The translations under genes and the position numbers were made by a program. The notes beneath the pieces were generated by a model. The model was not told the origin of the DNA. It ran no database searches and saw only the letters and a program-made list of their open reading frames with translations. Positions 1-39,955 of a stretch of DNA of 39,955 bases are shown here, piece by piece. Source of the DNA: Muribaculaceae bacterium (lineage in GTDB: Bacteria > Bacteroidota > Bacteroidia > Bacteroidales > Muribaculaceae); contig JAFLTU010000001.1 of the NCBI GenBank assembly GCA_022509125.1, forward strand, positions 1 through 39,955, read 5' to 3'. The stretch's first letter is position 1. Every line of letters starts with the position of its first letter.

Positions 1-4
1 ACAT

Positions 5-81
5 GGCGGGATAGCTCAGTTGGTTAGAGCGTCGGATTCATAACCCGGAGGTCTCGAGTTCAATTCTCGATCCCGCTACCA
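5..81 (+). tRNA. tRNA with CAT anticodon, probably elongator tRNA-Met
   Basis: A full cloverleaf can be read. The acceptor stem pairs 5-11 with 71-77, with a G-T first pair; the D stem GCTC/GAGC is at 14-17/27-30; the anticodon loop TTCATAA at 37-43 gives anticodon CAT; the CCA end is encoded at 79-81. The closing pair of the anticodon stem is an A-C mismatch, which is unusual. The initiator type is unlikely because it should have an unpaired first position and three G-C pairs in the anticodon stem. A tRNA-Ile that is modified to read ATA also carries CAT, and the sequence alone does not exclude it. Confidence 0.93.
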
Positions 82-82
82 A

Positions 83-121
83 AGGGAGCCCCCAATAAAG
101 GAGGTTCCCTATTTTATTTTT
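83..121 (+). terminator. Rho-independent terminator after the tRNA
   Basis: An 8-bp stem (83-90 with 103-110, one G-T pair) with a 12-nt loop is followed by a T-rich tail at 111-121. It directly follows the encoded CCA end of the tRNA. Confidence 0.75.
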
Positions 122-159
122 ATATAGCCTCTTCCAGATTTTAATATACTCTCTTCGGG

Positions 160-813
160 ATGCTGACAATGTATGAAACCATCATGGAGCTTCCCCTATT
201 CAAAGGAATAGGGGAGGAACAATTGTCGCAACTGCTTGAAAAGACGAGTCTGGAATTCCTGAGAAAAAAAACGGGGGAAATAATCTACAAAGAGGGAGAA
301 TCTGTTGGGTCTATAGATTTTGTTCTATCCGGCAGAGTTAAGATTGCCCATAGGTTGAAGAATTTCGATATAGAACTTGATGAGATACTGGGTCCCGGCG
401 ATATAATTGGAGGGCATAATCTCTTCGGTTTAGAGACCTCATACCCCGGTGATGTTACTGCCTTCTCGATGGCCAGCATCATGAGGATTGAGAAAAGAGA
501 ATATATGAGAATCCTTATGAGCGATCCCATTTACATGTTGAATTTTGTGAACTATTTATCGGCCGGTTGTCAACGGGTTCCAAGAGTTGTGACCGAAGAG
601 GGGGAACCATCAATTTCTCGAACCCTGTCTTCCTTGATAGTGAGTTTCATGGCTTTGAGAGTCAATGAGTCCCTTTTGATAGGGAGCGACCGCGAGCTGG
701 CCCGATATTGCGGAGTGGATGAGGAAGAGTTCACAAAATGGAAGAGGCGGATGATGGATGAGAAAAAAATATCTTTGGGCCCCCGGGGTCAAATAATAAT
801 AACGCGAAGATGA
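160..813 (+). CDS. CRP/FNR-family transcriptional regulator
   Basis: The 217-residue protein has the CRP/FNR layout. A cyclic-nucleotide-binding-like beta barrel spans about residues 12-120 (KEGESVGSIDFVLSGRVKI, then GPGDIIGG), followed by a dimerisation helix and a C-terminal winged helix-turn-helix at about 150-215 (SDRELARYCGVDEEEFTKWK). I see neither an FNR-type cysteine cluster nor the phosphate-binding RSA motif of true cAMP receptors, so the ligand is unknown. The stop overlaps the start of the nucleoside permease in ATGA, so the two are probably translationally coupled, and regulation of nucleoside uptake is a reasonable inference. The ATG at 169 is an equally possible start. Confidence 0.88.
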   Translation: MLTMYETIMELPLFKGIGEEQLSQLLEKTSLEFLRKKTGEIIYKEGESVGSIDFVLSGRVKIAHRLKNFDIELDEILGPGDIIGGHNLFGLETSYPGDVTAFSMASIMRIEKREYMRILMSDPIYMLNFVNYLSAGCQRVPRVVTEEGEPSISRTLSSLIVSFMALRVNESLLIGSDRELARYCGVDEEEFTKWKRRMMDEKKISLGPRGQIIITRR

Positions 814-2168
814 CTAAGATGATAAAGACACGGCTCGCCGCGATGAGCTTTCTGGAGTTTGCCGTTTGGGGTAGCTACCTTATTTCTTTGGGCAATTTCC
901 TGTCAAATGTAGGACTTGCCAAGGAAATATATTGGTTTTACACCGTCCAGGGCATCGTTTCAATCATTATGCCTGCCTTAATAGGCATAATCGCCGACAA
1001 ATGGATCCAGGCCCAAAAGATGTTGAGTCTATGTCATCTTATAGCGGCCCTGTCGATGGGGGCAGCCGGTTGGTATTGTCTCTCTCAGGGTTCAGATATA
1101 GAATTCGGACCTTTGTTTGTGCTCTACACTGTCTCGGTAGCCTTCTATATGCCCACTATAGGCCTTTCAAATTCAGTGGCTTACTCGGCGTTAAATCAAG
1201 CCGGACTTGACACAATCAAGGCCTTCCCACCCATACGTGTATTAGGCACAGTGGGTTTCATTGTGGCCGAACTTATGGTGAATTTCATCCATATCCAGGG
1301 TGTAAGTATGCAATTCACATGCTATCAACTCTTTCTTTCCGGAGCTTTCAGTCTTGTGATGGTTGTCTATGCTCTGACGATGCCGGAATGTCCTGTCAAT
1401 AAGACTAAAACTACCGGAGGCCTGGCCGAGGCTTTAGGCATCAAGGCTTTCTCGTTATTTAAAGACAGCCGAATGGCCATATTCTTTATATTCAGTTTTC
1501 TCTTGGGAGTTTCCTTGCAAATCACCAACAGCTATGGCACTCCCTTTATTTCCTCCTTCCGGGAGATTGCGGAATATGCCAATTCATGGGCCGCAAAGAA
1601 TGCCACTGCCCTGATTTCCTTGAGCCAGATGAGCGAGACTCTTTGCATACTTCTAATACCATTCTGCCTGAAGAGATTTGGAATAAAGAATGTAATGTTG
1701 ATATCGATGTTTGCCTGGGTGTTTAGGTTTGGCTTCTTTGGTCTCGGCAACCCTGACGGAGGAGTCGCTCTCTTTGTGGCCTCTATGATAGTCTATGGCA
1801 TAGCTTTCGATTTCTTCAATGTTTCCGGCTCGCTTTATGTTGACAACCAGACCGACCCTTCCATGCGAAGCAGCGCTCAGGGCCTCTTCATGTTGATGAC
1901 CAATGGTCTCGGGGCAACAGCAGGCACACTCTGTGCCGGGGCAGTGGTCAACCACTTTGTCTATAGCCATGAAAATCCTGTAGACCAAGTGGAAGGTTGG
2001 AAGATATCATGGTATTGTTTCGCCGGTTTTGCCCTTGTTGTTGCTATAGCCTTCTGGGTGATATTCAAAGACAAAACCAAGGAAGAGGTAGAAAAAAGCG
2101 ACGATGGAGTGCTGCTTGGAGACTCCGATCCGGGTGGTCTGGTCATGGAGGAAGATAAATTAGGATGA
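810..2168 (+). CDS. Nucleoside permease of the NupG/XapB type (MFS)
   Basis: The 452-residue polytopic membrane protein has about 12 hydrophobic segments and resembles the nucleoside:H+ symporter branch of the major facilitator superfamily. Visible features are the N-terminal SFLEFAVWGSYLISLGNFL and the loop GIIADKWIQAQK after the second helix. The likely role is uptake of nucleosides across the inner membrane. The C-terminal tail after the last helix (about residue 425 on) is acidic and probably cytoplasmic. It overlaps the regulator upstream by 4 nt (ATGA) and rsmE downstream by 4 nt (ATGA), so the three genes form one operon. Substrate assignment rests on family resemblance, not on visible binding residues. 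Confidence 0.85.
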   Translation: MTKMIKTRLAAMSFLEFAVWGSYLISLGNFLSNVGLAKEIYWFYTVQGIVSIIMPALIGIIADKWIQAQKMLSLCHLIAALSMGAAGWYCLSQGSDIEFGPLFVLYTVSVAFYMPTIGLSNSVAYSALNQAGLDTIKAFPPIRVLGTVGFIVAELMVNFIHIQGVSMQFTCYQLFLSGAFSLVMVVYALTMPECPVNKTKTTGGLAEALGIKAFSLFKDSRMAIFFIFSFLLGVSLQITNSYGTPFISSFREIAEYANSWAAKNATALISLSQMSETLCILLIPFCLKRFGIKNVMLISMFAWVFRFGFFGLGNPDGGVALFVASMIVYGIAFDFFNVSGSLYVDNQTDPSMRSSAQGLFMLMTNGLGATAGTLCAGAVVNHFVYSHENPVDQVEGWKISWYCFAGFALVVAIAFWVIFKDKTKEEVEKSDDGVLLGDSDPGGLVMEEDKLG

Positions 2169-2869
2169 TACAGTTTTATGCTCCCGACATAGAAAGACTG
2201 CCCTTTTTGCCGGAAGAAGAATCGGGCCATTGTTGCAGAGTCCTACGAATGAAGGCCGGCGAAGAGATAAGAGTGACAGATGGTCTTGGAAACATATTTT
2301 TGTGTGAAATCGTAGATGCCCATCCCAAACACACAGCTCTTAAAATAAAGGAGAAGAAATCCGAATCTGGGAAGGAATATAGTCTCACCATTGCCGTTGC
2401 CCCTACAAAAAATGCCGATAGAATAGAATGGATGGTGGAGAAGGTGATGGAAATCGGGGTAGACAGGTTAGTTCTCCTTAAATGTCAAAGAAGTGAACGT
2501 AAAAACCTGCGGGTTGACCGATTGCGCCGCATCCTCATTTCTGCCATGAATCAAAGTCTTTCATCTCGTCTTCCTCTAATTGAGGAAATGGTTTCATTCA
2601 GAGATTTTGTGGAGAATTCTGATCCCAGGTCTCAAAAATTTTTTGGTTACTGCTCAAGCGACTATCCGAAGAGGGAATTTGTAAAGGAATGTAGAGCCGG
2701 CGAGGATACCATCGTGATGATTGGTCCTGAAGGAGATTTCACCCGGGAAGAAGTGGCATTGGCAATGGAGAAGGGGTTCTTGCCTGTTACCTTCGGTGAA
2801 AAAAGACTCCGAACCGAGACGGCCGGAGTCTTTGCAGCTTGCGCTGTGGAAATCATCAATCAACTTTAG
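2165..2869 (+). CDS. rsmE: 16S rRNA (uracil-1498-N3)-methyltransferase RsmE
   Basis: The 234-residue protein has the usual length and plan of RsmE: an N-terminal PUA-like RNA-binding domain (HCCRVLRMKAGEEI, about 20-75) and a C-terminal SPOUT methyltransferase domain with the SAM-binding knot. Diagnostic motifs are KNADRIEWMVEKVMEIGVD, IGPEGDFTREEV (about 182-193) and LRTETAG near the end. The enzyme methylates N3 of U1498 in 16S rRNA. It is the last gene of a three-gene overlapping operon. Pairing with a nucleoside permease is not an obvious functional link and may only reflect operon packing. Confidence 0.95.
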   Translation: MIQFYAPDIERLPFLPEEESGHCCRVLRMKAGEEIRVTDGLGNIFLCEIVDAHPKHTALKIKEKKSESGKEYSLTIAVAPTKNADRIEWMVEKVMEIGVDRLVLLKCQRSERKNLRVDRLRRILISAMNQSLSSRLPLIEEMVSFRDFVENSDPRSQKFFGYCSSDYPKREFVKECRAGEDTIVMIGPEGDFTREEVALAMEKGFLPVTFGEKRLRTETAGVFAACAVEIINQL

Positions 2870-2915
2870 ATTGTTTTTCCCAAATTTTTATCTAAGATTG
2901 GGAAGGAGTCTTGAG

Positions 2916-3455
2916 TTAAAGGTTAAAATAATAAGTTCCTGAAGGGAGCACGGCATAGAAATTATAATTGAAGCCGTTGAAATAATAGGAAGTATTGTAA
3001 GCCGGGGTGTCGACTCCGATATTCCATGTCTGAGAGTAAGGGTTCCAAGAATTCAATACTGTGACTTGATATTGAGCCCCATTGTAAACATAGGATACCA
3101 CGAGAGGAATCTGGACTAACACGCTTTCCGAGTCATAACCTGTGGCCATGACATTGAGGGTTCCTTCATTAAGACCTGCAGCTGGAGGAGCAGCAAGGAA
3201 TCCCGGTGCACCCCATCCGGGAGGCACATTTTGAGGGCTCGGTGGAGGAGGTGGTGGTGGCTGAAGCCCCACGGGAGCAGCGGGAGGTAGGGGAGCAACC
3301 GGTTCACCGGGTGATAATATGCCCGGAGGTGGTCCCGGAGGATTCCCCGGAGGCGGGGGTAAAGGCTGGGCGAAAGCAGAAAAGCCAATAATTGATGCCA
3401 AAGCAAAGGCAGAAAATAATGCCCTAAGCCGAGAGGGTGGAAAACATATTTTCAT
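2916..3455 (-). CDS. Secreted proline-rich protein of unknown function
   Basis: The 179-residue protein starts with a cleavable signal peptide (hydrophobic LFSAFALASIIGFSAFA, cleavage likely after AFA). A Pro/Gly-rich stretch at about residues 30-95 follows, with runs of up to seven prolines, then a C-terminal domain of about 80 residues rich in Tyr, Asn and Thr that looks like beta strands (YVYNGAQYQVTVLNSW, YYFNGFNYNFYAVLPSGTYYF). I do not recognise the family. The proline stretch may be a rigid spacer crossing the periplasm or tethering the C-terminal domain. It is convergent with rsmE and divergent from ftsK. The opposite strand of the proline tract also stays open in two short frames, but only this frame has a signal peptide. 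Confidence 0.72.
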   Translation of the reverse strand: MKICFPPSRLRALFSAFALASIIGFSAFAQPLPPPPGNPPGPPPGILSPGEPVAPLPPAAPVGLQPPPPPPPSPQNVPPGWGAPGFLAAPPAAGLNEGTLNVMATGYDSESVLVQIPLVVSYVYNGAQYQVTVLNSWNPYSQTWNIGVDTPAYNTSYYFNGFNYNFYAVLPSGTYYFNL

Positions 3456-3681
3456 GATAGGATTTTTCTTTTATAACATTCAGTCATTAATTTTGGTTTG
3501 AGAAGGTAAAAAGGAAAAAAATTAATTAAATTTGCAAAAGAGATAAATGGGGACTCTTTTTTCTAAGTCTATGCTTAGGGAAGATTCTTGCTCCCCGGCT
3601 TAAAAGTTAAAATAAATTTATAACCAACTTTTTTTTGACAAACTTATCAGGTTCTAAAAGTTTCAAAAGGGTTTAAGGTAA

Positions 3682-6450
3682 ATGAGCAGATTCGAATCCT
3701 ATAATCCGGCAATTCCGGATGATATTGAGGGACTGGGAGGCGAGGTGGCTTTGCCCGTCTACGATCAATTGGCTGAAGAGCGAGAAGCCCGACCGGCGGC
3801 AAAACCGGTTGCAAAGCAGAAAAAAACCAAGCCTGCAAAGTCAAAGGCGAAGAGCGAGGCCTCGGAAAATATTTTCACAAAAGCTGTAGCTTTTTTTCAG
3901 AGTCAGACCCTTCGATGGATAGTTGGACTCTTTTTGGCATTTTTTGCAATATATTTGGGTATTGCCTTTGTCTCTTATTTCTCTTCATGCATCAAAGACC
4001 AATCTGAAATCAACAACACGGCCATCGGGATGTCGGGGGTTGTGGCCAATGCTGCCGGAGAGGGTGGCGCAAGGTTGTCGGAATTTCTTATCAACGAATT
4101 TTTCGGATTGGGTTCTTTTGTGATTATCCTTTGGCTGGGTGCTATCGGAGTGAGGTTGCTTGCGGGTAAACCCCGTTTTAAACCGGTGAATTTCACTATT
4201 AAATGCCTTGTGGCCTTAATCACGGTGTCTCTCATTGTGGGACTGCTGACTATCGGGATGCAGACTTCTGTTAACTGGGGTGGCTATCATGGTCGTTACG
4301 TAAATGAATTTATCATCCATTTCCTTGGATGGTCAGGTGCTCTATTGCTTGCCATTTTTATGGCTGGATGTTTTGTCATGATATGTATGCGCGATGTGGT
4401 CAAATGGATCATTAAAAAGCGCAAAGCTTATATTGAACGAAGGCAGCTGCGTCGCAAGCTTGCCGAAGAAGAGCGCGAGCGTCAAAGGGAGTATGAGGAG
4501 ATGAGGCGTGCGGAAGACCTTGAAGCCGAGGCATCAGCCTATTCCCAAACATCCTCAGATGATTATGACATCGACGATATCCCTGACCAAGAACCGGCAT
4601 TAGAAATGAGGTTTGATGCTGATACTACGGGGCTATATTCTGAACTACCGGATGCTGTTACTGATGCAGAGACTGATTCCATAGACAAGATATATGAATC
4701 GGATTCCTCCGGCAAGATTTATGAATATGTCATTCCCGAACCCCATGAGGAAGCCCCCTCTCAATCTTCGGAATCTCTAGCAGGAGAGAATTCTGAAGTC
4801 AATACTGATACTTTTGCTTTGACCCAGGGAAGGGAAGAGGGTCACAATCCGGAAGAAGTAGAAGTTGAGAAAGATGAGGAGAAAGATGAAATGGTTGTTA
4901 ATATCAATACAATTTCCCAGGTGGATGGTAAATCTCGAGGAGTTGGGATTGATAGCCCTGAGCATTTTCCCTATAAGTTTCCTCCCTTTGAATTGCTTCT
5001 CCCCGGGGCAGCCCAGATCAATGTGGATGCGGAAGAACAGATAGCCAATAAAGAAAGGATTAAGAAGACACTTCTGGACTTCGATATTCCCATAATAAGC
5101 ATCGAAGCTACTGTAGGACCGACTGTGACGCTTTATGAGATTGTGCCCGACAAAGGCATCAGGGTTTCCAAAATCCGTTCTTTGGTTGATGATATCGCTT
5201 TGAGTCTCGCAGCGGAGGGTATCCGCATAATAGCTCCTATACCAGGAAAGGGAACAGTGGGTATTGAGGTGGCAAACAAGGAGAAGCAGACGGTGTCTAT
5301 GCGCACTGTGTTGCGGTCTCCGGCCTTCCAAAACACAAAATATAAACTTCCGATTGCTCTGGGGTCAACTATTTCCAATGAAGTTTTTATGGCCGACCTC
5401 GCAAAGATGCCTCATCTTTTGGTAGCCGGAGCCACAGGTCAAGGTAAGTCAGTAGGATTGAACGCAATCATCACTTCCCTGCTTTATAGCAAACGTCCTG
5501 ATGAATTAAAATTTGTGATGATTGATCCCAAAATGGTTGAATTCTCTCTCTATGCAAAAATTGAGGGACATTATCTTGCAAAAATTCCTAATGCTGATGA
5601 TGCTGTAATAACCGACATGGATAAAGTAGTGGCCACATTAAGTTCCCTATGCGTCGAGATGGACAACCGCTATCAGTTGATGAAGGAGGCGGCTACAAAG
5701 AATATAATAGAATACAACGAAAAATATAAAGCTAAGAAACTCAATCCGGCCGACGGGCATAAGTTTATGCCTTATATCGTGGTTATAGTCGATGAGTTCA
5801 GCGATCTTATCATGACCGCCGGCAAGGAGGTTGAAATTCCGATTGCTCGTTTAGCTCAAAAAGCTCGTGCAGTGGGTATGCATGTAATCATCGCGACCCA
5901 ACGGCCTTCTACCAATGTCATCACCGGCATCATCAAGGCTAATTTCCCTGCTCGTATCGCCTTCAAGGTTTCCTCCGGCATCGACAGCAAGACAATCCTT
6001 GACACTACAGGAGCACAACAACTGATCGGACGAGGCGATATGCTTGTGAGCAATAGCGCACCAATGGAAAGAGTGCAATGCGCCTTTGTTGATACCCCTG
6101 AAGTGGAGAAAATTGCTGATCATATAGCGGCTCAACCTTACCAACAGGGAGCATATATCCTTCCTGAACCTTTGACAGGTAAAGGAGATGGAGATAGCGA
6201 CTCAGGTTCCGGGGGAAGTCCACAAGACAGGGATCCCCTTTTCGAAGAGGTGGCTAGGCTTGTGGTTCACTCCAACAACTTTTCAACCTCATCCCTTCAA
6301 AGAAGATATTCAATCGGCTATAACCGGGCCGGTAAGATTATGGATCAACTCGAAGCGGCAGGAATCGTGGGCCCTGCTCAAGGAGGCAAACCACGCGCCG
6401 TCTTAATGGATCCAATCGCTCTCGATTCCTTGCTAGAAACTCTTACATGA
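3682..6450 (+). CDS. ftsK: DNA translocase FtsK/SpoIIIE family
   Basis: The 922-residue protein has the full FtsK plan: four membrane helices at about 78-98, 140-160, 170-192 and 210-236; a charged linker of about 200 residues rich in Glu/Asp/Ser; the alpha/beta motor with Walker A GATGQGKS (K589, S590) and Walker B VIVDE (D704-E705); the motif ATQRPSTNVITG; and a C-terminal winged-helix gamma domain (RRYSIGYNRAGKIMDQLE). It pumps DNA at the septum during chromosome segregation and dimer resolution. The upstream gap has a possible -7 box TAAATTTG at 3527 but no well-placed -33 box. The lolA-like gene follows after 81 nt. Confidence 0.97.
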   Translation: MSRFESYNPAIPDDIEGLGGEVALPVYDQLAEEREARPAAKPVAKQKKTKPAKSKAKSEASENIFTKAVAFFQSQTLRWIVGLFLAFFAIYLGIAFVSYFSSCIKDQSEINNTAIGMSGVVANAAGEGGARLSEFLINEFFGLGSFVIILWLGAIGVRLLAGKPRFKPVNFTIKCLVALITVSLIVGLLTIGMQTSVNWGGYHGRYVNEFIIHFLGWSGALLLAIFMAGCFVMICMRDVVKWIIKKRKAYIERRQLRRKLAEEERERQREYEEMRRAEDLEAEASAYSQTSSDDYDIDDIPDQEPALEMRFDADTTGLYSELPDAVTDAETDSIDKIYESDSSGKIYEYVIPEPHEEAPSQSSESLAGENSEVNTDTFALTQGREEGHNPEEVEVEKDEEKDEMVVNINTISQVDGKSRGVGIDSPEHFPYKFPPFELLLPGAAQINVDAEEQIANKERIKKTLLDFDIPIISIEATVGPTVTLYEIVPDKGIRVSKIRSLVDDIALSLAAEGIRIIAPIPGKGTVGIEVANKEKQTVSMRTVLRSPAFQNTKYKLPIALGSTISNEVFMADLAKMPHLLVAGATGQGKSVGLNAIITSLLYSKRPDELKFVMIDPKMVEFSLYAKIEGHYLAKIPNADDAVITDMDKVVATLSSLCVEMDNRYQLMKEAATKNIIEYNEKYKAKKLNPADGHKFMPYIVVIVDEFSDLIMTAGKEVEIPIARLAQKARAVGMHVIIATQRPSTNVITGIIKANFPARIAFKVSSGIDSKTILDTTGAQQLIGRGDMLVSNSAPMERVQCAFVDTPEVEKIADHIAAQPYQQGAYILPEPLTGKGDGDSDSGSGGSPQDRDPLFEEVARLVVHSNNFSTSSLQRRYSIGYNRAGKIMDQLEAAGIVGPAQGGKPRAVLMDPIALDSLLETLT

Positions 6451-6531
6451 TGAAACTTTTTAGTTTGATTCGAGTCTAATTGAATAAGTCTAATCGATGA
6501 GGAGACTAATTGAAGAGATAAGTTTACAGAA

Positions 6532-7194
6532 ATGAATATTTTGCCTAAAGCCATACATCAACCTTGTGGAAAGACTATATCTATCGTAGCCTTTTGGGTG
6601 GTAGTTCTTTTATGGACACCAACCATCTCGTCTCAGACTGCCTTTACAGCACCCCAAGTGCTCTCAAAAGCCATAGCTGCTATAAGTGGGTCGAAAGGTT
6701 GCGAGGCAAATTTCAACGTCTTTAATTCGGGATATTCCGGAAGTGGCAGGATTGTGGCATCTGGTAAAAAATTCCATGTCTCTCTCCCGGATGCAAGTGT
6801 ATGGTATAATGGCAGTGACCTTTATACCTATAACAGCCATTCCGGTGAGACCACTGTAGTAGTTCCCACGTCAGAGGAGCTATCCCAGGCCAATCCCTTG
6901 GCTTACGTGACCGGTGCTCAGGAGAGCTACAATGTCAGCTTTTCAACAGTGAAAAAAGAGGGTAGGTATGTTCTTGAACTCATCCCCAAAAAGAAAGGAG
7001 GGGAGGTGAAAAGAATAACCTTGACACTTAAAAAAAGTGATTTCACTCCTGAAAAAATAGTTGTGGAACCAACCTCCGGCAATCCTATCAGTGCAGATAT
7101 CTCAAGTTTCAAGACAGGAATTTCTCCTCAGCCAAATGAGTTTGAATATCCGAAATCAAAATTTCCTAAGGCAGAAATTATAGATTTACGATAA
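6532..7194 (+). CDS. LolA-like outer-membrane lipoprotein carrier
   Basis: The 220-residue protein has an N-terminal hydrophobic signal segment (about 15-35, IVAFWVVVLLWTPTISS) and a LolA-like half-barrel pattern: an N-terminal helix (APQVLSKAIAAISG), strands such as SGRIVASGKKFHVSLPDASV and WYNGSDLYTYNSHSGETTVV, and a C-terminal strand region (LTLKKSDFTPEKIVVE). LolA carries lipoproteins through the periplasm. Sequence divergence is high, as is usual in Bacteroidetes, so the exact role could be that of another LolA-fold protein. It sits between ftsK and trxB and reads in the same direction. Confidence 0.78.
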   Translation: MNILPKAIHQPCGKTISIVAFWVVVLLWTPTISSQTAFTAPQVLSKAIAAISGSKGCEANFNVFNSGYSGSGRIVASGKKFHVSLPDASVWYNGSDLYTYNSHSGETTVVVPTSEELSQANPLAYVTGAQESYNVSFSTVKKEGRYVLELIPKKKGGEVKRITLTLKKSDFTPEKIVVEPTSGNPISADISSFKTGISPQPNEFEYPKSKFPKAEIIDLR

Positions 7195-7244
7195 TTTTTG
7201 GTGTTTTGATTGTTATAATAATATAATTACCGTTAGTTAAAGCG

Positions 7245-7275
7245 TTTGCATACTTTTCGGAAAATTTTAAATCTG
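7245..7275 (+). promoter_or_regulatory. Candidate Bacteroidetes-type promoter of trxB
   Basis: TTTG at 7245-7248 is followed after 19 nt by TAAATCTG at 7268-7275, one mismatch from TAnnTTTG. The start codon of trxB lies 20 nt further on. Confidence 0.5.
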
Positions 7276-7294
7276 GCATTCAAAACAAATATAT

Positions 7295-8236
7295 ATGGAA
7301 ACGACGAAGACAAAAGTATTGGTGATAGGTTCAGGCCCAGCGGGCTACACGGCAGCCTTATATGCTTCGAGGGCAAATTTGAATCCCGTGGTCTTTGAGG
7401 GCCATCAGCCTGGAGGACAGCTGACTCAGACCACGGAAATAGAGAATTTTCCAGGCTATCCCGAGGGAGTCGCAGGGCCGGAGATGATGAAGCAATTCAG
7501 GGAGCAGGCCGTCAGATTTGGAGCTGAAATAAAGCCTCGCACAATTGAGAGGGTTGATTTTTCCCAAAAACCATTCATATGCGTGGATGACAAGGGTGAC
7601 ATCGTGGAGGCCGAAACCGTCATAATCTCCACTGGAGCCAGCGCCCGTTATCTCGGTTTGCCGGATGAAGAGAAATATCGTGGAATGGGGGTCAGCGCTT
7701 GTGCCACTTGCGACGGCTTTTTCTATAAGGGAAGAAACGTAGCCGTTGTTGGTGGTGGCGACACCGCCTGCGAAGAGGCTCTTTATCTTTCCGGTATTGC
7801 CCATAAGGTGTATTTGATTGTCCGCCGCGACGTGCTTCGCGCTTCCAGCGTAATGCAAAAACGTGTCAGGGAAAATCCAAAAATCGAAATCCTGTTCAAT
7901 TGTAATACCGAGGGCCTCTTTGGGTCAGACCTTCTGGAAGGAGCCCGCATCGTCAGGTTTAAAGGTACTGATAAGGAGGAACGTTTCGATATCGATGTGG
8001 AGGGTTTTTTCCTTGCCATCGGCCATACTCCAAACACTTCTATCTTTAAAGATTATATTGATTTGGATTCTGAAGGCTATATCAAGGTGGATGGCAACAC
8101 TTCAATGACCAACGTGGCCGGAGTGTTTGCCGCAGGCGATTGTGCCGATCCACGTTATCGCCAAGCGGTTGTGGCTGCAGGTTCTGGATGTAAGGCAGCG
8201 ATGGATGCCGAGAAATTTCTGATGCTTGAGGAATAG
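7295..8236 (+). CDS. trxB: Thioredoxin-disulfide reductase
   Basis: The 313-residue flavoprotein has the FAD dinucleotide fold at the N terminus (VIGSGPAGYTAALYASRA), the redox pair CATC (C136, C139) followed by DG, the NADPH fold VVGGGDTACEEALYLS, and the C-terminal FAD motif VAGVFAAGDCADPRYRQAV. It transfers electrons from NADPH to thioredoxin. Length and motif order are standard for the low-molecular-weight TrxB family. It precedes the dCMP deaminase gene by 37 nt on the same strand. Confidence 0.97.
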   Translation: METTKTKVLVIGSGPAGYTAALYASRANLNPVVFEGHQPGGQLTQTTEIENFPGYPEGVAGPEMMKQFREQAVRFGAEIKPRTIERVDFSQKPFICVDDKGDIVEAETVIISTGASARYLGLPDEEKYRGMGVSACATCDGFFYKGRNVAVVGGGDTACEEALYLSGIAHKVYLIVRRDVLRASSVMQKRVRENPKIEILFNCNTEGLFGSDLLEGARIVRFKGTDKEERFDIDVEGFFLAIGHTPNTSIFKDYIDLDSEGYIKVDGNTSMTNVAGVFAAGDCADPRYRQAVVAAGSGCKAAMDAEKFLMLEE

Positions 8237-8273
8237 AACTAATTAATCCTTAGACTTCCCAAAGAAATAAATA

Positions 8274-8717
8274 ATGCCTTCTGAAGAACAATCTCAAAAA
8301 TCCCATCAGCTCGACATAAGATATTTGAAGATGGCGAGGATATGGAGCGAGAACTCATATTGTGTGCGCCGTCAGGTAGGAGCCATCCTGGTGAAAGGCC
8401 AGATGATTATTTCCGATGGTTTCAACGGCACTCCCTCCGGATTCCCTAATGTGTGTGAAGATGAGGAGGGACGGACCTTACCTTATGTGCTCCATGCCGA
8501 GGCCAATGCTATAACTAAAGTGGCTAAAAGCAACAATTCAAGCGACGGAAGCACTTTGTATGTGACCGACAGCCCTTGTATCGAATGTGCAAAGCTGATT
8601 ATCCAGGCCGGCATCAAGCGAGTGGTCTATTCGAAACTTTATCGGATCACTGACGGCATCGAACTTATGAAGAGTGCCGGGATTGAGACTGAATACCTGC
8701 CCCTCTCCGAAGAATAA
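8274..8717 (+). CDS. dCMP deaminase (ComEB-type cytidine/deoxycytidylate deaminase)
   Basis: The 147-residue protein is a zinc-dependent deaminase. The first zinc ligand and catalytic glutamate are in HAEANA (H74, E76), and the other ligands are in PCIEC (C102, C105). The N-terminal motif MARIWSENSYCVRRQVGAIL and FNGTPSGFPN are typical of dCMP deaminases, which make dUMP for thymidylate synthesis. It is followed by the S41 protease start only 25 nt downstream, so they are probably cotranscribed. Confidence 0.93.
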   Translation: MPSEEQSQKSHQLDIRYLKMARIWSENSYCVRRQVGAILVKGQMIISDGFNGTPSGFPNVCEDEEGRTLPYVLHAEANAITKVAKSNNSSDGSTLYVTDSPCIECAKLIIQAGIKRVVYSKLYRITDGIELMKSAGIETEYLPLSEE

Positions 8718-8742
8718 TAAAAGGCTGAAGAAAACAAGTCGG

Positions 8743-10398
8743 ATGAAGAATAAAAGAAATTTAGCCGTCATATTGTTGCCTCTCATCCTTGCTTTTGGGA
8801 TGGGATGCGGCATTTTTATCGGCCGTTATATCACAACTAGGTCTCTTTCTCCCAAGGAAGAGAAACTAAAGATGGTCTTAGGGTTGATCCAGTCCGACTA
8901 TGTTGATAAATTGGATATGGATTCCCTCATAGAGACAGCTTTTCCCGATTTGCTCTCTTCGTTGGATCCTCATTCGGCCTATATACCTGCCTCCGACCTC
9001 CAGACTGTAAATGACGACCTTTCCGGAAGTTTTAGCGGAGTGGGAGTCTCTTTTCAAATTATCAACGACACTGTCCAGGTTATTGAGGTTATCCCGGGGG
9101 GACCGGCTGAAAAAGTTGGTATTTTACCCGGCGACCGAATTATAAGGGCCGACACCACTCAGATGACCGGAAAAGATATAACTTCCCAGGATGTCTTCAA
9201 GACTTTGAGAGGCGAAAAGGGCACCACAGTTGTGCTTACTATCAAGCGGTTCGGACAGAAAAAAGAGGTGATTTATGATGTGGTCAGAAATGACATTCCG
9301 GTTAATTCAGTAGACGTCAGCTACATGCTCACTGACGACACCGGATATGTGAAGGTAACGAAGTTTTCACGCAACACCTACATGGAGTTTTTCAATGCCC
9401 TCAACGATTTAAGGCAGCAAGGTGCCACATCCTTTGTGGTAGACCTTCGCGGGAATTCGGGAGGATTCATGGACCAGGCCATCTATATGGCCAACGAATT
9501 CCTTCCTGCCGGCCGTCTGATTGTCTATACTCAGGGGAGAAAAATGGAAAACGAATATATGGCGATGAGCGATGGTCGAGGGAATTTCCAGGATTATCCC
9601 GTTGTAGTGCTCACAAACGAGTCGTCGGCCTCTGCATCTGAAATTTTTGCGGGAGCAATCCAGGATAATGACCGAGGGTTAATCATCGGGCGCAGGACAT
9701 TCGGAAAAGGTCTTGTGCAAAACCAGACCGAATTGCCCGACAGTTCAGCTGTGAGACTGACCGTGGCAAGATATTATACCCCCTCGGGTCGTTCGATACA
9801 AAAGGAATACAAGCGTGGCGAAACCGACAAATATGAAATGGACATTGTAGACCGATATTCGCATGGAGAATTCTATAATGCCGACAGTATAAAGCTCGAC
9901 AAAGAAAAAATCTTCCACACTGTCAACGGACGTGAGGTCTATGGCGGAGGAGGCATTATGCCGGACATTTTCGTGCCCGAAGACACTACAGGTTTCACTT
10001 CCTATTATATATCAGTGGCCAATCAGGGACTGATACAAAAATATGCAATATCCGTAGCTGATGGATATCGGGAGGAACTGGGGGCCGACCGCACACTTGC
10101 TAATCTTAATAGGATTCTCCCTTCCGACCAGACTTTGCTTGAGAATTTCGTGGCTTTTGCTGTCACAAAAGGAGTGCCCGCCAGATGGTATTACATCAAC
10201 CGTTCTCGCAATCTCCTGATCTCCCAATTAAGAGCGATGATCGCAAGAGATGTGCTCGGATATCCGGCCTTCATCGAGCTTCTTAATGAAGACGATAATG
10301 CTGTCAATAGAGCTGTGGATGAGCTGAGAAACGGAAATTCACCGGTGAATATCGAGGTCTCGCAATCGTCTCAAGAAATAAACGGGTCTGACTCTTAA
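8743..10398 (+). CDS. S41-family C-terminal processing protease (CtpA/Prc type)
   Basis: The start at 8743 gives a 551-residue protein beginning MKNKRNLAVILLP, with an N-terminal signal or anchor segment. The open frame extends back to 8674, but that would overlap the dCMP deaminase gene and bury the signal. A PDZ domain occupies about residues 85-170 (GVGVSFQIINDTVQVIEVIPGGPAEKVGI). The protease domain carries the SASASE motif with predicted catalytic S297 and K322 (GRRTFGKG), 25 apart as in the family. A helical C-terminal extension of about 130 residues follows. The enzyme probably trims or degrades envelope proteins in the periplasm. Confidence 0.94.
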   Translation: MKNKRNLAVILLPLILAFGMGCGIFIGRYITTRSLSPKEEKLKMVLGLIQSDYVDKLDMDSLIETAFPDLLSSLDPHSAYIPASDLQTVNDDLSGSFSGVGVSFQIINDTVQVIEVIPGGPAEKVGILPGDRIIRADTTQMTGKDITSQDVFKTLRGEKGTTVVLTIKRFGQKKEVIYDVVRNDIPVNSVDVSYMLTDDTGYVKVTKFSRNTYMEFFNALNDLRQQGATSFVVDLRGNSGGFMDQAIYMANEFLPAGRLIVYTQGRKMENEYMAMSDGRGNFQDYPVVVLTNESSASASEIFAGAIQDNDRGLIIGRRTFGKGLVQNQTELPDSSAVRLTVARYYTPSGRSIQKEYKRGETDKYEMDIVDRYSHGEFYNADSIKLDKEKIFHTVNGREVYGGGGIMPDIFVPEDTTGFTSYYISVANQGLIQKYAISVADGYREELGADRTLANLNRILPSDQTLLENFVAFAVTKGVPARWYYINRSRNLLISQLRAMIARDVLGYPAFIELLNEDDNAVNRAVDELRNGNSPVNIEVSQSSQEINGSDS

Positions 10399-10426
10399 CG
10401 GATAACTAAACCTATAATTAGAAACC

Positions 10427-10996
10427 ATGAAAGAAAAATTCTCGGAAAAAAATGAGATAAGATATAGGATGAAAAATCTTCGCGGCATGTTGCTTGAGAC
10501 CGAAAAGCGGGCAGCCGCAGAGGAAGTTTTCCGGCGTCTTGAGCAGACAGCGGCATTCATGCTTGCCGACAGGATTATGATGTATCATTCTCTTCCCGAT
10601 GAACTCTATACTCTGGATTTTCTTAAGAAATGGAGTGGACGTAAACGTTTCTATCTTCCACGCGTAAATGGAGTGGATCTTGAAGTATTGCCTTATGAAG
10701 AGAGTAGGCTGGAGCTCGGATCTTTCCATATCGAGGAACCAACGGGCACCGATCTCACTGATCCTGCCGATATCGAACTTGTAATAGTTCCGGCTGTGGC
10801 TTACGATCGGAAAGGGAAAAGGCTTGGCCGCGGGAAGGGATTTTACGATCGGTTCCTCCCAACGACAAAGGCCACTAAAGTGGGAGTGGGTTATGAGTTT
10901 CAATTACTCGAGGAACTTCCCACAGAGCCTCATGACGTTGCAATGGATATGGTCGTCACACAGCATACCACGATCATTATTAAGAAAAGTTCTTAA
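10427..10996 (+). CDS. 5-formyltetrahydrofolate cyclo-ligase
   Basis: The 189-residue protein matches the MTHFS family in size and motifs: an N-terminal basic helix (NEIRYRMKNLRGMLL), the central VNGVDLEVLPYEE, and the ATP-binding motif RLGRGKGFYDRFL near residue 130, followed by a buried VGVGYEFQLLEELPTEPHDVAMD. It converts 5-formyl-THF to 5,10-methenyl-THF using ATP, returning folate to the one-carbon pool. It lies 28 nt after the S41 protease gene on the same strand. Confidence 0.93.
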   Translation: MKEKFSEKNEIRYRMKNLRGMLLETEKRAAAEEVFRRLEQTAAFMLADRIMMYHSLPDELYTLDFLKKWSGRKRFYLPRVNGVDLEVLPYEESRLELGSFHIEEPTGTDLTDPADIELVIVPAVAYDRKGKRLGRGKGFYDRFLPTTKATKVGVGYEFQLLEELPTEPHDVAMDMVVTQHTTIIIKKSS

Positions 10997-11091
10997 TAAA
11001 ATCAGGGAATTTAGTCTTAAAGAAGGTTAAAAAAGGAACAAGTATCCGACTCTAAATAGCAATTAATATCAATCAACAAAAACCAGACATA

Positions 11092-13911
11092 ATGAAAAAG
11101 TTTCTTATTTCAGCGGGTCTCGCCATGGCTTGTTGTTTCAGCATGTCAGCCCAAGATCCGGCTCAATTTCAGCCCCTTCCATTGAATCCCAAGGTGAAGG
11201 CAGGCGTTTTGCCTAACGGCTTGAGCTATTATATCCTTCACAATGAAGAACCCAAAGATAGGGCCAATTTCTATATCGCTCAGAAAGTTGGCTCTACTCT
11301 TGAGGCCCCCGACCAGCTCGGACTTGCCCATTTCCTTGAGCATATGGCCTTTAACGGCACAACCAACTATCCGGGAAAAAACATGCTCAATTATCTCCAG
11401 AGCAAGGGTATCCGTTTTGGAGCCGACATCAATGCTTACACAAGTTTTGATGAAACCGTCTACAACATCAATAATGTCATTACTACAGATAAGGCACTTA
11501 TGGACAGCGTCTTACTGGTTCTGCATGATTGGAGTGGAGATATACTCCTTGAAGAGTCGGAAATCGATGCAGAAAGAGGAGTAATCCAGGAGGAATGGCG
11601 AAGCAGAAACAACGCCCAATTCCGTATGTATGACGCTATTCTTCCTAAAATCTATCAGGAATATCAATATCAGCAGCTTCCCATTGGCAAAATGGAGGTG
11701 GTCATGAATTTCAAGCCCGAGGCCTTGCGCGCTTATTATAAGAAATGGTATCGCCCTGATCAACAAGGTATTGTCATTGTAGGAGACTTTGATGCCGAGG
11801 AGATGGAAAAGAAGGTGATCGACCTCTTCTCCACAATCGAAATGCCGGCTAACGCCACTCCCAGGGAGTATCCCGCTGTGAGCGACAATGAAAAACCAAT
11901 CTTTGTTAGTTTTTCAGACCCGGAGCTCACAAATTTGATGACTATAATTTCCTTCAAGTCAGATAAAGTGCCCTTTGAATACAGAAACACACTCCCTATC
12001 TATATTCAGGAACAGATTATAGAGAATCTATTGAGCACCATGATCAACAATCGCCTGACGGAATTTACTCAGGATCCAGCTTGCCGTTATGTCTATGCAG
12101 GTGTAAATTTCGGCGATTTCTTGGTGTCTAAGACCAAGGCCTCCTTCGATGTGACGATTGTTGCTAAAAAAGACTCCCGCGAGGCTGTGGAAGATGCTAT
12201 GTCGATTGTGACCCGTGCATGCAAAGCCGGTTTCAACGAGGCTGAATTTGAAAGGGCTTCTCAAGAGCTCATGGCCAACATCGAAAAGGCCTACAACGAA
12301 CGCGACAAGACCGACAACGAAGCCCTTGGCCGCGAACTTTGCAGTTTCTTCACTGACAATGTTTCTGCACCCGGCATCGAAACTGAATATCAAATCTGGC
12401 AAATGATGCTCCCCCAGCTTCCTGTGGAGGCTATCAATGAATTGGCAAAACAATTGCTCACAGAGGAAAATATTGTAGTCGTGACCTCAGCGCCTAAAGC
12501 AGAAGGGTTTGAAATAGTTTCCGAAGAGGCTCTTCTTTCTACTCTCAGCCAGGTGATGAATGCCGAATATGTGGCTCTTGCCGAGGAGAAAATCACAGAA
12601 CCTCTTATCCCGTCTCTTCCGGCTCCCGGAAAGATAGTAAGCTCTGTAGACGACACAAAATTGCAGGCCCAAGTATTGACCCTTTCAAACGGTGTGAAAG
12701 TTGTGGTTAAACCCACCGACTTTTCTGCTGATGAAGTGCTGCTATATGCCTTCAGAAATGGTGGCAAAAGACTTTATGAACCCTCTCAGGCAGCTAATGT
12801 CATCATGATGGAAGATATCTATGAATATGCCAAAATGGGAAATTTCGACAATAAGACTCTCAAGAAATATCTCGCAGGCAAAAAGGTAGGCCTCGGTTTC
12901 GCTGTAAACACCTATACCGATGTATTGAACGGCACTTCCACCGTTAAAGACCTCCCGACTCTCTTTGAGCTGATCTATACTTCATTCACCAACCTGAATG
13001 CCGACCAAGATACCTACAACGCAAACATCGACCGCTATCGTCCGATGCTTGAGAATGCAGAGAAGAATCCACAGACTATTTTCTCACGTCAGGTGACCAA
13101 AACCCGTTACAATGATAATCCTCTCATGCAGAGCCCTTCAGTGGCAACTCTCGATGAGGTTGTTTATCCCGACGCTTTTGGTCTTGTGAAGGATGCCCTT
13201 GGTAATCCGGCGGACTATACATTCATTTTCGTAGGAAATGTTAACGCGGAAACAATCAATCCGTTGATTGAGCAGTATATTGCTTCATTGCCGACTAAAC
13301 CCGTGGTGGCTCCAACCTTTAAAACCGCTATCACTTTACCGGAGGGACAGGTGAAAAATGAATTCACCCAACCGATGGAGACTCCCACTACCATGGTGTT
13401 TGATGTATATTCTCAAGGTGGAATGCCATATTCTTTGGAAAACGACATTATGGTGGAACTCGTTGGAGACATCCTCGGTAATATTTACGTGGAAACTCTT
13501 CGTGAAGAGGAGGGAGGAACTTACTCTCCATCCACAGGATCTATGTATAATCCCAACAATGAAGAATGGAATATCCTCTATATGTTCTCCACCAATGCCG
13601 ACCAACAGGCTAAACTGATGGAAAGAGCTGACACCGAATTGCTCAACCTTCTTAAGAACGGCACAGACGAAGCTAATTTCAACAAGGCTAAGGAGGCAAT
13701 GATCAAACAATTTGAAATCAACTCCAGAAAGAACGGCTATTGGACATCAACTCTGGCTCAGCAGCTAAGATTCCCTGATGTGGAATTGGTCAACGGTTAT
13801 GAGCAGGCTCTTCAGTCGATTTCTCTCGATGGTTTCAACCAATTCATGAAAAATCTCTACAACGGTAACAACCGTATCCAGATTATCATGGAAGGCACCC
13901 AGGCTCAGTAA
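11092..13911 (+). CDS. Secreted M16-family zinc metallopeptidase (insulinase/pitrilysin type)
   Basis: The 939-residue protein has a signal peptide (MKKFLISAGLAMACCFSMSA) and four M16 domains in two halves. The first half holds the inverted zinc site HFLEH (H80, E83, H84) and the downstream helix ESEIDAERGVIQEEW that supplies the third ligand. The second half (from about residue 520) lacks a zinc site, as expected for the inactive half of a clam-shell enzyme. It probably degrades peptides in the periplasm or outside the cell. Only 12 nt separate it from the acidic protein gene, and no terminator lies between them, so they likely share a transcript. Confidence 0.94.
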   Translation: MKKFLISAGLAMACCFSMSAQDPAQFQPLPLNPKVKAGVLPNGLSYYILHNEEPKDRANFYIAQKVGSTLEAPDQLGLAHFLEHMAFNGTTNYPGKNMLNYLQSKGIRFGADINAYTSFDETVYNINNVITTDKALMDSVLLVLHDWSGDILLEESEIDAERGVIQEEWRSRNNAQFRMYDAILPKIYQEYQYQQLPIGKMEVVMNFKPEALRAYYKKWYRPDQQGIVIVGDFDAEEMEKKVIDLFSTIEMPANATPREYPAVSDNEKPIFVSFSDPELTNLMTIISFKSDKVPFEYRNTLPIYIQEQIIENLLSTMINNRLTEFTQDPACRYVYAGVNFGDFLVSKTKASFDVTIVAKKDSREAVEDAMSIVTRACKAGFNEAEFERASQELMANIEKAYNERDKTDNEALGRELCSFFTDNVSAPGIETEYQIWQMMLPQLPVEAINELAKQLLTEENIVVVTSAPKAEGFEIVSEEALLSTLSQVMNAEYVALAEEKITEPLIPSLPAPGKIVSSVDDTKLQAQVLTLSNGVKVVVKPTDFSADEVLLYAFRNGGKRLYEPSQAANVIMMEDIYEYAKMGNFDNKTLKKYLAGKKVGLGFAVNTYTDVLNGTSTVKDLPTLFELIYTSFTNLNADQDTYNANIDRYRPMLENAEKNPQTIFSRQVTKTRYNDNPLMQSPSVATLDEVVYPDAFGLVKDALGNPADYTFIFVGNVNAETINPLIEQYIASLPTKPVVAPTFKTAITLPEGQVKNEFTQPMETPTTMVFDVYSQGGMPYSLENDIMVELVGDILGNIYVETLREEEGGTYSPSTGSMYNPNNEEWNILYMFSTNADQQAKLMERADTELLNLLKNGTDEANFNKAKEAMIKQFEINSRKNGYWTSTLAQQLRFPDVELVNGYEQALQSISLDGFNQFMKNLYNGNNRIQIIMEGTQAQ

Positions 13912-13923
13912 TTAAGTTTAGAA

Positions 13924-14253
13924 ATGTCAAGAGACAAAACAGATTGGATTGATGAGGAGGATCTTTTCGACGACGACAAAGACCTTGACGAAGAAGACTT
14001 TGACATCGATGAAGATTTCGACGATGAGTTAGAAGATGATGATCTTTTCGACGACGATCAAGAAGATTTCAACGAAGACGAAGACTTAGATGATGAAGAG
14101 GATTTCGATGACGAAGAGGATTTCGAAGACGAAGAAGAAGGCCTTTTCGATGATGACCTCTTCGAGGATGAGGAATTCGATGAAGACTTCGAAGAAGACT
14201 TCGACGATGAGGATGAATTAGAAGACGATCTCTTCGACGACGATCAGGTTTGA
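13924..14253 (+). CDS. Extremely acidic small protein of unknown function
   Basis: By direct count 73 of the 109 residues are Asp or Glu (about two thirds), and most of the others are Phe or Leu. The pentad LFDDD occurs four times. No signal peptide or membrane segment is visible, so it is probably cytoplasmic. There are only three basic residues, all in the first 20. It begins 12 nt after the M16 peptidase stop and is followed by a clear terminator, so it is the last gene of that unit. I do not recognise a family; nucleic-acid mimicry, a chaperone for basic proteins or metal buffering are only possibilities. Start context GAAATG is ordinary for this genome. Confidence 0.75.
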   Translation: MSRDKTDWIDEEDLFDDDKDLDEEDFDIDEDFDDELEDDDLFDDDQEDFNEDEDLDDEEDFDDEEDFEDEEEGLFDDDLFEDEEFDEDFEEDFDDEDELEDDLFDDDQV

Positions 14254-14273
14254 TTCTCTATAATTTATGAATA

Positions 14274-14312
14274 CAAGGATGCGACCCTTAGCCGCATCCT
14301 TGTTGTTTTATT
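14274..14312 (+). terminator. Rho-independent terminator after the M16/acidic-protein unit
   Basis: A perfect 10-bp stem CAAGGATGCG/CGCATCCTTG (14274-14283 with 14293-14302) and a 9-nt loop are followed by TTGTTTTATT. Confidence 0.88.
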
Positions 14313-14400
14313 ATTGGAAAAAATTTCAAATTTTCAAACTATTGGCCTCCTTATGTGTTAATAAGATATAACACAAAGAAACTAATAAAAAATTACGACT

Positions 14401-14955
14401 ATGAGACAAAGAATTTCTTATGACAGCGACGATTATTCAGGAACCGCGATTATTTGGTTTATCCTGATTTGCGTTTTATGTTTCTTCTGCTTTTGGCCCG
14501 ATTGGGGATGGAGCGATTATAACTATTCTTCCAACTACGTCAACAACGGCGGATGGAACTGGGGCGGATGGTGGTGGTTCTGGATTATTATCGGCATCCT
14601 TTTCTTCTGGTGGATCTGTACTCTTTTCTACACTCCGATCGATGTATATGCCGATGATGATGAAGTCAGAATCCGTCGCCCGTTGAAATCAAGAAGAATC
14701 AAGATGTCTGAAATCGAATCCGCTGAACCTTACGAAGTGAGCCGCAAGGCTAAGGGTAAGACCTTCGGAAGCGCGCCGATCAGATCCTTCGGCCGGTGGG
14801 GAAGATATAACGACGAGAAGATTGGCGACTATTTCGCTTACTATGGCAAACCTGACAACACTGTGTTGATCACCCTTAAAGATGGACGCAAGTATGTGGT
14901 CGGTGGTTCAAATGCCAAGGAATTATCAGACTATATCAATAGCAAAAAGAAATAA
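14401..14955 (+). CDS. Trp-rich two-helix membrane protein with a PH-like C-terminal domain
   Basis: The 184-residue protein has two membrane helices at about residues 18-36 and 57-78, joined by a loop rich in Trp, Asn and Gly (NNGGWNWGGWWWFW). The C-terminal half (about 80-184) has alternating strands: IDVYADDDEVRIRRPLKSRRI, an insertion with KTFGSAPIRSFGRWGRY, and a final strand-helix VLITLKDGRKYVVGGSN. This resembles small bacterial PH-like domains attached to membrane proteins, an inference from pattern only. It has its own terminator behind it and a terminator before it, so it is probably monocistronic. Function unknown. Confidence 0.8.
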   Translation: MRQRISYDSDDYSGTAIIWFILICVLCFFCFWPDWGWSDYNYSSNYVNNGGWNWGGWWWFWIIIGILFFWWICTLFYTPIDVYADDDEVRIRRPLKSRRIKMSEIESAEPYEVSRKAKGKTFGSAPIRSFGRWGRYNDEKIGDYFAYYGKPDNTVLITLKDGRKYVVGGSNAKELSDYINSKKK

Positions 14956-14974
14956 TATCCGGAAAAGATACTAA

Positions 14975-15046
14975 AGGGGAGATAGCCTAAAATTCTCCCT
15001 AAAAAAGAAAGGAGCGAAGTAACTTGATGTTATTCGCTCTTTTTTC
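14975..15046 (+). terminator. Double hairpin ending in a T tract
   Basis: A first hairpin AGGGGAGA/TCTCCCT (14975-14982 with 14994-15000) is followed by a stronger one, GAGCGAA/TTCGCTC (15012-15018 with 15033-15039) extended by TAAC/GTTA, then a T6 tract. It ends the Trp-rich membrane protein gene. Confidence 0.8.
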
Positions 15047-15095
15047 TTGGCTCTTTATAAAGATTAGCTTTGTCTAACTAATGTTTTCCTCTGTT

Positions 15096-15539
15096 TTAAT
15101 GTCTGAAGGGAATGCAGCAAACAACCCTGACTGGAACGGTTTGATTATTCATTTTGCCGGGTTGCCAATGGGGCATACCGGCGATAACACGCATTGCCTC
15201 TCTATTGAGTGAGGGGTCCACGCCTCTTAAAAGCTGTATATTGGAAATACTGCCGTCGGGATTGACTATGAAAGCACACGTCACTCGTCCTTCCACTCCC
15301 TTTTCGTAAGCTTCTTGTGGATAACGACGTGTTGAATTGATATAATTGATAAGAGAATTGCCACCTCCGGGAAATTCCGGCTTCACGTCTACATAATCGT
15401 ATTCAAAAACTTCTATATAAGTGCAGGCGGATTGGCCCGGTTCCACATTTTTGACTCTGCAGGTCTGCGCATCTGCGTGGTTGCCTGTTAGTATCAGTCC
15501 AAGAGTTAATAGAAATATAGTCTTCTTAGGAAAATTCAT
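15096..15539 (-). CDS. Exported TonB C-terminal-domain protein
   Basis: From the start at 15539 the protein is 147 residues: a signal peptide (MNFPKKTIFLLTLGLILTG, then HADAQ) and a TonB C-terminal domain (FPGGGNSLINYINSTRRYP, VEGRVTCAFIVNPDGSISN, then MPHWQPGKMNNQTVPVRV). A longer in-frame start at 15566 is unlikely because it would lie inside the predicted promoter. Unlike a true TonB it has no long proline spacer and seems to have a cleavable signal rather than an anchor, so it may be a free periplasmic TonB-like domain, or may be fixed by an uncleaved helix. Four cysteines remain in the mature part. Monocistronic; divergent from porQ. Confidence 0.85.
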   Translation of the reverse strand: MNFPKKTIFLLTLGLILTGNHADAQTCRVKNVEPGQSACTYIEVFEYDYVDVKPEFPGGGNSLINYINSTRRYPQEAYEKGVEGRVTCAFIVNPDGSISNIQLLRGVDPSLNREAMRVIAGMPHWQPGKMNNQTVPVRVVCCIPFRH

Positions 15540-15563
15540 AAATCGTTTCTTGCTTTCGCATTG

Positions 15564-15595
15564 CAAATATATGGTTCTAAACGTGTTTTTGCAAA
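15564..15595 (-). promoter_or_regulatory. Bacteroidetes-type promoter of the TonB-CTD gene
   Basis: Read on the minus strand, TTTG (15592-15595) is followed after exactly 20 nt by TATATTTG (15564-15571). The predicted transcript start is close to 15557, giving a leader of under 25 nt to the ATG at 15539. This placement decides the start codon of the gene. Confidence 0.75.
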
Positions 15596-15758
15596 CAAAT
15601 AATCTCTCTTATTAACTTATTTAAATTAGTTTTGCATTTGTTAAGAATTTAAATGGTGATGAAGCCCCTTAGGTAACATTCAGGTCTCCCCCGAAGATCG
15701 TAGGCAATAGATTGGATTTCCTTCCGTTAATAAAAATGAGACATTGCGTTTTCAAAAG

Positions 15759-16787
15759 ATGATATCCATAAAAAAATATCCCGCAGCCTTGTTGCTGCTG
15801 ATGTTTTCCCTTATTTATAGAGTTGCTCCGGCCATGGCTCAGGGAGGCAACACTGCCTATGATTTTCTCGACATCCCGAGTTCAAGTTACGTCTTTGGGA
15901 TGGGTGGAGCAAATATTTCAACCCTTCATTCCGACCTTGACTTGGCCGCCCAGAATCCGGCACTTATAGGCCCTGAAAACGACCGCGAACTCAAGCTCGG
16001 TTATATGCACTATTACAGTGGCGGCAATTTCGCAAGCGTCAGATATGGAATGGCAGCCGGGGAACGCGGGGCGTGGGCTGCCGGTATTCGGTATTTAAAC
16101 TATGGCAATTTCAAAGGTTATGAGGCTGATGGAAGCTACACAGGCGATTTCACGGCCCAAGACGTAATCTTCGAAGGCACCTACTCCCATGATTTCACTT
16201 ATAGGCTTAGAGGCGGCATCAACGTAAAAATGGTCTATAGCGCTTATGAGCAATATTCTGCTTTCGCTATGGCCGCCGACCTTGGACTGAATTATTATGA
16301 CGACTATCATGAGCTTTCTCTTGGTCTGGTTTTGAAAAATATGGGAGGACAGCTGAAAAGATTCGAAGACCGCTACGACCGAGTGCCCTTCGACGTGCAG
16401 CTTGGACTCACAAAGGGTTTCAAAGAAGCTTTTTCGTTCTCTATAACGGCATGGCACCTCACCAAATGGAAACTCCCTTATTATGTGCATGAGGAGGGGG
16501 GATTAATTGAACAGACCGACTCCGGTTTCTTCAGAAATTTCTTCCGCCATTTGGTCTTCGGACTAGACTACAGTCCTTCCGACCGCTTCTATATCAACTT
16601 AGGCTACAACTACAAATCGGCCAGCGATATGGCTGCCTATCAGCGAAACTTCTTCTCAGGTTTCTCAATCGGAGCAGGCTTTAAAGTGAGGGCATATTCT
16701 GCCGGGGTGGCTTTCGCAATGCCTCATAAAGGAGGTGCCACTCTTTTACTCAATCTTGGCCTTGACATCACGGAATTGCTCAACTAA
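15759..16787 (+). CDS. porQ: Type IX secretion system protein PorQ
   Basis: The protein from ATG 15759 is 342 residues with a signal peptide (KYPAALLLLMFSLIYRVAPA, then MAQ). It shows the PorV/PorQ family pattern: a start near GNTAYDFLDIPSSSYVFGMGG, then NPALIG, then many amphipathic beta strands of an outer-membrane barrel, ending LLLNLGLDITELLN. PorQ is an outer-membrane component of the T9SS in Bacteroidetes; its exact role is less clear than that of PorV. The open frame could extend to a TTG at 15744, but ATG 15759 leaves a better signal peptide. Its presence agrees with the predicted T9SS cargo at 26,543-38,250. Confidence 0.88.
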   Translation: MISIKKYPAALLLLMFSLIYRVAPAMAQGGNTAYDFLDIPSSSYVFGMGGANISTLHSDLDLAAQNPALIGPENDRELKLGYMHYYSGGNFASVRYGMAAGERGAWAAGIRYLNYGNFKGYEADGSYTGDFTAQDVIFEGTYSHDFTYRLRGGINVKMVYSAYEQYSAFAMAADLGLNYYDDYHELSLGLVLKNMGGQLKRFEDRYDRVPFDVQLGLTKGFKEAFSFSITAWHLTKWKLPYYVHEEGGLIEQTDSGFFRNFFRHLVFGLDYSPSDRFYINLGYNYKSASDMAAYQRNFFSGFSIGAGFKVRAYSAGVAFAMPHKGGATLLLNLGLDITELLN

Positions 16788-16852
16788 AAGGCTATCAAGA
16801 AATCCGGTTATTGCTATTTTACATGCAATTTCTCTGCTGTCACGGCGAAAAA

Positions 16853-16884
16853 TTTGCTCACTTCGCAAAAAAAATATAACTTTG
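16853..16884 (+). promoter_or_regulatory. Bacteroidetes-type promoter of rplS
   Basis: TTTG (16853-16856), 20 nt, TAACTTTG (16877-16884): full match to the consensus. It leaves a leader of about 70 nt before rplS. Confidence 0.82.
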
Positions 16885-16893
16885 CACCCGTGT

Positions 16894-16936
16894 TGCGCAA
16901 TCTCTGGCAAGATAGAGAAGCTTGTTAAATTGCGCA
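16894..16936 (+). ncRNA. Candidate structured leader of rplS
   Basis: In the 5' leader TGCGCAAT (16894-16901) pairs perfectly with ATTGCGCA (16929-16936), and inside lies a small hairpin CTCT/AGAG (16902-16905 with 16914-16917). It sits between the promoter and the L19 start codon without a T tract, so it would act on translation rather than termination. Autoregulatory leaders of r-protein genes, including L19, are known in several bacterial groups; whether this one belongs to a described class cannot be told here. Confidence 0.5.
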
Positions 16937-16960
16937 CTTTAACCCAACTTTATTTTAACA

Positions 16961-17329
16961 ATGGACTTAATTAAGGTAGTAGAGGAGGCTTTTGCCACTC
17001 CCAAAAAGAAATTCGATGATTTCGGTCCGGGCGACACAGTGAATGTGGCCTACCGCATCAAAGAGGGTAACAAAGAAAGAATCCAGCAATATCGCGGTGT
17101 CGTGATTCGTATCAGCGGCAACGAAGATAAAAAGAGATTCACCGTGCGCAAGATTTCCGACGGTGTTGGCGTGGAAAGAATTTTCCCCATGGATTCCCCC
17201 TTTATCGAATCTGTTACAGTTGTGAAATACGGTAAGGTGCGTCGTGCAAAACTTTATTATCTGCGCAATCTCACCGGTAAAAAGGCTCGTATCAAAGAGC
17301 GTCGCGTAAAGAAAACAGAAGAGGCTTAA
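16961..17329 (+). CDS. rplS: 50S ribosomal protein L19
   Basis: The 122-residue protein is a typical L19: [25 protein letters not shown], then [48 protein letters not shown] and a basic tail. L19 lies at the interface of the ribosomal subunits. It has its own promoter, a hairpin leader and a strong terminator, so it appears to be transcribed alone, unlike the trmD-linked arrangement common in other phyla. Confidence 0.98.
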
Positions 17330-17377
17330 TCCTCACCAACCCCTCTGTTATTGCAATGGAGGACAGAAAAACTAATC

Positions 17378-17426
17378 TAGCCCCGGGCTCTGTTAATGTC
17401 AGCAGTCCGGGGCTATCGTTTTGTTT
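17378..17426 (+). terminator. Strong terminator after rplS, overlapping the next promoter
   Basis: A 12-bp stem (17378-17389 with 17404-17415, one G-T pair) with core AGCCCCGG/CCGGGGCT and a 14-nt loop is followed by ATCGTTTTGTTT. The T tract includes the TTTG (17420-17423) of the gpmI promoter. Confidence 0.9.
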
Positions 17427-17451
17427 ATTTAACCCATTTTCACTATTTTTG
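17420..17451 (+). promoter_or_regulatory. Bacteroidetes-type promoter of gpmI
   Basis: TTTG (17420-17423), 20 nt, TATTTTTG (17444-17451): full match to the consensus. The leader to the gpmI ATG is long, about 115 nt. It contains two hairpins: CTTGT/ACAAG around 17474-17491 and TATAAATCC/GGGTTTATA at about 17500-17520. Confidence 0.82.
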
Positions 17452-17572
17452 CATACTCAAAGCAGGCCCTCGGCTTGTTATTTATACAAGAGGCTATTTT
17501 ATAAATCCGACGGGTTTATAATTTAAATTATGTCCTCCTTATGATTCAGAAATTCAAAATATCAATATATTT

Positions 17573-19081
17573 ATGGCAAATAAAGCATTGCTTATAATAT
17601 TGGATGGCTATGGCATCGGCAACCATGGCAAGGAAGATGCCATCTGGAATACTCCCACGCCTTATATGGATAAACTTGTGGCCGAATATCCCCATTCCCG
17701 TCTTCAGGCAAGCGGGGAAAACGTAGGTCTCCCCGACGGGCAGATGGGTAACTCCGAAGTGGGCCATCTCAACATCGGAGCCGGACGTGTGGTATATCAA
17801 GATCTTGTGAAAATCAACAGAGCGATAGCCGACGGCACTTTTGCTAAAAATCCGGAAGTCAGATCGGCATTCGAATATGCAAAGCAACATAATGTGCCTA
17901 TCCATTTCATGGGTCTGGCCTCTGCCGGCGGTGTCCATTCCAGCCTTGATCATCTTTACGCCCTTTGCGACACAGCTAAAGCCTACGACCTTTCCCGCGT
18001 GTATCTCCATTGCTTCATGGATGGTCGCGACACGGACCCGAAAAGTGGTGCGGGCTTTTTGCGTGATATCAAAGACCATTGCGACAAAAGCGCCGGAGTC
18101 ATAGCTTCCGTGATCGGGCGATATTATGCCATGGATCGTGACAAACGGTGGGAACGCCTTAAAGAGGCTTATAACCTTCTTGTTTATGGCGAAGGAAAAC
18201 ATTCCGACGACGTTATTGCCACTGTGGAGGAATTTTATCAGGAGGGTATCACGGATGAATTCATGAAGGCAATCGTCAACGACAAGGTCGACGGAAGAAT
18301 AGGTGCCGGACATGTCGTTATTTTCTTCAATTATCGCAACGACAGGGCGAAGGAGCTAACCACAGTGCTGACTCAACACACGGAAGATGGAATGAACCCC
18401 ATCCCCGACCTGCAATACTATTGCATGACCCCTTACGACGACTCATTCAAGGGTGTCCATATCCTCTTTGCAAAGAGCGACGTGCCCAACACTCTTTCAG
18501 AATATCTCTCCAACAACAACAAGAAACAGCTCCACATAGCCGAGACGGAGAAATATGCTCATGTGACTTTCTTCTTCAATGGAGGACGTGAGAAACCATT
18601 TGAAGGTGAAGACCGCATTCTGGTGCCTTCCCCGAAGGTAGCCACTTATGACCTTCAGCCTGAGATGAGCGCACCGGAGGTGACCGAAAAACTTGTCGAC
18701 GCCATCGATTCCGAAAAATATGACTTCATAGTGGTCAACTTCGCCAACGGAGATATGGTGGGCCATACCGGAGTCTACGAAGCTGTGCAAAAGGCCGTGT
18801 CTGCGCTCGACACTTGTGTCGGGAAAGTTGTGGAGGCTGCCAAAACCCATGGCTATCAATCCATCATTATTGCCGACCATGGCAACGCGGACTATGTAGT
18901 CAATGAAGATGGAACTCCCAACACCGCCCATTCCCTTAATCCTGTGCCGTTCATCTATATCGGCAATAAGAATGCCAAGGTAGAGGATGGAAAATTGGCT
19001 GATGTGGCTCCCTCTATCCTACATATTCTCCAGCTTCCCCAGCCGGCCGATATGGATGGTCATAATCTTATCGAGGATTGA
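17573..19081 (+). CDS. gpmI: 2,3-bisphosphoglycerate-independent phosphoglycerate mutase
   Basis: The 502-residue protein is a full-length iPGM. Metal-binding motifs are [11 protein letters not shown] at the start, NSEVGH with the phosphoserine nucleophile S61, and the late [16 protein letters not shown]. The substrate-binding insertion includes [29 protein letters not shown] and [13 protein letters not shown]. It interconverts 2- and 3-phosphoglycerate in glycolysis and needs manganese or a similar metal. It has a separate promoter and a long leader with hairpins. Confidence 0.97.
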
Positions 19082-19176
19082 TTGGAGTGCAATAATCCAA
19101 GACCGGGTTTAAACCTAATCTCAGATTAAAAAGGTTTAAATTCCCCATAGACCTAATAGCCTCTAGAACTCTAATA

Positions 19177-20757
19177 ATGAGATATAAATTTATTCTTAAG
19201 CCACTGCTCCCGCTGTTGGGAGCAGTGGCATTTTGTGGATTTGCAAATGCTGAAAAATTGGTGATTCTCCACACCAACGACACTCATTCCACGATTGACC
19301 CTCTGACGGATTCCACCGGAGGAGTATTGCAGCGCAAGGTTATAATAGATTCCGTCAGAAATGCAGAGAAAAACGTTATTCTGGTTGACGCCGGCGATGT
19401 TGTTCAGGGGTCGCTTTTTTTCAAATATTTCAAAGGCGATGTGGAATATCCGCTGATGGATATGATGGGTTATGACATGAGAATCCTCGGCAACCATGAA
19501 TTTGACAACGGAATGGAGCAGCTTGCCGGATATTATAGTCAAATGAAGGGCACGCCACTTTCGGCCAACTATGATTTCACCGGCACAGAACTCGAGGGAA
19601 TCTTTCAGCCTTATGAGATCCGTGAGGTGGATGGCAAGAAAATCGGTTTCATAGGCATCAATCTCGACCCTGCTAGCATTATTTCCCAAAAGAATTTCAA
19701 AGGGAAATTCAACGATGTTATTCCTGTAGCCAACGAAATAGCGGCAAAATTGAAGAATGAAGAGAGTTGCGACCTTGTAGCAGTCATCTCTCATATCGGC
19801 TACACAGTTGGCAACGATAAAACCTCCGATATTGATTTGGCCCAGGCATCCACCGACATCGACCTTATTATCGGCGGACATTCACACACCCTTATAGATC
19901 CCTCTACACCGGAAGAAACCCCATCTCTTATTGAGAATAAGAATGGAAAAATGGTCAGGATTGTCCAGACCGGCAAGAATGGACGCTTTTTAGGTAAACT
20001 GACAGTCGACCTCGATAAGCTGCCTATCTCTGATGGAAAAGAAATCTCTTACGAACTTATCCCGGTGACCGACCGGTTTCCTTCCGAGGTCTTCGATTCA
20101 GAAATGGTGGAATTTATCAAACCTTATCGTGAAAAGGTTGATTCCGTCTACAACCATGTCATAGCCTTCTCAGAGTACAATCTCGAGAAAGAGAAAACAG
20201 GAGGTCTGGCCAATCTAACTGCCGACATAGGTTTCCAACTTGGCAGGGAGGTAGCCGATTCATTGAGACTTTTGGGAATAGAGATCCCGCCGGTAGATAT
20301 GGCTATAATGAATGTAGGTGGTATCCGCCATGAAATGCCCGCAGGACCTATCTCTGAGGGCCAGATCCTTTCCACCTATCCTTTCTCCAACCATCTTGTT
20401 TTGATATCCCTCTCGGGATCTGATATCATCGAAGCTTTGAGAATCTCGGCAGCCAAAGGGGGAGAGGCCGTCAGCCATAATGTCAGGGTAGTGACAAATC
20501 CGGAGGGCCGGCTCCTAAGAGTCATAATCGATGGTAGAGAAATGGAACCTGATAAGGAATATTTGGTGGCCACAATAGATTATATTGCCGAGGGAAACGA
20601 CGACCTGGTGAGCATGGCCCACAACCTCCGCTTATGGGAAGACGATGAAGAAGTCTCAATCCCTATTTTGCGATGGATTAAACGCCAGCAGGAACTTGGA
20701 TTGAAAGTGGCCCCGGATCTTGGCAGCCGTTTCGTAGTAGACGTAAATTGCCAATAA
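19177..20757 (+). CDS. Secreted bifunctional metallophosphatase/5'-nucleotidase (UshA type)
   Basis: The 526-residue protein has a signal peptide (PLLPLLGAVAFCGFANA) and both UshA domains. The N-terminal metallophosphatase shows HTNDTHS, DAGDVVQGS, GNHEFDNG and GGHSHT. The C-terminal nucleotide-binding domain starts near residue 325 (ANLTADIGFQLGREVADSL, then NVGGIRHEMPAGPISEGQ and TYPFSNHL). It should release nucleosides from nucleotides outside the inner membrane, which fits the nucleoside permease at 810-2168. A perfect 12-bp inverted repeat at 19200-19229 falls within the signal-peptide codons. The GH3 gene follows after 14 nt. Confidence 0.92.
   Translation: MRYKFILKPLLPLLGAVAFCGFANAEKLVILHTNDTHSTIDPLTDSTGGVLQRKVIIDSVRNAEKNVILVDAGDVVQGSLFFKYFKGDVEYPLMDMMGYDMRILGNHEFDNGMEQLAGYYSQMKGTPLSANYDFTGTELEGIFQPYEIREVDGKKIGFIGINLDPASIISQKNFKGKFNDVIPVANEIAAKLKNEESCDLVAVISHIGYTVGNDKTSDIDLAQASTDIDLIIGGHSHTLIDPSTPEETPSLIENKNGKMVRIVQTGKNGRFLGKLTVDLDKLPISDGKEISYELIPVTDRFPSEVFDSEMVEFIKPYREKVDSVYNHVIAFSEYNLEKEKTGGLANLTADIGFQLGREVADSLRLLGIEIPPVDMAIMNVGGIRHEMPAGPISEGQILSTYPFSNHLVLISLSGSDIIEALRISAAKGGEAVSHNVRVVTNPEGRLLRVIIDGREMEPDKEYLVATIDYIAEGNDDLVSMAHNLRLWEDDEEVSIPILRWIKRQQELGLKVAPDLGSRFVVDVNCQ
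19200..19229 (+). repeat. Perfect 12-bp inverted repeat inside a signal-peptide coding region
   Basis: GCCACTGCTCCC (19200-19211), a 6-nt loop, and GGGAGCAGTGGC (19218-19229) form a GC-rich stem 23 nt after the start of the 5'-nucleotidase ATG, followed by ATTTTG. In mRNA it would lie at the edge of the initiating ribosome. Confidence 0.85.
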
Positions 20758-20771
20758 CATTTTTCATATTT

Positions 20772-21956
20772 ATGAATAGAGGAAACGCCTTAAAACCCGA
20801 GGGAAGGGTCTTTTATTTCTTAAAGACCCTTTGCTTGTTATTATTGGGATTGCCTCTATTTCTATATTCTTCCTGTGGGAAGCCGGGTGAGAATGACCGA
20901 CGAGAAAATGTGGACACAACAAAATTGTCAGAAACCGGTCCGGCCCCTCTCTATGACACCACGGCAGGTGCGATTGCTTATGCCGACTCTGTCTTGACCC
21001 TCATGACTCTCGAAGAGAGGGTAGGACAGTGTCTTATGCCATCTATTTTCGCAGCCGATGACACGGCCTCGTTAAGGAAATTGCGCCACTTTATAGAAGA
21101 CTTTCATATCGGGGGTGTAGTCTTGTTGCGTGGAAATAAGAAGGCCGTAAAAAATATCGTGGACTTGGCATCGGTCCAGGTGCCACCTCTTTTCATAGCA
21201 ATAGATGCCGAATGGGGATTGGGAATGCGGCTCGACGACGGAGGTCTTTATCCCAAAAATGCATTTTTTGGTTCCGAGGCCGATGAATCGCTAATGTACG
21301 ACTATGGCCGAGAGGTGGCAGGAGAGAGCCGGGAGATAGGTGTAAATATGATTTTGGGACCCGTTGTAGATATCACTAGTAGCCGATATGGAATAATCGG
21401 AGAACGTTCCTTCGGTTCCGACCCCGTTCTTGTGGCGAATTTAGGAGTAGCCTATGCAAAGGGTCTGGAGTCGGGCGGGGTGGTCAGTGTCGCGAAGCAT
21501 TTCCCGGGCCATGGAAGTGCAGTGGCCGATTCTCATCGCAGTGTCGCTGCCATCAGGCGAGACATCTCCGGACTCGATTCCATAGACTTGCGGCCTTTCC
21601 GGGAATATATCAACGCCGGACTTTCGGGAGTGATGGCCGGCCACATTAGCTCGAAGGCTCTGGATCCCGACGGCAATCCCGCTTCGGTTTCCATGGATAT
21701 GCTGACATCGTTGCTCCGTGAGGAACTCGGTTTCAAGGGATTGATCCTGACAGACGCCTTCGATATGGGTGGCGCCAGAGGTTTCTCTGCTGTCGATGCC
21801 CTAAAGGCCGGAGCCGATCTTATCCTTTGTCCCGACGACATTGCAAAAGAATACCGGTTGCTCCTTGAATCGGTGACTTCCGGAGCATTGCCGCTTTCGC
21901 TTCTCAACGACCGTTGCAGGCGCATCCTTTTCTTCAAGTCTCTCTTCCTCAAATAA
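20772..21956 (+). CDS. GH3-family beta-N-acetylhexosaminidase lipoprotein (NagZ-like)
   Basis: From ATG 20772 the protein is 394 residues. It has a lipoprotein signal (LLLLGLPLFLYSSC, lipidated Cys about 37) and one GH3 TIM barrel. Family motifs are VAKHFPGHGS (K242-H243), the catalytic-acid loop DSH (D253, H255) and LTDAFDMGGA with predicted nucleophile D328. These are the marks of the NagZ branch, which cleaves N-acetylglucosamine from peptidoglycan or glycan fragments. The frame extends back to 20748, but that overlaps the previous gene and spoils the signal. The substrate is not decided. Confidence 0.9.
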   Translation: MNRGNALKPEGRVFYFLKTLCLLLLGLPLFLYSSCGKPGENDRRENVDTTKLSETGPAPLYDTTAGAIAYADSVLTLMTLEERVGQCLMPSIFAADDTASLRKLRHFIEDFHIGGVVLLRGNKKAVKNIVDLASVQVPPLFIAIDAEWGLGMRLDDGGLYPKNAFFGSEADESLMYDYGREVAGESREIGVNMILGPVVDITSSRYGIIGERSFGSDPVLVANLGVAYAKGLESGGVVSVAKHFPGHGSAVADSHRSVAAIRRDISGLDSIDLRPFREYINAGLSGVMAGHISSKALDPDGNPASVSMDMLTSLLREELGFKGLILTDAFDMGGARGFSAVDALKAGADLILCPDDIAKEYRLLLESVTSGALPLSLLNDRCRRILFFKSLFLK

Positions 21957-22018
21957 GGTATTTTCGTTCCTTTTTCTGTCATTCTTGCAATAAGGTCAAC
22001 GGCAGGGAATTTAAGACA

Positions 22019-22050
22019 CTTGAATAACTGAAAATTATTTTTTAAATTTG
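22019..22050 (+). promoter_or_regulatory. Bacteroidetes-type promoter of efp
   Basis: CTTG (22019-22022, one mismatch to TTTG), 20 nt, TAAATTTG (22043-22050, full match). The efp start lies 35 nt further on. Confidence 0.72.
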
Positions 22051-22085
22051 CAGATATAACGAACAGTAAAAACCCCTGAAGCGAT

Positions 22086-22652
22086 ATGATGAACGCTCAA
22101 GACATTAAGAACGGCACGTGCATACGTCTCGACGGCCGTCTCTATTTCTGCGTGGAGTTTCTCCATGTAAAACCCGGCAAAGGCAATACTTTCATGCGCA
22201 CAAAACTCAAGGATGTGGTCGACGGTCGCGTAATCGAACGCCGTTTCAACATAGGCGAGAAATTGGAAGACGTAAGAGTGGAACGCCGTCCCTATCAATA
22301 CCTCTATGCAGATGGAGGCGACGACATTTTTATGAACAACGAAACCTTCGAGCAAGTGCCTATCAATAAAGAACTTGTCACAGGAGCAGAATTCATGAAG
22401 GAAGGTGACACCGTGGAAGTGGTGAGCGATGCCTCCACCGACACCGTCCTCTTTGCTGAAATGCCTGTGAAGACCACCCTTAAAGTGACATACACTGAAC
22501 CGGGTCTTAAGGGCGACACTGCCACCAACACCCTCAAGCCGGCCACTGTGGAGACCGGAGCCACCGTGCGTGTGCCCCTCTTCATCAATGAAGGCGAACT
22601 TATCGAGGTAGACACCCGCACCGGCGATTACACCGGTCGCGTTAAGGCCTGA
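22086..22652 (+). CDS. efp: Translation elongation factor P
   Basis: The 188-residue protein has the three beta domains of EF-P. The modification loop reads KPGKGNTF with the conserved lysine at residue 32, counting the first ATG. Later motifs are [21 protein letters not shown] and [26 protein letters not shown] at the end. EF-P helps the ribosome through polyproline stretches; the proline-rich protein at 2916-3455 would be a natural client. Two adjacent ATGs (22086, 22089) are both possible starts. The glycosyltransferase gene follows after 15 nt. Confidence 0.97.
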
Positions 22653-22667
22653 TAATCCCCGGTCGCT

Positions 22668-23672
22668 ATGGACCATCCTCCAGCCTTTTCTTTTATCGTG
22701 CCGGTCTATAATCGGCCGGCGGAGGTGGAGGAGCTCCTTGAAAGCCTTGCTTCACAGACTGACAAAGACTTTGAAGTCGTCATAGTTGAAGATGGTTCTT
22801 CGGTGCCTTGCCAAGAAATCTGTGGCAAGTTTAGCGATTCAATCAAAATCAAATATTTTCATAAAGATAACGAAGGGCGCAGCATAGCCCGGAATTATGG
22901 CATAGACAGAGCCGACGCAGATTTTCTGATCTTCGTCGACTCTGACTGTATTTTGCCCCCCGATTATATATCCCGGCTTAAAGAGGGCCTCAAAAGTCAG
23001 CCTGTGGATTGTTATGGGGGGCCCGACGCTGCCCACGACTCATTTTCCGATGTCCAGAAGGCAATAAATTTCTCAATGACTTCTTTCCTCACCACCGGGG
23101 GAATCCGGGGAGGAAAGAAGAGTCTTGAGAAATTCACTCCGCGTACATTCAATATGGGTTTTTCCAGAGATGTCTACGATCGTGTAGGGGGTTTCCGCGA
23201 AATGTTCAGCGAAGATATCGACATGAGCACCCGTATAAAAAATGAAGGATTTAAGATTTGTCTGTTCCCCGATGTGAAGGTCTTCCATAAACGCCGCGTA
23301 GACTTTAAGAAATTCTGGCGCCAGGTCCATGTCTTCGGTATGTCGCGAATCACTCTGCAGCTCCTCTATCCCGGTTCCATGAAACTTGTGCATTGGTTGC
23401 CTGCACTCTTTGTGATCTTCGGTCTCGGGTTTGCCATTGCATCTTTTTTCAACCATTGGTTTGTCATTCCCCTGCTTGTTTATTTCGTGGCTCTCTTCAT
23501 TGCTGCGCTTTATGAGACGAAAAGTCCTCGTATTGCCTTTCTCTCTATCCCTGCATCAATCATTCAGCTCGGAGGATACGGCACAGGTTTTATTCGTGCC
23601 TATGTCTGGAAAATTCTTCTCCGCAATGGCCGCGACATCGATGACGAAGTGCGCCGCCGCAAAGGCAAATGA
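22668..23672 (+). CDS. Family 2 glycosyltransferase with C-terminal membrane segments
   Basis: The 334-residue protein has a GT-A fold at the N terminus: FSFIVPVYNRPAEVEELLESL, then VVIVEDGSS, NEGRSIARNYGIDRADADF, the metal site VDSDC and later FSEDIDMSTRIKNEGFK, with a cationic stretch FHKRRVDFKKFWRQ. Two or three hydrophobic helices from about residue 245 to 315 anchor it in the membrane. It probably transfers a sugar from a nucleotide-sugar in glycan or lipid synthesis; donor and acceptor are unknown. It lies in the same direction after efp and ahead of a heptamer array and radC. Confidence 0.9.
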   Translation: MDHPPAFSFIVPVYNRPAEVEELLESLASQTDKDFEVVIVEDGSSVPCQEICGKFSDSIKIKYFHKDNEGRSIARNYGIDRADADFLIFVDSDCILPPDYISRLKEGLKSQPVDCYGGPDAAHDSFSDVQKAINFSMTSFLTTGGIRGGKKSLEKFTPRTFNMGFSRDVYDRVGGFREMFSEDIDMSTRIKNEGFKICLFPDVKVFHKRRVDFKKFWRQVHVFGMSRITLQLLYPGSMKLVHWLPALFVIFGLGFAIASFFNHWFVIPLLVYFVALFIAALYETKSPRIAFLSIPASIIQLGGYGTGFIRAYVWKILLRNGRDIDDEVRRRKGK

Positions 23673-23685
23673 CCCCCCTCAATTC

Positions 23686-23762
23686 CCTCTTCACTATTAA
23701 CTATTCCCTCTTCTCTATCCACTATCCTCTATTAACTATTAACTATCAACTATCAACTATCC
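23686..23762. repeat. Heptamer array, ACTATYA type, 11 units
   Basis: Eleven consecutive 7-bp units fill most of the gap between the glycosyltransferase and radC without a single phase slip: variants of ACTATTA, ACTATCA, ACTATCC, TCTATCC and CCTCTTC. It ends 4 nt before the radC ATG, so it would also be its leader. Confidence 0.85.
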
Positions 23763-23766
23763 TCCC

Positions 23767-24489
23767 ATGTCCTCTGAAGAAAAACTCTATCCCGCCCCTC
23801 CGAAGATAATACGCACAGTCAAGGAAATGGACGAAGACCAACAGCCACGCGAGAAGGCAGAGAAGTTTGGAGTGGGGGTCCTGTCCGTTCCTGAGCTCTG
23901 GGCTATACTGTTGCGCACCGGCACTCCGGGCTATCCCATAACGGAGCTTTGCCGCGATTTGATGAGAAACAACGACGGATCCCTCCATAAACTTGAGCGG
24001 CGCACAAAGCAGGAACTATGCGAAATGAGGGGCATTGGCTCAATGAAGGCCATACAGATTCTAGCAGCGATCGAGTTGATTAAAAGATATTGTTTCGAAG
24101 ACATTCCTGATGACGATCCCATCAGAAGTTCAGCCCAAATTTACGAACGGCTGCGCCATAAGATAGGAAATCTCGACCACGAGGAGATTTGGTTGCTCGT
24201 GCTCAACCGTCAGAACAAGGTAGTCAAGGAATTCCGGCTCACTTCAGGAACAGGAAACTCCACCGTCTTCGATGTCAAGACGGCAATAAAACTTGCATTA
24301 CTTGAAAATGCCGAAGGCCTGATACTTTCTCACAATCACCCCTCCGGCACCCTCAAGCCAAGTCCCCAGGACGACCGTATCACTCAAGATCTCCGGGAAG
24401 CCTGCAAATTCATGGGAATTCGCTTTCTCGACCATGTCATCGTCACAGCCCATGGCTACTATAGCTATAACGACAGCTCCCGCCTTTGA
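23767..24489 (+). CDS. radC: RadC-family JAB-domain protein
   Basis: The 240-residue protein has an N-terminal helix-hairpin-helix region (KRRTKQELCEMRGIGSMKAIQIL is split here by KQELCEMRGIGSMKAIQIL) and a C-terminal JAMM/MPN metal site SHNHPSG (H189, H191) with D202 in PSPQD, as in RadC. Despite the name, a role in DNA repair is not established; the fold suggests a metal-dependent hydrolase. No Shine-Dalgarno is seen; the leader is the heptamer array. Confidence 0.93.
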   Translation: MSSEEKLYPAPPKIIRTVKEMDEDQQPREKAEKFGVGVLSVPELWAILLRTGTPGYPITELCRDLMRNNDGSLHKLERRTKQELCEMRGIGSMKAIQILAAIELIKRYCFEDIPDDDPIRSSAQIYERLRHKIGNLDHEEIWLLVLNRQNKVVKEFRLTSGTGNSTVFDVKTAIKLALLENAEGLILSHNHPSGTLKPSPQDDRITQDLREACKFMGIRFLDHVIVTAHGYYSYNDSSRL

Positions 24490-24617
24490 ATCCTCTTCAA
24501 AAAAATCATGATATAGCGGCCTGAGCATCCCAGCTCCAATAAAAATAAGGGCGGAAACATTAAAGAAAAAATAAAGAGACCGGTTTAAACGTTTATTTCG
24601 TAATGGTTCTTTTTTAT

Positions 24618-24625
24618 TATCTTTG
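24618..24625 (+). promoter_or_regulatory. Likely -7 box of the MFS transporter promoter
   Basis: TATCTTTG is a full match to TAnnTTTG, 35 nt before the start. The -33 element is weak: TTTC at 24596-24599 with 18-nt spacing is the best candidate. Confidence 0.55.
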
Positions 24626-24660
24626 TAATTTAAAAATTAAAAATTCCATAACCTAAAGAT

Positions 24661-26154
24661 ATGACAGATTCTACAAAATCCATAACGAGCCCGGGCTCGT
24701 TGCTGCGCGACAAGGCCTGGGCGAGATGGACAGCATTGGTCCTTCTGGCAGGGGCAATGTTTTTCGCTTATATTTTCGTTGACGTCCTTTCCCCGCTCCA
24801 GGAGTATCTCCAGAGCACCAAAGGATGGGATCCTGACGCCTACGGCCGGTTCGCCGGTTCGGAGACTTTCCTTAATGTCTTCGTCTTCTTCTTGATCTTT
24901 GCCGGTATTATCCTCGACAAGATGGGGGTAAGATTCACCGCCATACTTTCCGGGGCCGTGATGTTTGCCGGTGGATTTATTAATTATTACGCACTGACGG
25001 ATGCTTTCCAAAACAGTGGTCTGCAAAATTTCATGGACCATTTCGTCAATCTCCCCAATACATGGTGGAACATCACTCCCTTCTACGACGGAATGCCCGC
25101 TTCAGCCAAACTCTCCGCTATCGGATTCATGATCTTCGGTTGTGGATGTGAAATGGCCGGTATCACGGTTTCACGAGGCATCGTCAAATGGTTCCAGGGT
25201 AAGGAAATGGCCCTCGCGATGGGCACCGAGATGGCTCTTGCCCGCGTCGGTGTTGCAGTTGTGTTCCTAGGTTCTCCGGTAGTTGCCCTGTTCGGCGGTC
25301 ACATCAACGTGTCCCGTTCGGTGGCATTCTCGGTGCTTCTCCTCTTGATCGGCCTTATCTCCTTCATCGTCTATGCTTTCATGGACAAGAAACTTGAAAA
25401 CGAGATGGGCACCAACGCAGAAGAGAAAGACGACCCCTTCAAGGTGTCCGACCTCAAATATATCTTTTCCTCGAAGGTGTTTTGGATAGTTTCTCTCCTT
25501 TGCGTGCTTTACTATTCAGCCATCTTCCCCTTCCAGAAATATGCCATCAATATGTTGCAGTGTAACCTGCAGCTCACGGCCGAAGAGGCCTCCCAGGTCT
25601 TCTTCGTCTTCCCCCTCGGGGCTGCGGCCGTCACTCCTTTCCTTGGCAATTTCCTCGACCGCAAGGGTAAAGGGGCCACCATGCTTATCTTCGGGGCTCT
25701 CCTGATGATAGTGTGCCATCTGACCTTCGCTCTGCTCCTCCCTGCCACAGAGTCACGCATCCTGGCCTATGGAGCTATTATCCTCCTGGGTCTCAGCTTC
25801 TCGCTCGTGCCTGCCTCTCTATGGCCTTCCGTCCCAAAACTCGTAGACAATAAGCTGCTTGGATCGGCCTACGCCGTGATTTTCTGGATTCAGAATATCG
25901 GCCTCTATGCCTTCCCGATGGTGATAGGTGCAGTCTTGACAGCAACAAACCCGGGAGTCGACAACCCTCTGGAATATAACTACACAGTGCCGATGCTCGT
26001 CTTCGCAGGTCTTGGAGGACTCGCCTTGATTCTGGGTATTACCCTTAAGGCTCTCGACGCCAAGCATCACTATGGTCTCGAATTGCCCAACATCCAAAGC
26101 CAGGAAACGGCTGAAGAGGAACTCGGAGCCGAAGTCATCGCTGTGGAAGAATAA
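24661..26154 (+). CDS. Major facilitator superfamily transporter, substrate unknown
   Basis: The 497-residue protein has about 12 membrane helices. Typical MFS traits are the loop LDKMGVRF after the second helix region, a repeat of this pattern in the second half (FLDRKGKGATMLIFGALLM), and a central cytoplasmic loop (KKLENEMGTNAEEKDDPFK). A stretch GCGCEMAGITVSRGIVKWF is in helix 4-5. The C-terminal tail is acidic. I cannot assign the substrate. The small membrane protein behind it (68 nt gap) may be cotranscribed if the hairpin between them is not a terminator. Confidence 0.88.
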   Translation: MTDSTKSITSPGSLLRDKAWARWTALVLLAGAMFFAYIFVDVLSPLQEYLQSTKGWDPDAYGRFAGSETFLNVFVFFLIFAGIILDKMGVRFTAILSGAVMFAGGFINYYALTDAFQNSGLQNFMDHFVNLPNTWWNITPFYDGMPASAKLSAIGFMIFGCGCEMAGITVSRGIVKWFQGKEMALAMGTEMALARVGVAVVFLGSPVVALFGGHINVSRSVAFSVLLLLIGLISFIVYAFMDKKLENEMGTNAEEKDDPFKVSDLKYIFSSKVFWIVSLLCVLYYSAIFPFQKYAINMLQCNLQLTAEEASQVFFVFPLGAAAVTPFLGNFLDRKGKGATMLIFGALLMIVCHLTFALLLPATESRILAYGAIILLGLSFSLVPASLWPSVPKLVDNKLLGSAYAVIFWIQNIGLYAFPMVIGAVLTATNPGVDNPLEYNYTVPMLVFAGLGGLALILGITLKALDAKHHYGLELPNIQSQETAEEELGAEVIAVEE

Positions 26155-26169
26155 GAGTGGATTTTACGG

Positions 26170-26194
26170 GAGGGACTTTTCCAAAAAGTCCCTC
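26170..26194 (+). terminator. Hairpin between the MFS gene and the small membrane protein gene
   Basis: An 11-bp perfect stem GAGGGACTTTT/AAAAGTCCCTC with a 3-nt loop starts 15 nt after the MFS stop. The tail (TTCCCCTCTC) is pyrimidine-rich but has few Ts, so it may be a weak terminator, an attenuator or a processing site. A similar hairpin lies at 31056-31078. Confidence 0.5.
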
Positions 26195-26222
26195 TTCCCC
26201 TCTCTAAAAATAAGGTTTCAGG

Positions 26223-26495
26223 ATGAAGAATCCTCTTCAGTCTACATTGGTCGCTTGGATCGCAATGGCTATCGTGGTCATTGTGATCGTGACTACCTTC
26301 CAATATAGGCAAGCGTGGTGGAGCTTCATCGACCTCTTCTTCGCCTTCATGATGGTCTTCTGCCAATTGGCCGGATTATATATAGGCCGTTTTAATCCTT
26401 ATGCCGGTAAGACCCTCAGGTCGATAGGCGCCATCTGCTTTTTCCTTATGATTCTCGCATTCATTGCAGAATATGTGGTCTATCAGATCCAATAA
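26223..26495 (+). CDS. Small membrane protein of unknown function
   Basis: The 90-residue protein consists almost wholly of three hydrophobic helices (about 8-26, 34-54 and 66-87), with short polar loops (YRQAWW, GRFNPYAGKTLR). I do not recognise the family. It follows the MFS transporter by 68 nt and precedes the C10 peptidase by 47 nt in the same direction, so it may be a partner of the transporter or an independent gene. Confidence 0.72.
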   Translation: MKNPLQSTLVAWIAMAIVVIVIVTTFQYRQAWWSFIDLFFAFMMVFCQLAGLYIGRFNPYAGKTLRSIGAICFFLMILAFIAEYVVYQIQ

Positions 26496-26542
26496 AAGAT
26501 AAACCATAACACTAATATTCAATTAAATCCCCTCTCAAATTT

Positions 26543-28930
26543 ATGAAAAAATTCTCCTTAGGTCTTTTAACCATGGCTCTCCTGACGGCTTCAGGCCTCC
26601 GGGCTGCCCCTTTGTCGCCCGAAGCTGCTCTCGACCGTGTCGAGGGTCCTTTGACCCGCGGGTCTGTCAATCCGAAACTCGTTAAGACGCTCCATACTCC
26701 CACAGGCACCCCGGCTCTCTATCTCTTCAATAAGGGAGAGGCCGACGGTTTCATGGTCGTAACAGCCGACGATGCATTTACCCCCCTCCTGGGCTATGCC
26801 GATGCCGGCTCTCTCGATCCGGAAAACATAGCCCCGGGACTCGCCTACTGGCTTGATGAATACACTCGTCAGATAGACTTCGCTCTCGATAGGGGAGTGG
26901 CTCCAATTTCCACAAGAGCCGGAATCACCTTGCCCGACTGGCAACCTATTTCACCATTGCTCAAAACTCTCTGGAACCAGGATGAACCTTACAACAATCT
27001 TTGTCCCGAAGATCCCTATTATAACTACAAGAGAAGTTATACGGGTTGTCTTGCCACTTCAATGGCCCAGGTGATGAACTATTTCCAATATCCTCTCCGG
27101 GGTCAGGGTTCAAATTCCTATTTAGCTTATGAAATCGACCGGCGAATGTCTATGGTCTTTTCAGAAGTGGAATTCGATTGGGAAAACATGCTCCCCTCTT
27201 ATTCCGGGGATTACACTGAGGAACAGGCTAAGGCAGTGGCTACTCTGATGCTCGCTTGCGGCATTTCCGTGAATATGAACTATACGGCTGCTGTCTCAGG
27301 AGCCATCAACAATGCCGTGGCCCCCGCATTGGTGACCTATTTCAAATATGACAAGGGGATAGAATACTACACCCGCGATTACTATACCTACACCGAATGG
27401 GCCGAAATGCTCTATAACAACCTTAAGAACGTTGGTCCCGTGATTTACAACGGCAACGGTTCCGGTGGTGGCCACTCATTCGTTTTCGACGGATATGACG
27501 GCCAAGGCTATTTCCATATCAACTGGGGCTGGGGAGGTCTCAGCAATGGTTATTATCTCGTGGATGCCCTCCAGCCCGGAGGCATCGGTATCGGTGGAGG
27601 TATGGGTGCCTATAATTTCAACCAGGGTGGCATTTTCAACGTAAAACCAGCAGGCGACGTGGAGGCGGAAGAACAGCACGAGATGGTTATGTTTGGTAGC
27701 CTCACAGGTATTGTTAACGACGATTCCCTTATTCTTAACCTTATCGATGCGATTGTGCCCGGATGGGGTATCCTATCAACTAAGAATATGAATGTGCAAC
27801 TCGGAGTGGGTTACCTTCCGGCTGACCAACCCGATGCAACTCCACAATATATCGCCGACAGAAACAACGATTTCACCAATGTCTCACCCTCCACCTACAT
27901 TGGCAATAAGAGTGTGAGCATCAACCTCCCGTCAATGAATCTTCAGGAAGGGGTGAAATATAAAGTATTCTCGGCCTATCGTCAGAAAAACTCAGATTGG
28001 TTGGAAGTGATGGCAGAAAACGGTATGTATAATTATTTCTACCTGACAAAAGAGGGGGGCTCCTACATTGTGGATAATATTCCCCCTATGGCATTCGAGG
28101 CCGACAAGATTGAGTTGCTCACCGACCTCTATGAGGGAAGTGCGGTAAAGGTACAAGTCACTCTATCCAATCCCAATCCCATAGAGTTATCAAAAAGTGT
28201 AGCCCTCGCTTTGGTAGGAAACAGCGGACGTCTGCAATTCCTCGGTGAAAACGTGCTCTTCACCCTTGCCCCCGAAGAGACACGGGTAGTGGAATGGGCC
28301 ACTCCTCTGTGGAAACTATCTTATGTGGGGTCACTAACTTCTCCCACAGAGTATTATCCGGGTCTCTATAACGAAAAATCAGACGAGGTGTTCTACACAT
28401 CTCCCTCCAAAGTCGTAATGAACCCGGCTTCCGAAGACCTAGACTTGGCAATTGACATCACAATACCCGGTGTATCACAAGACGCTGAAGGTTCTTATAT
28501 TGTGGAGGATGCTTCCAATTTCAATGTCATGACCCAGGTGACGGTAAATTCCGGTTATCTGGCCGATATGCTCTATCTGAGTATCTACCAGCCGGTAGAG
28601 GGAAGCGACAGAGCCACCGGCCTTCAGGCTTATCCTCTCGGCGAATTCACAGTGCTTAACAACGGAGAGTCTTTATCGTGGAACACTACTGTAGACTTTT
28701 CGGCTGCTGAGCTCGACGGCTTCTATTATCTGGGAGTCACCGACAGCAATATGCGCAGCCTTGCCGAACAATTGACAGTCAGCTTCGTAGTCAAGGGAGT
28801 GGGGGGTGTAGAGACAATCAAAGCCGATCCTTCCGACGGAGTCTACTACAACCTTCAGGGTATTCCTGTTTCTAACCCCCGGAAGGGTGTGATCTACATC
28901 CACAATGGCAAGAAAATCATGCTGAGGTAA
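26543..28930 (+). CDS. C10-family cysteine peptidase (streptopain-like) with T9SS-type tail
   Basis: The 795-residue protein has a signal peptide (MKKFSLGLLTMALLTASGLRA is the first 21 residues; hydrophobic LLTMALLTASGL), a pro-domain (about 25-140) and a C10 catalytic domain with Cys169 in TGCLATSMAQVMNYF and His311 in GGHSFVFDGYD, followed by FHINWGWGG. Then come about 400 residues of beta-rich Ig-like modules. The last 30 residues (YYNLQG, NPRKG, HNGKKIMLR) are the short sorting-type tail shared with 29577-30992 and 36286-38250. It is probably exported by the T9SS as a self-processing protease. Heptamers begin immediately after the stop codon. Confidence 0.92.
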   Translation: MKKFSLGLLTMALLTASGLRAAPLSPEAALDRVEGPLTRGSVNPKLVKTLHTPTGTPALYLFNKGEADGFMVVTADDAFTPLLGYADAGSLDPENIAPGLAYWLDEYTRQIDFALDRGVAPISTRAGITLPDWQPISPLLKTLWNQDEPYNNLCPEDPYYNYKRSYTGCLATSMAQVMNYFQYPLRGQGSNSYLAYEIDRRMSMVFSEVEFDWENMLPSYSGDYTEEQAKAVATLMLACGISVNMNYTAAVSGAINNAVAPALVTYFKYDKGIEYYTRDYYTYTEWAEMLYNNLKNVGPVIYNGNGSGGGHSFVFDGYDGQGYFHINWGWGGLSNGYYLVDALQPGGIGIGGGMGAYNFNQGGIFNVKPAGDVEAEEQHEMVMFGSLTGIVNDDSLILNLIDAIVPGWGILSTKNMNVQLGVGYLPADQPDATPQYIADRNNDFTNVSPSTYIGNKSVSINLPSMNLQEGVKYKVFSAYRQKNSDWLEVMAENGMYNYFYLTKEGGSYIVDNIPPMAFEADKIELLTDLYEGSAVKVQVTLSNPNPIELSKSVALALVGNSGRLQFLGENVLFTLAPEETRVVEWATPLWKLSYVGSLTSPTEYYPGLYNEKSDEVFYTSPSKVVMNPASEDLDLAIDITIPGVSQDAEGSYIVEDASNFNVMTQVTVNSGYLADMLYLSIYQPVEGSDRATGLQAYPLGEFTVLNNGESLSWNTTVDFSAAELDGFYYLGVTDSNMRSLAEQLTVSFVVKGVGGVETIKADPSDGVYYNLQGIPVSNPRKGVIYIHNGKKIMLR

Positions 28931-28958
28931 AAGTGCCGAGTGCCAAGTGCCGAGAGCC
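28931..28958. repeat. Heptamer array, RAGTGCC type, 4 units
   Basis: Four 7-bp units (AAGTGCC, GAGTGCC, AAGTGCC, GAGAGCC) start at the first base after the TAA of the C10 peptidase gene. Confidence 0.85.
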
Positions 28959-29006
28959 TAACATAATGAAGGATCCATCTGCAAAGATGGGTCCTTAATT
29001 ATGTTA
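28959..29006 (+). terminator. Long hairpin with GCAA tetraloop after the C10 peptidase gene
   Basis: A 22-position stem (28959-28980 with 28985-29006, one G-A mismatch and one T-G pair) closes on a GNRA-type GCAA loop. The core GGATCCATC/GATGGGTCC matches the terminator at 38360-38398, including the position of the T-G pair. There is no good T tract, so termination is likely but not certain. Confidence 0.65.
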
Positions 29007-29022
29007 AAAAATCATCTAAAGG

Positions 29023-29165
29023 GAGTGCCGAGTGCTGAGTGCCAAGTGCCGAGTGCCGAGTGCCGAATGCCAGAGCCGCGTGCCGAGTTATGAGCATAGA
29101 GCATGGTGCATAGTGCACAGTTTTTTGAATAGTGCCAAGTGCTGAGTGCCAAGTGCCAAGTGCCC
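29023..29165. repeat. Second heptamer arrays, RAGTGCC type, with a GCATAGA-type stretch between
   Basis: Seven in-phase units of GAGTGCC/AAGTGCC/GAGTGCT type (29023-29071), one 6-nt unit, then GCGTGCC, and a change to units such as GAGCATA, GAGCATG, GTGCATA and GTGCACA up to 29119 in the same phase. After a T6 tract the AAGTGCC type returns (29131-29164). Confidence 0.8.
29082..29131 (-). repeat. 50-bp inverted repeat, left copy
   Basis: The reverse complement of this segment matches 39894-39943 at all but about three of 50 positions, including a run of A6 and the heptamers CTATGCA/CCATGCT. Confidence 0.82.
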
Positions 29166-29192
29166 ATTACATACTATACTTTTTAATTATTT

Positions 29193-29392
29193 GAAAAATC
29201 AACCCCTCCTATTGAGGAGGAAGAGGGGGGAGCGTCCGCAGCTTCGCAAGCGGTTAAAATAGTCACGGTTCCACCGTGACAAGGCCCCTCCGGGGCAGGC
29301 CATTAACAATCAATCAAATTGAAAAGGATAAGTTAGATGAGTAAGAACTATTGAAAAACGATAAACGAGTTTCGACAAACGATAAACGAACC
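29193..29392. repeat. Structured dispersed element, copy A
   Basis: About 200 bp that recur in the same orientation at 39496-39735. It holds successive hairpins: CCTCC/GGAGG near 29205, CCGC/GCGG at about 29236-29253, GTCACGGT/ACCGTGAC (8 bp, 3-nt loop, 29262-29280) and GCCCC/GGGGC (29284-29296). A 72-bp segment with two copies of AACGATAAACGA ends it. The core 29251-29296 is 44/46 identical and the 72-bp segment 70/72 identical between copies. No open frame is visible. Confidence 0.85.
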
Positions 29393-29511
29393 TGCACCGT
29401 GCTCTGTGCACTCATTAGAAACCATTCCAAACTATGTACTGTGCACCGTGCTCTGTGCACTCATTAGAAACCATTTCAAACTATGTACTGTGCACCGTGC
29501 ACTATGCACTC
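29393..29511. repeat. 49-bp tandem repeat, about 2.4 copies
   Basis: Units start at 29393, 29442 and 29491. Each begins with heptamers of the type TGCACCG, TGCTCTG, TGCACTC and continues with a stretch containing CATTAGAAACCATT and AACTATGTACT. The first two copies differ at about two positions. Confidence 0.85.
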
Positions 29512-29521
29512 TTTAATAACA

Positions 29522-29560
29522 CAAAAAATAGGAGAGACTCCGGAAAGTCTCTCCTCTTTT
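29522..29560 (-). terminator. Terminator of the minus-strand gene 29577-30992
   Basis: AGGAGAGACT/AGTCTCTCCT (29530-29539 with 29546-29555) forms a perfect 10-bp stem with a 6-nt loop. On the minus strand it is followed by a T-rich tract (A-rich at 29522-29529 on the plus strand). Confidence 0.85.
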
Positions 29561-29576
29561 CATCTACTTGGTGTGC

Positions 29577-30992
29577 TCACCTCACCATTATCTTTTTGCT
29601 CTTATTCCCTTCGACTTTGATCACAATCTCGCCGGCTTTGGGATTCTTAACCTCGCGTCCCTGCAGATTGTAATATTTCGCCGGGCCCTTGTAATCATCC
29701 ACGATTCCCGTGATAGCATTATAGCCTTCAGGGAGAATGATCCTGGTGGTCATATTCGCACGTGCTCCGTCGGCTTTATACCATTGCAACCCACCGTAAT
29801 ATTGATCCTGAGTTCCGTAGTTGGCATCATACACCTCTACGTCATAGGAATTGATGCCCTCGTTCAATTCGATTACCCCTTCATCAGTCAAAATCGTACG
29901 CGGTACTCCCGGGAAGTATTCAAAAGTACTTACCGGCGGCAACGACCACCGTAAAAAATAAAACATTGCCTGGTTATAAGTGAAGAACCGAGATATCCCA
30001 AGATCACTATTAGCGAAGCCTGCCTCATATCCCGCCGGATTAATGATTACACAATTCGGATCAGTTATGTCAAACATGATGCAACCTTCACGCGTGGCCT
30101 CGTTGTAAGGAGCTGCAGGTCCCACCTTATAGGGATCCACAAGTCTATACATATTGGGATCATGGATATATTGCTGGAGCTTTACTTCATACTGGTTCTC
30201 CGGAAGCATTTGGTCGATTCCCAGGGCCGGGAGAACCCATCCGTCTACCAATGTGGCCATACCCTTGTCAACCCATATAGCGCTTTCATCGCGGTCTGGA
30301 AAGTCATCTTTAAATGCATCTTCAATATCGAGCACGTTGATGGTGGTAAAATACTCATTTGATAGGTCGTAGACAGCCCATTCCACGCTAAGCGGTTCGT
30401 CAAACTGTATCCATCCTCCATCTTCGTAGCGGAACGTAGCCTTCACAGATTGGTATTCCGGTCTGTCTAGATCATCGTTATATACAAAGGGTTCCTGATA
30501 GATATAAAACTCATATAATGTGTAGACAGTCTTTGTCACGATTCGACGTGAGAAGGTAAGCTGACGGGTTTCTTCGTCATAGTCCGCCAGAAGGGGCTCT
30601 TCATAATTCGTGATATTATCGAAATGCACTACACCATCTATCAATTTAGCTTCGAAAAAATCGTAGTATTCGCCCACAGATTCTTGCTCCCTGTAAAAGT
30701 CTCCCATCACGAAAACCCACTTTCCATCTATCGAGGGGTTCTCCTCATCTGCCCGGGTTCCGATCTTGCGGGCTCCCATTATTCTTTTGTTCTCTTCGGA
30801 GCGAGCCTTAACGCCCTTGGAAATCTTTATCTCATTCCTATTGAATACCGGAGTGCGGAATTCGGAACGGTTAGTGAAGTCATACAAGCCCTGTTCAACG
30901 CCATCAGGGTTAGGTGCGGGCTGACTTGATGCGATACTCGGAAGGCCGGCGAATGCCAAGGCTCCCATTGCGATAGTTAGAAATCTTTTCAT
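29577..30992 (-). CDS. Secreted protein with T9SS-type sorting tail, unknown function
   Basis: The 471-residue protein has a signal peptide (MKRFLTIAMGALAFAGLPS) and no membrane segments. The body looks like beta-rich modules: one around DGKWVFVMGDFYREQESVGEYYDF (split: DGKWVFVMGDFYRE, SVGEYYDF), then ADYDEETRQLTFSRRIVTK. A motif MYRLVDPYK lies near residue 285. The last 30 residues (KYYNLQGREV, NPKAG, GNKSKKIMVR) are the sorting-type tail seen in its neighbours. I do not recognise a catalytic site. It converges with the C10 peptidase and has its own terminator. An adhesin or surface binding role is only a guess. Confidence 0.82.
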   Translation of the reverse strand: MKRFLTIAMGALAFAGLPSIASSQPAPNPDGVEQGLYDFTNRSEFRTPVFNRNEIKISKGVKARSEENKRIMGARKIGTRADEENPSIDGKWVFVMGDFYREQESVGEYYDFFEAKLIDGVVHFDNITNYEEPLLADYDEETRQLTFSRRIVTKTVYTLYEFYIYQEPFVYNDDLDRPEYQSVKATFRYEDGGWIQFDEPLSVEWAVYDLSNEYFTTINVLDIEDAFKDDFPDRDESAIWVDKGMATLVDGWVLPALGIDQMLPENQYEVKLQQYIHDPNMYRLVDPYKVGPAAPYNEATREGCIMFDITDPNCVIINPAGYEAGFANSDLGISRFFTYNQAMFYFLRWSLPPVSTFEYFPGVPRTILTDEGVIELNEGINSYDVEVYDANYGTQDQYYGGLQWYKADGARANMTTRIILPEGYNAITGIVDDYKGPAKYYNLQGREVKNPKAGEIVIKVEGNKSKKIMVR

Positions 30993-31055
30993 GTCGTTAT
31001 TAGGTTTAATAATTTATTCTATAATTAAAAATGGTCCTCGTTATTTCTATATTGC

Positions 31056-31078
31056 GAGGACTTTTGGAAAAAGTCCTT
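31056..31078. repeat. Hairpin similar to that at 26170-26194
   Basis: AGGACTTTT/AAAAGTCCT with a 3-nt loop, 10 bp with a terminal wobble pair. The core GGACTTTT/AAAAGTCC is shared with the hairpin after the MFS gene. It lies 64-86 nt upstream of the ATG of the minus-strand gene, so it may be in its leader. Confidence 0.6.
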
Positions 31079-31312
31079 CACTTTTGCACTCAACCCCTGC
31101 TAACCTATTTCAGATTGCTGGAAATTTTATGCCAATATAATAACAAAAATCAAAACCCACAACTCCTATATATATTAGGCTTGGGAATTTTAGATTATTA
31201 TTTATAAATTAACAGAATTTCCCATAAATCCATCCTATATGCAGTTGCAGTCAAAACAACATAGTTCTTCCCTCAAAAATTAACTTTTAACTTTTGAAAC
31301 CTCTATCCCTAC

Positions 31313-31348
31313 TTCAGTGAAATAGTAAAATTCAGTGAAATAGTAAAA
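31313..31348. repeat. Perfect 18-bp tandem duplication
   Basis: TTCAGTGAAATAGTAAAA occurs twice without a gap (31313-31330, 31331-31348), directly beside the terminator hairpin. It looks like a recent slippage product. Confidence 0.9.
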
Positions 31349-31385
31349 TCCCCGAAAGTTCCTTTCCGAGGACCTTCGGGGATTT
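31346..31385 (-). terminator. Terminator of the minus-strand gene 31419-33542
   Basis: AAATCCCCG/CGGGGATTT (31346-31354 with 31377-31385) plus an inner stem forms a strong hairpin 34 nt after the stop. The minus-strand tail is T-rich in part. Confidence 0.8.
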
Positions 31386-31418
31386 ATTAAATTAAGAAGC
31401 TATATTATTCGCTAACGC

Positions 31419-33542
31419 TTAGCGTGCGATATGCTTTGATGATTTACCGTTTACAACTTTGATGTAAATACCATTTTCGGGACGGTTGATCTTTCTACCG
31501 CTCAGATCAAAGTATATTGCATTGCCATTTTCGCTGTTCAAATCATTGATTCCGGTTGAGTTAGTATCAATAGATAAATCAATCCAGTTGGAATCAGCAA
31601 TTTCTTCTCCGTCAGCGTCTATCGCCTGCACATGGAAGCTTACGGTGTATTGTCCTTGCGGCATTTCAAGAAGAGTTGCGGTTGTTACGCCATTTTCATT
31701 AACCTCACATTCTGCTTCGGTTGTTTGAAGCTGGTATTGGAATGTGGCGAGGAACTCAGCAACGTCTTCGAGTTCAATGTTTTTGATCTCGGTGTTGAAG
31801 CTAACGAGAATGTTGATAGCTTCTCCTTCAGGTTCTACACTATAGTTTGCATTGGATATTATCAAAGCCGGAGCAGTAGGATCAGCTATTTCTACAAGAG
31901 CGTCACGATAGTTTGATCTTGTGATTTCTTCTCCATCAGCATCGTAAGCAATGAATGCAAATGCATAGTCGTATTGTCCGGGAGCATCTACTGTGATGCT
32001 GGCTGTGAAATATCTGTCAGCATAGGTTGCATTTACATACTGAGCATTTGTTTCATAGTCGGGATCGTCATCTTCATTACCCGGGTGAGCATCCTTATAA
32101 GGCACGTATGTCATCTTGTATGTCGCGTCAGCAGGAATGCCCGACAATTCAAGTGCATATACCTTATAAGTGATAGTGAAGCCGTCTACAGATGTGTTAA
32201 CCTGAGTAATTTCAATGGTTTCAGTCAAATTAACGGCCAGAGCTGTAGCCTTACTGGAAACAATAACTTGTCCGTCTTCATCGTATGCGGTTAAGGTAAT
32301 CTTGTAACTATAGTAAGAACGCTCAATCACCGGTATTTTGACTATTGCTATATCTCCTTCTACAGAAACTGTGCATCCTTTTACTTCCTGGAAAGTTTCC
32401 TCATCTGAATCCGGGTTGTCAACATTGGGATATGCCTGCTCTACATATACTCCCCAACTTGCAACCTTAGAAAGGTCTAGGTTTTGGTAAGCCATTGTGA
32501 ATTGAGCTGTAATGGTTTCAGGAGTAGATGTATATTGAGGTTTTTGGAGGAGAAGAACGGGGTCAAGACCACTTATCTGGGTTGCCGAAATAAGATTGTA
32601 AGCATAGGTTTCACCGTTAGGAAGCTGTTCGCTGCCGTTAGTTAATAATTGAATTCCGGTATTTTCGGTAAATGTAATAGTTCCGGCTTCCTCGTTATAA
32701 ATAGCAGTAAATCCGGCATCATTCAAGCTGCTTGTTGATGTAACATTACCATTGGTGAAGGCTTTTTGCGTAACAGAGTTGTTCAGGCTTTGGCTTGAGA
32801 AAGTAAGAGTCTTTCCATCAGTTCCTAACGTAGCTCTGAAATATGGACCGTCGTTAAATTCATTCTGTTCTTCGAAGGTGATTGTGTTACCGTTAGCGGT
32901 CACTTTATAATTAGCTTGCTCTGTTGTGCTGCTTCCAATGGCTTGTTTTGTGAATGACCAAGTCCCTTCAATAGCCTGTCCGGTGATTGCCGGTGGAGTG
33001 TAGGGCAGAATGGAGATATTAGTATACTCTCCTAAAGTTCCGGTTTTTCCTGCTGTTGTGGCTGTGATGAAGTTAAAATCAGGTAAACTGATTGTGCCGT
33101 CTTCATTAAAAGTGATTATGAAATTACTGTTTACTCCACTTTTAAAACCACTCCATTCGCCAACTTCAAAACCATAATAACCTGTTATGGAATTGCCGGT
33201 AAAATTGTTAATCTTAAGTTGGCCTGTACTCTGATCGTAATTTGTGGATAGTTGTGTTATTCCCCCGGAAACGGAAGGTTGGAGATTAAATTCGTCTTGT
33301 ACGTAATACCCTCCCATGAAACTATATATGTTGGCACTTCCGCCTTGAACAGCAATTTGGAAAACAAAATTACCGTCAGAGTTGGCATAGGAGTTAGTCT
33401 GATAGTTTGTAAGGTCGGATGTGAATTGGTAGAATCCATCCAGCTCCTCGATAGCAGGTCCCGCGGCTACGGCTGAGCCGGTAAAAGCAACAGCCATGGC
33501 GACAGCCAAACCTGGGTTAAAAACTTTGGAAAATTTTCTCAT
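31419..33542 (-). CDS. Large secreted beta-rich protein with sorting-type tail, paralogue of 36286-38250
   Basis: The 707-residue protein has a signal peptide (AVAMAVAFTGSAVA, then AGPA). An N-terminal module (GFYQFTSDLTNY, then EDGTISLPDFNF, then YTNISILPY; residues about 35-190) is matched in the 654-residue protein at 36286. A second lipocalin-like module (IEGTWSFTK, about 195-330) follows, then three Ig-like modules of about 100 residues, each ending in a pattern such as YKITLTAYDEDG, YAFAFIAYDADGEEI or VSFHVQAIDADGEEI. The tail (IYFDLSGRKI, NGIYIKVVNGK, KHIAR) is a variant of the local sorting tail. Function unknown; a surface adhesin is possible. Divergent from 34079-36196. Confidence 0.85.
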   Translation of the reverse strand: MRKFSKVFNPGLAVAMAVAFTGSAVAAGPAIEELDGFYQFTSDLTNYQTNSYANSDGNFVFQIAVQGGSANIYSFMGGYYVQDEFNLQPSVSGGITQLSTNYDQSTGQLKINNFTGNSITGYYGFEVGEWSGFKSGVNSNFIITFNEDGTISLPDFNFITATTAGKTGTLGEYTNISILPYTPPAITGQAIEGTWSFTKQAIGSSTTEQANYKVTANGNTITFEEQNEFNDGPYFRATLGTDGKTLTFSSQSLNNSVTQKAFTNGNVTSTSSLNDAGFTAIYNEEAGTITFTENTGIQLLTNGSEQLPNGETYAYNLISATQISGLDPVLLLQKPQYTSTPETITAQFTMAYQNLDLSKVASWGVYVEQAYPNVDNPDSDEETFQEVKGCTVSVEGDIAIVKIPVIERSYYSYKITLTAYDEDGQVIVSSKATALAVNLTETIEITQVNTSVDGFTITYKVYALELSGIPADATYKMTYVPYKDAHPGNEDDDPDYETNAQYVNATYADRYFTASITVDAPGQYDYAFAFIAYDADGEEITRSNYRDALVEIADPTAPALIISNANYSVEPEGEAINILVSFNTEIKNIELEDVAEFLATFQYQLQTTEAECEVNENGVTTATLLEMPQGQYTVSFHVQAIDADGEEIADSNWIDLSIDTNSTGINDLNSENGNAIYFDLSGRKINRPENGIYIKVVNGKSSKHIAR

Positions 33543-34078
33543 AAGATTTTTGTTTTATCCCATCTTCCAAATTTCGATCCTTTTTATTTTATATGTATAC
33601 TCGTTCTCTTTGAGTAACGGTCTTGTGAGGTTCTAACTGGAATTAAGGATTGGTTAGTAATTGGATTGTTTTGACAAAATAATACAATATTTTACGGATT
33701 TACAATAAATTACATTGTTATTTAATTATTTTTAACAAATATTAGTTTTTGCAATTCTTCATTTTAAGATATTGATTTTATTTCTATTTCATGCTAAGCA
33801 TTGAAGTTAACATAGGTTCCCTTATGCGCTATTTGGAGAGATTGACCCTATTTAATACTAACTGACATGCTTTTTGAATGCTATGATGTGTGCATACATT
33901 TGTTACAAGACCATGTTTATAATGTCGATACCTTTTTACAGCAAGGGTAATTTCCATTTATAAATGATGAATTATTCAAGGTGTAATAATAACCATTAAT
34001 TTATCGTTTTATTAGGAAATATCAAAATAAATAAATATATTTGCGAAATCAATCATAATTTTTTCATACATTTTGAAT
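33543..34078. other. 536-bp divergent intergenic region
   Basis: Very AT-rich and gene-free. It must hold promoters for both divergent cargo genes. A plus-strand promoter is clear at 34012-34043. A weaker minus-strand candidate is ATTG (33704-33707) and TTATTTTG (33676-33683) with 20-nt spacing. The remaining 300 bp may be regulatory; I see no strong repeat in it. Confidence 0.6.
34012..34043 (+). promoter_or_regulatory. Bacteroidetes-type promoter of gene 34079-36196
   Basis: TTAG (34012-34015, one mismatch), 20 nt, TATATTTG (34036-34043, full match). The start codon is 35 nt downstream. Confidence 0.65.
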
Positions 34079-36196
34079 ATGAGCATTTCTAAGAAAGCAC
34101 TGTTAGCAGTGACCCTGGCCGGACTCTCGGCCTCCGCATTTGCAGACTCTGCACTCGCACCCTATTCCCTAATCCCTAACCATCGGTTTGACAAACCCAT
34201 GTTCTCGGCCATGACCCTTCCGCGTCAGGCCGATTCAAGAAATTTCGATATCTTCGCAGAAAACCAATCAGTGAAGAGCGATGCCCTCACAAGAGCTGAA
34301 TCCGATCCGGGCAACTCCTTCAACGGTGTGCCTGAATATTCCGAGATCACTACTCCCGTCGGACGATTCTTCGTTACAATGGATTACGAAATTGAGGAAA
34401 ACTACGTCAATGAATACTACACGGAAAAGATTATCACAGGCTTTAACCTTACTTTCTACGACGGTCAGTTCAAAGAGGTTGGTTCAATTAAAGATAAAAT
34501 CGAATTCGACTCTGCAAAGGGAGAAACCGCAACGGCACATTGCATCGTAGATAACTATGCATCCCAGCATTTCTTCAACGACGACGACAACATCGAGGTG
34601 ATGGTTTATCTTGGTATCAAAACCGGACCCAATTTCGATTATCATCCCAATTTCTATGAGAAGGTTTATAGCCTCGGTGGCGAAAAAAACGAAGAGGGCT
34701 ACGACAAATGCATCTACACTATGGAAGGACGCCTTGTCGATACCATTTCCAATGGCACAGAGGAAGGCACTTACCTAACCTTCGTTAATGATATTTATTA
34801 CTCTGCAAAAGATTATCCCGATCCTGTTGCACGTGCCAAAGCCACTACCACCAAGGTGTCTATATATGGTTATGGCGCTACCGGAACTCCGGAGCTCGTT
34901 ATGGAGAAAGATATAAAGATGGTGAGCTATCCGGGTGACACCACGGATTCGCCTTATTTAATTTCCAAAAATGTCAACGGGACTTCTTATATGGTATTCT
35001 CTTTCTATGAACTCCCATATTTTGTGAATCCCCTTGGCGGAGCCGAAGATGAGAGTGCTACAACCAACAACAATTTCGTGATCGAAACTTGGAAACTTGG
35101 AGCAGAGCCTCAACCTGTCACCACTACCAAAATCAAGGTGGAAATTCCTTTTAACCCGGATAAACTCATGTATGCTTTCTATAGCATTGGCGACCTTACT
35201 TGGAAAGGTGACATTGACATGACCTATAACGGCACCCCCGAGTCTCCCGCTTACATCGTTAAAACCGACGTGGTTGCAGCTTCAGATCTCGAATCAGTTG
35301 CCTCCAGCTACGACCTTTATAAGGCTGATGGAACTCTGGACCACAACATCGCAAACAACGTAGAAAACTTTATCCAGCTCAGTTCTGCCGGCAGCGACGA
35401 ACCCCACATAATGTTCATTACGGTAGACGATAACGGCGATTACATCTTCAAATTCGTTGACCTATATTCGGGCAATATTGCAATGACTATCCCGCAAATT
35501 TATGACGGTGAACCCCTCATGGCTTCTGCTGAAAGAATCAAAGATGGCAACGAATATAAATATGCTATCCTTCTTCAGAACGATTATGTCGATGATGATT
35601 ATGTGGTGTTCAAACGTCTCGCCTGGTTTGACCAAAAAGGTAATCTCGACCATATCGACAAAATCCATATAGGTAAAGACGTGCAGGCTTCAACGCTCAA
35701 TATGCAGGCCTCCGTGCTCAATCCTTATCTTTTCGACGACGATCCGGAGATGGAATATGCAGTATTGGTGAAACGCACATACGATGCAACTGTCCGTAAC
35801 GAATTTATTATTGTAGACCACACCGGCGAATGGTATGCACATTTCACAGCCGACGACGGTAAGGGAGATCCTTACATGTTAACTGTTGTGCCTAACGGCA
35901 ACGGCGGAACATTATATATGACCTACAACGATGGTGTCAACTATAATATGGATGTCTATTCTCTCCCATTCGAGAATCTTGGCGTTGAGTCGATTATAGG
36001 TGAGTCTGCTAATGCCTACTACAACGGCACGGCTATTGTGGCCCCCGGTTCTTCAATCGTTCTCTTCAATATTTCAGGCGTAAAGGCAGCCGCAGGTAAA
36101 GAATACGTTGAGACCGTTTCCCTCCCGAAGGGGGTTTATGTAGCGGTAATTACCGAGTCAAATGGTAAAAAATCTGCTTTCAAATTCACAAAATAA
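34079..36196 (+). CDS. Large secreted protein with classical T9SS type A-like sorting domain
   Basis: From ATG 34079 the protein is 705 residues with a signal peptide (KALLAVTLAGLSASAFA). The body of about 600 residues is rich in short beta strands with acidic loops (DDNGDYIFKFVDLYSG, DDDPEMEYAVLVKRTYD), possibly a propeller, but no family is recognised. The last 75 residues form a classical sorting domain: VAPGSSIVLFNISGVKAAAG, LPKGVYVAVITE, GKKSAFKFTK. This differs from the short YYNLQG tails of its neighbours. It is followed by a strong terminator. The frame extends back to a TTG at 34073, which adds only two residues. Confidence 0.83.
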   Translation: MSISKKALLAVTLAGLSASAFADSALAPYSLIPNHRFDKPMFSAMTLPRQADSRNFDIFAENQSVKSDALTRAESDPGNSFNGVPEYSEITTPVGRFFVTMDYEIEENYVNEYYTEKIITGFNLTFYDGQFKEVGSIKDKIEFDSAKGETATAHCIVDNYASQHFFNDDDNIEVMVYLGIKTGPNFDYHPNFYEKVYSLGGEKNEEGYDKCIYTMEGRLVDTISNGTEEGTYLTFVNDIYYSAKDYPDPVARAKATTTKVSIYGYGATGTPELVMEKDIKMVSYPGDTTDSPYLISKNVNGTSYMVFSFYELPYFVNPLGGAEDESATTNNNFVIETWKLGAEPQPVTTTKIKVEIPFNPDKLMYAFYSIGDLTWKGDIDMTYNGTPESPAYIVKTDVVAASDLESVASSYDLYKADGTLDHNIANNVENFIQLSSAGSDEPHIMFITVDDNGDYIFKFVDLYSGNIAMTIPQIYDGEPLMASAERIKDGNEYKYAILLQNDYVDDDYVVFKRLAWFDQKGNLDHIDKIHIGKDVQASTLNMQASVLNPYLFDDDPEMEYAVLVKRTYDATVRNEFIIVDHTGEWYAHFTADDGKGDPYMLTVVPNGNGGTLYMTYNDGVNYNMDVYSLPFENLGVESIIGESANAYYNGTAIVAPGSSIVLFNISGVKAAAGKEYVETVSLPKGVYVAVITESNGKKSAFKFTK

Positions 36197-36203
36197 TATT
36201 TAG

Positions 36204-36245
36204 GGAGTGGAGGCTTGCCGCCTCCACTCCTTCCTATTTTTTTTA
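36204..36245 (+). terminator. Strong terminator between two cargo genes
   Basis: GGAGTGGAGGC/GCCTCCACTCC, an 11-bp perfect stem with a 5-nt loop (36204-36230), followed by TTCCTATTTTTTTT. Confidence 0.92.
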
Positions 36246-36285
36246 AAATCTTACCAAATTTAATACTAACCAAATTTAAAAGCCT

Positions 36286-38250
36286 ATGAAAAAGTTTTCA
36301 ACCCTTTTGAAAGGGCTTACTGCCCTTGCGGTGGTATGTGGCTTCACATCCCAAGCCAATGCCGCTTTCCCATCTGCTGAATCTCTGGTGGGATCCTATT
36401 CTTTTACATCAGATTTTACCCTAGTAGATAACCAATTCGAAGGTAAGATTGCCGGTACCTTTAATTTCTCAATTACAAACACTTCTGGTACCCTCTACCT
36501 CCGGAACTTTGATAATGATGGTCTTTCCTATACCTTGGATTATGATGAAGATAACGGAATTTTAACATACAAAGTTGTTTATTGGAAAATTGGCACTCAA
36601 ACTGTTTATCTTGCTCCAGGTGGAAAATATACAGGTTTTGCTGCTACTGTAGCCAATTATTTAAAAATTTCAGTAGCAGAAGATGGTACGCTTTCAATTC
36701 CTAACTTTGACATCGTAAATGTAGCGTCATTGTCAGGTTCAGAAATTACAGCAACTTATGCTAAATATAGCAATATTTCTGTTGAAAAATATAGTGATGA
36801 CCCTGATGCTGACCTACCAAAACCTGTAAGTTTCGAAGGTACCTACGCCTTTACGGGCACTCAAGTTAAATACACTTATGATGAGGATGGAAATCAGATT
36901 TCAGAAAAATCTGCAGGAGACTTCAATTTAGTTATTAAATTTAATGAAAAATACTGGGAACTTGGCAGCCGTAATGGTACTAATTATTACAACAATATCG
37001 AAGAAATAGCCGGTTATAAAATTGAGAATGCTATTGACCACAACACCACCAATGAAGTAGAAGATAATACTATTACTTATCCGTCTGCTCCAGGGAATGG
37101 AGTAGCATGGGGTATAGAGCCCTTTGTAGGGGAAGAAGGCCAACAATATACTTCATCTTTAATATTTGGTGGAAACAATGTAAATGAATGGAATCAAGGG
37201 GATCCTGCAATTGTATTGACTGTTAACAGCGACTCTGATTATTCTTTGGAACCTTTCACTATTTGGCTCAAATATCCTGTTGAAGAAGGTTCAGGAGAAA
37301 GTGCAACAGTATCTTACAGCTATCAATTAGTTTACTACTGGACTAATGAAGATTTCATTCCCGAACCGGACCCCGATCAGCCGGGTGAAGAATCTCCGTT
37401 CGCTGGGGAATATGCTCTCAACGGCACCTTCTATAACTATACCAATGGTGAGGTATCCAGCATATCCGACGGTTTCTTCGATCTCATGATCAACAAAGAC
37501 GGACAGGTTACAGCCATCGGCCAGAACCAGATTCCTCTTGCCGACCTTGCAGAAGGAGTGAACATGGGTGTTATTGATGAGGATGCAGGCACTTACACAC
37601 TTACTACCGGTCCGAATACTCTCGTTCAGTCAGCTAATCCTACTCTTCTCCTCGGTGGCGCTTCAACCGAAGCTTACGCTGAAGGTGAAAAAATCGTTCT
37701 TACTGTAGCAGAAAAGAATGATTATAGTCTCACTCCGTTCACTGTTTGGAGAGCTAACGACGACGGCACATACACTCTCGTTTATGCTTGGGACGCTAAT
37801 CTCTATCAGGGTATCACTGTTACCAATGCCAGTGCCGGATGGAATGCTCAGGAAGAGCTCGAAATTACTTTCACTGCCAACCTCACCAATATCGTGCCTG
37901 CTGACGTAGACGAATGGCTCGTGAACCTCGAATACACGGCTGATAATGGCGCAGCCAAGACTATCGAAGCAGAGGCTGCTTACGCCGGCAACACTGCTAC
38001 TGTTGTTGTTGAGGATCTTGAAGTCGGCGCATACACCTTCACTCTGACCCTTCAGGCTATAGAGGATGATGAAGTTATCGCAACTTCAAATGAACTCACC
38101 GTTTCTGTGACAGCGGAATCTACCGCTATCAACGGCATTAACGCTTCAACTCTTGAGAATGGCGTTTACTACAATCTCCAGGGTGTACGCGTAGCCAACC
38201 CGCAGAAGGGTATCTTCATCCTCAACGGCAAGAAGGTGATCGTTCGCTGA
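36286..38250 (+). CDS. Large secreted beta-rich protein with sorting-type tail, paralogue of 31419-33542
   Basis: The 654-residue protein has a signal peptide (LTALAVVCGFTSQANA). The N-terminal module (GSYSFTSDFTLVDN, then EDGTLSIPNFDIVN, then YAKYSNISVEKY) matches that of the 707-residue minus-strand protein. Two further modules start FEGTYAFTGTQ (about 183) and FAGEYALNGTFYNY (about 370) and look like lipocalin-type repeats. An Ig-like module ends in YTFTLTLQAIEDDEVIATSN. The tail (VYYNLQGVRV, NPQKG, LNGKKVIVR) is the local sorting tail. Base composition of the first half is more AT-rich than the second half, which may mean a mosaic gene. Twelve heptamers follow the stop. Confidence 0.85.
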   Translation: MKKFSTLLKGLTALAVVCGFTSQANAAFPSAESLVGSYSFTSDFTLVDNQFEGKIAGTFNFSITNTSGTLYLRNFDNDGLSYTLDYDEDNGILTYKVVYWKIGTQTVYLAPGGKYTGFAATVANYLKISVAEDGTLSIPNFDIVNVASLSGSEITATYAKYSNISVEKYSDDPDADLPKPVSFEGTYAFTGTQVKYTYDEDGNQISEKSAGDFNLVIKFNEKYWELGSRNGTNYYNNIEEIAGYKIENAIDHNTTNEVEDNTITYPSAPGNGVAWGIEPFVGEEGQQYTSSLIFGGNNVNEWNQGDPAIVLTVNSDSDYSLEPFTIWLKYPVEEGSGESATVSYSYQLVYYWTNEDFIPEPDPDQPGEESPFAGEYALNGTFYNYTNGEVSSISDGFFDLMINKDGQVTAIGQNQIPLADLAEGVNMGVIDEDAGTYTLTTGPNTLVQSANPTLLLGGASTEAYAEGEKIVLTVAEKNDYSLTPFTVWRANDDGTYTLVYAWDANLYQGITVTNASAGWNAQEELEITFTANLTNIVPADVDEWLVNLEYTADNGAAKTIEAEAAYAGNTATVVVEDLEVGAYTFTLTLQAIEDDEVIATSNELTVSVTAESTAINGINASTLENGVYYNLQGVRVANPQKGIFILNGKKVIVR

Positions 38251-38254
38251 TTAG

Positions 38255-38338
38255 AAGTGCCAAGTGCCGAGTGCCAAGTGCCAAGTGCCGAGAGCCGAGT
38301 GCTGAGAGCCAAGTGCCAAGTGCCAAGTGCTAAGAGCC
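38255..38338. repeat. Heptamer array, RAGTGCC type, 12 units
   Basis: Twelve units of AAGTGCC, GAGTGCC, GAGAGCC, GAGTGCT, AAGTGCT or AAGAGCC without any phase slip, starting 4 nt after the TGA of the 654-residue protein gene. Confidence 0.9.
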
Positions 38339-38359
38339 AATTGAATAAGATTTCAAAAA

Positions 38360-38398
38360 GAGGGATCCGTCAATATCTGACGGGTCTCTCCCTTTTTT
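38360..38398 (+). terminator. Terminator with GGATCC core, overlapping the next promoter
   Basis: A 13-bp stem (38360-38372 with 38378-38390, two wobble pairs) with a 5-nt loop, then T6. Its core GGATCCGTC/GACGGGTC is shared with the hairpin after the C10 gene. The T tract is part of the -33 TTTG of the rpn-like gene. Confidence 0.9.
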
Positions 38399-38427
38399 GT
38401 AACTTCTGAAACTTATTATTATATTTG
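38396..38427 (+). promoter_or_regulatory. Bacteroidetes-type promoter of the Rpn-family gene
   Basis: TTTG (38396-38399), 20 nt, TATATTTG (38420-38427): full match. The ATG at 38479 lies about 50 nt downstream. Confidence 0.82.
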
Positions 38428-38478
38428 CAATTACAGGAGTTTTTGCCCTAAGGAATCGCAGAGTTACATTTGGCAATA

Positions 38479-39474
38479 ATGAAAACAAAAAATAGATACG
38501 TAGACGCCCTGATCGATTCAGGTTTTAAAGCTATTTTCGGTAAACCGGGGTACAGTGAGGAAATTCTCAAAGGATTCCTCAACACTCTTTACGCCGGAGA
38601 ACCTTATTTTGATCCGATTAAAAAAGTGGTATTTAATAATCCCATACAGGACCCGGTTCCTGTGAAGGGAAAGACCATAGTTCATGATGTGATATGCGAG
38701 ACCGACAGTGGTCACCGGTTTATCTTGGAGATGCAAAGGGCAAGAAAGGACGATTTCCTCCCTCGTTCAACCTATTATACATGTAGAGGAGTAACCGAAC
38801 AGGTAAACCTCTCGACGGATAGGAGACACTTTAAATATACATTCCTGCCGGTGACAGCTGTGTATATCTGCGATTTTCTAATGGAGTCACTGGAGAGGAA
38901 ACTCAAGAGCCATTTCATGTTTAGGGACACAGAGACTGGATATGTCCTCAACAATGGAATAAGGATAGCTTATGTCCAACTTCCGATGTTTGACAAAAGT
39001 TGGGAGAAATGTGACAATAAATTTGAACAATGGATTTATTTAATGAAGAATATGCATAGACTTGAGGAATTTCCGGCAACAAGCTTGAAGGATGAAGTTT
39101 TCGCGAGATTGGAGAAGGTAGCCAACTACGCAAGCCTCACTCGAGAGGAACAGGCGGTCTATGAGGCCGACCTTCGCTGGATAAGCGAGTATGATGAAGA
39201 GATGGCCACGGGTCGCCGTGAGGCTATGGCCCAAGGTTTAGCCGAAGGTAGGGCCGAAGGGTTAGCCGAAGGGAGGGCCAAAGGATTAGCCGAAGGTCGA
39301 GCCGAAGGTCGAGCCGAAGGTAGGGCCAAAGGGTTAGCCGAAGGTCGAGTCGAAGGTCGAGCAGAGGAAGCAGCAATGATTGCCCGTAATCTTTTAAGGA
39401 AAGGGATGGATGAGGAATTCGTGGCGGAAACTACCGGGCTTTCCCTCCAAGAGATTAAAGCACTACAAAAATAG
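38479..39474 (+). CDS. Rpn/PD-(D/E)XK-family nuclease (recombination-promoting nuclease or putative transposase type)
   Basis: From ATG 38479 the protein is 331 residues. The N-terminal part is the PD-(D/E)XK_2 type: YVDALIDSGFKAIFGKPGYS, then VVFNNPIQ, then a core site CETDSGHRFILEMQRARKDDF that supplies Asp, Glu and a following Gln (E-x-Q variant of the D-ExK motif). A helical region follows (about 165-250). From 39241 to 39360 ten 12-bp units encode a repeating AEGR/AEGL/AKGL tail, then a short C-terminal helix (MIARNLLRKGMDEEFVAETTGLS). Proteins of this family are common and multicopy in Bacteroidales. A role in DNA cleavage or recombination is plausible but unproven. Confidence 0.87.
   Translation: MKTKNRYVDALIDSGFKAIFGKPGYSEEILKGFLNTLYAGEPYFDPIKKVVFNNPIQDPVPVKGKTIVHDVICETDSGHRFILEMQRARKDDFLPRSTYYTCRGVTEQVNLSTDRRHFKYTFLPVTAVYICDFLMESLERKLKSHFMFRDTETGYVLNNGIRIAYVQLPMFDKSWEKCDNKFEQWIYLMKNMHRLEEFPATSLKDEVFARLEKVANYASLTREEQAVYEADLRWISEYDEEMATGRREAMAQGLAEGRAEGLAEGRAKGLAEGRAEGRAEGRAKGLAEGRVEGRAEEAAMIARNLLRKGMDEEFVAETTGLSLQEIKALQK
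39241..39360 (+). repeat. Ten in-frame 12-bp minisatellite units in the Rpn-family gene
   Basis: Units are variants of GCCGAAGGTCGA, GCCGAAGGGTTA, GCCAAAGGGTTA and GCCGAAGGTAGG. The repeat encodes four-residue units (A-E/K-G-R/L) and keeps the frame, so copy number can change without breaking the gene. Confidence 0.92.
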
Positions 39475-39495
39475 CAACAAATAACCCGTAGATTA

Positions 39496-39735
39496 GAAAA
39501 TCAACCCCGCCAGGGTTGAGGAGGAAGAAGGGGAGGGCATCCGCCAGCTTCGCAGGCGGTTATTATAGTCACGGTTCCACCGTGACAAGGCCCCTCCGGG
39601 GCTTTACATTGACAATCAATCAAAAAGCCCATCCGGGGCTTGACATCCACAATCATTCAAATAGAAAAGGATAAATTAGATGAGTAAGAACTATTGAAAA
39701 ACGATAAACGAGTTACGACAAACGATAAACGAACC
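39496..39735. repeat. Structured dispersed element, copy B
   Basis: Same element and orientation as 29193-29392, 22 nt after the Rpn-family stop. The hairpins CAACCC/GGGTTG, CCGCC/GGCGG, GTCACGGT/ACCGTGAC and GCCCC/GGGGC are present. It is about 40 bp longer because the GGGGCTT...AATCAATCAAA segment is imperfectly duplicated (about 39590-39661). The 72-bp end segment is at 39664-39735. Confidence 0.85.
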
Positions 39736-39769
39736 TTCGCCGTGCACTATGCACTCGAGTTTAAATTGA

Positions 39770-39820
39770 AAATTATGGAATAAGTGGATAAAATTTGCCT
39801 TTAAATTATGGAATAAGTGG
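39770..39820. repeat. 18-bp direct repeat pair
   Basis: AAATTATGGAATAAGTGG occurs at 39770-39787 and 39803-39820, period 33 bp. It lies in the gene-free end of the window. Confidence 0.85.
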
Positions 39821-39893
39821 CCAAAATTGTATCAATTTCTATGCCGTAAGTAGGAATTCATTTTCAATTAACCTAAAATTTCCCTAAATTTAG

Positions 39894-39943
39894 TATTCAA
39901 AAAACTGTGCTCTATGCACCATGCTCTATGCACTTAACTCGGC
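39894..39943 (+). repeat. 50-bp inverted repeat, right copy
   Basis: Near-identical to the reverse complement of 29082-29131. It contains heptamers such as CTATGCA, CCATGCT and CTATGCA. Confidence 0.82.
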
Positions 39944-39955
39944 CACAGCACTATT

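Follow-up and report, generated by a model that had tools for sequence, protein, structure and literature searches.

Background

The described systems closest to the repeat analysed here are REP/REPIN sequences with their RAYT (TnpA-REP) transposases, the IS200/IS605 family, MITEs and the subclass 1.2 TnpA-Y1 proteins. REPs are short palindromes dispersed between genes, with families that are nearly genome-specific and a conserved GTAG foot; the transposase gene, of the YI-NP type, is flanked by the same repeat. IS200/IS605 elements carry subterminal hairpins, and MITEs are small non-autonomous structured units with terminal inverted repeats. REPs usually exceed 100 per genome (PMC2817692). 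As for subclass 1.2 TnpA-Y1, the published classification lists no REP for it and describes it as generally devoid of the typical IS200 terminal structures (PMC6006769). The subclass has thus been described without insertion-sequence properties or REPs.

Structure of the two copies

The window, i.e., the whole 39,955-nucleotide stretch analysed from a Muribaculaceae bacterium, contains two direct copies of a repeat (29193–29392 and 39496–39735) in one orientation with ~10.3 kb between them. The original prediction of such a pair is borne out by global alignment, in which 182 of 199 gap-free columns are identical, and a search of the host genome with the right copy as query recovers the left one (E 1.9e-49). 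The predicted absence of an open frame also holds, with no ORF of ≥80 aa covering either copy. The 72-bp end segment has the predicted identity of 70/72 (29322–29393 vs 39665–39736, plus strand); however, it does not belong to the same element. What was taken for one element consists of two adjoining repeats: a head of ~115 bp with four hairpins, and a tail with a 7-nt period that is a separate dispersed repeat.

All head features lie on the plus strand. The left head (29193–29320) consists of a degenerate hp1, a purine-rich spacer, hp2 (29236–29253, from the fold), hp3 (29262–29280), hp4 (29284–29296) and a linker. The right head (39496–39664) comprises hp1 (39502–39518) with a five-base loop and no TCC triloop, hp2 (39541–39559; both from the fold), hp3 (39568–39586), hp4 (39590–39602) and an additional 37-bp hp4 unit in tandem. 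A TCC triloop caps both hp3 and hp4 in each copy; hp3 has the identical 8-bp stem GTCACGGT-TCC-ACCGTGAC, and hp4 reads GCCCC-TCC-GGGGC. Thus, the claim of four hairpins with one identical 8-bp stem stands for the stem, and requires amendment for the degenerate hp1 on the left and the extra hp4 unit on the right. Single-stranded DNA folds of both copies beat all 200 shuffles (z −3.6 and −4.6).

The stems of the head are conserved. Among 10 related copies, with the structure drawn on one of those 10, compensatory changes occur in 5 of 27 pairs (8 cells), and 89.8% of cells are paired, compared with at most 44.5% for a slid structure; one of five covariation measures is no better than shuffles (443/500). 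These changes support a structured non-coding repeat. A TCC triloop on a perfect stem of ≥5 is found for hp1, hp3 and hp4 in 5, 7 and 4 of the 10 copies, respectively; 9 copies have at least one such hairpin and 1 has none. GTAG stands before hp3 in 1/10 copies, so hp3 does not have the conserved GT[AG]G foot of REPs.

Dispersal and insertion in the host genome

The head is dispersed. The host genome, in an assembly that is 88.6% complete, holds at least 41 matches (a lower bound, 40 of 56 candidates having been scored): 15 of head type, spread over 12 contigs and with the query counted, and 26 of tail type, 25 of which lie away from any head. The head model, R1, finds 13 copies, of which the 10 scoring ≥97 bits are its own training sequences. 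Copies occur in varied contexts (GAPDH/MscL, nitroreductase/rhodanese, FeS protein/porin, rhamnosidase/penicillinase repressor, PIN protein, rubrerythrin and others), and all those whose surroundings were read lie between genes. Fifteen head-type matches is low in comparison with the >100 usual for REPs. Regarding related genomes, the head is not confined to the host: R1 finds it in four others at E ≤1e-4 (5/111 including the host) and in a fifth, G043, at E ≤1e-3. An exact-pattern scan with the hp3 pattern gives 1 viral contig; with a longer pattern it gives none among genome contigs, a set from which the host record is possibly absent.

A comparison of empty and filled sites is available between the GAPDH and MscL genes. 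Among 9 relatives examined, 7 keep this gene pair and the head is missing from all 7 intergenic regions, therefore the head inserts. The region spans 432 nt in the host with the element and 197–323 nt in relatives without it, the spacing from TGCAAA to the −7 box is 306 nt in the host vs 94–137 nt in 5 measured relatives, and across the 10 GAPDH-MscL loci R1 matches the host alone. The suggestion of a non-autonomous mobile unit thus agrees with both the 15 head-type matches and the 7/7 empty regions.

These data also bear on a transcribed structured RNA, such as a 3′ UTR element, a terminator-like element or a small RNA, that became multi-copy by happenstance. Successive stable hairpins with compensatory changes and the intergenic position of the copies read are what such an RNA would show; however, the same compensatory pattern is expected from hairpin recognition at the DNA level, the neighbours of the copies are unrelated on both sides, and the head has entered a GAPDH-MscL spacer that is otherwise shorter. 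Moreover, Rfam at gathering threshold reports one tRNA (5–78) in the window and no other family. We consider an RNA of this kind improbable.

Intervening genes and Rpn nucleases

The four putatively secreted proteins and the Rpn nuclease expected between the copies are present. Four ORFs have signal-peptide-like N-termini, assigned by eye: 29577–30992 and 31419–33542 on the minus strand, and 34073–36196 and 36286–38250 on the plus strand. The third has a sub-threshold T9SS tail and the others have no Pfam family. The Rpn/PDDEXK_2 nuclease gene (38470–39474, plus strand; PF12784, E 2.3e-38; TIGR01784) ends 22 nt from the right copy. PADLOC has no match for either Rpn or TnpA.

Direct copies that are ~90% identical are in principle able to recombine, and could in this way lead to loss or amplification of the 10.3 kb of cargo between them. 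The window copies, however, belong to a set of 15 head-type matches spread over 12 contigs, so that two of them on a single 148-kb contig are unremarkable, and a framed cargo block is very unlikely. The window copies are probably not a frame round the intervening genes, with the head being instead a hairpin passenger of a transposase; in this preferred reading, all five genes are bystanders.

The idea that Rpn-family nucleases mobilise the element fares worst of all and is rejected as highly improbable, given the distribution across genomes and the flanks of related Rpn loci. It draws on the 22-nt distance at the right copy and on a second copy, on contig C23, that has a short Rpn-like frame ~2.3 kb away. 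However, Rpn is found in 76/111 genomes of the genus compared with 5/111 for the head model at E ≤1e-4, an Rpn gene adjoins 1 of the 13 copies that R1 finds, TCC/GGA triloop hairpins are missing from the 400-bp surroundings of 29/30 related Rpn loci, and 109 kb of sequence from Rpn loci contains a single R1 match at E ≤5. The chance of one copy adjoining Rpn is roughly a few percent (assuming 13 copies, 3 Rpn matches and ~2000 intergenic slots). Rpn proteins are reported as phage-defence toxin–antitoxin nucleases (PMC10327210), which also speaks against a mobiliser.

TCC triloops in the surroundings of subclass 1.2 TnpA

TCC triloops crowd at subclass 1.2 TnpA genes. Within the genus, the one in which the triloop rule had been noticed, a TCC/GGA triloop hairpin lies within 400 bp at 22/30 TnpA loci (30 of 37 places sampled), with 8/30 lacking one, vs 1/30 Rpn and 1/29 MscL loci, the host's own element-bearing MscL locus being excluded from 30. 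Among perfect triloop hairpins with a stem of ≥6, TCC/GGA accounts for 55/75 at up to 600 bp from 20 TnpA genes (of 37 places; 23 kb), 33/121 at >2 kb from TnpA (244 kb) and 2/37 at Rpn loci (105 kb). R1 matches show the same tendency: in 20 regions, with locus L067 and an R1 training copy excluded, 19/28 lie no more than 700 bp from TnpA (against a random mean of 2.2 and, over 5000 draws, a maximum of 9), although they are mostly weak (E 0.01–5), fall in 8/20 regions and include 7 from one host region. A purine-rich spacer after TCC hairpins was rejected as a general feature (over the 22 bases on the 3′ side, 0.50 for hairpins close to TnpA vs 0.53 for those far from it).

The transposase is a 147-aa Bacteroidota protein with DHVH and YIDNQEEHH, as in subclass 1.2, and its HUH and Y--Q--HH residues are invariant in 27/27 aligned sequences (of 30 loci, 3 partial or interrupted ones were left out). 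This IS200-like signature distinguishes it from RAYTs; ISHp608 and relatives are its closest solved structures. In contrast to the subclass as published (PMC6006769), triloop palindromes accompany it at the 22 loci counted above.

The host assembly has two Y1 genes. One, on contig C13 ~8 kb from a head copy, encodes a TnpA of 147 aa and is flanked by a related family with the hairpin GGCCTC-TCC-GAGGCC, and a head copy (C13:23056) sits between units of that family. The other, on C33, encodes 325 aa with a weak REP_Tyr_transpos match below cut-off, and no element is seen by eye in its flanks. The C13 unit has 22 host matches (15 on C13 itself, 7 distributed over five further contigs) and none in 14/15 other genomes; the unit flanking TnpA in genome G075 has 65 matches there and none in 13/15 others. 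Both flanking units examined are thus multi-copy and nearly genome-specific. Such sister families flank the Y1 HUH gene in inverted arrangement, which resembles REPs and, since the hairpins are also dispersed as families without the gene, differs from IS200/IS605. The REP trait of a gene flanked by its own repeat is seen for the C13 sister family and the G075 unit, not for the window family: no TnpA was found beside any of its copies in the 88.6% complete assembly. The head further differs from REPs in its TCC triloop and its unit of three or four hairpins.

The comparison was extended to distant matches to subclass 1.2 on plasmids, covering 4 of the 30 listed among 140 matching records. Within these 4, the Persicobacter TnpA has paired inverted hairpins with other loops on both sides, the Bernardetia TnpA has no flanking hairpins, and two cyanobacterial matches have no 1.2 signature in the matched stretch.

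Alternatively, a DDE transposase acting on terminal inverted repeats might move the head, which would then be a MITE with the hairpin cassette as cargo. Genome G110 has nine 145-bp units with the same three-hairpin cassette between 18-bp inverted ends, 8/9 having both ends within 3 mismatches. These ends, together with the finding of no short subclass 1.2 TnpA in G110, point to another mover there; no consistent target-site duplication is seen by eye in the unit flanks. Host copies, however, have no comparable inverted ends in flanks read by eye, and in both G043 and G075 a Y1 transposase gene is flanked by units that resemble the cassette. A MITE is therefore unlikely for the window family, though less so than the RNA.

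Proposed mechanism and implications

On balance, the head is likely to be non-autonomous and REP/REPIN-like, with a subclass 1.2 TnpA acting in trans as its mobiliser. It is built of a few successive hairpins, and most copies include one or more perfect stems capped by a TCC triloop. An IS200-like subclass 1.2 Y1 (HUH) transposase would recognise such hairpins on single-stranded DNA, for example the lagging-strand template, and would then copy or move the unit to further positions between genes. The pair in the window would represent two independent landings, and the mover may be the C13 TnpA or a TnpA missing from the incomplete assembly.

Whether Bacteroidota subclass 1.2 TnpAs more generally drive a REP-like system that has so far gone unrecognised, with palindromes that evolve fast in each genome, is an evenly balanced question. 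In such a system the stems would change freely around a fixed TCC triloop, which would suggest recognition of the loop by the enzyme, rather than of the stem. The triloop that recurs both at the gene and in dispersed repeats provides a candidate substrate for these transposases. Some of the intergenic repeats of Muribaculaceae, a common gut family, would be accounted for in this way. A block framed by repeats is not necessarily a mobile unit.

Structure of the repeat pair

The two repeat copies of the original prediction (29193-29392 and 39496-39735) do share one orientation, with 10.3 kb separating them, and their alignment contains 182 identical positions among 199 gap-free columns. The 72-base end stretch has the claimed 70 identities, hairpin hp3 is identical in both copies (GTCACGGT-TCC-ACCGTGAC), and the ORFs and PF12784 (Rpn) nuclease gene between the copies match their description. 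As single-stranded DNA, both copies fold better than 200/200 shuffles. The cargo block between them is probably incidental. The C10 peptidase and secreted proteins at 26543-38250 have, by eye, similar C-terminal tails (YYNLQG..NP..G.YI...GKK...R), with a sub-threshold T9SS sorting-domain match in one of the tailed secreted proteins. Just outside the two copies lies a 50-nt inverted repeat (94%) of heptamer-like sequence (29082-29131 and 39894-39943), and just right of the window, after the right copy, an AAA-ATPase_like protein (PF09820; L001, 2182-3261).

The window element consists of two joined repeats, a head of ~115 bp with four hairpins (hp1-hp4) and a tail with a 7-nt period. Searching the host genome at E≤0.001 gave at least 41 matches, a lower bound with 40 of 56 candidates scored: 15 head-type on 12 contigs (query counted) and 26 tail-type (the weakest at E 0.001), the split being our own division by query range. 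For 25 of the 26 tail-type matches, no neighbouring head-type match was found in the same search. The tail is a kind of 7-nt-period stretch common in this genome. According to periodicity scans, the window has 3 arrays at lag 7, 1 at lag 12, and none at the remaining lags from 4 to 13; 20 kb of host contig C13 have 5 at lag 7 and none at other lags; and 254 kb of other genomes have 7 at lag 7, 4 at lag 9, and 0-2 at the rest (lag 14 merely repeats lag 7). Arrays that keep strictly to a 7-nt period but differ in heptamer (AGTGCCR, ACTATYN) lie between genes at 23701-23767, 29017-29088, and 38248-38343, and 4 of the 15 regions taken from other genomes in the genus carry other heptamers (GGGTTTA, CCCAATA, CTCCCTA). 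The common period and free sequence are striking; heptamer arrays as such are already known elsewhere, as an excerpt of PMC4679880 indicates.

Dispersal and insertion

The host assembly comprises 81 contigs (2.33 Mb, 88.6% complete), and contig 1 begins with the window. Judged by MscL, a Muribaculaceae MAG (91% identity) is the nearest named record. R1, a covariance model of ten heads, reports 13 head copies in the host, the top ten being its training set. One host copy sits between divergent GAPDH and MscL genes, identified by Pfam. Among nine related loci (best by MscL), 7 keep the gene pair with 197-323 nt of intergenic sequence and without the element, whereas the host spacer, element included, measures 432 nt; the other 2 showed no GAPDH within 900 bp. 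R1 run over all ten MscL loci matches the host only. From a conserved TGCAAA to what we take to be the MscL −7 box there are 306 nt in the host, compared with 94-137 nt in the five relatives for which this was measured. The head inserts; its ends are approximate. The predicted non-autonomous mobile unit is thus supported by dispersal (15 head-type matches) and insertion (element missing from 7/7 relatives with the pair kept). Within the subset of neighbours scanned, genes beside the copies have no family in common.

Stem conservation

The predicted structured stems were checked for covariation on the ten heads with an explicit four-hairpin structure, drawn on one of those rows, and are conserved. 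Paired cells make up 89.8% of 264 (reached by 3/500 shuffles), and double-sided changes occur in 5 of 27 pairs, 8 cells in total (2/500 shuffles each); when the partners are slid, the paired share falls to 44.5% or less. The measure of further pair types in the ten heads is not above shuffles (443/500). Hairpin hp1 alternates between CCCC/GGGG and CCTC/GAGG forms, and hp3 is doubly changed in one copy. Perfect hairpins with a TCC triloop (GGA on the opposite strand) are found in hp1, hp3, and hp4 of 5, 7, and 4 heads, respectively, and at least once in 9/10 heads; those of hp3 and hp4 are present in both window copies.

Rpn as a candidate partner

Mobilization by Rpn-family proteins, the partner originally suggested, is not borne out by the distribution and flanks of Rpn loci, and Rpn was rejected as mobiliser. 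PF12784 is present in 76 of 111 genomes of the genus, vs 5 with R1 matches at E≤1e-4 (host counted; E≤1e-3 adds one, G043). Among Rpn loci of 30 relatives, 1/30 has a TCC/GGA triloop hairpin within 400 bp, and R1 over 109 kb of such loci gives 1 match at E≤5. The host has three PF12784 matches: one beside the right copy, one on contig C23 covering 30 profile positions ~2.3 kb from a copy, and one on C24, a contig that gave no copy.

According to PMC10327210, Rpn proteins are toxin-antitoxin nucleases that defend against phages and contain variable repeats of four residues. Repeats of this kind also occur in the Rpn protein of the window, encoded by 12-bp tandem repeats at 39229-39362 (LAEG/RAEG), like the variable RpnS region described there; a short form could begin at an internal ATG near 39225. 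Within C23:75694-78783, a short Rpn-like frame lies amid heptamer arrays and units of the C13 family described below.

TnpA genes and triloop hairpins

Host contig C13 carries a 147-aa Y1 transposase (TnpA) gene within dense palindromic repeats. Protein search found TnpA in 37 places in 24/101 genomes, the other 36 at ≤56% identity. NCBIfam names it IS200/IS605 transposase, and among solved structures ISHp608 transposases come closest. All 27 aligned proteins share invariant HUH, W, Y, and Q--HH residues, the signature of TnpA-Y1 subclass 1.2 in PMC6006769, which lists this subclass as having no REP and, in general, no typical IS200 terminal structures.

TnpA flanks are often packed with perfect hairpins, and in genomes G043, G075, and G067 their order (short hairpin, spacer, GC-rich hairpin, TAAC-containing spacer, short hairpin) is much like the head. 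The heads and TnpA flanks have a hairpin type in common. Among perfect triloop hairpins with stem ≥6, TCC/GGA loops account for 55/75 within 600 bp of 20 TnpA genes (23 kb), 33/121 beyond 2 kb (244 kb), and 2/37 at Rpn loci (105 kb). Near TnpA, GGA prevails upstream (19 to 7) and TCC downstream (18 to 11), an inverted arrangement. With stem ≥5 and ≤400 bp, 22/30 TnpA loci have the triloop, 16 on both sides, compared with 1/30 Rpn loci and 1/29 MscL loci (omitting the host's own, element-carrying locus). Part of these data had suggested the rule in the first place, which makes the comparison a controlled contrast rather than an independent replication.

R1, made solely from this family's heads, was also run on 20 TnpA regions plus L067, with its own training copy dropped, and at E≤5 gave 30 mostly weak matches, 21 within 700 bp of TnpA. 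Setting aside L067, whose genome had earlier shown an R1 match there, leaves 19/28 (random mean 2.2, maximum 9 in 5000 placements); these 19 are spread over 8/20 regions, with 7 from the host region.

The two TnpA-flanking units examined are multi-copy. For the G075 unit, 65 matches lie in G075, 8 weak ones in G067, and a single one in G087; the remaining 13 of 16 genomes searched gave no match. For the C13 unit, the host has 22 matches (15 on C13 and the other 7 across five further contigs), G040 has 1, and 14 further genomes searched have none. G043 has six R1 matches, one adjoining its TnpA. The chief finding that speaks against one shared mover comes from G110, where nine 145-bp units (L092-L100) carry the same three-hairpin cassette, 8/9 with both 18-bp inverted ends, and the sole PF01797 match is a 325-aa frame. 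Two of these units sit in GGGTTAA arrays. In Persicobacter, a plasmid gene bearing the subclass 1.2 signature is bordered on both sides by two matching hairpins whose loops are not TCC.

Proposed mechanism

TnpA would recognise the triloop hairpin on single-stranded DNA and mobilise the head unit in trans. The C13-flanking hairpin GGCCTC-TCC-GAGGCC has a core in common with the hp1 form AACCTC-TCC-GAGGTT; the C13 TnpA may serve the window head family, or the cognate gene may be absent from the assembly. Among the matches listed for the open-access literature, no paper tying subclass 1.2 to dispersed palindromes was recognised. What is new is that, starting from an ordinary-looking repeat pair, REP-like palindromes are tied to a subclass of transposases previously listed without them.
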